The notes under the pieces: generated by a model
Seen by the model: only the letters and a program-made list of their open reading frames with translations
Told to the model about the DNA's origin: nothing
Database searches by the model: none
In this document: one piece after another, positions 1 through 64,000 of the stretch
Position numbering within the stretch: position 1 is the stretch's first letter
Layout of the letters: every line of letters begins with the position of its first letter
Program-made: the position numbers and the translations under genes
DNA from: Candidatus Blochmannia sp. SNP
Lineage (GTDB): Bacteria; Pseudomonadota; Gammaproteobacteria; Enterobacterales; Enterobacteriaceae
Reading direction: 5' to 3'
DNA: 64,000 nucleotides
NCBI RefSeq assembly: GCF_036549215.1
Contig: NZ_CP144371.1
Location: 372,001-436,000 of the forward strand

Positions 1-162
1 TTAATTTTAAGAAGTAATTAATATAATATCAGATAATGTTTTTATTTGTATGAATTATTAAAATTAAAAAATATATACATATTATATATAAACAACATTT
101 TGATATGAATTTTCTAAAAATATATTTTATGCAATTAAACATTCATGATTAGAGGGATTTGT

Positions 163-1887
163 ATGCGTACTGCATATTGTGGACAATTAAATTTGTCCCA
201 TGTTGGATTGGAAGTTACGTTATGTGGTTGGGTAAGTAAATATCGTAATCTTGGTGGTTTAATATTTATTGATTTACGTGATAGAGAAGGATATATACAA
301 GTATGTTTTGATGTTAATCAAAACAGAAAAATGTGTATATCAGCAACCACATTGAAACAAGAATTTTGTATTCAGTTAACAGGCGTGGTTCGTGCACGAC
401 CTAAAAATCAAATTAATAGAAATATGGTTACTGGTTCTATTGAAATAGCTGCAAAAAACTTCATTATTCTTAATACTTCTGAGCCATTACCATTAGATAT
501 TAATCATAATAATATTGAAGAAAATAGATTAAAATATCGTTATCTTGATTTAAGACGTCCAGTTATGTTACATCGAATAAGAACTCGATCGCGTATTATA
601 TCAATTGTTCATCGTTTTATGGAATTAGAAGGATTTTTAAATATTGAGACACCAATATTAACAAAAGTTACTCCAGAAGGTTCGCGTGATTATATTGTTC
701 CTAGTAGATTGCATATAGGTAAAAGTTATGCTTTACCTCAGTCACCTCAGATATTTAAGCAATTATTAATGGTTGCTGGATTTGATAGGTATTATCAAAT
801 TACTAAATGTTTTAGAGATGAGGATTTACGTTCGGATCGTCAGCCAGAGTTTACTCAAATAGATATTGAAACTTCTTTTATGTCCGCACAAAAAATACGA
901 GAACTTATGGAGATTTTTATTCGTATTATTTGGCGTGAAATTCTAAATATAGAATTAGGAACGTTTCCTCAGTTGACGTATTCTGAAGTAATTCAACGTT
1001 TTGGATCTGATACTCCAGATTTAAGAAATCCAATAGAAATGATTGATATATCATATTTATTTAAGTTAAGTCAAAATAGGCTACCCTTTATGCGCACAAA
1101 TAATATTGATATGCAGGTAGTGGTGATGAAAGCGCCTAATGGCAGAAAACTGACGCAAAGACAGATTGATGAATATATTTACTATACTAAAAAATGTGGT
1201 TTGCAGGAATTAATGTGGATTAAGGTTGTTCAATATAATAATGGTAATGCTAAAAAGGAAATTCATGGACCAGTTATTGACTTTTTAGATAATTCAGTAT
1301 TGGATATTATTTTAGAAAAAACTAATACTAAAAATGGTGATATTTTATTTTTTGGATTTAGTGAGGATCAAAATCAATCTATTACAAAAATATTAAGTCC
1401 TTTAAGATCTAAATTAGGTAATGATCTTTGTTTAATTAAAAGAGATTCTTGGGCTCCGTTGTGGGTAATAGATTTCCCGATGTTTAGAAAGAATAGCTAT
1501 GGGCAACTTGTATCTATGCATCATATTTTTACTTCTCCAAAAAATTGTGATATTCACGATTTACAGAAAGATCCATTATTAGTGGCTTCAGAAGCTTATG
1601 ATATGGTTGTCAATGGGTGCGAAGTTGGTAGTGGATCAGTTCGTATTCATTCATTTAATTTACAAAAAGCAGTGTTTAATATTTTAGGTATCACGCAAAA
1701 TGAACAGCAAGAAAAATTTGGGTATTTAATGAATGCTTTAAAATATGGAGCGCCTCCTCATGCTGGTTTAGCATTTGGTTTAGATCGTTTAACTATGTTG
1801 TTAACTGGAGTTAAGAACATACGAGAGGTTATTGCATTTCCTAAAACTACAGCAGCAATAGATTTAATGGTTAATGCACCTGATTAA
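163..1887 (+). CDS. aspS: aspartyl-tRNA synthetase
   Basis: Class II aminoacyl-tRNA synthetase that charges tRNA-Asp with aspartate in the cytoplasm. The protein (about 574 aa) opens with the OB-fold anticodon-binding domain (MRTAYCGQLN, CGWV, FIDLRDREG). It continues through the class II core: motif 1 near YRYLDLRRP, motif 2 near CFRDEDLRSDRQPEF, the bacterial GAD insertion domain, and motif 3 AFGLDRLTMLLTG near the C-terminus. An upstream in-frame ATG at 145 exists, but the ATG at 163 matches the E. coli N-terminus and has AGAGGG a few bases upstream. The C-terminus stops about 16 residues earlier than in E. coli, which removes only the terminal tail. It stands alone, with a gap on each side. 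Assignment is firm. Confidence 0.97.
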   Translation: MRTAYCGQLNLSHVGLEVTLCGWVSKYRNLGGLIFIDLRDREGYIQVCFDVNQNRKMCISATTLKQEFCIQLTGVVRARPKNQINRNMVTGSIEIAAKNFIILNTSEPLPLDINHNNIEENRLKYRYLDLRRPVMLHRIRTRSRIISIVHRFMELEGFLNIETPILTKVTPEGSRDYIVPSRLHIGKSYALPQSPQIFKQLLMVAGFDRYYQITKCFRDEDLRSDRQPEFTQIDIETSFMSAQKIRELMEIFIRIIWREILNIELGTFPQLTYSEVIQRFGSDTPDLRNPIEMIDISYLFKLSQNRLPFMRTNNIDMQVVVMKAPNGRKLTQRQIDEYIYYTKKCGLQELMWIKVVQYNNGNAKKEIHGPVIDFLDNSVLDIILEKTNTKNGDILFFGFSEDQNQSITKILSPLRSKLGNDLCLIKRDSWAPLWVIDFPMFRKNSYGQLVSMHHIFTSPKNCDIHDLQKDPLLVASEAYDMVVNGCEVGSGSVRIHSFNLQKAVFNILGITQNEQQEKFGYLMNALKYGAPPHAGLAFGLDRLTMLLTGVKNIREVIAFPKTTAAIDLMVNAPD

Positions 1888-2172
1888 TATATAATTAAAT
1901 GGTTGGTTTAGTATCATAGTATTTTATGTGGTACATCTATCTGTTAACTATACTTTAAAAGTGTTTAAGGAAGCTATTTTTAGATGTTTTAAAACATAAA
2001 AAGTAATAAATAGAATATTTAGTTTTCATGTTGTTTTGGACAGATTGCTAGGTAATGTGATGTTTAACAGATAGTATTATTAATGTTAAAGTTTTTATTC
2101 TTTTTTATATTTTATTTTAGTTTTTATTAAGTGTTATTCTCTTTGTTAGAAATCGTAATATAAGGCTATTAA

Positions 2173-3534
2173 TTGGTGTGTAGTATTATAGTTCGTTCCA
2201 TTAAGTTATTATATCGTTATTTACATAAATGTTATTTTATAATGTCATCTATATTGCTACTAATTATTATAGTTATGACTATTTGGAAATTTTTTATTCC
2301 GTGTGTATTTAATGAAAGTAAAAAAAAAATTAATAAGGAATTTTATCTTAAGAAAGATGAGTCTAATCAATTTGAAATTATAAAAAATGAAAGATTTTGT
2401 AATAGTGCAATGGTGTATTTTAATATTTTAAAGAAACACTTATATTACAATAAATTATCGAAAGAAATAAATGTGTATAACTATATGGTATGTCAGAATG
2501 ATGTTTTGAGTGAAATTTTAATAAAATATAGTAGTGATGGTATTGATATTTCTGGGATTTCGCTTTTATTGCAACAGTATCCAATACTTAGGAAGTTAGA
2601 AACAGGACAAATACTTTCTTGGATGATAATTACAAAAAAAAAATTACAATGTTTAGTTTGGGATATTTTTCCACAGGAAACTCGTATATATAATCGGGTG
2701 CATGCTAGTTTTACAGAAGGCATTATTAGACTTTTAAATCAATTAAATAATAGTTTATATCCTGCAATTTTATTTATAGGTGAATTACATGGAACATTTA
2801 TCGATAGTGCTCGTGCTTTAGGTATAGAAGAAAATTATATTGTAGATATAAGTAATGCATTACAACATCAATTAGATTTTCGAAAATTGCGTCAAGGGGA
2901 TAGGTTTGCGGTATTGATGTCAACAATGATGGATAGCAGCCACAATGTTAAAAGTAAATTACTCGGGGCAAGATTATTTACTTCTGGTAAAAACTATTAT
3001 ATATTTCGTGCAGATAACGGTAAATTTTATGATCGCGAGGCTGTAAGATTGGAAGGAAGTTTTATACGGTTTCCTACATTAAAACCATTTCGTATATCTT
3101 CTAATTTTAATTTAAACAGATTAAATCCTGTAACCGGACAAGTATCTCCCCATGCCGGGGTTGATTTTGCTATTCCCATTGGCACTCCAGTTTTTTCAGT
3201 AGGAGATGGAGAAGTTATTGTAAGCACATATAGTAAAATTGCTGGTAATTATATAACAATTAGACACAGCCGTCATTGTATAACTCGGTATATGCATTTG
3301 AAAAAGTTATTAGTTATCCCTGGACAAAAAGTTAAACGAGGTGACAATATAGCATTGTCTGGTAATACAGGTCGATCAACAGGTCCTCATTTGCATTTTG
3401 AAATATGGATTAATCATCGCCCTGTGAATCCATTAACTACTAAGATTTTAAATGTTGATAAATTATCAGGAAATGAACGTGTCATATATTTAAATCAAGT
3501 AAAAGATATTATTTCAAAACTACGTTTTGATTAG
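2173..3534 (+). CDS. mepM: murein DD-endopeptidase MepM (YebA), M23 family
   Basis: Periplasmic, membrane-anchored zinc endopeptidase that cuts D-Ala-mDAP cross-links so peptidoglycan can grow. There is an N-terminal membrane segment (about residues 24-42), a LysM-like/OapA-type region, and a C-terminal M23 domain with the zinc ligand pairs HAGVD and GPHLHFE; the protein ends KLRFD as in E. coli. No ATG fits the N-terminus. Alignment to the E. coli start points to TTG at 2173 or GTG at 2176, both just downstream of AAGG at 2162-2165. The next ATG (about residue 24) would remove the start of the anchor. Two runs of ten A lie inside the frame (about 2320 and 2634) and could slip during transcription. 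The znu genes usually next to it are absent. Confidence 0.93.
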   Translation: MVCSIIVRSIKLLYRYLHKCYFIMSSILLLIIIVMTIWKFFIPCVFNESKKKINKEFYLKKDESNQFEIIKNERFCNSAMVYFNILKKHLYYNKLSKEINVYNYMVCQNDVLSEILIKYSSDGIDISGISLLLQQYPILRKLETGQILSWMIITKKKLQCLVWDIFPQETRIYNRVHASFTEGIIRLLNQLNNSLYPAILFIGELHGTFIDSARALGIEENYIVDISNALQHQLDFRKLRQGDRFAVLMSTMMDSSHNVKSKLLGARLFTSGKNYYIFRADNGKFYDREAVRLEGSFIRFPTLKPFRISSNFNLNRLNPVTGQVSPHAGVDFAIPIGTPVFSVGDGEVIVSTYSKIAGNYITIRHSRHCITRYMHLKKLLVIPGQKVKRGDNIALSGNTGRSTGPHLHFEIWINHRPVNPLTTKILNVDKLSGNERVIYLNQVKDIISKLRFD

Positions 3535-3672
3535 AGACATGTTTTGTGATTATTGATTAATAACTAGGGTCTGAGTTTAATGAGAAGTAAACATTATATA
3601 TTGTATATGTGGGGATATGCGATGTATGTATTTTTTAAATTAATTTACAGGAAGATATTGAGATAAGAATAA

Positions 3673-5115
3673 TTATTCTACTTGTAAGATATGGCTTATA
3701 TTCATCATATCACATTTATTGTATGCGTCGTTTTGTATCATAACTACTAATTCACCAGATGTGAGAAATCCTTTGTCACGTAATAAATTTCTAGCATATT
3801 TTGCATCTATCACATTATCGCCTGTTCGATTAAAATAAATAGGAATAACTCCTTTATAAAGAGTAACTATATTTAAGGTATGCTTATGTTGAGATAAAGC
3901 AAAAATAGGTAATTTTGAATTAATACGAGACATTAATAATGTAGTATTTTCAAATTCAGTTAGGGCGATGACAGCACTTACTCCTTCCAAGTTATTAGCA
4001 GTATACATTGCCGATATGGCTATAATTTCTTCGACGTTATTGAATTTTTTTTGATGGGTGTGTGTTAAAAAATTGACGTTTGAAATCTTTTCTGCGCCTA
4101 AGCAGACATTTGCTACTGTTGTTACAGTTTCAGATGGATATTGACCTGTAGCAGTTTCAGCAGATAACATAACTGCATCAGTGCCATCTAATACTGCATT
4201 AGCTACGTCCATTACTTCTGCGCGAGTAGGCATAGAATTATGAACCATAGATTCCATCATTTGTGTTGCAGTAATTACTGCTCGATTAAGAGCACATGCT
4301 CTTTTTATTATTTTTTTTTGAACACCTACTAGCTCTGGTTCTCCAATTTCTACTCCTAAATCTCCTCGAGCTACCATAACTGCATCTGATGCATGAATAA
4401 TATCATCTATTGTTTCATCGGATGCAACTACTTCTGCACGTTCTATTTTAGAAATAATTTTTGCGTGACTACCAGCATCTACAACTAATTTTCGAGCAAA
4501 ATTTAAATCTATACTGCTACGTGGAAATGATATCGCTAGGTAATCAACTCCAATTTGAGCTGCAGTCATAATATCGATTTTGTCTTTATTTGTTAATACT
4601 TTTGCTGAAAGTCCACCTCCTAATTTATTTAGTCCTTTTCGATTAGTTAAAATGCCTCCAATAATTACTTTAGTATAGATTTTAGTATTATGGATGGTTA
4701 TTACTTTTAGTTGAATTTTCCCATCATCTAATAGAAGTAAATCTCCTGAATGTACGTCTTGTGCTAATTCTTCATAATCAACACCTATACATTTATGATC
4801 ACCTATATTGTTCCTCAGCATGGCATCAATTAAAAAGTTATCTCCAGATTTTAAATATATTTTGTTACCTTGAAAAGTTGAGATACGGATTTTAGGTCCT
4901 TGTAAATCTCCAAGAATAGCGACGTGTTTTCTTAGTTTTGAGGCAATCTCGCGTACTTTTTTTGCACGGATAAAGTGTTCTTTTGTTTCTCCATGAGAAA
5001 AATTTAGTCGTACTATATTTGCTCCTGAAACAATTATTTTCTCAAGGTTATTATCTTTATCTGTAGCAGGTCCTAGAGTGGCGATAATTTTTGTTCTTCT
5101 CAATTGGCGAGGCAT
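3673..5115 (-). CDS. pykA: pyruvate kinase II
   Basis: Makes pyruvate and ATP from phosphoenolpyruvate and ADP, the last step of glycolysis. At 480 aa it equals E. coli PykA in length. It begins with [14 protein letters not shown] and carries [15 protein letters not shown], the catalytic Lys region KIERAEV, the metal and substrate loop [13 protein letters not shown], and TATQMMESM. It is closer to the PykA than the PykF type ([10 protein letters not shown]). The start has AAGGA ten bases upstream. In E. coli the repressor gene hexR lies between pykA and zwf; here only 611 non-coding bases separate the divergent pair, so hexR is lost from this site. lpxM, another usual neighbour, is also absent. 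Confidence 0.97.
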
Positions 5116-5726
5116 AATTAATTCCTTATGGACTTAAGCATAAACAATAAATATTAAAGAATGATGAATAATCATCATGTTGTTAATGTATGATAATTGT
5201 TATTATTTTACATTAAATCTTAATATGTTATATGGTAGTTCTATATATAGTATAATATCTATTTTGAATATCTATAAAATAATCTATTAATATTTTTTAT
5301 AAATATTAATAGTGCAGGAGGACAACTAAATTTAATATTAGAATTTCACAATGAATCATGCTATCTAAACATATAGATGTTTTAGTTGTAATTGGATGTC
5401 ATTATCTTTAAGATAAATAAATTCTTTAATTATAAATAGACTTGTGATACGGTGATTTAGTTATGATAAATAGATATTATACTTATTTATGATAATATTT
5501 AAATATATTAAGTTTTTTAGAATACGTAGTTTTAATTGCATATTTTAAAATTATGTTGATACTGTGACAATATACAGATAACTAATATTAGGTGCCATAT
5601 ATGACATCTGGTTTTTATGGGTTTTTATTTGATATTTAATCAATGTATCTACGTTTATTTTAGGTCATTTATGTTTATATTGTAATTAAATATAATAATC
5701 ACAAACTAACATATCAGAGAATAAAT
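5116..5726. other. non-coding gap between divergent pykA and zwf
   Basis: 611 bases with no supportable gene, where E. coli has hexR. It holds a 12-bp hairpin (5284-5295 with 5301-5312, 5-base loop) followed directly by AGGAGG at 5316-5321. That ribosome-binding-like site has no open frame at proper distance. Promoters for both flanking genes should lie here, but none is convincing. Confidence 0.6.
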
Positions 5727-7205
5727 ATGCAAGCAACATCTATTACTCAAGCATGTAATTTAATTATTTTTGGAACTAAAGGTGATTTAACGCGTAGAAA
5801 GTTGTTTCCATCATTATATCAGTTAGAAAAAATAGGCGCTATTCATCCTGATACACGAATTATAGGAGTAGGTCGTGCAGCATGGAGCCTTGTTATGTAT
5901 ATTGAAGTTGTATATGCTGCTTTAAAAAAGTTTATGCACGATCCTATTGATGAATCTTTATGGTGTATTTTTAGAGCACGACTTGATTTTTGTAATTTAG
6001 ATGTATATCAAACTGAACGATTTATTCACTTATTGGATAAATTACAGAACACAGACATAGCAACAGTAAATTATTTGGCTACACCGCCTGATACTTTTGG
6101 TGTTATATGTAAAGGATTGAGTACTATTGGATTAAACAAAAAATCAAATCGTATAGTTATAGAAAAACCATTGGGTACTAATTTGGATTCTGCTCGTATT
6201 ATTAATGCTCAGATATCAAAATATTTTGAAGAGAAACAAATTTATCGTATTGATCATTATTTAGGAAAAGAAACAGTTTTAAATTTGTTGGCATTACGTT
6301 TCGCAAATTATTTATTTTCTTCAAATTGGGACAATAATACTATTGATCATGTGCAAATTACTGTAGCGGAAGAGGTAGGTATTGAAGGTCGTTGGGGTTA
6401 CTTTGATTCGATAGGTCAAATGCGTGATATGATACAAAGTCATTTATTACAGATTTTGACTATTATAGCTATGTCACCTCCATCTAATTTGAGCGCTGAT
6501 TGTATTCGAGATGAAAAAGTTAAAGTGCTTCGGTCATTACGGAGGATTGATTGCAATAATGTACATAATGTTACAGTTCGTGGACAATACACGTCTGGTT
6601 TTATTCATGGAAAACCAGTTCCAGGCTATTTAGAAGAAAAGGGAGCCAATAAGAGTAGTAATACTGAGACATTTGTATCTCTTTGTGTTAACATAGATGA
6701 CTGGCGTTGGGCTGGCGTTCCGTTTTATCTGCGTACTGGAAAGAGATTACCAACTAAATGTTCTGAAATTGTAATTTTTTTTAAAAAACCAGTGATTAAT
6801 TTATTTCCTGATTCATATCGAGATTTGCCTAATAATAAGTTGACCATTCGATTACAACCAGACGAAGGCATAGATGTTCAAATTTTGAATAAAATACCTG
6901 GATTAGGCCATAAGCATCGGTTACAAGCTACTAAATTAAATTTGAGTTTTTACAAAACTTTTTGTTCAGAACATATAGTCGATGCATATGAGCGATTATT
7001 ATTGGAAACAATGCGCGGGATTCAAGCATTATTTGTTCGTCATGATGAAATAGAAGGAGCTTGGAAGTGGGTTGATTCTATCATACAATCTTGGGAATCA
7101 GAAAATAATATACCAAAGCTTTACCAAGCTGGTACTTGGGGGCCTGTAGATTCTATGACTATGATTGCTAAAGATGGTCGTTTTTGGAATGAATATAAAT
7201 TGTAG
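5727..7205 (+). CDS. zwf: glucose-6-phosphate 1-dehydrogenase
   Basis: Oxidises glucose-6-phosphate to 6-phosphogluconolactone with NADP, giving NADPH and entry to the pentose phosphate pathway. The 492 aa match the family length (E. coli 491). The nucleotide-binding motif IFGTKGDLTRRKL is at about residues 13-26, and the active-site signature RIDHYLGKE at about 175. The C-terminal half is strongly conserved (GVPFYLRTGKRLPTK, KLTIRLQPDEG). It probably supplies NADPH for the fatty acid and DsbB-independent biosynthetic steps encoded nearby. No SoxS-type box was recognised upstream. Confidence 0.97.
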   Translation: MQATSITQACNLIIFGTKGDLTRRKLFPSLYQLEKIGAIHPDTRIIGVGRAAWSLVMYIEVVYAALKKFMHDPIDESLWCIFRARLDFCNLDVYQTERFIHLLDKLQNTDIATVNYLATPPDTFGVICKGLSTIGLNKKSNRIVIEKPLGTNLDSARIINAQISKYFEEKQIYRIDHYLGKETVLNLLALRFANYLFSSNWDNNTIDHVQITVAEEVGIEGRWGYFDSIGQMRDMIQSHLLQILTIIAMSPPSNLSADCIRDEKVKVLRSLRRIDCNNVHNVTVRGQYTSGFIHGKPVPGYLEEKGANKSSNTETFVSLCVNIDDWRWAGVPFYLRTGKRLPTKCSEIVIFFKKPVINLFPDSYRDLPNNKLTIRLQPDEGIDVQILNKIPGLGHKHRLQATKLNLSFYKTFCSEHIVDAYERLLLETMRGIQALFVRHDEIEGAWKWVDSIIQSWESENNIPKLYQAGTWGPVDSMTMIAKDGRFWNEYKL

Positions 7206-7223
7206 ACGTAATTAATTTTGAAT

Positions 7224-7246
7224 AGACTATATAAGTCTTACTATTT
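7224..7246 (+). terminator. possible weak terminator after zwf
   Basis: A 5-bp stem (AGACT 7224-7228 with AGTCT 7234-7238) is followed within four bases by a run of six T, 19 bases past the zwf stop. The stem is short, so the call is tentative. Confidence 0.3.
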
Positions 7247-7453
7247 TTTAATATTGTTAATTAATAAAGTTTTTAAATTTGTATTTTTTATACAAAGATG
7301 TTTGTGTGTGATTAGGTATTTTAGATTGTTTTAGATATTGAAATACAGGTACGTGTATTTTATGTGAAGGATTATTTCGAATTGAGTAATTATGTATAGT
7401 AAAGTATTGTCTTAATATTTTTGGTTTTTTGTTAAATAGGAAAATTATTTTTT

Positions 7454-8386
7454 ATGGTACGTATTATATTATTTTTAATTACCAATTTGTCGGTAATGAT
7501 ATTATTTGGTAGTATACTGAGTTTGTTGGGATTATGGTCGTCTACTACATTTTGGTTAGTCAGAATGGCTGGAATATTTGGTTTTGGGGGTGCTATTATT
7601 TCTTTATTTTTGTCAAAATTTGTAGCTTTATCTGTAGTTAATGGTGTAATTATTAACAAAGCGTCTAACGATATGGAAAATTGGTTATTAAAAATAATAC
7701 ATAAACAGGCCAGTAAATTAGATATTGGTGCACCACAATTAGCTATTTATGATTCTATGGATATGAATGCTTTTGCTACAGGTGCAAGAAGAAATTCGGC
7801 ATTAATAGCAGTTAGTACTGGTCTTTTGAAAAATATGAAGCAGGAATCAATTGAAGCCGTTATTGCTCATGAAATGAATCATATTGCTTCTGGTGATATG
7901 ATTACTATGACTCTCATTCAAGGTGTGGTTAATACTTTTGTTATTTTTATATCACGTAGTCTTGCTAAATTGATTGCTTATTGGACTTCATTTATGCAGG
8001 ATCAAGATAATGAACAACTTGATACTAATCATCATCATGAAGATGTGAATAGTTCTTTAACGTATGTTATTATATCTGCTCTTTTAGAGATTTTATTTGG
8101 TATGTTTGCAAGCGTGATTGTATTTTGGTTTTCTCGTCATCGTGAATTCTATGCAGATGCTGGATCTGCTAAATTAGTGGGGTGTAAAAATATGATTGCT
8201 GCTTTACAAGAATTAAAATGTAGTTATGAGTCTCAAACATCTAATAGTATCGCTACATTGTATATTAATAGTGTTAAAAAAAATAGCTTGATAAGCGATT
8301 TATTTGCATCTCATCCTTCTATAGATAAAAGGATAGAAGCGTTGCAACATGGTACTTATTTGAATAAATCGTCTTATTTTTTCTAA
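7454..8386 (+). CDS. htpX: membrane-bound zinc metalloprotease HtpX
   Basis: Inner-membrane M48 protease that degrades misfolded membrane proteins together with FtsH. Two N-terminal membrane segments (about residues 4-24 and 33-55) precede the zinc motif HEMNH (about residue 140). Two further membrane segments follow, and then the third-ligand region RHREFYADAGSAKLVG. At 310 aa it is about 17 longer than E. coli HtpX; the extra length is a His/Asp/Asn-rich loop after residue 180 and a short C-terminal tail. The start at 7454 follows AGGA at about 7439. It is monocistronic between zwf and cspC. Confidence 0.95.
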   Translation: MVRIILFLITNLSVMILFGSILSLLGLWSSTTFWLVRMAGIFGFGGAIISLFLSKFVALSVVNGVIINKASNDMENWLLKIIHKQASKLDIGAPQLAIYDSMDMNAFATGARRNSALIAVSTGLLKNMKQESIEAVIAHEMNHIASGDMITMTLIQGVVNTFVIFISRSLAKLIAYWTSFMQDQDNEQLDTNHHHEDVNSSLTYVIISALLEILFGMFASVIVFWFSRHREFYADAGSAKLVGCKNMIAALQELKCSYESQTSNSIATLYINSVKKNSLISDLFASHPSIDKRIEALQHGTYLNKSSYFF

Positions 8387-8844
8387 ACAAATAATTACGT
8401 ACGTGTTCTATTTTATTTTATTTTATAAAATGGTTGATTTATGGATTTTTATAAATGAAACCATCATATGATTTGCAAAATAAAAAATAAATGTTACTAT
8501 GCAAACAGAGTTTTGTATAAGTTAAACGTTTTTATAAATATATTGATTCTTCATATAAAAATGATTTGAAAAAAAAATAAGGAATTCATGTGTATTATTG
8601 ATTAATATCATATAATCATATAATTATATAATTATATAATTATATGATTATATGATAAGGTATCAGGTAAACCGAGATATGCTTCCGTATGTAAGTGGTA
8701 TTTTGATAAATTCAGTAAAGAAGTGTTGTTATGTATGAATAATATAATTTCCTCTTATTTGAATGTTTCACGAGAATAATAACTCTGGTTTGTCTTTTAA
8801 TCGCTGTTACGGCAAATGTAAACACTCTAAAGGAAATACGTAAG
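8387..8844. other. non-coding gap between htpX and cspC
   Basis: 458 bases without a gene. It holds the 52-bp perfect palindrome listed separately and a less AT-rich stretch from about 8760 to 8844 that is likely the cspC leader. An imperfect hairpin (ATGGTT 8430-8435 with AACCAT 8459-8464) lies about 45 bases after htpX and could end its transcript. Confidence 0.5.
8606..8657. repeat. 52-bp perfect palindrome built of ATATAATT units
   Basis: Bases 8606-8631 are the exact reverse complement of 8632-8657 with no spacer. The centre is a tandem run of an 8-base ATATAATT unit, and the arms end in TCATATAATC / GATTATATGA. It could extrude as a cruciform or fold as a long hairpin in RNA. It sits about 190 bases upstream of cspC. 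Function unknown. Confidence 0.8.
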
Positions 8845-9054
8845 ATGGCAAAAATTAAAGGTCAAGTAAAGTGGTTTAATGAATCTAAAGGTTTTGGTTT
8901 TATTACACCGTCAGATGGTAGTAAAGATGTTTTTGTACATTTTTCTGCTATTCAAGGAAATGGATTTAAAACTTTATCTGAAGGACAAAATGTAGAATTT
9001 GAAATTCAAGATGGACATAAAGGCCCATCTGCTGTTAATGTGACAACTTTATAA
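8845..9054 (+). CDS. cspC: cold-shock-like protein CspC
   Basis: Small OB-fold RNA-binding protein (69 aa) that melts RNA secondary structure, acts as an antiterminator and stabilises stress mRNAs. It carries both RNA-binding motifs, KGFGFI and DVFVHF, and is nearly identical to E. coli CspC ([25 protein letters not shown] rather than the QTNGFKTL of CspE). A strong ribosome site AAGGAAATACG precedes the ATG. The leader (about 8760-8844) is richer in G/C than the surrounding gap and may be structured. The gene is highly conserved relative to its neighbours, as expected for a heavily used small protein. Confidence 0.96.
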
Positions 9055-9438
9055 TATATATGTGTATTATATACTTTATATATGTAATTAAGGATGTTAA
9101 AAAGGTATAAGGTGGTGGTGGTTGGTGTAAATTATAAAAAAATTATAAAAAATAAACAGCGAGTATCATGGTATACAAATTTACTGTTGATATGAAATAC
9201 ATAGATAGTGCAGTGCTTTATTTTAAAGTTTAAAAGATTATGTGTAAAGCTATATATGTAGTATTAATGTGTTAATTTAGTAATTTTGGAAGAGATCTAA
9301 AAGAGTATAACGGTTACTGCTGTGTTTGTGTTTGTTTCTAAAAATAAGAGAACCTATTTTATTTATCGTGTGTTGTTGTCATAGAACTTCAGGTTCTCTT
9401 ATTTTTTGTAGATTTACTTTTTGATTGATCTATTTCGG
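9055..9438. other. convergent gap between cspC and manZ
   Basis: 384 bases separating two converging genes. The only clear element is the bidirectional terminator at 9340-9406, and no open frame is supportable. Confidence 0.6.
9340..9406. terminator. bidirectional terminator between cspC and manZ
   Basis: A 16-bp perfect stem (9340-9355 with 9391-9406, core AGAGAACCT / AGGTTCTCT) encloses a 35-base loop. It ends in T-runs on both strands (TTTTTT on plus, TTTTT on minus). It lies 33 bases from the manZ stop and 286 from the cspC stop, as expected for a shared terminator of converging genes. The long loop is unusual. Confidence 0.65.
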
Positions 9439-10305
9439 TTAAAGCCCTAACAATCCTATCCAGTATCCGAAAATTCCAATCCCAAAAAATCCTATAATAA
9501 TCCATAGTGCATTTATTTTGTTATTTAGCAACCACATACAAGCAAATGTTAATAATAAAGGAATAAATCCAGGCATGAGTTGATCTAAAATATTTTGTAC
9601 GGTAGTAACTACTGTATTTCCATCATTATCAGTAAGCTTAGAAAGCACACATGGAACGTTTACATGCGTCCATTTATTAACTAATGCTCCCATAACAAAT
9701 AAACCTAAAATTGAAGAACCTTCTGTTAGTTTTTTTAACACTCCTCCTTTCATATCATTAACAATGCTTACGCCTTTCTTATAACCGTATATAATGCCAT
9801 AATAACGAGTAGCTAATCTAGTTGTGTTAAATAGAATAAAAAATAGACATGGACCTAATAAATTTCCACTCATAGCGATTCCTGCTCCTAAGGCAGCAAA
9901 CACTGGTCTAGCAGTTCCCCAAAATATTGGATCACCTACTCCAGCAAGAGGGCCCATTAATCCTATTTTTAAACCATTGATGGAAGCATTATCTATAGTA
10001 GTAGCACCATTAGCTTTTTGTTCTTCCATGGCCATGGTAACTCCTAATATAGGAGCAGCAACATAGGGATGTGTATTAAAGAATTCTAAATGTCGTTTAA
10101 TTGCTTCTTTTTGATTTTCGCTGCGTTTAGGATATAAACGTTTAATTATTGGAATCATAGTAAAACAAAATCCTAATGCTTGCATACGTTCAAAGTTCCA
10201 AGACCCTTGGAAAAGGTTAGAACGAATAAAAGCTGCGCGTATATCACTTTTTCTTAATTTTATTATTTTTGTTTTAGTATGAATTGTTTGAGGATTATTA
10301 ATCAT
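9439..10305 (-). CDS. manZ: mannose PTS permease component IID
   Basis: Inner-membrane IID subunit that, with ManY, forms the sugar channel of the mannose/glucose phosphotransferase system. The 288 aa protein aligns throughout with E. coli ManZ (LRKSDIRAAFIRSNLFQGSWNFERMQALGF; LGPCLFFILFNTTRLATRYYG; C-terminal GYWIGLLGL). It has several C-terminal hydrophobic stretches. It is the last gene of the manXYZ operon, 16 bases after manY, and its transcript should end at the shared terminator near 9340-9406. Confidence 0.97.
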   Translation of the reverse strand: MINNPQTIHTKTKIIKLRKSDIRAAFIRSNLFQGSWNFERMQALGFCFTMIPIIKRLYPKRSENQKEAIKRHLEFFNTHPYVAAPILGVTMAMEEQKANGATTIDNASINGLKIGLMGPLAGVGDPIFWGTARPVFAALGAGIAMSGNLLGPCLFFILFNTTRLATRYYGIIYGYKKGVSIVNDMKGGVLKKLTEGSSILGLFVMGALVNKWTHVNVPCVLSKLTDNDGNTVVTTVQNILDQLMPGFIPLLLTFACMWLLNNKINALWIIIGFFGIGIFGYWIGLLGL

Positions 10306-10321
10306 TATAATTACCTATTAA

Positions 10322-11134
10322 TCAGTCTAATTCGTCATCAAGTTTATTTTTAGCCTGTTGAATAGCTGGATCAGGAATATTTTTATGTGCAATTTGATTA
10401 TATCGTGGAGATAATTGAATATATAGGATAGCCATAACTATACCAATAACACCTAATGCTACTAAATTAAATTCGGTGAATGCTGTAATAACAAATCCTA
10501 GAAAAAAAAATGGCATTAGATATCCAGTACGCATCATATTAATAACCATTGCATAACCAACTACAACAATAATACCTCCAGCAATGTTTAAACCGTTAGT
10601 TATTACTCCTGGGATTGAGTGAAGCATGTGATGTACAGTTTCAGTTCCGACAGAAATTCCAACAATAGTAGCTGGAATTGCAACACGCATAGCCTGTAAC
10701 ATAAGAGCAGTAATATGAATCCAGCTTAAAATTGTTATATTACAGCGCTCTGCTGCTGTATCAGCAGCATGTTGAAATGCTACAGTAACAGTACGTACAA
10801 TAATAGTTAATACTTGTCCGGCAGCAGCTAATGGAATTGCTAAAGCAATTCCTGCTCCAATAGGTTGTTGTCCCATAATTACTAAGATGGTAGAAATAAT
10901 TGAAGCTAAAGCAGTATCAGGCGCGACAGCAGCTCCTATATTCATCCACCCCAGCGCTATCATTTCCAATGTTCCTCCGATAATGATCCCAGTTTTTATG
11001 TCTCCTAAGATTAAACCAATCAGCGTGCATGCTATTAATGGTCTATGGAATTGAAATTCATCAAGTATTGAACCCATTCCGATAATGCAAGATATAATAA
11101 ACAATAAAATAATTTGAAGTGTATTAATTTCCAT
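10322..11134 (-). CDS. manY: mannose PTS permease component IIC
   Basis: Polytopic IIC channel subunit (270 aa) carrying the sugar across the inner membrane. Conserved blocks include GMGSILDEFQFHRPLIACTLIGLILGD, IGGTLEMIALGWMNIGAAVAPD and QAMRVAIPA. The start follows GGAAA and aligns with the E. coli start (MEINTLQIILL). It is the middle gene of manXYZ. The 88-base gap to manX is long for an operon but holds no other gene. Confidence 0.97.
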   Translation of the reverse strand: MEINTLQIILLFIISCIIGMGSILDEFQFHRPLIACTLIGLILGDIKTGIIIGGTLEMIALGWMNIGAAVAPDTALASIISTILVIMGQQPIGAGIALAIPLAAAGQVLTIIVRTVTVAFQHAADTAAERCNITILSWIHITALMLQAMRVAIPATIVGISVGTETVHHMLHSIPGVITNGLNIAGGIIVVVGYAMVINMMRTGYLMPFFFLGFVITAFTEFNLVALGVIGIVMAILYIQLSPRYNQIAHKNIPDPAIQQAKNKLDDELD

Positions 11135-11222
11135 TTCATTTTCCTGAAAATATGAAAATAAAACATTTTATTAATATAGTTTTCATATGAATTTATTAAA
11201 TAAATTCACATATTTAAATTAA

Positions 11223-12197
11223 TTAGGAATGATTTATTTTTTTTATTAGTTTCATTATTTTTAATGATGGATCTGATGGTACCTTACGTGCTTCTAATTC
11301 AATACCATATTGATCAAGTTTTTTAAAAGCCTCAATATCTATGTTATTTACTGATATGGCATTATTTATTTGTTTCTTGTCTTTATAAAAAGCCATCCCT
11401 CCAATATTTACTGATTTAATAGGGATACCGCCTTCAATAAGGCGCACAATATCTGTGGGATTAGTGAATAACATGATGACTTTATCTCCAGCATATTTGG
11501 GATTATTATATACACGTATAGTTTTATCGATATCTAAGACATGAGCAGTAATCCCAGGAGGTGTTACTTGAGTCAATAAAGTTTTTCGGATCATATCTTT
11601 AGATACTTCATCGTTTACTACTATAATACGTGTAATGTTGTATTCTTTAACCCAACGAGTTACTACTTGTCCATGAATTAATCTATCATCAATACGCGCT
11701 AAACAAATGACCATATGGTTTTTATTATTTTTATTTAATAATGGATGCATAATTTTATTTTTATTGGCATTTCGATCCCCATCTAATTGATTAGGGCTAG
11801 AGCAATATTTTACGGATTTTATACTTTCGTTACCAGATTTCAATGCAATTTGTACTAATTCTTGAAAATTATGGGTATCATCACGAGCCATGAATATTTC
11901 AATTAACATAGGGATATTTATGCCTGTGATAATATCATATTTTTCTTTGTTTAATATGATGCTATGAGCAGCATTGAAAGGGCTTCCTCCCCAAGTGTCT
12001 ACTAAGAATAATACACCTGCATTAGTATTAAGATTTAATAGACATGTATTATATTTTTTGATTAGCATTTCAGTATTTTCTTCAGGAAGTAATTCAATCC
12101 ATGCAACGTTTTTTTGTTTGCCCACAATCATTTCAGTGGTTTTAAGTAATTGTTCAGATACAGAACCATGAGCTCCTAATATAATAGCGATAGTCAC
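11223..12197 (-). CDS. manX: mannose PTS component IIAB
   Basis: Cytoplasmic two-domain phosphocarrier. The IIA domain takes phosphate from HPr on His10 (IILGAHGSVSEQ) and passes it to the IIB domain His in ARIDDRLIHGQVVTRW (about residue 175), which phosphorylates the incoming sugar. At 324 aa it matches E. coli ManX (323). The interdomain linker (about residues 130-158) is Asn/Lys-rich (DGDRNANKNK), where E. coli has an Ala/Pro-rich linker, a typical AT-drift change in a tolerant region. It leads the manXYZ operon and implies uptake of mannose, glucose or glucosamine from the host. Confidence 0.97.
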   Translation of the reverse strand: MTIAIILGAHGSVSEQLLKTTEMIVGKQKNVAWIELLPEENTEMLIKKYNTCLLNLNTNAGVLFLVDTWGGSPFNAAHSIILNKEKYDIITGINIPMLIEIFMARDDTHNFQELVQIALKSGNESIKSVKYCSSPNQLDGDRNANKNKIMHPLLNKNNKNHMVICLARIDDRLIHGQVVTRWVKEYNITRIIVVNDEVSKDMIRKTLLTQVTPPGITAHVLDIDKTIRVYNNPKYAGDKVIMLFTNPTDIVRLIEGGIPIKSVNIGGMAFYKDKKQINNAISVNNIDIEAFKKLDQYGIELEARKVPSDPSLKIMKLIKKINHS

Positions 12198-12764
12198 TAC
12201 TTTGTCCTCTTTGATGCATTATTAATAATTTATTTTTTATTTTTGTATTATTTTAATTTTTAAAATAATACGGTATATATTTTTAGTTGTTTGTCGTATT
12301 GTTTACGATTTATTTTATGTTATGTACAATACGTGGGCTAACGATTTTTTATATTTTAAAATAAAAATTATATATGCTTATACTATTTTAGTTTTTCTGA
12401 TTTTATTTCAATCAATACATATGTAAGTAAGCATTGAGATACTGCAAAAGACAATTGACTACATTATACTGTCTTTTCTGTAATAATGATAGATTATCTT
12501 TAATGTTAAAATGCATACTTTACAGTGGTATGCAAGAGATATTTTACATCATATCATAACAGTAGCATTTCTTTACTTAAATAAAGTTTACATAACCTTA
12601 TGGCAATATATATTGACTTTTATCGATACTCTTTCCTACGTAAACTTATATTTGATCATGTTTAATTTATTGTTTAAAACTTCATTATGTAACCAGATAT
12701 TTTAATATGTTTATATAAACATGCCATGAAATGATGTGTTATCTAATATTCAATGGAGATTATC
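12198..12764. other. non-coding gap between divergent manX and yoaE, with probable yoaE leader
   Basis: 567 bases. From about 12420 to 12660 the sequence is visibly richer in G/C than other gaps. It contains a promoter-like pair (separate entry) and a long-range stem, AAGTTTAC 12584-12591 with GTAAACTT 12640-12647, suggesting a structured leader for yoaE. A 64-codon hydrophobic frame at 12511-12705 has no ribosome site and no recognised relative; I do not call it a gene. Confidence 0.5.
12455..12484 (+). promoter_or_regulatory. possible sigma70 promoter for yoaE
   Basis: TTGACT at 12455-12460 and TGTAAT at 12479-12484 are separated by 18 bases, giving five of six matches to each consensus box. 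The yoaE start lies about 270 bases downstream. The direction fits yoaE. Chance matches are frequent in AT-rich DNA. Confidence 0.35.
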
Positions 12765-14321
12765 ATGGAATTTTTAACAGACATATCAATGTGGGTAGGG
12801 TTATTAACTCTAGTGATTTTGGAAGTTGTACTCGGTATTGATAATTTAGTTTTTATCACTATTTTAGCAGATAAGCTGCCAAAAAAACAACGTGAACGTG
12901 CATGTATTATTGGTTTAACATTAGCATTAATAATGCGTATAGCATTACTATCTTTAATTTCATGGTTTGCAACTCTTACAAAACCACTATGTAAAATTGC
13001 TGATTTTTCATTTTCTATCAGAGATTTAATTTTATTGTTTGGTGGTATTTTTCTTTTATTTAAGGCAACTACTGAGTTACATCAACAATTAGAACATAAA
13101 ATACATAATAATACTACTCGCGGATACGCTAGTTTTTGGATAGTAGTAATACAAATTGTAGTTTTTGATGCTATTTTTTCTCTTGATGCAGTAATAACGG
13201 CTGTTGGTACAGTAGAAAATTTAATCATCATGATAATGGCAGTGATAATAGCAGTAACGTTAATGTTGTTATTATCTCGTTTATTAACTAATTTTATTAA
13301 TAATCATCAGACTGTAGTGGTTTTATGTTTGAGTTTTTTGTTAATTATCGGTTTAAGCTTAATTGCAGAAGGAATCGGATTTTATATACCAAAAGGTTAT
13401 TTATATGTTGCTATTGGATTTTCGGTATTAATTGAATTATTTAATCAAATAGCTCATTGTAATTCTATGAAAGGTCAATCAACTAAATCAATGCGTGAAC
13501 GTACCGCGGAAGTGATTATGAAGTTAATGGGTAACACGGCGCAATGGAGCACTACTGCAGAAAAAAATTATTCTATTTCTTCATCAACAACACATTTTGC
13601 TGAAGAAGAGCGACATATGATTACTGGAGTTTTATCGTTAGCTTCACGTACTTTACGTAGTATAATGACTCCTAGAAATGAAATTTCATGGTTAGATTCT
13701 CAAAAACCAGTACAGGAATTATATTCTATTTTAATGAATACTCCTCATAACATGTTTCCTGTATGTAACGGTGAATTGGATCAATTAATAGGAATTGTTC
13801 GTGCTAAAGATTTGATGGCAGCGATAGCTCATGGAGAGCAAGTAGAAACACATGCTGCAGAAAATTTGCCTATTGTGGTTCCGGAGACTTTAGATGTCTT
13901 AAATTTATTAAAAGAATTACGTCGCGCAAAAGGGAGTATGGTTATTGTATCTAATGAATTTGGTATTATTCAAGGATTAATAACTCCTTTGGATGTGTTA
14001 GAAGCTATAGCTGGTGAATTTCCTGACGAAGATGAAACACCAGAAATTGAAATAATTAATAATGGTACAGGTTGGTTAGCAAAAGGTAGTATGGACTTAC
14101 ATGCGTTGCAACAAGCATTACAAGCTCATGATTTAGTGCATGAATCTGATCATGTTGCTTCCTTAGCTGGATTATTATTATCTCGTTGTGATCGTATACC
14201 AAAAGAGGGTGATGTACTAACAATTAATAGATGGCGTTTTATAATTCGAAAAATGATAGAGTATCGTATTGAGTTAGTGGAGATAGAACACTTTACTTTG
14301 TTTAATGAAACACATCAATAA
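12765..14321 (+). CDS. yoaE: TerC-family membrane protein with CBS and CorC domains (YoaE)
   Basis: Inner-membrane protein with an N-terminal TerC domain of about seven helices (residues 1-235; signature [11 protein letters not shown] and the repeat-like [10 protein letters not shown]). Two CBS domains follow (about 300-420: [37 protein letters not shown]), then a C-terminal CorC/HlyC domain (about 430-515). Homologues are linked to metal ion handling; the substrate is not known. The start ATG at 12765 gives [10 protein letters not shown] as in E. coli and has GGAG at 12756-12759; an in-frame ATG at 12753 overlaps that ribosome site. It is divergent from manXYZ as in E. coli. Confidence 0.94.
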
Positions 14322-14373
14322 TAGTATTGTTATATAAATATATCTAAAATATTATTGTTGATAGTTGCAATAA

Positions 14374-15765
14374 TTACATTAAATAAAATTTTTTCAATAA
14401 CGGTAGCAACAGAGTATGTATTTTGTCTTTCATTTCTTGATATTCTATATTTTCGTCACTATCGAAAACAATGCCGCTTCCTACTGAACAAAAGAGATGT
14501 TGTTTATCAGCCAATAGTGTTCTGATAGCAATATTGGTATCCATGTTCCCACAACAACTTAAGTATCCAATGCTTCCAGACCAAATACTTCGACGATGTG
14601 GTTCAAGTTGTTCGATTAATTTCATTGCTTGAATTTTTGGGGCTCCAGTTATAGATCCTCCTGGAAAGCATGCCCGTAATAAATCACAAGCAGAAAAATT
14701 ATTAGAAAGTTTTCCTGTAATTGTGCTGATCATATGATGTACTCCTCTAAATGATTGGATATCAAATAATTTAGGTACATGAATACTGCCTGGAACAGCT
14801 ACTTTTCCAATATCATTTCTTAATAAATCAACAATCATTAAATTTTCTGATTGATTTTTTATAGATTTAGATAGTTTAATAATTTGGTAATAATCATCTT
14901 GTTCATTTTTTAGTCTCGGTAATGTTCCTTTAATGGGTTGAGTTTTAATTTGTGTATCATGTAATTGTAAAAAACGTTCTGGGGATAAACTAAGTATACT
15001 TAATTTATTTGGTAATCTAACAAATCCTGAAAAAGGTGCGTGATTATAATTTAATAGATAACGGAAGGCTATCCAGGAATTTCCTATATATGGGGCATAA
15101 AAACGTTGAGAAAGACACACTTGATAACAATTACCTATCGTTATATGTTTTTTTATAATACTAAATTTTTTCGCATATTCAGATTGGCTAATATTACTTT
15201 TCCATGGTTTTATAATACGAAATGATGTATTATCAACACGATTGCTGTATGTATATTGTTGATATATCCAGGGTAATATTTGGTTTGGATCATCATGAGT
15301 AACAAGGTAATTTTTATAAAGTTTATGATCAGAAATAATTGCCCAACGATATAAACCTATTGCCATATCTGGAAATAAGAGATCTTGTTTTGCTAATTTT
15401 GGTAATGATTCAATACATCTAGCAAGGTCATACCCAAATATACCTAAAAATCCGCCTTGAAATGGTAATTTAAGTTTATGACTATTACATGGTTCCATAT
15501 TAGTAATATGGGTATATTCTTTTAATAATATAAATGGATCTGTATTACTAATTTGATGATTTTTGTTGTGGGAAATTGTAGTAATATTGTTTTTAGTTAC
15601 TAATGTCAACACTGGGTTAGTAACTAATATATCAAAACGACCATCTGGGTGTTGGTCGTTATGCCCAGAATACAATAGCATAGACCATGCTGTGTTAGAT
15701 AAAGGTTCAAAAAGGTTTAGTATAGCATCAGGGTGATAAGGTAATTCTATAAGATGTATTCCCAT
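14374..15765 (-). CDS. pabB: aminodeoxychorismate synthase component I
   Basis: With a glutamine amidotransferase partner it turns chorismate and ammonia into 4-amino-4-deoxychorismate for folate. The 463 aa protein has the PabB signature PIKGTLPR with the catalytic lysine (about residue 280) and the chorismate-enzyme motifs LMIVDLLRNDIG and GGSITGAPKIQAM. It is PabB rather than TrpE by the PIKG motif (TrpE has PIAGT) and by the separate true trpE at 38046. No pabA is visible here; the unfused TrpG at 37440 could serve both enzymes (inference). The 3' end converges on yoaE, 52 bases away. Confidence 0.95.
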   Translation of the reverse strand: MGIHLIELPYHPDAILNLFEPLSNTAWSMLLYSGHNDQHPDGRFDILVTNPVLTLVTKNNITTISHNKNHQISNTDPFILLKEYTHITNMEPCNSHKLKLPFQGGFLGIFGYDLARCIESLPKLAKQDLLFPDMAIGLYRWAIISDHKLYKNYLVTHDDPNQILPWIYQQYTYSNRVDNTSFRIIKPWKSNISQSEYAKKFSIIKKHITIGNCYQVCLSQRFYAPYIGNSWIAFRYLLNYNHAPFSGFVRLPNKLSILSLSPERFLQLHDTQIKTQPIKGTLPRLKNEQDDYYQIIKLSKSIKNQSENLMIVDLLRNDIGKVAVPGSIHVPKLFDIQSFRGVHHMISTITGKLSNNFSACDLLRACFPGGSITGAPKIQAMKLIEQLEPHRRSIWSGSIGYLSCCGNMDTNIAIRTLLADKQHLFCSVGSGIVFDSDENIEYQEMKDKIHTLLLPLLKKFYLM

Positions 15766-15962
15766 TAAAAATAGATGTTCCTTTGTGTTTTGAAAATATC
15801 TGTTGTTAACTATGTTAGTTGTATGAATAAAAATAAAGCATAAATATTATTTGTATAATATTTAGCATTATTAAAAATATTAAAGAACATGTAATATATG
15901 TATATATTTTGTATACGTTAGATATAATTATTTTTTATGTTATGTTTTATTGTGTAGCAATA

Positions 15963-15991
15963 TTTAAAATGATAATACATATCATTTTAAA
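15963..15991. repeat. 12-bp hairpin overlapping the 30-bp hairpin
   Basis: TTTAAAATGATA (15963-15974) pairs perfectly with TATCATTTTAAA (15980-15991) around a 5-base loop. Its right arm shares five bases with the left arm of the 15987-16054 inverted repeat, so the two folds compete at their junction. Confidence 0.7.
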
Positions 15992-16054
15992 CAATTAAGT
16001 TGTGATAGTACTCATTATTTTCAAAATGAGTACTATCACAACTTAATTGTTTAA
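15987..16054. repeat. perfect inverted repeat, 30-bp arms, 8-base loop
   Basis: 15987-16016 is the exact reverse complement of 16025-16054, with an 8-base loop. The arms are not pure A/T (TTGTGATAGTACTCATT core), so the match is not a by-product of base composition. It lies between two divergent genes. Function unknown. Confidence 0.85.
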
Positions 16055-16145
16055 TTTTAGTAATTTTAGTTTAAATTTAATAAGTATTTCATATGTTATG
16101 TTATAAATATAACATGTATAATATAATTTTTTTATGATACGTTCA

Positions 16146-16165
16146 ATATATATATATATATATAT
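16146..16165. repeat. (AT)10 dinucleotide run
   Basis: Simple AT repeat ending 23 bases upstream of the tsaB start. Length changes here could alter promoter spacing, but it is most simply a product of AT drift. Confidence 0.8.
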
Positions 16166-16188
16166 AATTTTTATTGTATTTATGTGAT

Positions 16189-16896
16189 ATGTCTACTCGA
16201 ATTTTGGCTTTTGATACTACTACTGAATTATGTTCTGTTGCTTTAATGATCGATCATAACATATATGATCACAAGATTATAGCATCAAGACGTCATGCAG
16301 AAAAGATATTACCTATGATTAATGAATTATTAGCAGAAGTAGGTGTTACCCTGAAATCTCTTGATTGTATTATATTTAATAGAGGTCCAGGTAGTTTTGT
16401 TGGGATACGAATTGGAATATGTGTTGCACAAGGGTTAGCATTGGGAGCTGATTTGCCATTAGTGGAGGTATCTTCTTTAGTAGTATTAGCTCAAGGAGCT
16501 TGGCGTATTTTTTCTATAAAACAAGTTATATCTACCATTGATGCGCGTATGGGCGAGTTGTATTGTGCTCGTTATTATCGGGTGAGTGATAACAATTGTT
16601 GGAGATGTTATAGTAATGAATCAATTATGACAGCAGAGGTAATTGCTGCTGAGTTAACGTGTTGCAATACAACGTTGCAACAAGGTAGTTGGGTACTTGC
16701 AGGTACAGGTTGGAATAACTACTCAGTGTTAGAAAATATAAAAATAAGTGATACTATTTTTTTAAGGAAGATTGTCATGTCACCTGAAGCACGGGACATG
16801 TTACCATTAGGAATACATAATTGGAGAAATAAAATGTTTTTAACTCCAAATCAGGCACAGCCTATTTATTTACGTAATAAAATAGTTTCTACATAA
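16189..16896 (+). CDS. tsaB: tRNA threonylcarbamoyladenosine biosynthesis protein TsaB (YeaZ)
   Basis: Partner of TsaD (with TsaE and TsaC) in making t6A at position 37 of tRNAs that read ANN codons. About 235 aa with the ASKHA fold: ILAFDTTTELCSVAL at the N-terminus, FNRGPGSFVGIRIGICVAQGLALG (about residues 60-83), and IDARMGELYCARY. The ATG at 16189 aligns with the family start; a TTG at 16174 in the same frame would add five residues. No clear ribosome site is visible. The t6A modification is essential, explaining retention. Confidence 0.94.
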   Translation: MSTRILAFDTTTELCSVALMIDHNIYDHKIIASRRHAEKILPMINELLAEVGVTLKSLDCIIFNRGPGSFVGIRIGICVAQGLALGADLPLVEVSSLVVLAQGAWRIFSIKQVISTIDARMGELYCARYYRVSDNNCWRCYSNESIMTAEVIAAELTCCNTTLQQGSWVLAGTGWNNYSVLENIKISDTIFLRKIVMSPEARDMLPLGIHNWRNKMFLTPNQAQPIYLRNKIVST

Positions 16897-17283
16897 AACA
16901 GTATAGATTTAGTCTCAAATAGTATTAAATATGTAATTTATGTACATAGTGGTACTATACTAGTACATTGATGAGTTTTTAATAATTTGTGTATGACAGT
17001 ATTGTGTATATAGTTGATTATGGGTTGTGAAATATTATAATATAATTCATTAATAGAATTGATCTGATAATAAGAAGTATATGAATGTTATCCATAATAT
17101 ACTTAACTTGATTGTAATTTAGATTATAAAACAATGTGATTTATTAGAATATTAGTGAACCATAACAAAAGGATGAATATATTTTCGTAATACTAGTTTA
17201 TTGTATAAATTAATAAAATGTTTTTGTAAAGTATTGTTTATTATTAGAGTGTTTAATTTAAATGATACGTATAGCTTGGTTTG
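16897..17283. other. convergent gap between tsaB and minE
   Basis: 387 bases with no supportable gene. A small hairpin-like stretch (ATGTAC...GTACAT, about 16938-16966) followed by TTTTT might end the tsaB transcript, but it is weak. Confidence 0.5.
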
Positions 17284-17550
17284 TTATGTTTTTTCGTTAG
17301 AAAAAATTACTTTACATTTTAAAACAAATGTGTTGTCGTCTTTTTTTTCTAGTTGTACTGAAAGTATATATGGATCAGGTACATATTTACGTATTATTTG
17401 GGTTAAATCTTTTTTTAATTGATATAAATAATATGGGGAATGATTATTTATATTTTTGATTTTATGTTCAGAAATAATGTCTTGTAGTCTTCTTTTGGCA
17501 ATATTAGCTGGAGTTTTTTTTCTTAAAAAAAGGAAATTGACTAATACCAT
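17284..17550 (-). CDS. minE: cell division topological specificity factor MinE
   Basis: An 88 aa protein that drives MinCD oscillation by stimulating MinD ATPase, keeping the division inhibitor away from mid-cell. The N-terminal membrane-targeting and anti-MinCD segment (NFLFLRKKTPANIAKRRLQ) and the C-terminal topological domain (LKKDLTQIIRKYV...VQLEKKDDN) align along the whole E. coli protein. It starts 5 bases after the minD stop, in the usual minCDE order. Confidence 0.96.
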   Translation of the reverse strand: MVLVNFLFLRKKTPANIAKRRLQDIISEHKIKNINNHSPYYLYQLKKDLTQIIRKYVPDPYILSVQLEKKDDNTFVLKCKVIFSNEKT

Positions 17551-17555
17551 AAGTA

Positions 17556-18368
17556 TTATCTCTTAAAAAATCGTTTTAAAAAGTTTAATTTTTTGCTTTC
17601 AGTAAATCGAAAAGGACATTGCTTTCCCAATAAACGATCTACTGTATCTGAGTAAGCTTGACCTGCATGGGATCTGATATCTAAAATAATCGGTTCACCT
17701 TGATTAGATGCTTTTAGTACTGATTTATCTTCTGGTATAACACCCAATAAAGGGATTCTTAATATTTCTATTACATCTTCTAAACTAAGCATATCTCCAT
17801 GTTTTACACGAATAGGATTATATCGAGTTAATAATAAGTATTCTTTAATGGTTTCTATGTTATTTATAGAATGTTTAGATTTAGAAGATAAAATACCTAA
17901 AACACGATCTGAGTCATGTACTGAAGAAACTTCTGGATTGGTGATGATAATAGCTTCGTCTGCAAAATGTAGAGCTGCTAATGCCCCACTATCAATACCT
18001 GCAGGAGAATCACATATTATAAATTCAAAATTCATTTTATTAAGATCATTTAATATTTTTTCTACCCCGATAAGAGTTAAGGCATTTTTATCGCGTGTTT
18101 GTGAAGCAGGTAAAATATATAGATAATTAGTGCGCTTATCTTTAATTAATGCTTGATGTAATGTAGCTTCGTTTTGAATGACATTAATAAAATCGTATAC
18201 TACTCTACGTTCACATCCCATAACTAAATCAAGATTACGTAAACCAATGTCGAAATCAATAACAACTGTTTTTTTGCCTTTACGCGCTAGTCCAGTAGCA
18301 AGAGCTGCGCTTGATGTTGTTTTACCAACTCCTCCTTTTCCTGAAGTAATAACAATTATGCGTGCCAT
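17556..18368 (-). CDS. minD: septum site-determining ATPase MinD
   Basis: ParA/MinD-family ATPase that binds the membrane when ATP-bound and recruits MinC. The deviant Walker A motif GKGGVGKTT is at residues 10-18, followed by VIDFDIGLRNLDLVMGC and ICDSPAGI. The C-terminal amphipathic membrane helix is LNFLKRFFKR. The ATG at 18368 (MARIIVITSGKGG) is preferred: it has AAGGA eight bases upstream and matches E. coli; a TTG two codons upstream is in frame. 27 bases separate it from minC. Confidence 0.97.
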   Translation of the reverse strand: MARIIVITSGKGGVGKTTSSAALATGLARKGKKTVVIDFDIGLRNLDLVMGCERRVVYDFINVIQNEATLHQALIKDKRTNYLYILPASQTRDKNALTLIGVEKILNDLNKMNFEFIICDSPAGIDSGALAALHFADEAIIITNPEVSSVHDSDRVLGILSSKSKHSINNIETIKEYLLLTRYNPIRVKHGDMLSLEDVIEILRIPLLGVIPEDKSVLKASNQGEPIILDIRSHAGQAYSDTVDRLLGKQCPFRFTESKKLNFLKRFFKR

Positions 18369-18395
18369 CAACAAATTCCTTATTTGCAGTATACA

Positions 18396-19076
18396 TTATA
18401 AATTTTGAATGGTAAGAGCGTCATTTTTTAAACTAAGTCTTACTGCTTTACCTGAAAATTCTTTTGGAATTTGATCGCTTAGCCAATAATGCCCTCCAAT
18501 AGATACCAGTTCAGAAGATAAATTAGTACAAAAAATTTGAGATTCTTTATTCCCAGATGCACCAGCTAATATACGTCCTCGCATTGTGCCATAAATATGG
18601 ATATTTCCATCGGCAATAATTTCGGCTCCAGCACTAACATTTGCAATAATAATTAAATCTCTATTACGAGCATATATTTTTTGCCCAGAACGTATTGGTG
18701 TTGTAATTAATTGTGTTTTGGATGTTGTTAAAGTATTTTTTCGAAGATATTCTGGAAAATCTTTACGTAATATAGTTACGTTTTGTGATAAAACAGGTAT
18801 TCCGCTACGAATGATAATTTCTTTTAATTTATTATCATGACAACAACATGTCCCAACTATAAATAATCCAGAATCTGATATTGTTTGATATAGAGCATCC
18901 CAATTACTACGGTAATTAAGATTACTAACATTTACAACAATTGGGGTATTTTTTAATAAAAAAATAGGAGATTTTTCTATTTTTTCTAGCAATGATTTAC
19001 GGATTGCTTCTAAGCATGTACTATAAACATGCATTACTAATAATGGAAAATTGCTTCCTTTTATACTAATAGACAC
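18396..19076 (-). CDS. minC: septum site-determining protein MinC
   Basis: FtsZ-polymer antagonist. The N-terminal FtsZ-binding domain (about residues 1-105) is diverged. The C-terminal beta-helix that binds MinD is strongly conserved (RSGQKIYARNRDLIIIANVSAGAEIIADGNIHIYGTMRGRILAGASG). At 226 aa it is slightly shorter than E. coli MinC (231), mostly through a shorter linker. It is the first gene of minCDE. Confidence 0.96.
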   Translation of the reverse strand: MSISIKGSNFPLLVMHVYSTCLEAIRKSLLEKIEKSPIFLLKNTPIVVNVSNLNYRSNWDALYQTISDSGLFIVGTCCCHDNKLKEIIIRSGIPVLSQNVTILRKDFPEYLRKNTLTTSKTQLITTPIRSGQKIYARNRDLIIIANVSAGAEIIADGNIHIYGTMRGRILAGASGNKESQIFCTNLSSELVSIGGHYWLSDQIPKEFSGKAVRLSLKNDALTIQNL

Positions 19077-19647
19077 GCTAATGTTTCACAATTTAAATAT
19101 ATATATTATGTACTTATATGCAATAAACATTATTTATATAAGTATGCGTTTATTTGTTGTTAATTTTATTATTCAAAATAATAAAATTAACAGTTTACAT
19201 ATTTTTCAGTAAAATACTATATTATAATTTTTATAACGTTACAATAAAAAATAATATTATAACTTTATTATATTAATAATTTATGTTTTATTATGAATGC
19301 TTATACAAATGAGTTATTTATTAGGATAATACAGAGATTATTACGTTATTATTTAGTATAATGATATTTTTAATTTTAAAAAATAATAAAATATTGCATA
19401 ATTAATACTATTTTTTAGGGTTTTGTTAGTTGTTAATGCACATAAAAGATTATTTTGTTATGAATATTATTCTGTGACACAAATATATGTTAAAATTAAC
19501 TGGCGTTTTGTGTATTGATTACAGTATACCTCGATTGAGGTAGGATTGGTATTCATATAAATTAATTACAATTAATATATATGTTATATTTTAGTAAGTG
19601 ATTTTTATTTATTAAAATATAGCAATTTTTTATTTTTATTTAAATTG
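19077..19647. other. non-coding gap upstream of minC
   Basis: 571 A/T-rich bases. It contains a 16-bp perfect hairpin (19158-19173 with 19177-19192, 3-base loop) about 80 bases upstream of minC; it could end the dsbB transcript or sit in the min leader. No frame is supportable. Confidence 0.5.
19158..19192. repeat. 16-bp perfect hairpin upstream of minC
   Basis: TGTTAATTTTATTATT and its exact complement flank a 3-base loop. No T-run follows on either strand, so it is not a standard terminator. Confidence 0.6.
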
Positions 19648-20175
19648 TTATTTAGTATTATGGTTTATTAAATCAATGATTTGTGATATACATATAAGTA
19701 ATGCTATTAGCAAATAGCTAGAAAAAATTATGAGCATCCATTGAGAAATTTCTAGAGATAAAAAATACCATTTGTATTCAGCGCAATTGCCGTTAGCATC
19801 AAATATAGCGGGCCACCACTTATTTATAGGTAACCAATTAGGAAATTCGACAAATAAATCACATGTAAAAAATGGGGAAGGATGTAATTGAATATCAATG
19901 TATTTTTTAGCGAATAATAATCCTTTACAAGCACTATATGTCCAAATTGATATAGCAAATAATCTTAAAGGAGCAAATGACGGGGCGGTTATTGCAATCA
20001 ATCCTGCAATCCCTATGCCACATAGGGAGCATCGTTGATAGATACATAGTACACAAGGTTTTATTAAAACAATGTGTTGTAAATATAGGGCCACTAATTC
20101 TAAATTAATAATAGTAAAAACTAGAAAACCCCAGTATTTTCTGCTTTTGGAACAAATATTTAGAAAATACAACAT
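19648..20175 (-). CDS. dsbB: disulfide bond formation protein DsbB
   Basis: Four-helix inner-membrane protein that reoxidises periplasmic DsbA and passes electrons to quinones. Both cysteine pairs are present: CVLC (about residues 41-44) and the periplasmic-loop cysteines in FFTCDLF and NGNCAEY. At 175 aa it is full length compared with E. coli (176), and the N-terminus aligns. It implies a working oxidative folding system in the periplasm; dsbA is not in this window. Confidence 0.95.
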   Translation of the reverse strand: MLYFLNICSKSRKYWGFLVFTIINLELVALYLQHIVLIKPCVLCIYQRCSLCGIGIAGLIAITAPSFAPLRLFAISIWTYSACKGLLFAKKYIDIQLHPSPFFTCDLFVEFPNWLPINKWWPAIFDANGNCAEYKWYFLSLEISQWMLIIFSSYLLIALLICISQIIDLINHNTK

Positions 20176-20643
20176 AAATAATTACCTAGAATTAAAATAT
20201 TTTTGGTTTAATATGTAATTATTCAAAAATAGAATAAAAATATTTATTATATAATTAATTTATTATGTATTAACTATTGTTATGCTTATATGCATATAAA
20301 CTACATATATATTAAAATCTCTCAAGATTATCAAATTATACATAATGATATTTATGTCAAAATTTAATTCTAAAATTAAATTTGAAATTTTCTGTGTATA
20401 GAAACATTCAAATTTTAAAGCTGATAATTTTTTATTTTATAGGAATATAAAAATATTAAGTTATATTACAAATATAATTAAATGAATAAAAAATTTGAAG
20501 CTTTGAGGTCTATATTGATAGGGATGTTGTTTTTTATTAATTTATTTAAACAACCTCCCTATTTGAGTTATATAGGGCCATTTTACATGGCTTTAAGTAT
20601 TCATTCATTCAATAAATGTGTCAATATACTTATATGATCTGTA
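20176..20643. other. non-coding gap between gapA and dsbB
   Basis: 468 bases. The right half holds the GC-containing hairpin listed as a probable gapA terminator; the rest is A/T-rich with nothing recognised. Confidence 0.5.
20518..20562 (-). terminator. probable gapA 3' hairpin
   Basis: A 15-bp stem (20518-20532 with 20548-20562) lies about 80 bases past the gapA stop. The single non-Watson-Crick position is A opposite C on the plus strand but U opposite G on the minus-strand RNA, so the fold is best in the gapA direction. There is no clear U-run, so termination may need Rho, or the hairpin may protect the 3' end. Confidence 0.45.
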
Positions 20644-22003
<1,360 letters not shown>

Positions 22004-23863
22004 TTATAATTGTGTTAAATGATCTAAATATAGAGCATAACAATTTTTGGGGTCATTCCATATAAAATTTAAGACATTAAGATTATTAATTTTTAATTTT
22101 TCATTAAAATTAGTTAATGAAAGATGATTATTTAAAAAATTTATAGTTATGGCATGAATAACTTTATTAGTGTGTTGTAATAAAATATCTATCCAATTTG
22201 TTTTGTCTTCATACCAATTGAGTTGATATTCTGTCAAATGAGATAATTTAACAGCCTTATTTATTGCGTCATCTAAATCCCCTATGTTATCAATTAGTCC
22301 GTGTTTTATTGCATCATAACCAAGCCATACGTGTCCTTGAGCAATTTTATGAATATCTTCTATAGTTTGACGGCGAGACTCAGCGACTGTGTTAATAAAA
22401 TAATGATAGCTATTATTTACATAAAGTTGCATCATATTTATATATTCAGTAGGTAGAGATGTAGTAATTGAAATATTCGCAATAGGAGATGTACTTACTC
22501 CATCATTATGAACACCGATAGCATCGAGAGACTTTTCAAATGTATTAATAATACCAAATATTCCTATAGAACCCGTAATAGTACTATTGCTTGCAATAAT
22601 ACTATTAGCTGGAGTTGATATCCAATACCCACCAGATGCGGCTATTCCTCCCATAGAAACAACCACTGGTTTACCAGAATTTCTTACAGCTATTAATTCT
22701 GATCTAATTAATTCAGAAGCATTTACACTTCCTCCAGGACTATTGACACGAAGTATTACTGCTTTCACTTTAGAATTAAATCGGGCACTTCTAATTTTAT
22801 GAGCTATAGTATCGCCCCCAATTGAACCTGGTATATCAGGTCCATCTACAATTGGCCCATTAACACAAATTATTGCTATTTCATCTTTTTGTTGTATTGG
22901 TGCTATAAGATTATAATCATACATGCTAATTGCATTGAATGAAGTGCCTTGTTTATTAGATCCAAATATTTTTTGCATTGTGTCTTCTATAACACAGTGA
23001 GAAGCAATTTCATCTATCCATTTTTTTTTAAGTGCATAAGCTGCAGTATCACCTTGTATTTGATGTAATTCATTTAACATTTTATTAGTTTCTGGAAAAA
23101 TTTCTTGAGCTGTTATCTTACGATTAGTGGATATTGTTTTTAAATATTGATTCCATAAATGATTGATTATTTTTTTTTCTTCATGTCGTACATGATCAGA
23201 CATTTGATCTTGAATAAATGGTTCAACAGCAGATTTATATGCACCTACCCTAAAAACATGAGTATTAATTTTTAAATTATCTAATAGTGATTTATAATAT
23301 AATCTGTTGGTAGAGATACCTCGTAAGTCTACAAAACCATGAGGTGTAAGATAAATTTTATTTGCGTAGCTGGCTAGCAAGTACTGCGATTGGTTATAAT
23401 AATCAGAAATGGCATAAATAGATTTACCAGAATTTTTAAATTCATGTAAAGCCTTTCCAATATATTCTAATGATGTTTGATTACTTCCAGAAAAGTTTTT
23501 TAATGATAATATTAATCCAGTTATGTTAGGATCATTTTTAGCCTGACGTAATATATTAATAATATCAAATAGTGAGTTTTCTTTGGTGTTTGATTGATTT
23601 GTATTTAGTAAATGTTTACTGAATTTGTGAAACTTGTTATCTGATGTTACAGGTTTATCTACAATAGTGCCGGAAATGTCTAAAATCAAAGCAGTGTTCT
23701 TTGATGGCGATTTGGTAGAATTATTTCTTAAGTTTAAATATGTTCCTATAATGACAATTATTAGAACTATAAAAAATATATTTATTATTATTGTTCGTAT
23801 TAAATATAGTGTCCGTACACTATATTTAAGTATTTTACGAATTGTTTTCCATGTGTTTCGCAT
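22004..23863 (-). CDS. sppA: signal peptide peptidase A (protease IV)
   Basis: Inner-membrane serine protease that degrades cleaved signal peptides. It has one N-terminal anchor (about residues 20-45) and two tandem S49 domains. The general-base lysine is in FRVGAYKSAVEP (about 190) and the catalytic serine in VVVSMGGIAASGGYW (about 390). The ATG at 23863 gives 619 aa, matching E. coli (618), and aligns MRNTWKTIRKILK with the E. coli N-terminus. In-frame ATGs further upstream (up to 23917) would add 18 unmatched residues. Asn/Lys-rich segments replace some surface loops. Confidence 0.93.
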   Translation of the reverse strand: MRNTWKTIRKILKYSVRTLYLIRTIIINIFFIVLIIVIIGTYLNLRNNSTKSPSKNTALILDISGTIVDKPVTSDNKFHKFSKHLLNTNQSNTKENSLFDIINILRQAKNDPNITGLILSLKNFSGSNQTSLEYIGKALHEFKNSGKSIYAISDYYNQSQYLLASYANKIYLTPHGFVDLRGISTNRLYYKSLLDNLKINTHVFRVGAYKSAVEPFIQDQMSDHVRHEEKKIINHLWNQYLKTISTNRKITAQEIFPETNKMLNELHQIQGDTAAYALKKKWIDEIASHCVIEDTMQKIFGSNKQGTSFNAISMYDYNLIAPIQQKDEIAIICVNGPIVDGPDIPGSIGGDTIAHKIRSARFNSKVKAVILRVNSPGGSVNASELIRSELIAVRNSGKPVVVSMGGIAASGGYWISTPANSIIASNSTITGSIGIFGIINTFEKSLDAIGVHNDGVSTSPIANISITTSLPTEYINMMQLYVNNSYHYFINTVAESRRQTIEDIHKIAQGHVWLGYDAIKHGLIDNIGDLDDAINKAVKLSHLTEYQLNWYEDKTNWIDILLQHTNKVIHAITINFLNNHLSLTNFNEKLKINNLNVLNFIWNDPKNCYALYLDHLTQL

Positions 23864-24037
23864 GAACTCTTTAATCATTAAATACATTATATTACGATCC
23901 AATGAATAATTTATCAATTACTCTTAAGTTATATCAGGTGTTTTATATACTCATAATTTGTAGAAACTAATAGTGTGTTACCTTATGATAAGTAATAAAG
24001 ATTAAATATAATTTTTATTTTATTATATAAGTAAAAG

Positions 24038-24844
24038 TTAAATATTGAATTCTGCCCATACCGGGGCATGATCAGAAGGTTTACTCATACTGCGAATACT
24101 ATAACTTATATCACTATTTTTACAATGATTTTTTAAAGAACAAGTTACTAATATTAAATCGATACGTAAACCACTATTTCTGTTAAATCCATTAGATTTA
24201 TAACTAAACCAAGAATAACGTTCGTTTTTATGAGGGTGCATATTTCTATAAATATCTATTAATCCCCAGTTCATTAAATTATTTATCCATGTTCTTTCTT
24301 CTGGCAAGAAAGAGCATCGTCCTGATGAAATCCATTTTTTTTTATTCTTTTCACCAATACCAATATCAAAGTCTGTAGGACTGATATTCATATCACCCAT
24401 AATTAGTAACAATGAATTATTGTGATAAGTGTGTTCTATATAGTTTTGAAAGTTTTTGTAAAAAAATTTTTTATACATAAATTTTTTAGTATTATTTTTA
24501 TTTTCTCCTTGAGGGAAATAACCATTGATAATAGTTAATATGCCTATTGATGTCATAATATCAGCTATGATTATTCGTTTTTGAGATAAATGATCATCAT
24601 TAGCAATTCCCCGGATCACGGTTAATGGAATCTGACGAAGAAGTAATGCAACACCATAGTATTTTTTTTGTCCATAATAGTATACGTGATAACCGTATTT
24701 TAAAATTTCTTTTATGGGGAAATAATCGTCATGTACTTTAGTTTCTTGTAGACCGATCACGTCAGGTTGTAACTGTAAGATAATTTCAGTTAACTGATGC
24801 ATACGCGCACGTAGTCCGTTGACATTAAAAGAAACAAATTTCAT
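24038..24844 (-). CDS. xthA: exodeoxyribonuclease III
   Basis: Main AP endonuclease and 3' repair exonuclease of base excision repair. The 268 aa equal the E. coli length. Catalytic blocks are visible: MKFVSFNVNGLRAR with the metal-binding Asn, GLQETKVHDD (Glu), MGDMNISPTD (Asp/Asn), GLRIDLIL and SKPSDHAPVWAEF (Asp-His). A run of repair genes is usually trimmed in endosymbionts, so retention suggests AP-site repair is still needed. Confidence 0.96.
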   Translation of the reverse strand: MKFVSFNVNGLRARMHQLTEIILQLQPDVIGLQETKVHDDYFPIKEILKYGYHVYYYGQKKYYGVALLLRQIPLTVIRGIANDDHLSQKRIIIADIMTSIGILTIINGYFPQGENKNNTKKFMYKKFFYKNFQNYIEHTYHNNSLLLIMGDMNISPTDFDIGIGEKNKKKWISSGRCSFLPEERTWINNLMNWGLIDIYRNMHPHKNERYSWFSYKSNGFNRNSGLRIDLILVTCSLKNHCKNSDISYSIRSMSKPSDHAPVWAEFNI

Positions 24845-26679
24845 ATAATATTGATCCGTAAATTATTTATACGTATTATATATACAATATATTGTTTATT
24901 TATTAAGTATGGATATTCCATTGCAATCAATAAATAAATTTCATGAACTTATAATGAGGCATGTAACAGATAATTATTAATTATATCGATTAATCTTGAA
25001 TTGATTTCAGTATATAATACTTTATTTCTAAAGTAACAGCTCGTATTTCAAAGATTGTGGACATTATATATAAATGTTTCTGTACAATGCAATAACGAGA
25101 ACTAATTAAAAAAGAATTGTTGTATTTTAGTAAGTATATTTAGTTTAGAACAGTATTTGCATATTGTGATGAAATTTTTTCATTGTATTTCAATAAGTGG
25201 TTATGTTTTTGATTTTTTTTACGTATTTATTATATCTAGATAATTTCTTGATTAAAGTGATAACTACAGACATGATGATTATTTTTAGTAGTCATAAATT
25301 GAATGTTATTGATTTATAATTTTGCTACAAGTTTATATGGTGAATTTTTTGAATAATAATCAGTTATTTAAACTAAAAATTAGCATTGATTTAAGATTAA
25401 TTTATTTATAAGTTTTATTATGTAAAAGGTTATTGTATATGCAATAGATATATTAGTAAGTGTTATAGTTGTGGAGATTTATATAGAAATAAGATTTTTT
25501 AGAAGATTGGTCGTCGTCTTTTGTAAAACAACTAAAGTTTTTTGGTTCTGTCAAAATAAAACAGTATCTTATGTTTTTTTTAAAAAATTTAAATATTTTT
25601 TTAATATGATATTAGTTAATGGTTGCATCGAATTTATTATATTCTTTTACGCATAAAATAGGGAATGTTCGTAACAATTGTTATTGCAAACACTTTAGAT
25701 ATCTATTAAATAATGTCATTAACTTTGATGATTGTAATAATTTTTAAACTTAAAATTTTTATTGGAATATATTAAAATACAATGATTGTTTATATGTATG
25801 ATTTTTAAGTAACATTTATATTTATAATGTAAATTATAACATATTTGAAGCTTGTTTGTAGCACAAATCATAATATTATATTAAGTTGATAATGTTATAA
25901 AGTTATGTTGCAATTTTATATTTTTAGTTATTTAAAAAATTATTATGAAAAATAGAATGAGTAGTATGGTGTACATATTATGCCTTGTAGGTATGTAATT
26001 GAGAAAGTAGTTGTTTCATGAACATGACTCTTTAATTAATTTTATGTGCTATTTTATTGAATGTTTAAGAGCGAAGTAATTAAAGGAACAATAATTATCG
26101 TTTATTTTAATAACATATGCGTGGTAGTGTTTGTATTATTTCAAAAATTATTTTTAATCTCAGCACTGTAACTGATGCTAATGCGGTTGAGTTTTAATTT
26201 ATTTAAGATTTATATTATATAGAAATATATAATCTTAAATAATTCAGATGATAGAGTTATAATTGATATTATAAGTGTTAAATAGATAATGAGATTTATC
26301 GAGAATACTGAAAATATAAGTGTATTTATATTCTATTCTATTAAAATATTATAATAGTTCAACATAAGGGTAACTGTTAAGTAATAATAAATATTTATTA
26401 TTAGAATAATATTATTAATGATTGAAAAGTTTATTTGATTTGTATTTCAATTATTAAACTGTAAACAATACTGGTTGTTTTGAGAACGTGTTTAATAGTA
26501 TTACATATATACAAAATAACATGTAATATAGGCTTATTAGCCTAATTATTAGATATTATTTTCTATGAAATAATTATAAATATTACGTGTTTTTATATTT
26601 ATATAAAACAAAGAGCTTAGTAATATGATCAAAAGCCCTTTGACTTTACATTAAATATAAAATATAACAGTACTATCAA
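24845..26679. other. 1.8-kb non-coding gap between xthA and hns
   Basis: The longest gap in the left half. In E. coli coordinates it joins the 39-min arc (xthA) to the 28-min arc (hns), so it is a likely old deletion or rearrangement joint. A 61-codon Phe-rich frame at 25471-25656 has no ribosome site and looks like chance. A hairpin with 12-bp outer stem (26199-26210 with 26231-26242) follows a less A/T-rich patch at 26160-26192. No tRNA or known RNA gene was recognised. Confidence 0.55.
26610..26641 (-). terminator. probable hns terminator
   Basis: A 9-bp stem (26610-26618 with 26633-26641; AAGAGCTT / AAGCCCTT on plus), 14-base loop, 38 bases past the hns stop. The one odd pair is G-U on the minus-strand RNA but C-A on plus, and the minus strand continues GTTTTATAT. 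Both facts favour action on the hns transcript. Confidence 0.5.
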
Positions 26680-27090
26680 TTATAGTAAAAAATCTTCCAA
26701 CTTTTTCAGTTTTTCATCGATAGCTTTTTTAATAATTGAGGGTGTGCGTCCTTGTCCAGTCCAGGTTTTAATTTCACCATTTTTGTTGGTGTACTGATAT
26801 TTTGCTGGGCGAGATGCACGTTTATTTTTATGAAATAATTTAGTAGTAGCGCTTAAATTTTGCAATAGTTCATTAGGGTCTATCCCATCAGCTATAAGCA
26901 TATCCCGGTATTGTTGTAATTTTCGAGCATGTTCTTCTATTTCAGCTTGGGCTTGATTGTTTTCTTTTCGGCGCTCATTAACAATTATTTCTAATTTTTC
27001 TAACATTTCTTCTAATGTTTCAAGAGTATATTCTCTAGCTTGCGCTCGTAACGTGCGTATATTATTAAGAATTTTTAATGCGTCGTTCAT
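26680..27090 (-). CDS. hns: nucleoid-associated protein H-NS
   Basis: DNA-bridging protein that silences AT-rich genes. Residues 1-85 form the coiled-coil oligomerisation region and are almost identical to E. coli ([30 protein letters not shown]). A Lys-rich linker leads to the DNA-binding domain with the minor-groove loop TWTGQGRTP (about residue 108). Start: the ATG at 27090 (MNDALKIL) matches E. coli and gives 136 aa; an in-frame start at 27120 would add ten residues overlapping the leader. Neighbour order hns then tdk (divergent) is as in E. coli. Confidence 0.96.
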
Positions 27091-27700
27091 TGATTTAATC
27101 TCAAATGTTATAAATAACAAATCTATTGATAAGGATAGAGCGCTAATTTATTTTCTGCAATACCTAGAGTGTTTTAATTTATAAAAAATTCTATGACATT
27201 GTGTGTCAACGGGTAATTATATATAGAGTCATAAATATAAGTAAAGTATTGTTGCATGTTATATTTTACTAAAAATATTTTGTTAATTTAATTAAATAAA
27301 CTGATATATTTTTATAAAAAATTTTAACATTATGTAATTATTTAATTTAATAATTATTTTTTATTTGCAAGAATTTTAAATATAAATAATAGTTGTTTAT
27401 TAAATTTTTTAGTTATTCTCATTAGAGATATATAATCTTTTAAGTATAGAGTATTTATTTACTTAAATTATTGTTTATATATAAAGTATAGAATGATTTT
27501 AAGGTATATATGTGGTATTGTAAAAATATTTATATTAGATAGAATCTAAAATTCATTACATTAAAATTAATGTGTATATAAAATATTTTTATTTATAAAT
27601 TTCATGGATTAAATTAGGTTAATAAACTTAATTTTAACATAATAGAATTATATTATGTGAATAGTATTCAAATGCTGTGACTTAGATAGGATTTTAATTT
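27091..27700. other. divergent gap between hns and tdk
   Basis: 610 bases of nearly pure A/T. Promoters for both genes must lie here, but no box pair stands out. No gene. Confidence 0.5.
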
Positions 27701-28315
27701 ATGGCGCAATTGTATTTTTATTATTCTGCAATGAATGCCGGAAAAACTACCGCATTATTACAATCTTCTTATAATTATCAGGAACGAGGAATGTGTACTG
27801 TGTTATATACCGCTGAAATGAATTATAAAAATTGTAGGCATGCAAAAATTAAGTCCCGTGTTGGATTGACTGCTTCTGCTAGAATATTTAATGTTAAAAC
27901 TAATTTTTTTAATCAAATAGCAGCTATGTATCAGGATGATATAATACATTGTATATTAGTAGATGAGTGTCATTTTCTTAATCGTGATCAAGTGATTGAT
28001 TTAGGAAAAATAGTAGATACATTAAATATTCCAGTATTGTGCTATGGGTTACGTACTGATTTCAAAGCTGATTTGTTTCCGGGAAGCTTGTGGTTATTAG
28101 CATGGGCGGACAAATTAATTGAATTAAAAACTATTTGTTATTGTGGACGTAAGGCTAATAGAGTTCTTAGAATTGACGATCAAGGTTTAGTAATACGAGA
28201 TGGTGATCAAATATTAGTTGGAGGTAATAATCGTTATATTTCAGTATGTCGTAGGCATTTTTTAGAAAAATTTGAATTATCACTTGTATCTAATCAAAAG
28301 TATTCATCGAAATAG
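27701..28315 (+). CDS. tdk: thymidine kinase
   Basis: Phosphorylates thymidine to dTMP (salvage). The 204 aa protein has the type II thymidine kinase fold. The P-loop [12 protein letters not shown] is at about residues 12-23 (Thr replaces the usual Ser, both work in P-loops). VDECHF with the general-base Glu is at about 88, and the zinc ribbon is CYCGRK...CRRH. It lacks only the last few residues of the E. coli protein (205). It implies thymidine import or recycling from the host or DNA turnover. Confidence 0.96.
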
Positions 28316-28860
28316 ATAAAAAATATTTAGTTTTATCCGTATATATCTTAATAAATATATAAGTATTGAAAATATTTATATCTGTTATATTTTATTCTAA
28401 AAAGATATATTTTTGTGATATTAAAGATATTCTAACATTGGATTGAAAATAGATATTGATATGGATCATAGATTTATTAATTTTATTAATTTTTTATTTT
28501 ATATTTAATATATTTTTATTATGACGTGTGTTGTGATTATTTATAACGCACGATGGTATATATTATGCGTTATATTTGGTTGTGTTATGTATATATAACA
28601 GAGTTAAGTGTTTTGTAATTAATTTAATATATGAAATTAAGCATAAGTGTTAAATTGATGGTATTGAGAGTGAGAGGAACAAATTTTTATTTATAGCATA
28701 TAAATAGTTTTTATTATCTGTATAAATTAATTATAGTTATTAAGGTATTTTTGATAAAAATAAAAGAAATATGTAGTGTTACTAAATATTACCATCAGTA
28801 TTTGTATTAGTTGATTTATATCAAATTGAGACATATTATTTGCATTGAGGATGAAAATTT
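28316..28860. other. convergent gap between tdk and clsA
   Basis: 545 bases with no supportable gene. Several imperfect A/T hairpins occur near 28330-28400, but none has a T-run good enough to call a terminator. Confidence 0.5.
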
Positions 28861-30330
28861 TTATAATAAAGGACTTAGGAAATAAAATAAACGCTCAATA
28901 ACTCGTTCCCAGTAGGGACGGTTAGCCCATGTTTGAGGATCAATTACTCTAGAATGAGAAATATAGTTTTGTTGTGTTTTTTCTAGTTCATCACTAAACT
29001 CTTGGCTATCAATGACTAAAGTAATCTCAAAGTTTAGCCATAGGCTTCGTGTGTCTAAATTTACAGTGCCTATCAGGCTTAATTGTTGATCAACTAATAC
29101 GCTTTTTACGTGTAATAGTCCGTTTTGGAATTGATGTATTAAAACGCCAGCTTGCAATAACTCGCTAAAAAATGCTCTACTAGCCCAACTTACTAGTACA
29201 GAATCGTTGTGTTTCGGAATAATTATATGTACTTCCACTCCCCTTTGCGCCGCTGTACAAATAGCATGTAGTAAATCATCGCTGGGTACTAAGTATGGAG
29301 TAGTGATTATAAGTTTTTTTCGAGCTTCATATAATGATATTAGTAATATTTGATGAATTATTCCTTCTGGACATCCTGGTCCAGAAGGAATAATTTGAAT
29401 GGTGTGGCCTGTTGGTATTAATTTGTGAGCTGCCACTATGTGAGTATTTAATAATACTGGTAATAATACATGTTGTCCTGTTTCAATTTCCCAATCAGAA
29501 GAAAATATTATACTCATAACTGAAGTTGCAGGTCCGTCTATTCTAACCATGATATCAATCCATTGTCCAATTCCTATATTTTTTTTAAATAACTGTGGAT
29601 CTACCATATTCATACTGCCAGCATAAGCAATATGTTCATCAATCAATATCATTTTTCGATGTTGTCGTAAATCCATGCGTCGCAAAAAGATTCGTAGTAA
29701 ATTTACATGTAGCGCTTCTACTACATTAACTCCAGCCTGTCGCATTATATTAGGATACGAACTGTTAAAAAAACTAGTGCATCCAGCAGAATCCAATATA
29801 ATACGGCATTGGATACCTCTTTTAGCCGCTATAATTAATTTTTTTATAACATGATCTACTAATCCTCCCGATTCCCAAATGTAAAATACCATATCAATAC
29901 TATTTTGAGCTAATTCAATATCTTTAATTAAAGAGGTAATAGCATCATTAGTTTTTTTAAATAGTTGTATTTTATTGCCTTTCAGCGCACCTATCCCTTG
30001 ACGATGTTCACAAAGCTTAAATAACGATGAAGCAATTGCACTGTGTTCAGTTGAAAAAATATGTTTATAGGTTTTTAATATTTGTATGCGACGTACAGTA
30101 GATAACCATGCTATTCTACTTCTAGTAGATCGTTGTTTGCCAAGATTAGATTCTCCAAATAGCAGATATGTAATTATACCTATTAAAGGTAAAATGTAAA
30201 TTACTAATAACCAAGCCATAGATGATGGGACTGCTCGACGTTTTATTAAGACTCGAAATGTAACTAGCGCGATTAACGACCAATAACTGCATAAAAAAAT
30301 ACAATTGAAAATGGTATACATCGCGATCAT
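28861..30330 (-). CDS. clsA: cardiolipin synthase A
   Basis: Inner-membrane phospholipase D-family enzyme that joins two phosphatidylglycerols into cardiolipin. Two N-terminal membrane helices (about residues 8-28 and 40-60) are followed by two HKD motifs: [19 protein letters not shown] (about 224) and [20 protein letters not shown] (about 405). The 489 aa protein ends [10 protein letters not shown] as in E. coli. The start MIAMYTI aligns with E. coli MTTVYTL. Together with PgsA (52512) it gives the anionic lipid branch of the membrane. Confidence 0.96.
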
Positions 30331-31098
30331 GATTATAATAAATCCTATTCAGAACGTTTGTGGAATATTTTTAACAAAAGGTTATTTGATTATTATTGAA
30401 TATTTATTTTCTGACAAATCTTATAATTGTATAAGAGACCTACATATTTATAATAATCAAATTTTAATCGGTAAAATATATTGTGGTTAAATATTAATAA
30501 ATTTGTATCAATAATATTGGTTCCGTTGCATTGTTTACAACCCATAAAACATATGATAATTGCATGAAATTTTTTTGCGTATTAAGTAAATAAATGGGTA
30601 TTTTCATTATAAAATTAGTAATTATTGTTTATCAGTAACCAAAAATTTATTTATTATTAACGCTAAATTAGTATATAGTTAAAATTTAAAACTTGATATA
30701 TGTGTTGAATTAAAATTTTTCGATTGTAATAATTATTATTGATTTTATTAATATTTTTTAGTAAAACATATTTACTTATTTAATAAATGTGAAAGAGTAT
30801 TTTTAAAAAATTTAATGTATATTAAATGTAAATTTAAAATATCTTTAAAATATATATATATATATATATAAATATCATAAGAATGATCATATAAATAAAT
30901 TATACACATTTAAGTGGATTTGAACTGAATACTATATGTATTACTGTTTTAACGTATGTGATGAAAGAAACATGCAAAATATAACTGTTGTTTTATGTAT
31001 TATAAAGTGATTAAAAATTTTTTAAAAAATATTAAGGAGCATGATAGAGAATCATTTTTTGTATAAAAGAACAAATTATTTAATTTGCATAATGCAAT
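30331..31098. other. divergent gap between clsA and tonB
   Basis: 768 A/T-rich bases. Holds an (AT)10 run at 30850-30871 and no supportable gene; a 61-codon frame at 30305-30490 overlaps the clsA start antisense and is chance. No Fur-like site was recognised upstream of tonB. Confidence 0.5.
30850..30871. repeat. (AT)10 dinucleotide run
   Basis: Uninterrupted AT repeat in the clsA-tonB gap, about 230 bases upstream of tonB. Confidence 0.8.
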
Positions 31099-31821
31099 AT
31101 GGGTTTTTTAAAAAATTTAATTATAAATAATTATCGACGTACTTGGAATAAATTACATGTATCAATTTATTTTTGTGTTTTTTTATCATGTATAATACAT
31201 ATATTTATAATGAAAGTGTTATCGTGCCAATTTTCTCATGTTGTTAATAAGTCTATGTATATAGAAAAATCTAAAATATTTACACTATCGTTTCCGAAAC
31301 CTGATCAGGTTCTTCAGGTTTCATTGGAAGAAAATCAGTCATTAAAACTGTTAAAAAAAAATGATAATAAGTCAAACTCAAAAACTATAATTCATCCAAA
31401 ACAACAACAACAGATTGTAAGTAATTCTAAAAATATATTAAATTCTAATAAAAATTCTCCTGTAGTTAAAAAAAATAATATGAACATTTCAGAACCTACA
31501 GGACATTCTGTATCTTCTTTTAAAACAGATCGTAATCAGAGGAATTATGTATCTTCTTGTGTGATTAACCGTATGTATCCTGAATATCCTAATAAAGCAA
31601 AAATATTAGGTATAGAAGGAGTAGTTATCGTACAATATGATGTTAACATTGAAGGTAGAGTTGATAATGTACGGATATTATCAGCTGTTCCTGTTGGTGT
31701 GTTTGAAGAAAGCATTAGATCGACTATGCGTCGTTGGGTATATGAGAATAATAAACCAGAAAAAGATTTAATTATTACTTTTAAATTTTGTTTAAATTCT
31801 AGTAAAAATTTTAGTGATTGA
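31099..31821 (+). CDS. tonB: energy-transducing protein TonB
   Basis: Inner-membrane protein that couples the proton motive force (through ExbB-ExbD) to outer-membrane receptors. One N-terminal helix (about residues 22-42) keeps the Ser-X3-His pair (SCIIH) needed for coupling. The C-terminal domain (about 150-235) is conserved: YPEYPNKAKILGIEGVVIVQYDV, GRVDNVRILSAVP, RRWVYE. The middle region, normally a rigid Pro-Glu/Pro-Lys periplasmic spacer, is here Lys/Asn/Ser/Gln-rich with few prolines. It is 240 aa, the usual length. No exbBD or receptor gene is in the window. The call is firm; whether it still spans the periplasm is open. Confidence 0.9.
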   Translation: MGFLKNLIINNYRRTWNKLHVSIYFCVFLSCIIHIFIMKVLSCQFSHVVNKSMYIEKSKIFTLSFPKPDQVLQVSLEENQSLKLLKKNDNKSNSKTIIHPKQQQQIVSNSKNILNSNKNSPVVKKNNMNISEPTGHSVSSFKTDRNQRNYVSSCVINRMYPEYPNKAKILGIEGVVIVQYDVNIEGRVDNVRILSAVPVGVFEESIRSTMRRWVYENNKPEKDLIITFKFCLNSSKNFSD

Positions 31822-31980
31822 CATTATAATGGTTATATAGTTAGTATATTTGTATGTTTTTACATGGAATAAAATAGTGATTTAAATTGAGTCGATTTGT
31901 AACTATATATCTATAGGACGAGATTTTTAAATTAAAAATTAATAATATTTAATTGTTATCATTTTTATGAACATGATAAT

Positions 31981-32718
31981 TTATGTTAGTTTAACGAGCA
32001 TGTATAAACGATATAGATATATCAAAATAATTACAGATAATGCATTACTAAGGCTATTTACTAAAATTTTGGTAATGCATATCCAATAATCGTAATGATG
32101 GAATAAAATTAATATCAACATTGTTTTAATCAAAAACCATAGTAATATTGGTGGTGTAATTAAATGGAAATTACGAGAACTGATCTTTATACTAAGGCAT
32201 ATGGATTCCATAATAGGTAAATTATCAGTAATGATTATCACTGGAGTTAGACTTATAATAATAGCTAATAAAATACCTGGAATAATTGCTGTCATAAGCC
32301 CTAATTGTACAAATAATGTGGTATAAAAAATTAATAATAAAAATTTTGGAAAGATTAATATTGTTGATGTAATAATATTTCCTATGTTTAAATGTTGATT
32401 ATTTTTGTTAGTGGTAGATATTAGATGTAACATAGTTAGTATACTTCCGAATAAAAAGGTACTACTCAACATTTTAGAAATACCATTAGCAGCAGATAAT
32501 TTGAATAAAATGTATTGCTGATCTGCTGATAACTCTTTGATTACGTTGCGTAATCCTATTCCAATAAAATTATTCATGAATATAAGTTCTTCTTGTTTTG
32601 GCAACAAAACATAATCTAAACAAACTTGAATTAATGTTGTAATCAATATTAATATTGTAATATCAGTACAATAATTATGAATAAAATGGAATACATCTCG
32701 AGATAATTTAATTATCAT
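31981..32718 (-). CDS. yciC: UPF0259 inner-membrane protein YciC
   Basis: Polytopic membrane protein of unknown function, 245 aa (E. coli 247), with about five to six hydrophobic segments. Conserved points are SADQQYILFKLSAANGISKML, PKFLLLIFYTTLFVQLGLM, IPGILLAIIISLTPVIIITD and the C-terminal IYLYRLYMLVK. Position between tonB and trpA mirrors the E. coli 28-min order with outer genes removed. No function should be assumed. Confidence 0.88.
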   Translation of the reverse strand: MIIKLSRDVFHFIHNYCTDITILILITTLIQVCLDYVLLPKQEELIFMNNFIGIGLRNVIKELSADQQYILFKLSAANGISKMLSSTFLFGSILTMLHLISTTNKNNQHLNIGNIITSTILIFPKFLLLIFYTTLFVQLGLMTAIIPGILLAIIISLTPVIIITDNLPIMESICLSIKISSRNFHLITPPILLWFLIKTMLILILFHHYDYWICITKILVNSLSNALSVIILIYLYRLYMLVKLT

Positions 32719-32956
32719 AGTTTCTATAATTTTTCTCCAAAAATATTTTTAAATATAAAAAAATCATATTTTTTGAAATGAAATTAATGAGACATAATTA
32801 AGTTATTTTATAATCTTTAGTAGTATTAATAGTTTATAATAAACTGAGCATTTTTATTTTGATGTTTTATATTTCATATAGTTCATTTAATATTGTTGTT
32901 ATTATACTATATTAGTAATGTTATGTAATAACATGTGTTAATTGATGTTAAGTGCT

Positions 32957-33013
32957 TGTTTTTATAAGAATTAAATGTACATCTCATATGTACATTTAAT
33001 TCTTATAAAAACA
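32957..33013 (-). terminator. 26-bp perfect hairpin spanning the trpA stop codon
   Basis: 32957-32982 is the exact reverse complement of 32988-33013 with a 5-base loop. The right arm covers the trpA stop codon and its last codons; the left arm lies just beyond. There is no U-run after it on the minus strand, so it may protect the trp mRNA 3' end or end transcription by another route. Confidence 0.45.
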
Positions 33014-33826
33014 CATAGATATTTTCATTAGACGCACTAATTTTTTTAATTGTTTTAGCGCTAATTCTAGATTAGATATATTTTCTTCAATAATTCTTGC
33101 AATTTCAGAACCGGAAATAATTCCAGAGGTGCCTAATGATAATGATTCTTGAGCCTGCAGTGGTGTATGTATACCAAAACCTTGTAAGATAGGTATTTTT
33201 TTTTCTTGTTTTTGAATATATTGAATTAAATTCTGTAAAACAGTAGTGTTCATTGTTTTTTTATTAATTTCAATCCCAGTTACTCCGGGACGGGATACTA
33301 AATAGATATATCCGCATCCTTGTCTTGTAATGTTATGTATTAATTCTTCAGTAGCATTAGGTGGACAAATAAAAATATGTGCTATTTTATGTTGTATGGC
33401 AGCTTTATAAAATGGTAGGCTTTCTTCTATAGGAAGATCAGGAATTAGCACAGAATCTATATCTAGATCTGCGCAATGTGAATAGAAATTATTTATTCCA
33501 TTTTTAAAAACTAAATTTGCATAGATTAATAGCCCGATAGGCAAATTTGGATATTTATTACGAATATTTCGTAATATGATAAAACAACGTGAAAAATTTA
33601 TACTTGATTTGAATGCTCGTGCTATGCTTTTTTGTATTATAGGTCCATCTGATATAGGATCAGAAAATGGTATGCCTAGTTCTAATGCATCAGAACCTGA
33701 TTCAATTAATGTATCTATAATATGCATAAAAGAAATAGCATTTGGATCCCCTACAGTAATAAAAGGTACAAATGCTCCTGATTTATTTTGATTTAAACGT
33801 GTAAATAGTTCTTGGTAACGATCCAT
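32996..33826 (-). CDS. trpA: tryptophan synthase alpha chain
   Basis: Cleaves indole-3-glycerol phosphate to indole, which tunnels to TrpB. A TIM barrel of 276 aa; catalytic Glu and Asp are in LELGIPFSDPISDGP (about residues 48-62), with phosphate-binding GISGS near the C-terminus (GTSGIISGSEIAR). The ATG at 33826 (MDRYQELFTRLN) matches E. coli MERYESLF and lies one base after the trpB stop, so translation is likely coupled; an in-frame start ten codons upstream lies inside trpB. The 3' end is buried in a 26-bp hairpin. Confidence 0.96.
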   Translation of the reverse strand: MDRYQELFTRLNQNKSGAFVPFITVGDPNAISFMHIIDTLIESGSDALELGIPFSDPISDGPIIQKSIARAFKSSINFSRCFIILRNIRNKYPNLPIGLLIYANLVFKNGINNFYSHCADLDIDSVLIPDLPIEESLPFYKAAIQHKIAHIFICPPNATEELIHNITRQGCGYIYLVSRPGVTGIEINKKTMNTTVLQNLIQYIQKQEKKIPILQGFGIHTPLQAQESLSLGTSGIISGSEIARIIEENISNLELALKQLKKLVRLMKISMCFYKN

Positions 33827-33827
33827 T

Positions 33828-35018
33828 TTATGTCTCTTTTTGTTTTTGTAATACATTATTGACTGTATAAATATCTTTATCTCCGCGTCCAGATAAATTA
33901 ACTACTAAAATTTGAGTTTTATTTGGTTGTTTTTGAATTATTTTTAGCGCATGCGCTAAAGCGTGAGCGGATTCTAGGGCTGGGATTATTCCTTCATGAG
34001 CAGATAATTGCTTAAAAGCTGCTATAGCTTCTATATCATTAACAGATACATATTTCACTCGACCAGTTTGTTTTAGGTAAACGTGTTCTGGTCCAACAGA
34101 TGGGAAATCGAGCCCAGCAGAAATAGAATAGGAATTTTTTATTTGTCCATCTGAAGACTGTAGGATTGAGGTTTTCATACCAAAATAAATTCCTATGTTT
34201 CCATGTTGTAGAGTAGCGCCATGATATTTAGTATTTGTTCCTAAACCTCCAGCTTCTACGCCTAACAACTGTACTGATGGTATATCAATAAAATCAGAAA
34301 ATATTCCGATAGCATTAGATCCTCCTCCTACGCAAGCAATAATTGAATCTGGTAAACACTGTTCATGTATTTGTATTTGTTTGTATGTTTCTTTTCCAAT
34401 AATACGTTGAAATTCTCTAACAATTGTGGGAAAAGGATGAGGGCCAGCAGCTGTACCGAGCATATAATGAGTGTATTCGTAAGTTTTAGACCATTCTCGT
34501 ATAGCTTCGTTACAAGCATCTTTTAAGGTTCCAGATCCATGATGCACTGGGATCACTTGTGTACCCATTAATTGCATTCTTAAGACATTGAGTTCTTGAC
34601 GTTTTATATCTTTAGATCCCATATAAATACGACACTTTAATCCTAAAAGAGACGCTGCAATAGAGACAGCGACCCCATGTTGTCCAGCACCAGTTTCAGC
34701 AATTATTTCTTTTTTGCACATACGTTTAGCTAATAAAGCTTGTCCTAATACTTGGTTAGTTTTATGAGATCCTCCATGTAATAAGTCTTCACGTTTTAAA
34801 TAAAGTTTAGCGCGAGTTCCTTTTGTTAAGTTTCTACATAATGTTAAAGGGGTGGGTCGACCGGCATAATGATTTAAAAGATATTTAATTTCTTTTTGAA
34901 AATCAGGATCATTTTGAGCTGATATAAATGCTTCCTCTAATTGAGCAAGAGCTGGTATTAGAATTTGTGGTACATACATACCTCCAAATTCACCAAAATA
35001 AGACTGTAATTTTATCAT
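33828..35018 (-). CDS. trpB: tryptophan synthase beta chain
   Basis: PLP enzyme that condenses indole with serine to tryptophan. The 396 aa (E. coli 397) include the PLP lysine in [13 protein letters not shown] (about residue 87), EAGAGQHG-equivalent [10 protein letters not shown], and the phosphate-binding GGGSNAIG (about 232). N-terminus [18 protein letters not shown] is typical. It starts 46 bases after the trpC(F) stop and ends one base before trpA. Confidence 0.97.
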
Positions 35019-35064
35019 ATTAATTGTATTTGGTTCCTTTAATTATTTTAAATATATTGATTGT

Positions 35065-36432
35065 TTAATAAGAGCTTAGTATTTGAAATATTTTTATAAG
35101 CTTATTATGATTTTTGATGCCTGGTCTAATTTCAACTCCGGAATTAAAATCTAAACCTAGACAACCTATACGTGCTGCTTTTGTACAATTACTTATTGTT
35201 AATCCTCCTGCTAAAATTACTTTTTCTAGTTGCATATTAGAAAGAAGTGACCAATCAAAAGTTTGTCCACTACCTCCGCCATTATCTACCAAATAGCGGT
35301 CCACGTTTAGTATATTACACGACAATAAAGGTCTATGGTTCATATTAATACTTTTCCATATATGACATGTAATCGGTAGTTGTTTTCGTAAAATATTAAT
35401 ATAGTCCTGATTTTCTGTTCCATGTAGTTGTACTGCTGATAGGTTTAATATGTTTACTATATTGATAATATAAGAAATAGTAGCATTACGAAAGACACCA
35501 ACATAACTTAAATTTTTTACGTTGGAAATAATATGTTGTGCAGTAATGATATTAATATAGCGAAGTGAAGTAGAAATAAAAATTAATCCTCCATATATCG
35601 CTCCTAACTTATTAATAATATATGCATCGCTAACTCGTGTTAGCCCACATATTTTATTTTCTCCTAAAATTAATTTTTTTACCGCTGTATCAATGCGTGG
35701 TTGAGACATTAATGTTGTCCCGATTAAAAATCCATCGACATATTGTCTAAGCTTTCTGATTTGACAATAATTATTAATCCCAGATTCGCTAATTATTGTT
35801 ATTGTATTGGGTATATTTTTACTGAGAGTGATAGTACGATTTAGATCAATGGAAAGATCATGTAGATTACGATTATTTATACCAATAACTTTAGCCCCTA
35901 AATATTTAGCGCGTTTTAATTCATTTTCGTTTACTATTTCTGTCAATATACCCATACATAACGTATGAGCTATTTTAGCTAATTTTTTATAAGTTGCATC
36001 ATCTAAAATTGATAGCATTAATAAAATGGCATCAGCTTGATGTAATCGTGCAAAATAGATTTGCCATTCTGAAATAAAAAAGTCTTTACATAATATTGGT
36101 TGCTCTACAATTTCACTCATTTGGTATAAAACATCAAAATTTCCATGAAAATATTTATCGTCAGTTAGTACTGAAATAACTGAAGAATATTTTTTATAAG
36201 TTTGGGCTATTTGGATAGGATTGAAATTATTACAGATAATACCTTTAGAAGGGGATGCTTTCTTACATTCTAATATAAATACTGTTTTTTTTTTATTAGA
36301 TACGGCGTGATAAAAATTACGATTGCTTATTTGTATTTTATTTTTTAAAGTATGTAACGGGTGTTGTTTTTTTTGTTTAGTTATCCATATTTTTTTATAT
36401 GATAAAATTTCATCGAGTATTGTGTGTTGCAT
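35065..36432 (-). CDS. trpC: bifunctional indole-3-glycerol-phosphate synthase / phosphoribosylanthranilate isomerase
   Basis: Fused TrpC-TrpF enzyme of 455 aa for the third and fourth steps after anthranilate. The N-terminal indoleglycerol-phosphate synthase domain (about 1-255) has FILECKKASPSKG, ILCKDFFI and IGINNRNLHDLSIDLN. The C-terminal isomerase (about 256-455) opens with KICGLTR (the catalytic cysteine) and has AVQLHG, LAGGLT and LDFNSGVE. The ATG at 36432 (MQHTILDEIL) matches E. coli and lies four bases after the trpD stop; an 18-codon upstream extension overlaps trpD. The fusion is the usual enterobacterial state. Confidence 0.96.
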   Translation of the reverse strand: MQHTILDEILSYKKIWITKQKKQHPLHTLKNKIQISNRNFYHAVSNKKKTVFILECKKASPSKGIICNNFNPIQIAQTYKKYSSVISVLTDDKYFHGNFDVLYQMSEIVEQPILCKDFFISEWQIYFARLHQADAILLMLSILDDATYKKLAKIAHTLCMGILTEIVNENELKRAKYLGAKVIGINNRNLHDLSIDLNRTITLSKNIPNTITIISESGINNYCQIRKLRQYVDGFLIGTTLMSQPRIDTAVKKLILGENKICGLTRVSDAYIINKLGAIYGGLIFISTSLRYINIITAQHIISNVKNLSYVGVFRNATISYIINIVNILNLSAVQLHGTENQDYINILRKQLPITCHIWKSINMNHRPLLSCNILNVDRYLVDNGGGSGQTFDWSLLSNMQLEKVILAGGLTISNCTKAARIGCLGLDFNSGVEIRPGIKNHNKLIKIFQILSSY

Positions 36433-36436
36433 GATT

Positions 36437-37438
36437 TTATATCCTATTTTTTGATAAAGATAACAAACGAGCGTAAGGAATACCATGGTGTATTTTGTCT
36501 AGAGCTAATCGTGTGTTAGCACGTAAATTATCATATCCAAATAATTTTAATAATAATGCTACATTGGCTGCTATTACAGAAGAATGTGCAGGTTCTCCTT
36601 TTCCTCTTAGTAAATTAATCATATATTCATGAGCTTGGTTTCTTGAATGGCAGCATAGTGTTTCTATTGGGTAGGAGTCTAATCCAAAATCTGATGCTGT
36701 TAAAACATAGTTATTTATTGTATTATTGTGTAGTTCTGCTATATGAGTAGGGGCATGCAATCCTACTTCATCTATTCCTCCACAATGTACTACTATTGCG
36801 TGATCATATTTAAGTAGTTGCAGCACTTGAATCATAGGTGATAATAATTCTTTTTTGTATACACCAATTAGTGTCAATGAAGGCTTAGATGGATTAATTA
36901 ATGGCCCTACTATATTAAATAGTGTGGGAGTTTTTAATTGTTTGCGTATAGGCATTATGCGAGATAATACTTCGTAGTATTGAGGAGCATATAAAAAACA
37001 TATACCTAGTTCGTCAAAATTTTTACGTGATTGTTGCACATCATTTTTTATATGTAAATTATATTTTTCTAAAAAATCCATTGATCCTGTTAGACTAGAT
37101 ATACTGCAATTGCCGTGTTTAATAATTTTTGCGCCGCAAGTTGAAGCAACAATAGCACTTGCTGTAGAAATATTAATAGTATTACTGTTATCTCCTCCAG
37201 TTCCTGTGATATCTGCAAATAAGTTATTTGGACGTGGGAAAGGTTTAGCATGAGTTAATAATATATTTACAGCGCCTATGATTTCTTCAGATGTTTCTCC
37301 ACGTGTTTTCATGCTAATCAGTGCAGATGCTATTTGTATAGAAGATAATTTTTCTGTTATTATATTATGAAATAGTTTTTCACTTTGCTCTTGGTTGATG
37401 TTCTGACCTCGATATAAAGTTTCTAGGATATTTTGCAT
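36437..37438 (-). CDS. trpD: anthranilate phosphoribosyltransferase, unfused
   Basis: Adds phosphoribosyl to anthranilate. 333 aa with the PRPP-binding signature DITGTGGDNSNTINISTASA (about residues 76-95), KHGN, and LINPSKPSLTLIGVY. In E. coli this domain is fused behind TrpG; here it has its own ATG (MQNILETLYRGQN) one base after the trpG stop. The first residues align directly with the E. coli domain start, so nothing is missing. Confidence 0.96.
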   Translation of the reverse strand: MQNILETLYRGQNINQEQSEKLFHNIITEKLSSIQIASALISMKTRGETSEEIIGAVNILLTHAKPFPRPNNLFADITGTGGDNSNTINISTASAIVASTCGAKIIKHGNCSISSLTGSMDFLEKYNLHIKNDVQQSRKNFDELGICFLYAPQYYEVLSRIMPIRKQLKTPTLFNIVGPLINPSKPSLTLIGVYKKELLSPMIQVLQLLKYDHAIVVHCGGIDEVGLHAPTHIAELHNNTINNYVLTASDFGLDSYPIETLCCHSRNQAHEYMINLLRGKGEPAHSSVIAANVALLLKLFGYDNLRANTRLALDKIHHGIPYARLLSLSKNRI

Positions 37439-37439
37439 A

Positions 37440-38042
37440 TTATTTATTTCTTCCTTGCGATGAATATTTTGCCCAAGTAATAGTTTGCTTAATGAGTTGT
37501 GTGCCGTGAGTAGTTAAGATAGATTCAGGATGAAATTGAAATCCACAAATTCGATCAGAATCATTACGTACTGCCATTGCTATATTCTTGTTGTAATAGG
37601 CATTAATTTTTAAATTATTTGGTATATAATTACCTATTAGTGAGTGGTATCGTCCTACTAGAAAGGGATTTGGTATATTAGAAAACATAGCTAAATTATC
37701 ATGGTATATTAAAGAGGATTTTCCATGAAAAATTTTTTTTGATTGAGATATACGCCCTCCATAAAATTCTATGATAGCTTGATATCCCAGACAAATTCCG
37801 ATAATTGGGATTTGTCTAATTAGTTGTTTTATTAACTGAGTCATGCACCCAGCTTTATTGGGTGATCCAGGGCCTGGTGATAACATCAAAATTGGGTTTA
37901 TCATATTCGATAGAGTATTTATAATTATTGATATTGGTAATTGATTAGCATACACCAATACTTTGTGTCCGTCGTTACGTAACTGATCTACTAAATTATA
38001 CGTGAATGAGTCAATGTTATCTAGTAATACTATGTTGCTCAT
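37440..38042 (-). CDS. trpG: anthranilate synthase component II, glutamine amidotransferase
   Basis: Class I glutamine amidotransferase that supplies ammonia to TrpE. The 200 aa contain the catalytic triad: Cys in PIIGICLGYQA (about residue 84), with His and Glu in GFQFHPESI (about 170). DNIDSFTYNL at the N-terminus and MLSPGPGSP are family marks. It is a separate gene, not fused to TrpD as in E. coli. As the only such subunit seen here it may also serve PabB (inference by analogy with amphibolic TrpG/PabA proteins). Confidence 0.95.
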   Translation of the reverse strand: MSNIVLLDNIDSFTYNLVDQLRNDGHKVLVYANQLPISIIINTLSNMINPILMLSPGPGSPNKAGCMTQLIKQLIRQIPIIGICLGYQAIIEFYGGRISQSKKIFHGKSSLIYHDNLAMFSNIPNPFLVGRYHSLIGNYIPNNLKINAYYNKNIAMAVRNDSDRICGFQFHPESILTTHGTQLIKQTITWAKYSSQGRNK

Positions 38043-38045
38043 TTG

Positions 38046-39611
38046 TTAAAATAGCTCCTTGGAAGCATGTGCTATAGCAATGGCGCGTAAAACAGCTCGT
38101 GCTTTATTACGACTTTCGTCTGCCTCTGATTGAGGTATGGAATCTATCACTACGCCAGCGCCTGCTTGCACTGTAGCTATTTGATTTGTAACATAAGCCG
38201 ATCGTATAATAATGCATGTATCTAAACTTCCAGAACCAGTTAAGTACCCAATAGCGCCACCATAAGTATTACGACGCGTACCTTCTACTTCGTAAATAAG
38301 TTGCATAGCTCGAATTTTAGGTGCTCCAGTTAATGTACCCATATTCATACATGCCCGATAGGCATGTAATACATCAAGATCATGGCGTAATTCACCTACA
38401 ACTCTCGACACTAGATGCATAACAAAAGAATATCTATCTACTTTTAATAAATCAGCTACATACCGACTACCCGCTTTGCAGACACGTGCTAGATCATTTC
38501 TTGCTAAATCTACTAACATTAAATGTTCTGATAATTCTTTATGATTTAGTCGCATCTCTAATTCTATTCGGTTATCTGAATCTGTATCTAATGATCCGTC
38601 AATATGATAAGTTCTAGCTCGTGTCCCAGCAATGGGATAGATTTCAATTTGTCGAGTATCTGCATTATATTTTAAAGAACTTTCTGGAGAAGCTCCAAAA
38701 AGTGTAAATATCATGTCTTGCATAAAAAACATGTAAGGACTGGGGTTGTTAGCTTTTAATATATGGTATGCTGCTAATGGTGAGGGGCATGGAAGAAAAA
38801 AACGTCGTGAAGGAACAGCTTGTAAAATTTCTCCTTGACGTATAGCTCGTTTTATTTTACGTATAATTTGTTTATATTTTTCGTCGCTTGGATTACAGTG
38901 TAGTGTCATATTGTGTACTTTTTGATATGGAATAGTTTGAGGTGTTTGGTTGAGTTGGGTTTTTAATTGATTCATTCTAGTTTTTAATCTATTTTTTTCT
39001 AAAGTGTTTGAACTAAATAAAGTACTTTGCAATGAAGCAGTATGTTGTTGATGATCAAAAATTAATAATGTTTCAGCTAAGTAGAAACAGTAGTCTGGAC
39101 ATGCATAAGAAGTATTAATTAATTTAGGAAAAGATTCAAAACAAGATATTAAATCATAAGAAAATAAGCCGCCTAAAAATATGGCTTTAGGAATATTTTT
39201 AAGTGGTTGTGTTATCATTAATAATGATCGTAAACAGTCAAATATTGAAATTGATCGCAAACGTGTATCTTCATCGATCATTGTTTGTATTGGAGGGAAT
39301 ATCAATTTTATTTTATCAATAGTTTTGTTAATTTTTACTTGTACTGGGAAAGTTCTCCCTAGTAATGGGAGTAAACTTGCACCATTTTTAGTGAGAGCTT
39401 GTATGGTGACATTTGCCCCGTAGGCGGTAATACGTAAGGCGCTATCAATAATCATCATGCTTTCTATGTTATGTTTTTTGTTAATTTCTGATGATTCTAA
39501 TAATAATGTCGAATTACGGTTATTACATAATTGGTTAAAGACCGCCGTAGGATTGGAATGGTAGCGTACTTGAATATTTAAACATTCTATATGAATTTTT
39601 TGAAATTCCAT
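38046..39611 (-). CDS. trpE: anthranilate synthase component I
   Basis: Converts chorismate to anthranilate, the committed step to tryptophan. The 521 aa equal the E. coli length within one. Chorismate-binding core: [63 protein letters not shown]. The residues forming the tryptophan feedback site, LLLES near residue 38 and [11 protein letters not shown] near 290, are kept, so allosteric inhibition is probably intact (inference). First gene of the trp operon, three bases before trpG. Confidence 0.97.
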
Positions 39612-39800
39612 TATTTAATTGTTCCAGTTATTTATTAAGACCTCATATATATTAACGGTTTGATTGAAATATTTTCAAGCATATTAAATGTTTTAAATAA
39701 CTGTTTAATTGCTATTAAATGGTTAGGTAAGCAGAATATTCAGTTTTGTCTTAATATGATTAAGTATCTACTTTATAAAGATATGAATACGATTTATCTT

Positions 39801-39829
39801 AGTATCACTATCTTTTTTTTAAATGTCAA
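39801..39829 (-). promoter_or_regulatory. possible trp operon promoter
   Basis: On the minus strand, a perfect TTGACA (39824-39829) and GATACT (39801-39806; four of six) are spaced by 17 bases. The spacing and the imperfect -10 resemble the E. coli trp promoter layout. It lies about 190 bases upstream of trpE. No palindromic operator of the TrpR kind was recognised around it. Confidence 0.4.
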
Positions 39830-40358
39830 ATAACAATAATTTTAAAGATAGAAAAAACTACTTATTGAATATAATTGTTTATGTATTATTACAGTAAGTA
39901 ATTATATGTTGTGGTTTTGTTTATAGTATAATTATTTTGATAAACATAAATACGAAATTATGTTGAATTATTTTAATAATACATATTATTACATTTCATA
40001 AAAATATTGAAATAAAAAATCATAAACATATGAAAATTTCTACTTATACTATATATATTTTCGATTATGTAAGTCTATGTTGTATATAAATCATTGTTAT
40101 TTTTTGGTTTTGTATAAATTGAGTTGTAATTATTATTTAATTTTGAACTAAATATTATATAGTTCTGTTTTAGTTAATGGTATAACTAAGAAGTGAATAA
40201 ATACTAAAATAAAGCATTAATAAATAGGTATTATAATTTTATTTTTATTTTTTATAAGTTTAGTATTAATTAAATAATGTTTATATAATTATAAAGAGGT
40301 ATAATAATAGTTAATTAAAATTCAATAAAAGTCTTTATGAGTGTGATTAAATTTAATT

Positions 40359-40382
40359 TATATATATATATATATATATATA
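40359..40382. repeat. (TA)12 dinucleotide run
   Basis: Uninterrupted TA repeat in the trpE-ribA gap. Confidence 0.8.
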
Positions 40383-40737
40383 TTTAACAAATTTTAGATT
40401 GTTACATGTTTATCTAAATTTTGGGATTGAGTCTAATTATGAAATAGTTGTATATTTATATATTTAATTCAAATTAAGTATATAATTAAATACAGTTTGA
40501 AAAAATTATATTTTATATTGAAAAAATGAAATTAATATGTTTGTTTTTATTTTTTCTTATATGTATGCGAAAATTTATGGAGAGTTGATAGATAAATTTT
40601 TTTTAACAAATGTTAATTATTACTTCATTTAAAAGTAATTTTTTTGAATATTAAGAATATATATTACAGGTGTGATGTATTTATTGAAAATATGAGGTAT
40701 TCTAAATTAGTTATATAAAATAATGATTAATAATAAT

Positions 40738-40794
40738 AATCATAAACAATCTATAATAATTATCGCCATTAATTATTATAGATTGTTTATGATT
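40738..40794. repeat. perfect inverted repeat, 25-bp arms, 7-base loop
   Basis: 40738-40762 is the exact reverse complement of 40770-40794; the loop is TCGCCAT, the only G/C-rich bases nearby. No T-run on either side. Far from any gene (over 1 kb). Confidence 0.8.
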
Positions 40795-41229
40795 TGTTAG
40801 TTTTTAAATGTAGATCATTTGTATAGAAATATATGACAAATACGTTGATTTAAAATAAACAAAGTTGATGGTACATCAAATATGGGATACAATACTTATT
40901 TTACATAACAAAATAAGCTATTAGAAGTCATTATGGTGTTTGAGATATGTATTGATTAATAGGGGTTATTATAGATAAAATGTCTTTTATTTTTATTTTA
41001 ATGAGTAATTTCAGTAGATGTGTGGAATAAGTATCTATTTTGGAATGGAGTCGTGTTGGATTTATTGAGTATTCTAAGATATTAATTAAAGTGTAGATTA
41101 TTTTTATAGTATTGAATATATTTTTCAGATAAAATTATGTAGTATATATATGTAATATAGTAAAGAATTTATATTTTATTAGATAAATGAAACGAAATGT
41201 AAATATATAATCATTGCGTTTAAATATAA

Positions 41230-41262
41230 AAATAAAGCTCCATGATATATGGAACTTTATTT
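41230..41262 (-). terminator. orphan intrinsic terminator, minus strand
   Basis: A 14-bp stem (41230-41243 with 41249-41262, 5-base loop). On the minus strand the RNA stem is complete, with one G-U pair, and runs into TTTTTATATTT. On plus the same position is a C-A mismatch. It therefore ends a minus-strand transcript, but the nearest minus-strand gene upstream (ribA) stops 900 bases away. Confidence 0.5.
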
Positions 41263-41531
41263 CATTTATTTTAGTAGAGTAGAGTGTAAGATCGGTTAAT
41301 GATAGAGGTTATGCTTATATTAAGGTATGTATGATGCCATTAGCTATCGCTAGATACATTGGGCGTTAATTATATCAATAAATATTTTTAAAAATATTGA
41401 TTAATTTATTATTTAAAAGTTTATATTTGTAATATTACTTATTTTAAATTGGGTTGTATGTGTCTTAAGCAGTATAAAATTAAAAAAGTTAATTATGAAA
41501 GTTTTTATAATTAATCAATATAATTTAACCC

Positions 41532-41566
41532 TATACTAACAATATATAATATATATTGTTAGTATA
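41532..41566. repeat. near-perfect palindrome, 17-bp arms
   Basis: TATACTAACAATATATA (41532-41548) and its exact complement (41550-41566) are separated by one base. Likely forms a hairpin with a small AT loop. Confidence 0.65.
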
Positions 41567-42043
41567 ATTGCATATATTTTGGTCTAATTTTAGACATGGT
41601 TAATTGATAGTTTAGTATTATAAATAGAATTTATAATTAAAAAAATTTTTTTAAAGATTAATTTTTCATTAAATTTTTACATATAAAAAGTGTAATCAAT
41701 GTAGATTGATATGGGGAGAATATAATTTATTTATTTTATGAATAAAAGGCAATAAGTATTTAATCGTATATTGATTAAATTTGAATAATTAATATTTTAT
41801 TTGATAAATTTTAAAAATTATAGAACCAAGATTTTTTGATTAATTTTATGTAGATGAAAGGAAATAATTTTTATATAAGGAATTAAATTAAATATTAAAA
41901 ACATAAATAGTTTATAATAATAGATTATTCATGTCTATTAAAATAGGTAAATTTTTGGAATTATTAAGTATAATTTAACAGTTTTTTGAAATGTAGTGTG
42001 TCAATATGAGCAATGTAAATACACAATTATATTTTCTATGGTT

Positions 42044-42097
42044 ATAGTATATTATTTATATCAATTCATGTATGAATTGATATAAATAATATACTAT
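42044..42097. repeat. perfect inverted repeat, 26-bp arms, downstream of ribA
   Basis: 42044-42069 is the exact reverse complement of 42072-42097; two bases between the arms. It begins 68 bases past the ribA stop and could stabilise or end the ribA transcript, though no U-run follows on the minus strand. Confidence 0.75.
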
Positions 42098-42165
42098 GAT
42101 GGGGCTAGTTTAGCTTATTTTGATAACACTATATAATAATTAATATTTAATTGTATTGAGTTTTC

Positions 42166-42765
42166 TTATTTCTGATTAGTTATTAATAAGTGTCCTAATT
42201 TAGATGCTTTAGTATCTAAATATCTAGAATTTTCTGGGTTTCTTCCTACTATTAACGGAATTCGTTCTGTGATGTTAATACATGATGTATTTAAAATTTC
42301 TACTTTTTTTGGATTATTTGTTAAAATACGTATTTTTTTTACGCATAATAATTTTAAAATATCTGCACAAATAGTGAAGTCTCGCTCATCAGGAGCAAAT
42401 CCTAGACATTGGTTTGCTTCTACTGTGTCAGCTCCGCTATCTTGTAATGCATACGCACGAATTTTATTTAACAATCCTATGTTGCGTCCTTCTTGCCGAT
42501 GATAGATTAAAATACCACGTTTTTCTTCTGTAATACAATGTAATGCTGTTTTTAATTGAAATCCACAGTCACAGCGTGAACTAAATAAGGCGTCACCTGT
42601 TAAGCATTCAGAATGTATTCGTGTTAATACTGGATCTGATCCAGTGATATCTCCGTATATTAATGCGACATGATTATGTCCGGTGAATTTTTCTTCAAAT
42701 CCTACTACTAAAAAATTGCCCCAAATTGTTGGTAATTTTGCTTCTGTTACACGCTTAAGTCGCAT
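42166..42765 (-). CDS. ribA: GTP cyclohydrolase II
   Basis: First committed step of riboflavin synthesis: opens GTP to the diaminopyrimidine phosphate. 199 aa with the zinc-binding cysteines in [21 protein letters not shown] (about residues 54-67). Downstream are [10 protein letters not shown] and the C-terminal region NNPKKVEIL. Start [13 protein letters not shown] aligns with E. coli. It indicates the symbiont makes its own flavins; other rib genes are not in the window. Confidence 0.96.
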
Positions 42766-44450
42766 ATTTGTTACCTCTTTAAAGATGTAATCAATAATAT
42801 TTGTTTTTTATTAAAGAATAGATGGTTTCTTAGCAGTCGTATCAAAGTGAAAAAATATGTCATATTATATGATATCTGTATTATGGTTATTTGTAGTACA
42901 ATATATTTTTAGTTAAAAATGAATCATTCAGTGTATATGATAATGGTATTATGGATACGTGTAATTACTAAAGTTTATTATGATAAACATCATATTGTTT
43001 TATTTATATAAAATATCTATAAATTGATATGAATATTTTATTGTCAGTGATTTTTGTTAAAACTATATGTAAAAGATAGTATTAATTAAACAATAAAAAT
43101 TATATTATACAATTATAAATATTAATATCTTTTTATAAATTATAAAATTATAATAATGGAATATTCTGAATAGAACTTATGAATATTTATTATAGACTGT
43201 TAATTTAGGATAAATTTTTTTAATATATATATAAGTAATACGTAATAATTGGTATTTATTTTTAGTTTTAGTTGCAGCTTTTAACTGTAGATTAAAATAA
43301 ATACTTTGATATTTAATTATATTTTTAATAAGAGTAAATATTATTAATACCTACAGTATATCATATGTATTTTAATTTTGTTTTGATATATAAATTAGTG
43401 TAGTAATCAGTGAAAACAGATAATATTTACATTTCAATTATATGATACGATCATAATTTTTAATATTTTATTTTTGTGTTTTATATCTTATTATTATTAT
43501 TATAAGATATAAACGTATAAAAATTGTAAAAGATAAATAAATAAAATTATTAATTTTTATATTTTTATAAAATAAATTAAATATAACTGTACAGATATTA
43601 AATATACATTTAATTATACGAATAAAATGATAACAATATTCGATAATATTTTATTATTAGATAATTTATTATGAGATTTATATAAACAAATAGAATAAAG
43701 ATGTTGTATATATATTATATATATAATGATTTCAAAAAAAAATAATTTTTAATAATGATAGCAAAGTTGTTATAAATTATTTAACAACTGTGGCTAGTTG
43801 TGTAACACTACGATAGTTATAAAATATATTATGAATTGATATATGTAGAGACGTAGTATAATTACGTATATCAATAATATATTTCATGTGTCAGTTAGTA
43901 TAGGCAGTTGGTTAGAAAATAAATCTAATGTAGTTAGTTAAATTTTGGTGAATAAATTGATTAGTGTACATGGAGTATTTTAAACTTTAATTATCAGTTA
44001 TAGTGTGATTTAATCATTTATTTAAATATAGGATTTTTAGAAGATATTTTATAAATTAATGTATTTAGATAAAAGTAAATGATTCAAACATAATTACAAT
44101 AATAACGAATAAATTTTAATATATTTAATCATACTACATTTTTTGAAAATTAGAGTTGTTTATGATTAAGTTATATGGTCTATTTAATTTTTTATGATGG
44201 AAATATTTTAATATTTTTTAATGTTGTGTATTCAATTATACAAATATTTATACATATTTAGTTTTATATCGCTATAATAGTAGCGTTTTTTAATTTTTTA
44301 TAAATATTTCAATGCTTAATTTATATAATTAAGAGTAAAAATAATTGTATAAAGTAAAACAATGGTTGTTAGATTAATTTTAAATGATTTTTGTATTGAA
44401 CATATTTTAATTGTTATTACAATAAACTGTTATAGTTTGGAGATGCAAGT
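42766..44450. other. 1.7-kb divergent non-coding gap between ribA and fabI
   Basis: Almost pure A/T. Contains a 12-bp hairpin (43480-43491 with 43502-43513) and a G/C-richer patch near 43780-43900 without an open frame. In E. coli the sap operon and others lie here; no remnant is recognisable. Confidence 0.55.
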
Positions 44451-45236
44451 ATGGCGTTACTTAGTAATAAACGGATTTTAATTACTGGAATGGCTAGTCA
44501 TCGCTCAATAGCCTATGGTATTGCTCAGGCTTTATATAGAGAAGGAGCCGAATTAGCTTTTACTTATCATACCAATAAATTAAAATTAAGAGTACAAGAT
44601 TTGTCTAAAAATTTTGGTTCTGATATTATATTACCATGTGATGTATCTGAGGATTTTTATATAGATCAATTATTTATTGAATTGAAAAAAAAATGGTTAA
44701 CTTTTGATGGGTTTGTTCATGCGATAGCATTTGCTCCTACTGAACAGTTGCAAGGTGATTATATTGATACTGTTACTCGTGAAGGTTTTGCGTTATCTCA
44801 TAGTATCGGTTCTTATAGTTTTGTGGGAATAGCTAAAGCATGTAGAAATATGTTAAATGATAAAGCATCTTTAGTTACGTTGACTTATTTGGGATCTATG
44901 CGTGCTATACCTAATTATAATGTAATGGGATTAGTTAAAGCTTCGTTAGAAGCTAATACTCGTTATATGGCTAATGCTATGGGACCAGAAGGAATTCGTG
45001 TTAATGCTATTTCTTGTGGGCCTGTGCGTACTTTAGCTTCTTCTGGTATTAAGAATTTTAAAAAGATGTTATCATCCTTTCAGAGGCAATCACCTATGCG
45101 TCGTAATATTTCTATAGAAGAAATTGGAAATGTTGCGGCATTTTTGTGTTCTAATTTATCATCTGGAATTACTGGGGAAATAATTTATGTTGATGGTGGG
45201 TTTAATATTGTTTCCGCTATAGGTGATGAAAAATGA
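44451..45236 (+). CDS. fabI: enoyl-ACP reductase (NADH), FabI
   Basis: Last step of each fatty acid elongation cycle: reduces enoyl-ACP with NADH. The 261 aa SDR protein has [16 protein letters not shown] at the N-terminus and the FabI catalytic pattern Tyr-X6-Lys in [10 protein letters not shown] (about residues 156-165), with the upstream Tyr in TYLG. Position 93, glycine in E. coli and a known site of triclosan and diazaborine resistance changes, is alanine here, as in some Gram-positive FabI. GGAG lies just upstream of the ATG. Confidence 0.96.
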
Positions 45237-45276
45237 CTTATATAAATAATGGTGGATTGTCTTGAATGAAATCTTC

Positions 45277-45292
45277 ATATATATATATATAT
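45277..45292. repeat. (AT)8 dinucleotide run
   Basis: Short AT repeat 40 bases after the fabI stop. Confidence 0.75.
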
Positions 45293-45397
45293 AATTTTTT
45301 TTATAAGAAGAATGTATATGAAGTTATTATTTGTAAAGAGTTTTAGGTTATGGCGTTTTGCATTAGAATATAGTATAAATTTTAAATTTTTAATAAA

Positions 45398-45431
45398 TAG
45401 CATTAAAAATATTTAACAATTTTTAATGCTA
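45398..45431. repeat. 13-bp perfect hairpin between fabI and ycbL
   Basis: TAGCATTAAAAAT (45398-45410) pairs with 45419-45431 around an 8-base loop. It ends 34 bases before the ycbL start. It may end the fabI transcript, but no T-run follows. Confidence 0.5.
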
Positions 45432-45465
45432 GAGATCCGTAAATAATAATAGGATATATAAAAAT

Positions 45466-46113
45466 ATGCAATATCATATTATACCAGTTACTTCTTTTAA
45501 TCAAAATTGTTCGATAATTTGGTGTGAAATAACACATGAAGCGGCTTTGGTAGATCCTGGAGGAGACACTAATAAAATACGATCAGAGGTGAATAATTTA
45601 GATGTAAAGATAGTTAAAATTTTATTAACTCACGGCCATATTGATCATGTAGGTAGCGCGGTTGAATTAAAGGAATATTATAGTGTTCCAATAATAGGAC
45701 CAAACAAAGCTGATCAGATATTGTTGGATAGTTTAGTTCTTCAATGTAATATGTTGGGTGTGGATGTTCCTAATAATACTGTTACAGTTGTTCCAGATTT
45801 TTGGTTAAAAGATGGTGATATGGTACAAGTAGGGTATGAAATTTTTAATGTGTTGCATTGCCCTGGGCATTCTCCAGGTCATGTAGTATACTGGAACAAA
45901 ATACAGAAATTTATAATTATGGGGGATGTATTATTTAAAGAAAATATTGGTCGCACAGATTTGCCAGGGGGGGACATTAAAACTTTAATTAATTCTATCA
46001 AGAACAAATTATTTTTATTGGGAGATGACATTACCTTTTTACCGGGTCATGGTGCCCAATCTACGATTGGGCACGAGCGTTTAAATAATACTTTTGTAGG
46101 TATTATACGATAG
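45466..46113 (+). CDS. gloC: type II glyoxalase-like hydrolase YcbL (GloC)
   Basis: Metallo-beta-lactamase-fold hydrolase; E. coli YcbL (GloC) splits S-lactoylglutathione, completing methylglyoxal detoxification. The 215 aa equal the E. coli length. Metal ligands are seen in LTHGHIDHVG (about residues 56-65), HCPGHSPGHV (about 133), and MGDVLF, with the final His in PGHGAQST. The residues needed for binuclear metal binding are complete. The order ycbL then aspC (convergent) is as in E. coli. Confidence 0.93.
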   Translation: MQYHIIPVTSFNQNCSIIWCEITHEAALVDPGGDTNKIRSEVNNLDVKIVKILLTHGHIDHVGSAVELKEYYSVPIIGPNKADQILLDSLVLQCNMLGVDVPNNTVTVVPDFWLKDGDMVQVGYEIFNVLHCPGHSPGHVVYWNKIQKFIIMGDVLFKENIGRTDLPGGDIKTLINSIKNKLFLLGDDITFLPGHGAQSTIGHERLNNTFVGIIR

Positions 46114-46237
46114 ATAAGATTTATTTCGTTACAGTATAATATAGCAATAGCCACAATATATAGTATGCGCATAAAATAGATCTTAGTATTTACAAATATT
46201 TTGTCTATTAAATTATAGGTTTTTTATTTAGATATAG

Positions 46238-47452
46238 TTACATTTCATTCAGAGTTTTAATAATAGATCTACATACATAAACAATATTATCATTTGATAA
46301 TCCAGCTAAATTAATTCTACCAGCACCTACTAGGTATACTCCGAATTTATTTCGTAATTTCATTACTTGATTTTCATTTAATCCTATAAAAGAAAACATT
46401 CCACATTGGTTTTTAATAAAACTGAAGTCTATATTTTCATTATTATTTTTTAAAGTATTAAAAAATAATTTTCGCATATAATTAATATGTTCTCGCATAT
46501 TTTTTAGTTCTTCTTCCCATATATCGCGCAAGTTTTTATTGTTTAATATTAAAGAAACAATAGATGCACCATGAGCTGGTGGGTTAGAGTAATTACCGCG
46601 AATGATGACACGCAATTGACTTAACACTCGATTTGAATCATCGTTATTGTTAGTTATTATAGTACATGCTCCTATTCTTTCATTATATAATCCGAAATTT
46701 TTTGAATAAGAATTGCATACTATCAATTCTGCATTTTTTTTACAGAAAACATATAATCCTGCGATATCTTCTTTCAATCCACGGGAAAATCCCTGATAAG
46801 CTAGATCAAATAAAGGCAGCCATCCGTTTTTTTCCGATAATTCTGATAGAATATTCCATTGTTCAATGTTAGGATCGATACCTGTAGGATTATGGCAGCA
46901 ACAATGAAATAATACCACATCATTAGGTTTAACATTTTTTAAACTTGAATATAATTCATCAAAATTTAGTGAATGAGTTATATTATTATAATAAGGATAG
47001 GTACATATTTCCAATCCTGCGGCGAGAAAAATATTTTTATGATTTACCCAACTGGGAGAGCTTATCCATATGCGTTTGGATTTAGTATTTTTTACTATAA
47101 ATTCAGCTGCTATACGTAATGCACCAGTCCCTCCAGGTGCTTGAACGGTTCTTATGCGTTCTTTTGAAATAACAGAGCTATTATTATCATCATCATTTAC
47201 TCCAAATAATAAACACTGAGTAGCTGTATTAAAGGAATGCATGCCTTCTATGCTGAGATAATTTTTAGTGGTTTCATGTTTTAATAACCATTCTTCAGCT
47301 TGTTTAACGCTAGCTAAAACAGGAGTATTTTTAATTTTATCAATGTATACGCCTATACCTAGATTTATTTTGTGTTTTCGTTTGTCAGCATCGTAAATTT
47401 CTGATAAACCAAGAATTGGATCGGCAGGTGCCATTGTAATAGATTTAAACAT
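46238..47452 (-). CDS. aspC: aspartate aminotransferase
   Basis: PLP enzyme interconverting aspartate and oxaloacetate with glutamate; the family also transaminates aromatic keto acids. The PLP lysine is in NSYSKNFGLYNER (about residue 248), with LFHCCCHNPTGIDP and the substrate Arg region near the C-terminus. The ATG at 47452 (MFKSITMAPADPILGL) aligns with E. coli MFENITAAPADPILGL; an upstream in-frame start adds five residues. It may also supply the last step of Tyr/Phe synthesis if tyrB is lost (inference). Confidence 0.95.
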   Translation of the reverse strand: MFKSITMAPADPILGLSEIYDADKRKHKINLGIGVYIDKIKNTPVLASVKQAEEWLLKHETTKNYLSIEGMHSFNTATQCLLFGVNDDDNNSSVISKERIRTVQAPGGTGALRIAAEFIVKNTKSKRIWISSPSWVNHKNIFLAAGLEICTYPYYNNITHSLNFDELYSSLKNVKPNDVVLFHCCCHNPTGIDPNIEQWNILSELSEKNGWLPLFDLAYQGFSRGLKEDIAGLYVFCKKNAELIVCNSYSKNFGLYNERIGACTIITNNNDDSNRVLSQLRVIIRGNYSNPPAHGASIVSLILNNKNLRDIWEEELKNMREHINYMRKLFFNTLKNNNENIDFSFIKNQCGMFSFIGLNENQVMKLRNKFGVYLVGAGRINLAGLSNDNIVYVCRSIIKTLNEM

Positions 47453-47670
47453 AACGTACGTCCACATTCGTTGTAATTATGCAGGATTCCCTATTTATAT
47501 CAAAACTATTATTTTTTTCCAACTATTAATATTACATTTTTTAATTAAAATGCGAAATATAATGAATTCTATAGTTTTAGATATCTATTATTTATTATAG
47601 ATTATTTATCTTTCTAATATTTTAATAACATCTATTTTATTTATGTAAATTTATATAAATATAAGTATTA

Positions 47671-49077
47671 TTAAAAATTAATATTTTTTGGCGCTCTAGG
47701 AAAAGGGATAACATCTCTGATATTTTTTATTCCTGTAACATATATCATTAATCTTTCAAAACCTAGTCCGAATCCTGAGTGAGGTACTGTTCCGTATCGT
47801 CTTAAATCACGATACCACCAATAATTTTCTTGTGTTAAATTGTTCTCTTGTAATCTTTGATCTAATGATGATAACCTTTCTTCTCTCTGTGAACCTCCAA
47901 TTATTTCTCCAATTCCAGGTACTAAAATATCCATAGATGCTACAGTTTGGTTATCATCATTTAAACGCATGTAGAAAGCTTTGATATTTTTTGGATAATT
48001 TTTTACTATTACGGGAGATTTAAAATATTCTTCTGATAAATATTTTTCATGTTCAGAGAATAAATCTATTCCCCAATGTACTGGAATATTAAATTGTTTA
48101 TTAGATATTTTTAATAATTTTATTGCCTCAGTATACTCTATACAGTTAAATTTAATATTAGTGAAATTTTCTAATCGGGTAATAATATTCTTATCTATTT
48201 TATCGATAAAATATTTTATATCATCGGAACGTTCTTTAAGGAGTATTACGATGATATCTTTAAGTAAAGATTCTGCTAAAACAATAATATCATCTAAAGT
48301 CATAAATGCTGCTTCTGGTTCTATCATCCAAAATTCTGATAAATGACGATTGGTATTGGAATATTCTGCTCTAAAAGTTGGACCAAAAGTGTATACTTTT
48401 GATAATGCACAAGCATAGGCTTCAGCATTTAATTGACCTGATACTGTTAAAAAAGCTTCTTTACCAAAGAAATTATGGGCGTCATAAGTATTCGTTTTTT
48501 CTTTTGAATTATATAAAACTTTCTGACTCTTTGAAGTAGAAACACAGAACATTTTTCCATTTCCTTCGGTATCGTATGCGGTAATTATAGGGGTAGGAAC
48601 CCATATAAATCCTTGCTTGTGCATAAAGTTATGGATAGCCTGTGATAATGTGTGTCTGATGCGTGCAACGGCTCCAATTATATTGGTACGTGGTCTTAGA
48701 TGAGAAACTTCACGTAGATACTTCATAGTGTGGTTTTTAGCTGTTATTGGGTAAGTGCCAGGGTTTTCTATCCATCCTAGTATTTTAATATTTTTTGCAA
48801 TTACTTCAACACGTTGCTTCGTCCCAATGGATTCGGATACGATCCCATCAATTGTAACTGAGCAACCACTAGTCAAATGTAATATTTCGTTTTTATAATT
48901 ATATAAATTATTGTATGCAATTATTTGTAGTGGGTCTATGCAAGAACCATCGTAGATATCAAGAAAGGAAATTTTAGCTTTAGAATCACGCCGGGTTCGA
49001 ATCCAACCCTGTATAGTAACTTCAGTATTTTTTGATATATAACCGTACAATATATCTGCTACTGATACTACATTCAT
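47671..49077 (-). CDS. asnS: asparaginyl-tRNA synthetase
   Basis: Class IIb synthetase charging tRNA-Asn; 468 aa (E. coli 466). N-terminal OB fold ([27 protein letters not shown]), then motif 2 [25 protein letters not shown] and motif 3 [15 protein letters not shown], ending [13 protein letters not shown]. The ATG at 49077 follows GGAGGA by seven bases; an upstream in-frame start adds five unmatched residues. In E. coli ompF sits between aspC and asnS; only 218 bases remain here. Confidence 0.96.
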
Positions 49078-49277
49078 ACTATAATCCTCCAAATTTTTTA
49101 AACTAATAATATTGCTGTGTTATTTATAATTTAAAATTAAAACACATATCGTTATATGTTTTAATTGATTAAAGATATTACGAGATATGATTTATATAAT
49201 TTTTAAGATATATTTGTGTCTTCAGTATAAATAATTGTTAAAATTTAATTCAATATTCTGATATACTTTTACATACA

Positions 49278-49796
49278 TCAGAATATTGTATTTTTTTTGA
49301 ATAATCCAACTTTTAAGTCAGTTGCGGTATAAATTATTTTTCCATCACATAATACTTCACCATCAGCCATACCCATAGTTAGTTTTCTGTTAATAATTCT
49401 ACGGAAATGAATAAGATAAGTAACTTTTTTAGATGTAGGCAAAATTTGACCAGTAAACTTAACTTCTTTTACCCCTAAAGCACGGCCTTTTCCCTCTCCT
49501 CCAAGCCACCCAAGGTAGAACCCTACTAACTGCCACATAGCATCTAACCCTAAACATCCCGGCATAACTGGGTCTTTTATGAAATGACAATTAAAAAACC
49601 ACATATCTGATTGAATATCTAATTCTGCTTCTATAAATCCTTTATTATAATTTCCTCCATTTTTAGTCATTTTTATTACTCGATCCATCATAAGCATATT
49701 AGGAGCTGGCAGTGTAGGTCCATTTTTGCCAAATAGCTCACCTCTGCTAGAAGCTAATAGATCTTCCTTTGTATATGATTCACGCTTATTAATCAT
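49278..49796 (-). CDS. fabA: 3-hydroxydecanoyl-ACP dehydratase/isomerase
   Basis: Dehydrates 3-hydroxydecanoyl-ACP and isomerises the product to the cis-3 form, the branch point for unsaturated fatty acids. Active His and Asp are in [22 protein letters not shown] (about residues 70-84). The ATG at 49796 ([16 protein letters not shown]) gives exactly 172 aa as in E. coli; the in-frame upstream extension is unmatched. Retention suggests the membrane still needs unsaturated fatty acids; fabB would be required and is not in the window. Confidence 0.96.
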
Positions 49797-50521
49797 AGTA
49801 TATCTCATTCTATGTATATATCTTCTTATATTAAAGATAATAAAATGTAACAATTGTTAAAATGTGGATACACCCTACGGTGAAAACAGTTATTTTATAA
49901 TATATAGTTGTTTTATTAGATAATGAAAAATTTTTTACTAAAACAAAAATTTTAAATTATTATGGTTTAATGAAATTTGGAGTTTTACATAAATGTTTAT
50001 AAATTAATTCTATTATATTTATTTTAGTCTAGAAATATTATTGTTTATTAAATATACAATCATTTATTTAAAAAGGTATAATTAAGTTTAATATATATTA
50101 TGCGTAGAAAATATATCTATTAAATATAGAATATAATAAAATATATCATTATCAGTGATGATAATAGAATTCATTTATTATTTAACGTGATCATTATTTA
50201 CTAAAATTTAATATAATAGTTAGTGGTTTAATATTTAAGGCGGTAATTAATATATATAAAATAAGGAGTTTATAATTTATAAAACTATAGGAATGATTAG
50301 TTAGATTATATATTTTAATTATAGTTAATCATTGTGCTATTTATTGAATTTAATACTGAGTAACAGATGGGATAGATATTACAAAATTAGAGTTTATTAT
50401 GGTAAACCATTTGTAGTAGTATGCGGAACATATCGTGGAATAATTAATATGGTGTAGAATGATTATGTATGTATCTTAATAATATTCATTATTATATGTA
50501 GGTTATATAATGTATGAGCAT
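49797..50521. other. non-coding gap between fabA and hspQ
   Basis: 725 A/T-rich bases. A 7-bp hairpin with GTGA loop (ATTATCA / TGATAAT, about 50150-50168) is the only small structure seen. No gene. Confidence 0.5.
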
Positions 50522-50839
50522 TCAATTTCTTAGTCGGGGCGTTTGAAGTTGCAAACGAATGGATGCAGAAAGTTCATCTAAAGTGCTTTGCTCTGGGTGT
50601 ATATGGGTATTTTCATATCCTAATTGAACTTCTGCTAAATAAGTGTGCATAGGTTTTCCGTTTTCATCTTCCATCACAACATGATACCATGGAGATTTAC
50701 GTAAAGTGTCGTTTTTTGTAATTTCATCTAAAGTTGGTTTTTCAAGAGAATATTCTGGATCTATATCTATGACTACTCCCAAATATCCCAACAACTTATG
50801 TCGAACTTGTTGTCCGATTCCAAATTTACTAGTTATCAT
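50522..50839 (-). CDS. hspQ: heat shock protein HspQ (YccV)
   Basis: Small hemimethylated-DNA-binding-like protein (105 aa) known in E. coli as a heat-shock factor that acts as a specificity enhancer for Lon. [29 protein letters not shown] at the N-terminus and [21 protein letters not shown] in the middle are strongly conserved; ends QLQTPRLRN. The ATG at 50839 follows AGGAG and gives the E. coli length; the upstream extension of 21 residues is unmatched. Confidence 0.94.
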
Positions 50840-51047
50840 ATAATCTCCTGTAAAATATTGTTTATCAGAGATAATAGATATGGGGCGATATAATAAAATC
50901 AAGGGTAAATTATTATTAAGTAGATTAAATATAAATAAAGAATTATTTTTGTTATTTAGTCTTAAATAAGTGTAATAGGTTTTATTTTAAATATTAAAAT
51001 TTTTAAATAAAACAATTTATCCTAAATTCGACATAGTATTTGTTATA

Positions 51048-51377
51048 CTATAAGCATTTAATGGGTTTAGGAAGACCTGAAATTTTTGCAATTTTTTGAG
51101 CTGCAGACCCTTTTGGAAATAATCGAATAAGAAATTGGCTATTTCCTTTTTCTTTACCATATTTAAGTGCTATAGCATTAATTAATATTCTGATTTTTGG
51201 TAACGCGTTGAATTCCATGTAGAATTTTCGTACGAAATATATAATTTCCCAATGTATTGTATTCAGTGTAATGCCTTCTAGTTTAGCTAAGTAAATAGCA
51301 ATGTCTTCATTCCAGTCTTCGACATGTATCAAATAGCCTTGCTCATTAATGCTAGCATTTATTTGGCTGTATTTCAC
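51048..51377 (-). CDS. tusE: sulfur relay protein TusE (YccK)
   Basis: Last sulfur carrier of the Tus relay, passing persulfide sulfur to MnmA for 2-thiouridine at the wobble base of Lys, Glu and Gln tRNAs. The 109 aa match E. coli, including FPKGSAAQKIAKISGLPKPIKCL with the active cysteine second to last. The start is GTG at 51377, six bases after AGGAG; no ATG is available. It bears on the decoding of AAA/AAG together with the unusual tRNA-Lys nearby. Confidence 0.93.
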   Translation of the reverse strand: MKYSQINASINEQGYLIHVEDWNEDIAIYLAKLEGITLNTIHWEIIYFVRKFYMEFNALPKIRILINAIALKYGKEKGNSQFLIRLFPKGSAAQKIAKISGLPKPIKCL

Positions 51378-51747
51378 AAATTTCTCCTAAATTATTTAAT
51401 TGTTATTATTGTTAAGTAATAATTCTCAGAAAATAAGTTAATATTTAAATTTAAATATGAATAGAATAAATATTCTTTATTAACATGTATATTTTAATAT
51501 AGGTAAACTTTATGTAATTTTATCATTAAATATATCTTATATATTAAGTTTAATATATACTTAATATTACTTTTAAATCATGCAACTAAATGTGGTTCTA
51601 TTATTTATAGGTATTATTTTTTAATATTCAGTATTAATTGAATATAAGACTAATGATTTTGATCATATACATTATATGCTATATAAAAGTATAGATGTTG
51701 TACTATTAAGGGTTTGATAGAACTAATTTTGTTATTTTAATTTTTTT
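51378..51747. other. divergent gap upstream of tRNA-Ser and tusE
   Basis: 370 A/T-rich bases; promoters of tRNA-Ser and tusE are expected, but no strong box pair was recognised. No gene. Confidence 0.5.
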
Positions 51748-51831
51748 GGAGGAGTGGCCGAGTGGCTTAAGGCGCCGGTCTTGAAAATCGGTAGTGAAAA
51801 ACATTCTAGAGTTCGAATCTCTACTCCTCCG
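51748..51831 (+). tRNA. serT: tRNA-Ser (UGA)
   Basis: The 7-bp acceptor stem GGAGGAG/CTCCTCC is complete. The anticodon stem CCGGT/ATCGG has loop CTTGAAA, anticodon TGA at 51782-51784. A long variable arm (AGTG/CATT) and the T-arm TAGAG-TTCGAAT-CTCTA complete a class II tRNA. The discriminator is G, as SerRS tolerates. CCA is not encoded. The position next to tusE matches E. coli serT. Confidence 0.96.
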
Positions 51832-51867
51832 AAAGATTTTATTAATCATTATGTTCAACAAATATTT

Positions 51868-51956
51868 TATAAAATGATTGATGTAAAGATCATATTTTTA
51901 TATTTGATTCTAATACCAATGATATTAGCTATGTATGCTACATCAATCATTTTATA
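51868..51956 (+). other. 89-base structured segment after tRNA-Ser
   Basis: An 18-bp perfect outer stem (51868-51885 with 51939-51956) encloses 53 bases that contain a smaller hairpin (CTAATA / TATTAG). It starts 36 bases after tRNA-Ser and would fold in its primary transcript. It may guide 3' processing or termination, or be a small RNA. A 67-codon frame crossing tRNA-Ser here is chance. Confidence 0.45.
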
Positions 51957-52026
51957 GTAAGAATTAGAGCAAATTTTATAGTGAACTTAAGGGAGTCTAT
52001 CAGAAGATACACGTTATGATATTAAT

Positions 52027-52042
52027 TACCGCGATAGCGGTA
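52027..52042 (+). terminator. possible terminator between converging tRNAs
   Basis: TACCGC (52027-52032), GATA loop, GCGGTA (52037-52042), then TATTTTATAT. A compact G/C-rich stem in A/T DNA, placed between tRNA-Ser (plus) and tRNA-Lys (minus). Confidence 0.45.
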
Positions 52043-52048
52043 TATTTT

Positions 52049-52064
52049 ATATATATATATATAC
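52049..52064. repeat. (AT)8 dinucleotide run
   Basis: Short AT repeat just after the 52027 hairpin. Confidence 0.7.
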
Positions 52065-52131
52065 TACGACTAAAGGTTATACAATCTAATCACGTACACA
52101 TCACAGCATAAAGAAATGTTAAATATCTTAT

Positions 52132-52205
52132 TGGGCCGTGTAGGATTTGAACCTACAACCAATTGATTAAGAGTCAACTGCTCTGCCATATTGAGCTAAC
52201 GACCC
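52132..52205 (-). tRNA. tRNA-Lys with CUU anticodon
   Basis: Acceptor GGGTCGT/ACGGCCC, D-stem GCTC/GAGC, anticodon stem GTTGA/TCAAT and T-arm GTAGG-TTCAAAT-CCTAC closely follow E. coli tRNA-Lys. The anticodon loop is CTCTTAA, giving CTT (complement AAG at 52169-52171), where E. coli has only TTT. It would read AAG and not AAA. The discriminator is A; no CCA is encoded. It is one base longer than usual in the D-loop. Recognition as tRNA-Lys is firm; the anticodon is the oddity. Confidence 0.93.
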
Positions 52206-52511
52206 GATTACTTTATACTATATGCTATATAGTAGCATACTAGAATTAAAATTCTAGTTTTGAGTATTGATCATTTTTAAAATTATAATAATGATTATTA
52301 TGTAAAATAGTGATTTTTAGGCATTTTTAGATGATTTGATTTATTTGTGTTTTTACATAATATAATAGAAACTATGTGTATGGTAATAACTGCTGTAATA
52401 ATATATTATATATTGTTTGAAATATAATATATTATTGTACGTATTTGATAGTAGCCAGTTTTAAAGGTTAATAATATTGTAATTACATTAAAATTAGTTA
52501 TGATAAGCATT
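52206..52511. other. divergent gap between tRNA-Lys and pgsA
   Basis: 306 bases. Two small perfect hairpins lie at its left end: TATGCTA/TAGCATA (52221-52239, 5-base loop) and ACTAGAATT/AATTCTAGT (52239-52258) followed by TTTT. They sit directly upstream of the tRNA-Lys gene. Nothing else is recognised. Confidence 0.5.
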
Positions 52512-53066
52512 ATGGATTTTATTAATATACCAACATATCTTACTTTATTTCGAGTTGTTGTGGCACCATTGTTTACAATGCTATTTTATTTACCCATGAG
52601 TTGGGCACCGATGGTATGCACTGTTACATTTTTTGTTGCAGCTATGACAGATTGGTTTGATGGATTTCTAGCTCGTCGTTGGAAACAAACTACTAGTTTT
52701 GGTAAATTTTTAGATCCAGTAGCAGATAAAGTGATGATAATTGCAGCACTTGTTTTAATAGCTGAGCATTTTCATGTGTGGTGGGTTACATTACCAGCTT
52801 CTAGTATAATTATTCGTGAAGTTATTATATTAGCATTGCGTGAATGGGTAGCGGGAATTGGTAGTAGTAGTAATGGAATTGAAGTGTCTTGGATTAGTAA
52901 AATTAAAACATGTATACAAATGTCAGCCTTAACCGCATTACTGTGGAGTCCTTATGAATGGATAGTGATTACAGGAGTTATCGCGTTATATATTTCGGTT
53001 TTATTAACGTTTTGGTCTATGTGTGCTTATTTATATTATGCGTGGCATAACTTATGTAGTTGTTGA
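52512..53066 (+). CDS. pgsA: CDP-diacylglycerol-glycerol-3-phosphate 3-phosphatidyltransferase
   Basis: Makes phosphatidylglycerophosphate, entry to the anionic phospholipids used by ClsA. Inner-membrane protein of 184 aa with the CDP-alcohol phosphotransferase signature [24 protein letters not shown] (about residues 55-80), and at least four hydrophobic segments. The ATG at 52512 ([14 protein letters not shown]) aligns with E. coli MQFNIPTLLTLFR; an in-frame ATG at 52500 adds four residues, and neither has a strong ribosome site. Neighbouring tRNA-Cys and tRNA-Leu are as in E. coli, but the tRNA-Gly of that cluster is missing. Confidence 0.95.
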
Positions 53067-53237
53067 TTATATAATGTTATGATTTTGAGATATAAAATAA
53101 CTAAATATTTGGTTTATCAGTATGTGATACATCAAATTATCATAAAGTTTATCAGTATATAAATGTATTAATTAATGTGTTAAATCGACTTATAATATGA
53201 TTATATATCATATATTTGTTTTGTGTGTATTTTATGT

Positions 53238-53308
53238 AGCGCGTTGGCAGAGTGGTTATGCAGCGGATTGCAAATCCGTGTAGCTCGGTTCAATCCCGAG
53301 GCGCGCTT
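53238..53308 (+). tRNA. cysT: tRNA-Cys (GCA)
   Basis: A 71-base tRNA with acceptor AGCGCGT/GCGCGCT, anticodon stem GCGGA/TCCGT and anticodon GCA at 53270-53272. The T-arm is CTCGG-TTCAATC-CCGAG. The discriminator T73 is the main CysRS identity base. The first base is A (G in E. coli), paired with T72. No CCA encoded. A TATAAT hexamer lies at 53191-53196 upstream. Confidence 0.96.
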
Positions 53309-53322
53309 TTTATTTTTGAATA

Positions 53323-53404
53323 GCCCGGGTGGTGGAATTGGTAGACACAAGGGACTTAAAATCCCTCGGCTTTAGCTGTACGAGTTCGAGTCTCGTCCCG
53401 GGTA
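53323..53404 (+). tRNA. leuZ: tRNA-Leu (UAA)
   Basis: Class II tRNA 14 bases after tRNA-Cys. Acceptor GCCCGGG/CCCGGGT, anticodon loop CTTAAAA with anticodon TAA at 53357-53359, variable arm CGGCTTTAGCTG, T-arm ACGAG-TTCGAGT-CTCGT. Discriminator A, as LeuRS requires. No CCA encoded. It reads UUA, the main leucine codon in this AT-rich genome. A 10-bp stem (53425-53434 with 53457-53466) follows. Confidence 0.96.
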
Positions 53405-53560
53405 GTGTTTTAAAACAGTGAGTGTGTAATAAAAATTATTTGAATATTGAAAATAGTTTTATTACATAAACTAATCATTAGTTGTTGTTAATGTATCTTG
53501 ATACGAGATGTTATATATAAATTTATAACATGGGTAATTATTGTGATTTTTGTTTATTTT

Positions 53561-54037
53561 TTAGCTTTTGATAAGTTTGCGTGTAATATTTATTGGTATA
53601 CCGGAACGATTTTTTAATGCTTCATTAACTACTTCATAATCTACATTCGAATCATTAACTAATATAGATTGTATTTTTTTATTTAAGCGTGCTATCACTA
53701 ATGTATTTAAATGATTTTCTTCTTTATTATCATGAGATAAAGGATTGTGTATTTCAAGATATTGCATACCGTTTGCTTCAACAGTGGTTTTTATAGGTTC
53801 ATTAATGAATTGTACTCTAGTACCTACAGGTACTATTTTAAAAAGAAATTCAATATCTTTAGGACGTAATCTAATACAACCGCGAGTTACTCTGAGTCCA
53901 ATTCCAAAGTTACTATTAGTTCCATGAATTGCATAGTTTTTACCTAAGTATAAAGCATACAGCCCCATTGGGTTATTAGATCCTGCTGGAAATATTGTAG
54001 GTAGCACTTCTCCACGCTTGATGTATTCATCACGCAT
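53561..54037 (-). CDS. erfK: L,D-transpeptidase ErfK/LdtA, C-terminal part of a frame-split gene
   Basis: Carries the catalytic half of a periplasmic L,D-transpeptidase that links peptidoglycan to Braun lipoprotein or cross-links it. The YkuD motif is intact: AIHGTNSNFGIG and RVTRGCIRL with the active cysteine. PAGSNNPMGLYALYLG upstream also matches E. coli ErfK. The first ATG (54037, MRDEYIKRGE) is internal to the family alignment: the matching residues NPVWIPTKN lie just upstream in the same frame, so this is not a natural start. On its own it would lack signal peptide and LysM-like region. See the nine-A tract at 54063-54071. Confidence 0.85.
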   Translation of the reverse strand: MRDEYIKRGEVLPTIFPAGSNNPMGLYALYLGKNYAIHGTNSNFGIGLRVTRGCIRLRPKDIEFLFKIVPVGTRVQFINEPIKTTVEANGMQYLEIHNPLSHDNKEENHLNTLVIARLNKKIQSILVNDSNVDYEVVNEALKNRSGIPINITRKLIKS

Positions 54038-54503
54038 ATTCTTGGTAGGGATCCAAACTGGGTTTTTTTTTATATTTTATTGAAGTTATCCAGTAATATG
54101 GTGTTGCGTTTTTGATTGTTCCAATAGCAATTGGTAATATAACGACAGTATTGCTATTTTCAGGATAATAATATAATCGCATTTCAGCGCTATTAATAAC
54201 GATACCTACATGGGGCGTATTTGGTAAAATTAATTGATGTGGGATTATTAATTTCTTTTCTGAATTTGGCAGATATACGTCAACATCTGGATTAGCTTCC
54301 AACATGTTGCTAATTCCTACTTGAAATTGTTCGGAAAAAAATTCGAGAGGGTGTATGTTATTTTTAGGCGTAAAAATTTCTATATTCTCTCCAATTAGTC
54401 TATTATTATTTTCAGGTAATGTATAAACAGTGGCATAAGCAAGATAATAACTCAATCCTATAAAGATAAATATTACATTATAAAAATATACTTTTATATT
54501 CAT
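54030..54503 (-). CDS. erfK: L,D-transpeptidase ErfK/LdtA, N-terminal part of a frame-split gene
   Basis: Encodes the signal peptide (about residues 1-24, hydrophobic then YATVYTLP), the LysM-like segment (GISNMLEANPDVDVYLP) and the start of the YkuD domain (GIVINSAEMRLYYYPENSNTV). After ITSIKYKKK the frame runs into ten unrelated residues and stops. The alignment with E. coli ErfK continues without a gap in the next frame at NPVW, exactly at a run of nine A. With eight A the two halves form one 310-residue-class protein. Confidence 0.85.
   Translation of the reverse strand: MNIKVYFYNVIFIFIGLSYYLAYATVYTLPENNNRLIGENIEIFTPKNNIHPLEFFSEQFQVGISNMLEANPDVDVYLPNSEKKLIIPHQLILPNTPHVGIVINSAEMRLYYYPENSNTVVILPIAIGTIKNATPYYWITSIKYKKKPSLDPYQEYA
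54063..54071 (-). other. nine-A tract that splits erfK
   Basis: Nine consecutive A on the coding (minus) strand between TAT and CCC. Loss of one A, in DNA or by polymerase slippage during transcription, restores the full erfK frame (Y-K-K-N-P-V-W). Slippage at such runs is established for Buchnera and Blochmannia. Confidence 0.8.
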
Positions 54504-54893
54504 AAATATTTGTGTTACTTGTGGAAATCTATATTTCTAATTGTATTTAGTATGCGATAATATTTATTATCGTAAATTTATTTTTTAATAGTCTTCAAAA
54601 AAAGTTTAACATTAATGCACATTAAAATAATGTATTTTCATCATGTAATAAAATTATAGTCAATGCTAATAATATAAGCAATAATTTTATTTATTAATTC
54701 TTAAAATTATTTTTAATTGAATAAAAGCATTTTTGAAGATTATATTATGCTATTGATTTTTAGTGAATATGAGCGTTATTTTTGATATCTATTTTTGTTG
54801 CTTTTATTTTAATAATATATATATATAATTTCTGCAATTATCCGTTGATATTTAAAATAATTTTTATTTTTATATAGTTTTTTATTTTGTGAA
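54504..54893. other. non-coding gap between erfK and lpxL
   Basis: 390 A/T-rich bases, both neighbours on the minus strand. No gene or strong structure seen. Confidence 0.5.
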
Positions 54894-55817
54894 TTAATAT
54901 AAAGAAGGTTCTCCAGGTGGACGGGTTTTAAATCTACGATGTAGCCACATATATTGATCAGGAGCTAATAGAATTACTTGTTCGACGACTTTATTAATAT
55001 ATTTGATCATGTCAATATTTGTTTCTATAGGTATTTCGTCTTGTTTGTTTGGTAAAATTAATAATTCATATCCGATAACATTAGGTAATCTACGTGCTAC
55101 AAAAGGAACAATTGCAGGTTTAGCTATTTTTGTGAGTATATAGGTCCCGATTGTACTTGCAGCATTTGATACTGCGAATAAGGGAACAAATACACTATTT
55201 TTATATCCATAATCATGGTCCGGTGCATACCAAACAATTTCACCATTTTTTAAGGCTTTAATCATGCCTTTAATATTAGCGCGATCTAACATCATTTTAT
55301 TAGATCTTAATCTCCCCTTAGTTTGTAGCCAATCTAATAACGGATTATTGTTGGGACGATAAACACCAATGCCTGGATTTATTATACCCAAAATTCGAGC
55401 CCCTAATTCTAAAGTAAAAAAATGCATTCCAATTAGTAATATACCTTTATTTTTTTGTTGTGCTTGTATTATATTTTTTAGTCCATTAATTTTAAACCAA
55501 CGTTTAATTCTATGTTCTGACCAAAACCAAGCCATTCCAGTTTCGAATATTCCCATGCCTATTGATTCACAATTTTTGTTGAATAAATCTTTTTGCTCTT
55601 GATTTGGTAAATTAGGAAAACAGAGTTCTAAATTTCGGCGAATTATACGCATGCGATTTAGCATAAAATATTTTGTAATACGACCAATTCTAGTGCCAAG
55701 ATAGTGTATTATAGGGTAGGGAAGCAGTACTAAAATATATAATGTTCCTATTCCTAACCAAATTAACCAAAATCGTGGGTGCAAAAAAGAATAATTAAAA
55801 ACTGGAAGCTTCTTCAT
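54894..55817 (-). CDS. lpxL: lipid A biosynthesis lauroyltransferase LpxL (HtrB)
   Basis: Inner-membrane acyltransferase adding the first secondary acyl chain (laurate) to Kdo2-lipid IVA. 307 aa. One N-terminal membrane segment (about residues 18-38) is followed by the acyltransferase motif HFFTLELG (His-X4-Glu, about 130), GVYRPNNNPLLDWLQ and WYAPDHDYG. The C-terminus QYMWLHRRFKTRPPGEPSLY is near identical to E. coli. The ATG at 55817 matches the E. coli length; a TTG two codons upstream is in frame. lpxM is absent from its usual place near pykA. Confidence 0.95.
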   Translation of the reverse strand: MKKLPVFNYSFLHPRFWLIWLGIGTLYILVLLPYPIIHYLGTRIGRITKYFMLNRMRIIRRNLELCFPNLPNQEQKDLFNKNCESIGMGIFETGMAWFWSEHRIKRWFKINGLKNIIQAQQKNKGILLIGMHFFTLELGARILGIINPGIGVYRPNNNPLLDWLQTKGRLRSNKMMLDRANIKGMIKALKNGEIVWYAPDHDYGYKNSVFVPLFAVSNAASTIGTYILTKIAKPAIVPFVARRLPNVIGYELLILPNKQDEIPIETNIDMIKYINKVVEQVILLAPDQYMWLHRRFKTRPPGEPSLY

Positions 55818-56135
55818 GTGCAATTAATTTTATCAAATGAATATATAAATGTATAAGTGTTATATTTATAAATAAATTGTGTTTACTACATTATCTAATA
55901 GAAATCTATATAATTTTTAGATATAAAAATTAGCTTTATAAATGTATTTATGTAAAAAAGCAATATTTGTGTTAATTAATCGTTTTTGTTAATTTGTGGT
56001 AATACTATCTGACTTATGTATATCATATAAGTTTATTTTATAAAAAATTAAAAATTAATCTTTTGAGATTTAAATGTTATTTAATCATATGAAAGATAAT
56101 TAGATATAAATTAATTTTCAGAAGTTATTTCGCTA
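55818..56135. other. non-coding gap between lpxL and rne
   Basis: 318 A/T-rich bases downstream of rne. Nothing recognised. Confidence 0.5.
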
Positions 56136-58700
56136 TCATTTAATAGCATTATTGTATTTTTTAGGATCATTTTTAGCCTGCCGTTGTTGTAAGCGTTGTT
56201 TGAGATTTATACGAAAATGACGAGAAGAACGACGTAATCGACGAATAAATCGTGGATAACTATAGTTGTTTTTTTCTTTTTCTTGGTGATTTATTTTATT
56301 AGAATGTGTAATAACATGATGATCGACATATGGATAGTGTATCATAGTATTGTTAATAGTTTTAATATTTTCAATAAGGTTAGTATTTAGTTTAGTAGCC
56401 GTGGTTTTTTTTTCAAAAATATGGGAATGTAGTATATCATGTGTTTTATAATGGTTTATGTTTATAGGCGTTGATTCTCTGTTTGTTATTATATTCAAGG
56501 GAGATTTAAATTGATGTGTTTTTAACCATATCCAAGGTTCTAAATCGTTTATTTTTTTTAAGTTTTTATGTTCAATATCCTGTTTATGCCTTTTTTTACA
56601 TTTTTGTTCAGATATTTTGTTTATTATTTTTTTAATGGATGATTCCTGATTAGGATAATCAGGACTAAATTTAGTTTTGTTGGTATTTTTAATAAATTTT
56701 GATAGAGATATCATATTGTCATTGTTTTTATCGAGGTAATTTTTTATTTTTTTATTATTACTTAAGTTAGTTGTATTTTGTATGTTATGGTTGTAATTTT
56801 TTTTATTATTGTTATTAATATATTTAGAATAAGAGTTTTGACGTAATTTATAATTATAATTTAAATTTTGGGATGGTTTTTTTTTATATATAGCTTTAAT
56901 ATATATCCAACTGATACATTTTTTTATTATTCTTAACAATTTTTGTTTTATATTATCGCTAATACATGAACAAATTTTTTTATTTAAATAATTTATAATA
57001 TTATTAAGCCATGGAATTCTTTTTTCTGATTTAGATTGCAGCGTATAATTTTTATAACGGAAAATTTTATTGCAAGCAGATGTTAAATTTGGAACGATAT
57101 CTGTTTTTAGTTGTGGTTTTTCTGAATTATAAGTGTAAATTGAAGACGCTGTTTCTCCTGATGATTGAATTGTTTCGTGATTTTGGTTTGTTGCTAATAA
57201 ATAACTTGGTTTATTATTTATTTCTCCTTTGCGTATACGTCGTACCTCATAATTTGGAGTTTTCATGTGTTCATAAGGAACTATAATAGCTCGTACTCCT
57301 TTTTGTCGTTGTTCTATATCGCTAATAGCTTTTCGCTTCTCATTAAGCAAATACGAGGCGATAACTACCGGAACGATAGCGTGTACTTCATAGGTATTGT
57401 TTTTTAGCGCTTCTTCTTCAATTAAACGTAAAATGGATAAGGATAAAGATTCATTATCACGAATACTACCTGTGCCACTACAACGTGGGCAAATATAATG
57501 ACTTGATTCTCCTAATGATGTGCTTAGTCGTTGTCTAGATAATTCTAATAAACCAAATTTAGAAATACGTCCTATCTGAATGCGAGCACGATCCTGATGT
57601 ACTGCTATTTTTAAGTTATTTTCAATTTCCCGTTGATGTTGAATTGAGATCATATCTATAAAATCTATAACAATTAAGCCAGCTACATCACGAAGACGTA
57701 ACTGACGTGCTATTTCATCAGTTGCTTCTAAATTAGTATTAAAAGCTGTATCTTCAATATCTAATCCTTTAGTAGAACGCGAAGAATTAATATCGATTGC
57801 TGTTAAAGCTTCAGTGGTATCAATAACAATTGATCCTCCAGACAACAACCGTACTTCACGCTGGAATGCTGATTCTATTTGAGATTCTATTTGATAATGA
57901 CTAAATAAAGGAATATCTCCGTTATATGATTTTATTTTTTTAGCGAAGTCTGAACGACCTAAAGAAATTAGGTGTTCTTTGGCTACATTTAAAATTTTAG
58001 GATTATCAATTAAAATTTCTCCTATGTCTGGCCGTAAATAATCTCGAAATGCACGTACGATAACGTTACTGTCTTGATGAATTAAAAAAGGAGCTAGTTG
58101 ATTAGCTGCAGTATCTTGAATAGTTTCCCAATGCTGTAAGAGAGAAGTTAAATCCCATTCTAATGCTTCAATAGATTTTCCTACTCCAGCAGTACGAATA
58201 ATTAAACTCATTCCTTCAGGTAAATTTAAAGTAGATAAAGTTTCTTTTAATTCTACACGATCATTACCTTCAATGCGTCTTGAGATTCCGCCAGATTTAG
58301 GACTATTTGGCATAAGCACTAAGTAACTTCCTGCTAAACTAATAAAAGTAGTTAGTGCAGCGCCTTTATTTCCTCTTTCTTCTTTGTCTACTTGTACAAG
58401 CAGTTCTTGTCCTTCGTATAAAATTTCTTTAATATTAAACTTATTATAAGAAGATGATGAATAAAGAAAATACTCACGAGTAATTTCTCTTATCGGAAGA
58501 AATCCGTGTCGTTCAGCTCCATAATCCACAAATACTGCTTCTAAACTCGGTTCTATACGAATAATTTTACCTTTATAAATATTTGCTTTTTTTTGTTCAT
58601 GACCTATTGTTTCAATATCTAGGTCGTATAATCGCTGTCCATCTACTAATGCTACTCGTAATTCTTCTTGTTGAGTAGCGTTAATTAACATTCTTTTCAT
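56136..58700 (-). CDS. rne: ribonuclease E with degenerate C-terminal half
   Basis: Main endonuclease of mRNA decay and of rRNA and tRNA processing. Residues 1-510 form the conserved catalytic half: S1 domain ([31 protein letters not shown]), 5' sensor region, DNase I-like domain with catalytic Asp in [11 protein letters not shown] (about 300), and the zinc-link CPRCSGTG (about 404). At 854 aa it is about 200 shorter than E. coli (1061). Residues from about 515 are a Lys/Asn/Ser-rich low-complexity tail with no recognisable enolase, RhlB or PNPase sites. Only an Arg-rich end ([21 protein letters not shown]) resembles an RNA-binding patch. It is divergent from rluC as in E. coli. Confidence 0.94.
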
Positions 58701-59210
58701 TATAATTTTTACTCAATGTTGATATATTGAAATGTAGATATTTTAATTTAAATATTTAATAGTTTTCAGTATTATTGTAAATTTGATATTCAATAGGTTT
58801 GCAGTGATAACTTAAATATATAATTATTTTATTTATAAGGTCTTTGGTATTATGAATAACTATGTATTTATGCAAACTATAATATTAGTTATTGATAGAT
58901 TATTACATTTACATAACATTATTTATGATGATGTTTATCATGTGTAATTTCTGTAATATGTTATTTATAAGTAATTGTATTATAATTATACGAGTCAATA
59001 GCTATGTTTGATAACAAATTAAAAAATAATAATTTATATATATATGTAAAAGTATAGTTAAATATTTAAAAATTATTAATTTTTTAAATATTTAACTATA
59101 CTAGTTTTGTTTATTTATTATTTAGTTTAGCCTGTTTTAGTTGGCTATAATTGTTATTTCTTCTATTTTGTTATTATATTCAAACAATTACGTAATTACC
59201 ATGGTTTCTT
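58701..59210. other. divergent gap between rne and rluC
   Basis: 510 bases. In E. coli rne has a long structured 5' leader used for autoregulation. Here the notable structure is the 22-bp inverted repeat at 59051-59102. No gene. Confidence 0.55.
59051..59102. repeat. perfect inverted repeat, 22-bp arms, 8-base loop
   Basis: 59051-59072 is the exact reverse complement of 59081-59102. It lies between divergent genes, 108 bases before rluC and 350 from rne. On minus it could form part of a long rne leader. Confidence 0.8.
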
Positions 59211-60221
59211 ATGAAAGAACATGATATTCATACGCATTTTATTATAATTTCTTCAAATTTTTCTGGTCAAAGAATTGATAATTTTTTGAATACTTATTTT
59301 AAAGTAGTCCCTAAATCTATGATTTATAGGATTATACGAACTGGCGCAGTACGTATTAATAAAAAAAGAATTAAATTTCAATATAAATTAAAAATAGGAG
59401 ATGTATTACGAATTCCTCCAGTAAGAAGGATACATTCAAATGGATTTGATATAAAATATATGAAAGAAATTGAATTCTTACAAAATATCATAATTTATGA
59501 AGATGATTATTTATTAGCACTTAACAAGCCAACTGGCATTGCTGTGCATGGAGGAAGTGGGCTTAAGTTTGGTATAATTGAGGGATTACGAGCATTACGT
59601 CCTAAGGATCAGTTTTTAGAATTAGTTCATCGTTTAGATCGAGAAACTTCTGGTGTATTATTAGTGGCTAAAACCCGCACTTCTTTGGTATTTTTACATG
59701 AACAGTTACGTGTAAAAAATATGAAGAAAGAATATTTAGCTTTGGTACATGGAAAGTGGGATATAAACGTAAAGATAATATCTGAGCCGTTGTTTAAAAA
59801 ATCTATTTTATTGGACAATAAGATTGTTTATAGAAGTTCAGAAAAAGGAAAATTATCTACGACTCATTTTAAAATTAAAGAACAATTTGAAGGAATAGCA
59901 ACGTTGCTGGTAATTAAACCTATTACCGGACGTACACATCAAATTAGAAAACATACTAAATATTCGAATCATCCTATTGTAGGAGATAGTGTGTATGGTG
60001 ATTATAAATCTAATATTCAATTTAAACAATTTGGATTTAATCGATTATTTTTACACGCTTCTATGTTGTGTTTTACGCATCCAAATACAAGGGAAAATTT
60101 CTATGTATATGCGCCATTAGACCAACTATTTTACAATTGCTTATTTTTTTTGAGAAAATTAATTACAACTAGATCTAATTGTTCGTTAGAAAGTATTGTA
60201 AAAAATATAAACAATAATTAA
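59211..60221 (+). CDS. rluC: 23S rRNA pseudouridine synthase RluC
   Basis: Makes pseudouridine at 955, 2504 and 2580 of 23S rRNA (E. coli numbering). N-terminal S4 RNA-binding domain (QRIDNFLNTYFKVVPKSMIYRIIRTGAVRIN, about residues 20-80), then the RluA-family catalytic domain with the nucleophilic Asp in ELVHRLDRETSGVLL (about 145) and TGRTHQIRKH. At 336 aa it is about 17 longer than E. coli through a short C-terminal tail and loops. The usual downstream yceF and yceD are absent; a 1-kb gap follows. Confidence 0.94.
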   Translation: MKEHDIHTHFIIISSNFSGQRIDNFLNTYFKVVPKSMIYRIIRTGAVRINKKRIKFQYKLKIGDVLRIPPVRRIHSNGFDIKYMKEIEFLQNIIIYEDDYLLALNKPTGIAVHGGSGLKFGIIEGLRALRPKDQFLELVHRLDRETSGVLLVAKTRTSLVFLHEQLRVKNMKKEYLALVHGKWDINVKIISEPLFKKSILLDNKIVYRSSEKGKLSTTHFKIKEQFEGIATLLVIKPITGRTHQIRKHTKYSNHPIVGDSVYGDYKSNIQFKQFGFNRLFLHASMLCFTHPNTRENFYVYAPLDQLFYNCLFFLRKLITTRSNCSLESIVKNINNN

Positions 60222-60335
60222 TAATTAAAAAATTGTGTATTATTGACTTGATGAAATAAGTTATGCACATCATAAAATTAAAAGGAAAATATCGTTATTT
60301 TTGCTATTTTATATTTTGACGTGATTAATCTTATA

Positions 60336-60370
60336 TTAAGAAATAATATGTATTATATATTATTTCTTAA
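60336..60370 (+). repeat. 14-bp perfect hairpin after rluC
   Basis: 60336-60349 pairs exactly with 60357-60370 around a 7-base loop, 115 bases past the rluC stop. No long T-run; possibly the rluC transcript end. Confidence 0.5.
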
Positions 60371-60640
60371 ATAATTTTAAGATTATTGTTATATCATAAA
60401 AAATATAATTAACAAAGATATTGAATTAATTACATAGTTTATAACAGGGCAAATTTTAATATTATTAAATAATAGGTTTTATATTAATTATATAATCAGT
60501 TGTTTTGTAAGTTAATATTATTTAAACAATGTTTAGATGACTTTATCTTAAAAAATAAAAGTTAACTGATTATTTGAATAGATTGTGAATAATATATGTG
60601 TTTAATGGTTTTAATTATAAATTACTATAAATAAAAATTT

Positions 60641-60662
60641 ATATATATATATATATATATAT
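60641..60662. repeat. (AT)11 dinucleotide run
   Basis: Uninterrupted AT repeat in the rluC-rpmF gap. Confidence 0.8.
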
Positions 60663-60939
60663 TCAGGATATAGCTATGTAATCCTATATATAGGATGAAG
60701 TTTATCTAGACAGTTGAGTTTTATTAGATATATTATTTAATTTTGTTATTAAGGTGATATATTAATATGATTAATAGTACTAAGGCGTGGTATTGATGCT
60801 GATTTTTAGCTCTGGATTCTTACTGTGAGAAGCCTAGTAAGTTTATAAAATTAAGACAGAAATAATACATCATTATGATAATGTTAATAGTATAATGACA
60901 AGTTATGATTTATATATAACTTATATATGTATATGTGAT

Positions 60940-60982
60940 AATTCTATCACTTTTATTTAATTTAAATAAAAGTGATAGAATT
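60940..60982. repeat. near-perfect palindrome, 21-bp arms, 1-base centre
   Basis: 60940-60960 is the exact reverse complement of 60962-60982 with one central base. The core ATTCTATCACTTTTATTT is not a simple repeat. On plus it is followed by TTC TTG, no long T-run. It lies about 240 bases upstream of rpmF. Confidence 0.7.
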
Positions 60983-61224
60983 TCTTGTGATTGCATAAAA
61001 AGTAATATAGATAGGTTAATATTTGTGGACTGATTAAATATCAAATAAAGTATATTTATAGTAAAAATGTTTTATAGAGTAAAAATTAGAAAAATATTAT
61101 TAATTTGAAAAATATATTATATTTAATTAAATAAACGTGTACTTTAATTGTTTGGTCGATTTAATTAATATTATACTAGTCATTTAGATAACAAAATAAT
61201 ATTAAAATAAAAGGAGAGTGTAAT

Positions 61225-61395
61225 ATGGCTGTACAGCAAAATAAATCTACTCGTTCTACAAGAGGAATGCGTCGTTCTCATAATGCATTGTGTCCAGCTA
61301 CTATATCAGTAGATCGAATATCTGGAGAAATACATCGACGCCATTATATTACTTTTAATGGATTTTATCGCGGAAAAAAAATGATTGAGAAGTGA
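61225..61395 (+). CDS. rpmF: 50S ribosomal protein L32
   Basis: A 56-residue large-subunit protein. The start [22 protein letters not shown] matches E. coli L32 with few changes; the rest ([29 protein letters not shown]) aligns with one residue deleted in the middle. A strong AAGGAGAG site precedes the ATG. It starts the rpmF-plsX-fabH-fabD cluster, an arrangement kept from E. coli that ties ribosome and lipid synthesis. Confidence 0.96.
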
Positions 61396-61398
61396 TTT

Positions 61399-62448
61399 TT
61401 GAACAATGATATACAGCCGCAAAATGTAGTTCTTGCATTAGATGCAATGGGTGGTGATTTTGGTCCTGTTGTGACGGTACCTGCTTCATTACAAGCATTG
61501 TCTTTATATCCAAAACTTGAAGTATTGCTTGTTGGAAATCCTGATGTAATCTTGCCCATTTTATCAGCATCAAGGTCTGCATGTGTTGAGAGATTAACTG
61601 TTATTCCAGCAAAATTGGTAATAGGTGGAGATGTTAGGCCTGCTCAGGCAATTAGAGTAAGTAAAGATACTTCGATGCGTGTAGCTTTAGAACTTATTAA
61701 GTCAGGTCGTGCTCAGGCTTGCGTGAGTGCAGGTAACACAGGAGCGCTTATGGGTTTATCTAAATTAGTTCTTAAGTCTATCAATGGCATTGAACGTCCT
61801 GCTTTAACAACATTACTGCCCCACCAAAAACAAGGAAAAACCGTTATTTTAGATTTAGGTGCTAATATTTCATGTGATGGTGAAATGTTAGTACAATTTG
61901 CAATTATGGGTTCGGTGTTATCAGAACAAATTTTGGGCGTGAGTAATCCAAGAGTAGCGTTATTAAATATTGGATCAGAAGAAACTAAAGGATTAGACAA
62001 TATTCGTCATGCTTCAGAGATATTACACACCATTTCATCAATTCATTATGTTGGTTATATCGAAGCAAATGATTTATTAATAGGCAAAACAGATGTTTTA
62101 GTTTGTGATGGCTTTGTTGGTAATATTACTTTAAAGACTATGGAAGGAGTTATAAGAGTTATTTTATCAACATTGCAACCATCAGACAAGGAAAATAATT
62201 TGAATTGGTTTATGCAAAGTATTACTTTTTGGATAAGTAAATATCTGTTTAATAAATTTAGTCAATTTCATCCTGATCGGTATAATGGTGCTTATTTGAT
62301 AGGCTTACGTAATACGGTAATAAAAAGCCACGGTGCGGCTAATCAACGTGCATTTACTGCTGCTATTGCGCAAGCAATTCATGCTGTAGAACGAAAAATT
62401 CCAGAAAGGATCTTTGCTCGATTAAGTACAGTATTATCTAAAAAATAA
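61399..62448 (+). CDS. plsX: phosphate acyltransferase PlsX
   Basis: Makes acyl-phosphate from acyl-ACP for phosphatidic acid synthesis. 349 aa with [12 protein letters not shown] (about residues 12-23), [29 protein letters not shown] and [15 protein letters not shown]. The start is TTG at 61399, three bases after the rpmF stop; no ATG precedes the conserved core, so the non-ATG start and coupling to rpmF are well supported. A few residues shorter at the C-terminus than E. coli (356). Confidence 0.95.
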
Positions 62449-62461
62449 TAATTAAATATAC

Positions 62462-63415
62462 ATGTTTACTAGAATCCTTGGAACAGGGAGTTATTTACCT
62501 CAACACATTAGATCTAACGTTGTTTTAGAAAAAATGGTAGATACATCGCATGAATGGATTGTTGCTCGTACTGGCATTCAAGAACGTCGTATTTCTAGTT
62601 CTGACGAAACTGTAGCTAAAATGGGTTATTTTGCTGCTAAACGAGCTTTAGATATGTCTTGCATACATGCTGATAAGATAGGTATTATTATTGTCGCGAC
62701 CACTTCTTCTAGTCATGCATTTCCTAGTTCAGCATGTCAAATTCAACGCGATTTACATATACGAGATACTATTGCTTTTGATTTGTCAGCGGCTTGCTCT
62801 GGATTTGTTTATGCGCTAGGCGTAGCAGATCAATATATTAAAAGTGGAAGTGTGGATTATGCTTTAGTTATAGGATCAGACACTTTAAGTCACACTTTAG
62901 ATCCTAGAGATCGTGGGACATTAATTTTATTTGGTGATGGAGCAGGTGCAGTAATACTTGGTCGCTCCAAAACACCAGGCATTATTTCTACTCATTTACA
63001 CGCAGATGGATATCATGGAGATTTATTAACTCTTCCCAATTATAATAGAAAGAATCCGACTATATCTAATTATTTAACAATGTCTGGAAATAAAGTATTT
63101 AAAATAGCTGTTTCTGTTTTAGCACGTGTTATTGATGAAACTCTTAATATTAATAATTTACATCAAGATGAGTTAGATTGGTTAGTGCCTCATCAGGCTA
63201 ATTTACGAATTATTTCTGCTACTGCTAAACGATTAGATATGGATATGAAAAAAGTAGTAGTTACACTTGATAGACATGGAAATACATCTGCAGCTTCTGT
63301 TCCCTTAGCTTTGGATGAAGCTGTTCGTGATGGTCGTATTAAATCAGGCCAATTAGTATTATTAGAAGCGTTTGGAGCTGGGTTTACTTGGGGTTCGGCG
63401 TTATTACGATTTTAA
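62462..63415 (+). CDS. fabH: 3-oxoacyl-ACP synthase III
   Basis: Starts fatty acid synthesis by condensing acetyl-CoA with malonyl-ACP. The 317 aa equal E. coli. The catalytic triad is complete: Cys in [13 protein letters not shown] (about residue 112), His in VPHQANLRI (about 244) and Asn in [11 protein letters not shown] (about 274). It begins 13 bases after plsX without a visible ribosome site, so it probably relies on coupling. Confidence 0.97.
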
Positions 63416-63432
63416 TACAAGAGAGAAATATT

Positions 63433-64000
63433 ATGAATAAATTATTAGCTATAGTATTTCCAGGACAAGCGAGTCAAAGGGTAGGAATGTTAAAAACTAT
63501 GGCAGCTCATTACTCGTTAGTAGAAGAGACTTTTTCTGAAGTATCAGAAGTTTTAGGTTATGATATATGGAAATTAGTACAGTATGGACCTTTTACAGAA
63601 CTAAATAAAACTTATCGAGCACAACCAGCTATTCTAACAGCTTCAGTAGCTGTTTGGAGAATATGGAAACAACAGGGAGGTTGTATGCCAAAATTAATGG
63701 CAGGTCATAGTTTAGGGGAGTATTCTGCTTTAGTATGTGCGGGAGGCATGGATTTATGTTCTGGAGTTAGATTAGTAATGATACGTGGTATGTTGATGCA
63801 AGAAGTGGTCCCGCATGGACGGGGAGCCATGTCTGTAATTATTGGCTTACATGATGATGTTGTTTTTGAGTTTTGCAAAGCAGCACAACAAGATCAAATT
63901 GTCTCTCTTGCTGGTTTTAATGCCCCTGGTCATGTAGTTATTTCTGGGCATAAAGAAGCAGTGGATCGTGTTAATTTATTTTGTAAAAATGCAGGAGCGA
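63433..64000 (+). CDS. fabD: malonyl-CoA-ACP transacylase, 3' end outside the window
   Basis: Transfers malonyl from CoA to ACP for FabH and the elongation enzymes. The first 189 codons are present. Nucleophile motif MAGHSLGEYSAL (about residues 88-99) is intact, with VGMLKTMAAHY and NAPGHVVISGHKEAV as in E. coli. The N-terminal GQGSQ oxyanion motif reads GQASQ here (one Gly to Ala change). An AGAGA site precedes the ATG, 17 bases after the fabH stop. The frame is open to the window edge. Confidence 0.96.
   Translation, partial: MNKLLAIVFPGQASQRVGMLKTMAAHYSLVEETFSEVSEVLGYDIWKLVQYGPFTELNKTYRAQPAILTASVAVWRIWKQQGGCMPKLMAGHSLGEYSALVCAGGMDLCSGVRLVMIRGMLMQEVVPHGRGAMSVIIGLHDDVVFEFCKAAQQDQIVSLAGFNAPGHVVISGHKEAVDRVNLFCKNAGA

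Follow-up and report, generated by a model that had tools for sequence, protein, structure and literature searches.

We found that erfK/ybiS of Candidatus Blochmannia sp. SNP, a single-copy gene for an LdtA/LdtB-type L,D-transpeptidase, carries an old, genus-wide frameshift in a poly(A) tract and probably still yields a working enzyme, dependent on transcriptional slippage and at a reduced level. RNA polymerase would slip on the run of nine (A9) or ten (A10) adenines, and a minority of mRNAs, with eight (A8) or 11 (A11), would read through both halves of the gene. The full-length, exported enzyme made from those mRNAs would attach Lpp to peptidoglycan, and most mRNAs would give a truncated product, so that the gene would be on but turned down. 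The features of the locus are listed below, with positions in the window, i.e., the whole stretch of 64,000 nucleotides analysed, which lies in a genome of one contig with 783,877 bases.

53323..53404, plus strand: tRNA-Leu, downstream of erfK/ybiS and convergent with it
53561..54076, minus strand: 3′ frame of erfK/ybiS, with the rest of YkuD and Ldt_C; open from 54076, first ATG at 54037, 158 residues from there
53876..53878, minus strand: Cys of the [S/T]XGC motif (residue 54 of the 158-residue frame), nucleophile by homology, with Arg as X; motif from the available parts of PMC12729407 and PMC6478713
53924..53926, minus strand: His of the HGTN motif (residue 38 of the 158-residue frame), catalytic by homology; role from the available part of PMC12729407
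54030..54503, minus strand: 5′ frame of erfK/ybiS, ATG to TGA, 157 residues, with the middle region and the first part of the YkuD domain; positions 9-147 of NF007612
54063..54071, minus strand: A9 tract, where the reading frame breaks, compared across 12 genus copies
54894..55823, minus strand: lipid A acyltransferase family gene (Pfam PF03279), upstream neighbour and one of the control genes

The open reading frame listing gave two overlapping minus-strand frames, 54030-54503 (157 residues) and 53561-54037 (158 residues), with the A9 tract between them, just as an earlier note on this DNA had described. The note had also taken the halves for one ErfK/LdtA-like protein with its key motifs and active cysteine kept, and this part stood: the 5′ match to the 306-position LdtB family model NCBIfam NF007612 is continued by the 3′ frame at positions 157-305, which covers nearly the whole family, and both HGTN and TRGC, which fit the enzyme motif HG[S/T]N...[S/T]XGC, are present in the 3′ half. 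Pfam matches in the 3′ half were YkuD (2.7e-11) and Ldt_C (6.1e-17), and the start of YkuD in the 5′ half reached an E-value of 0.029 only, under the cut-off. Identity to E. coli LdtB was 49.7% for the 5′ half (LdtB residues 1-142) and 54.8% for the 3′ half (residues 151-305), and identity to LdtA was 48.1% and 53.2%, respectively. A close homologue of LdtB has been solved (4lzh, from a PDB search). The 5′ frame begins with a hydrophobic segment, as judged by eye; a LysM-like domain gave a sub-threshold match (E-value 0.075) in the in-frame copy of genome G003 and none in the window's 5′ half. Genome G000 holds one YkuD match in all. By homology, the two frames are one LdtA/LdtB (ErfK/YbiS)-type gene, in which the single continuous DNA frame of an L,D-transpeptidase is lacking in the window copy and, across the genus, in 11 of 12 copies. 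A scan for promoters and terminators gave 16 promoter-like sites against a shuffle mean of 13.9 and no terminators, i.e., nothing beyond shuffles.

The note had stated that E. coli ErfK can be aligned across the joint without a gap once A9 is counted as A8; the length of the joint departs from this claim. The spacing from anchor to anchor was 25 nt in the window, 26 nt in the A10 copies, and 27 nt, i.e., nine codons, in G003 and the outgroup G018. Nine joint residues were found in E. coli LdtA (by the anchor pattern), in LdtB (alignment ends at residues 142 and 151), in G018 and in G003; the pattern matched five of 20 rows, all with nine residues, and the other 15 rows were not measured by it. 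Furthermore, nine residues were present in every one of the 79 homologues whose frame reaches 280 residues. These homologues come from the best 80 of at least 566 loci in an alignment-based search, one locus of 241 residues having been set aside, and the 80 loci are nearly all Enterobacterales by title, with none titled Blochmannia. Note that the search with the window's 3′ half alone gave zero relatives, and that the alignment query gave the 80 loci. Since reading A9 as A8 yields eight joint residues and A11 yields nine, the window's tract is, by this comparison, two A below the ancestral length rather than one A above it. A8 is thus one of two transcript lengths that would restore the frame, and it is the one that does not match the homologues.

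We compared the run among 14 Blochmannia genomes including the window's own, 13 of which matched, as the note had proposed for related genomes. The joint poly(A) puts 11 of the 12 kept copies out of frame, with A9 in seven (G000, G002, G004, G006, G008, G010 and G013) and A10 in four (G005, G007, G009 and G011); the copy of G003 is in frame. G001 has a relic with 14 stops in its matched 5′ region, and neither half of erfK matched in the genome of G012. Within both halves as far as the joint, none of the 11 out-of-frame copies carries another stop. In a tree built from seven neighbour genes (1639 gap-free residues), in which support was 63% for the placement of G001 and 54% at one shallow node, the out-of-frame copies are spread over deep branches. 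As judged from this distribution, the poly(A) frameshift is old and genus-wide, which contradicts the suggestion that the gene was freshly broken. The run of G009 starts four bases further upstream than that of the window, relative to the 5′ anchor and by eye, and its frameshift is possibly an independent event. A second run, A10, lies in the 5′ half of five genomes, some 123 bases ahead of the 3′ match (loci L004-L007 and L009); unlike the tract at the joint, it is in frame in all five. The same comparison bears on an assembly error, in which the true genome would be in frame. Some sequencing methods are error-prone at homopolymers, but out-of-frame tracts occur in 11 assemblies, the window's included, and a homopolymer frameshift in erfK has already been published for Blochmannia (available part of PMC3017870), making such an error exceedingly improbable.

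The two phases set the direction in which the frame would have to be restored. To come back into frame, an A9 copy must lose one A or gain two, and an A10 copy must gain one or lose two. Parsimony requires the tract to have switched between A9 and A10 three times or more, with a fourth change when G003 is included, and even close relatives differ in phase (G000 and G010 versus G007). Ribosomes, too, can slip on runs of A, and if ribosomal frameshifting rather than polymerase slippage restored the frame, the A10 copies would need a −1 shift only. The A9 copies, however, would need +1 (or −2), so that no single direction is conserved, and the phase changes between close relatives. Polymerase slippage can act in either direction, as the opposite needs of A9 and A10 demand, and a fixed ribosomal shift would suit one phase only; slippage is therefore favoured, and we regard the ribosomal alternative as quite improbable. 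Corrected transcripts make up 12-50% for other genes of Buchnera and Blochmannia in the accessible part of a review (PMC5009743), and a corrected fraction of 30% is given for another gene in that of PMC3017870. Among transcription errors in Buchnera, homopolymers accounted for 151 of the 157 insertions and 16 of the 57 deletions, and single-base insertions are the common event (available part of PMC5574713). Against slippage rescue, the A9 phase needs either the loss of one A, leaving the enzyme one residue short, or the gain of two, and the available part of the same study describes Buchnera transcriptomes with no restored frame.

The latter point also favours a pseudogene, i.e., inactivation of erfK/ybiS by the frameshift, with both halves as passively decaying remnants. 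The DNA frame is broken, the gene is eroded in G001 and missing among the matches of G012, and ybiS of a Blochmannia lineage of Camponotus vicinus is placed among putatively inactivated genes in the accessible part of a 2025 paper (PMC12779916). To set against this, the dN/dS across the halves, a comparison also suggested in the note, was 0.175 (5′ half) and 0.104 (3′ half), within the range of ten neighbour genes (0.031-0.270). The ratios were obtained by the Nei-Gojobori method, dividing the sum of dN by the sum of dS over 18 pairs among nine close genomes, three more distant copies having been left out. Judging from these values, purifying selection acts on both halves. An untranslated 3′ half would approach a dN/dS of 1, and the value of 0.104 speaks against non-translation, even though it should be taken with care since the dS of the 3′ half is the highest of all twelve and lowers the ratio. 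A further reservation about a working gene is that the dN of the halves (0.067 and 0.068) is surpassed by only two of the ten neighbours (range 0.013-0.087). The relaxed selection and accumulating stops of a pseudogene are seen in G001 and not here: no additional stop is present in 11 of the 12 kept copies, and the remaining one is in frame. Together with the conserved A tract and the retention of Lpp described below, these observations leave the pseudogene reading unlikely.

We next compared the tract with control genes, namely 33 of 42 candidate frames, nine having been dropped because an orthologue was missing, less than 85% covered or interrupted. The run at erfK is at least nine in all nine close genomes. 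In the controls, 23 A/T runs reach nine in at least one of the nine genomes, and none of them stays at nine or more in all nine, with three staying at eight or more; 58 runs reach eight in at least one genome, and six stay at eight or more in all. Among nine AAA-AAA-AAN triplets in the control genes of the window genome, one is kept in all nine genomes. The conservation of the tract relative to the controls gave a Fisher p of 0.042 at best, which counts among the points against slippage rescue. Over approximately 60 kb per genome in the nine genomes, 43 of 44 reference frames were listed, with two far-end frames incompletely covered, and the only frame split besides erfK among 41 other gene frames concerned one gene in one genome (G004); these frames were taken from the window, so that genes split in the window itself could escape this survey. 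Against this background, the recurrence of the erfK split in 11 of 12 copies exceeds chance. The gene concerned is the orthologue of a 245-residue gene at 31981-32718 (minus strand), split between two frames near residue 105, possibly by a further frameshift. Elsewhere in the window, the stretch 39612-44450 is low in G+C (19.5% in 40001-44000) and contains one sizeable gene, 42166-42765; it looks like large spacers or decayed genes.

Alternatively, the halves could be two polypeptides that reassemble, the 3′ half being made from the internal ATG at 54035-54037. This ATG precedes, by two bases, the TGA that ends the 5′ frame (54030-54032), an arrangement that permits coupled restart. On the other hand, G009 and G011 lack the ATG, the 5′ frame ends at differing places relative to it in different species, the split falls inside the YkuD domain, and no export signal is apparent to the eye in the 3′ half. 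We therefore consider separate translation of the halves highly improbable.

The expected substrate of the enzyme is Lpp, which LdtA, LdtB and LdtC of E. coli attach to peptidoglycan via its C-terminal Lys (available part of PMC12729407). Lpp was found in 11 of the 14 genomes, and all 11 proteins end in Lys. G001 has an eroded lpp relic (L063:5169-5315, minus strand) alongside its eroded erfK, and lpp was not found in the matching neighbourhood of G012; G008, whose stretch was masked, was left out of the count. Among 13 assessable genomes, the gene and Lpp are thus both present in 11 and absent or eroded together in two (G001 and G012), giving a Fisher p of 0.013 for an association that comprises two losses only and was tested after being seen; these points and the masked G008 limit its weight for slippage rescue. 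Shared presence and loss with Lpp supports erfK/ybiS being in use. A link between erfK/ybiS and Lpp in Blochmannia was not found in the literature searched, outside which most subscription journals lie.

Reduced expression by slippage, which the note had offered as its other option, thus draws indirect support from selection on both halves, tract conservation and co-occurrence with Lpp. A bolder version is that the out-of-frame state is itself selected as a dimmer that holds Lpp attachment, and hence the tightness of the envelope, low via slippage. It would account for at least three switches between out-of-frame lengths with just one of 12 copies in frame, but the chance that all three changes stay out of frame is 0.125 under equal steps. 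We put this version forward tentatively and consider it rather doubtful.

We also examined the X residue of [S/T]XGC (53876-53887, minus strand). It is Arg in 11 of the 12 Blochmannia copies and His in G009. Among the best 80 of at least 566 LdtB-type loci, X was His in 78 of 79 homologues, the remaining one being missed by the pattern. In E. coli, it is Gln in LdtA and His in LdtB, and compared relatives carry A, S, Q or G. Arg in place of the His of SHGC was considered as a lost catalytic residue and dropped, since the motif leaves X free in the available parts of PMC12729407 and PMC6478713 and the relatives vary at this position. An Arg at X is nevertheless unusual among LdtB-type proteins, which counts against a working enzyme.

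Although it would be annotated as broken, erfK/ybiS is therefore probably in use, as the co-occurrence with Lpp supports, and the genus offers natural A9, A10 and in-frame versions for measuring slippage rescue. The hisH of the 2025 paper is presumably the same as the slippage-corrected histidine gene of the review. The former is called a pseudogene in several Blochmannia lineages (PMC12779916), and the latter, from an ant endosymbiont, is cited as slippage-corrected (PMC5009743). Our reading of erfK/ybiS disagrees with the 2025 paper, which takes the ybiS of a related lineage for a dead remnant (PMC12779916).

Compared with E. coli LdtA (ErfK) and LdtB (YbiS), the gene is homologous over both halves and keeps the catalytic His and Cys, in a genome that has Lpp with a terminal Lys; it differs in its broken frame, in the Arg at X (Gln in LdtA and His in LdtB) and in being the one YkuD match in its genome. 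Poly(A) frameshifts rescued by slippage were reportedly described in Buchnera and Blochmannia by Tamas in 2008 and Wernegreen in 2010. The erfK tract resembles these genes in having a single indel in a long A/T run, an otherwise intact gene and persistence over species, and with this class it shares a frameshift in a long A run of a gene otherwise in frame, purifying selection and a conserved tract; the cDNA evidence described for the class concerns other genes. For erfK itself, a homopolymer frameshift in Blochmannia and its rescue by slippage were already proposed in print in 2010 (Williams and Wernegreen, available part of PMC3017870). That case is alike in gene name, genus, homopolymer frameshift and proposed rescue, and it may concern the very tract at 54063-54071. 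Beyond it, the present analysis covers 14 genus genomes, with selection and tract controls, and adds three things: the corrected, canonical joint length, the occurrence of both phases among the 12 copies, and the tie to Lpp, together with which the gene is kept or lost.
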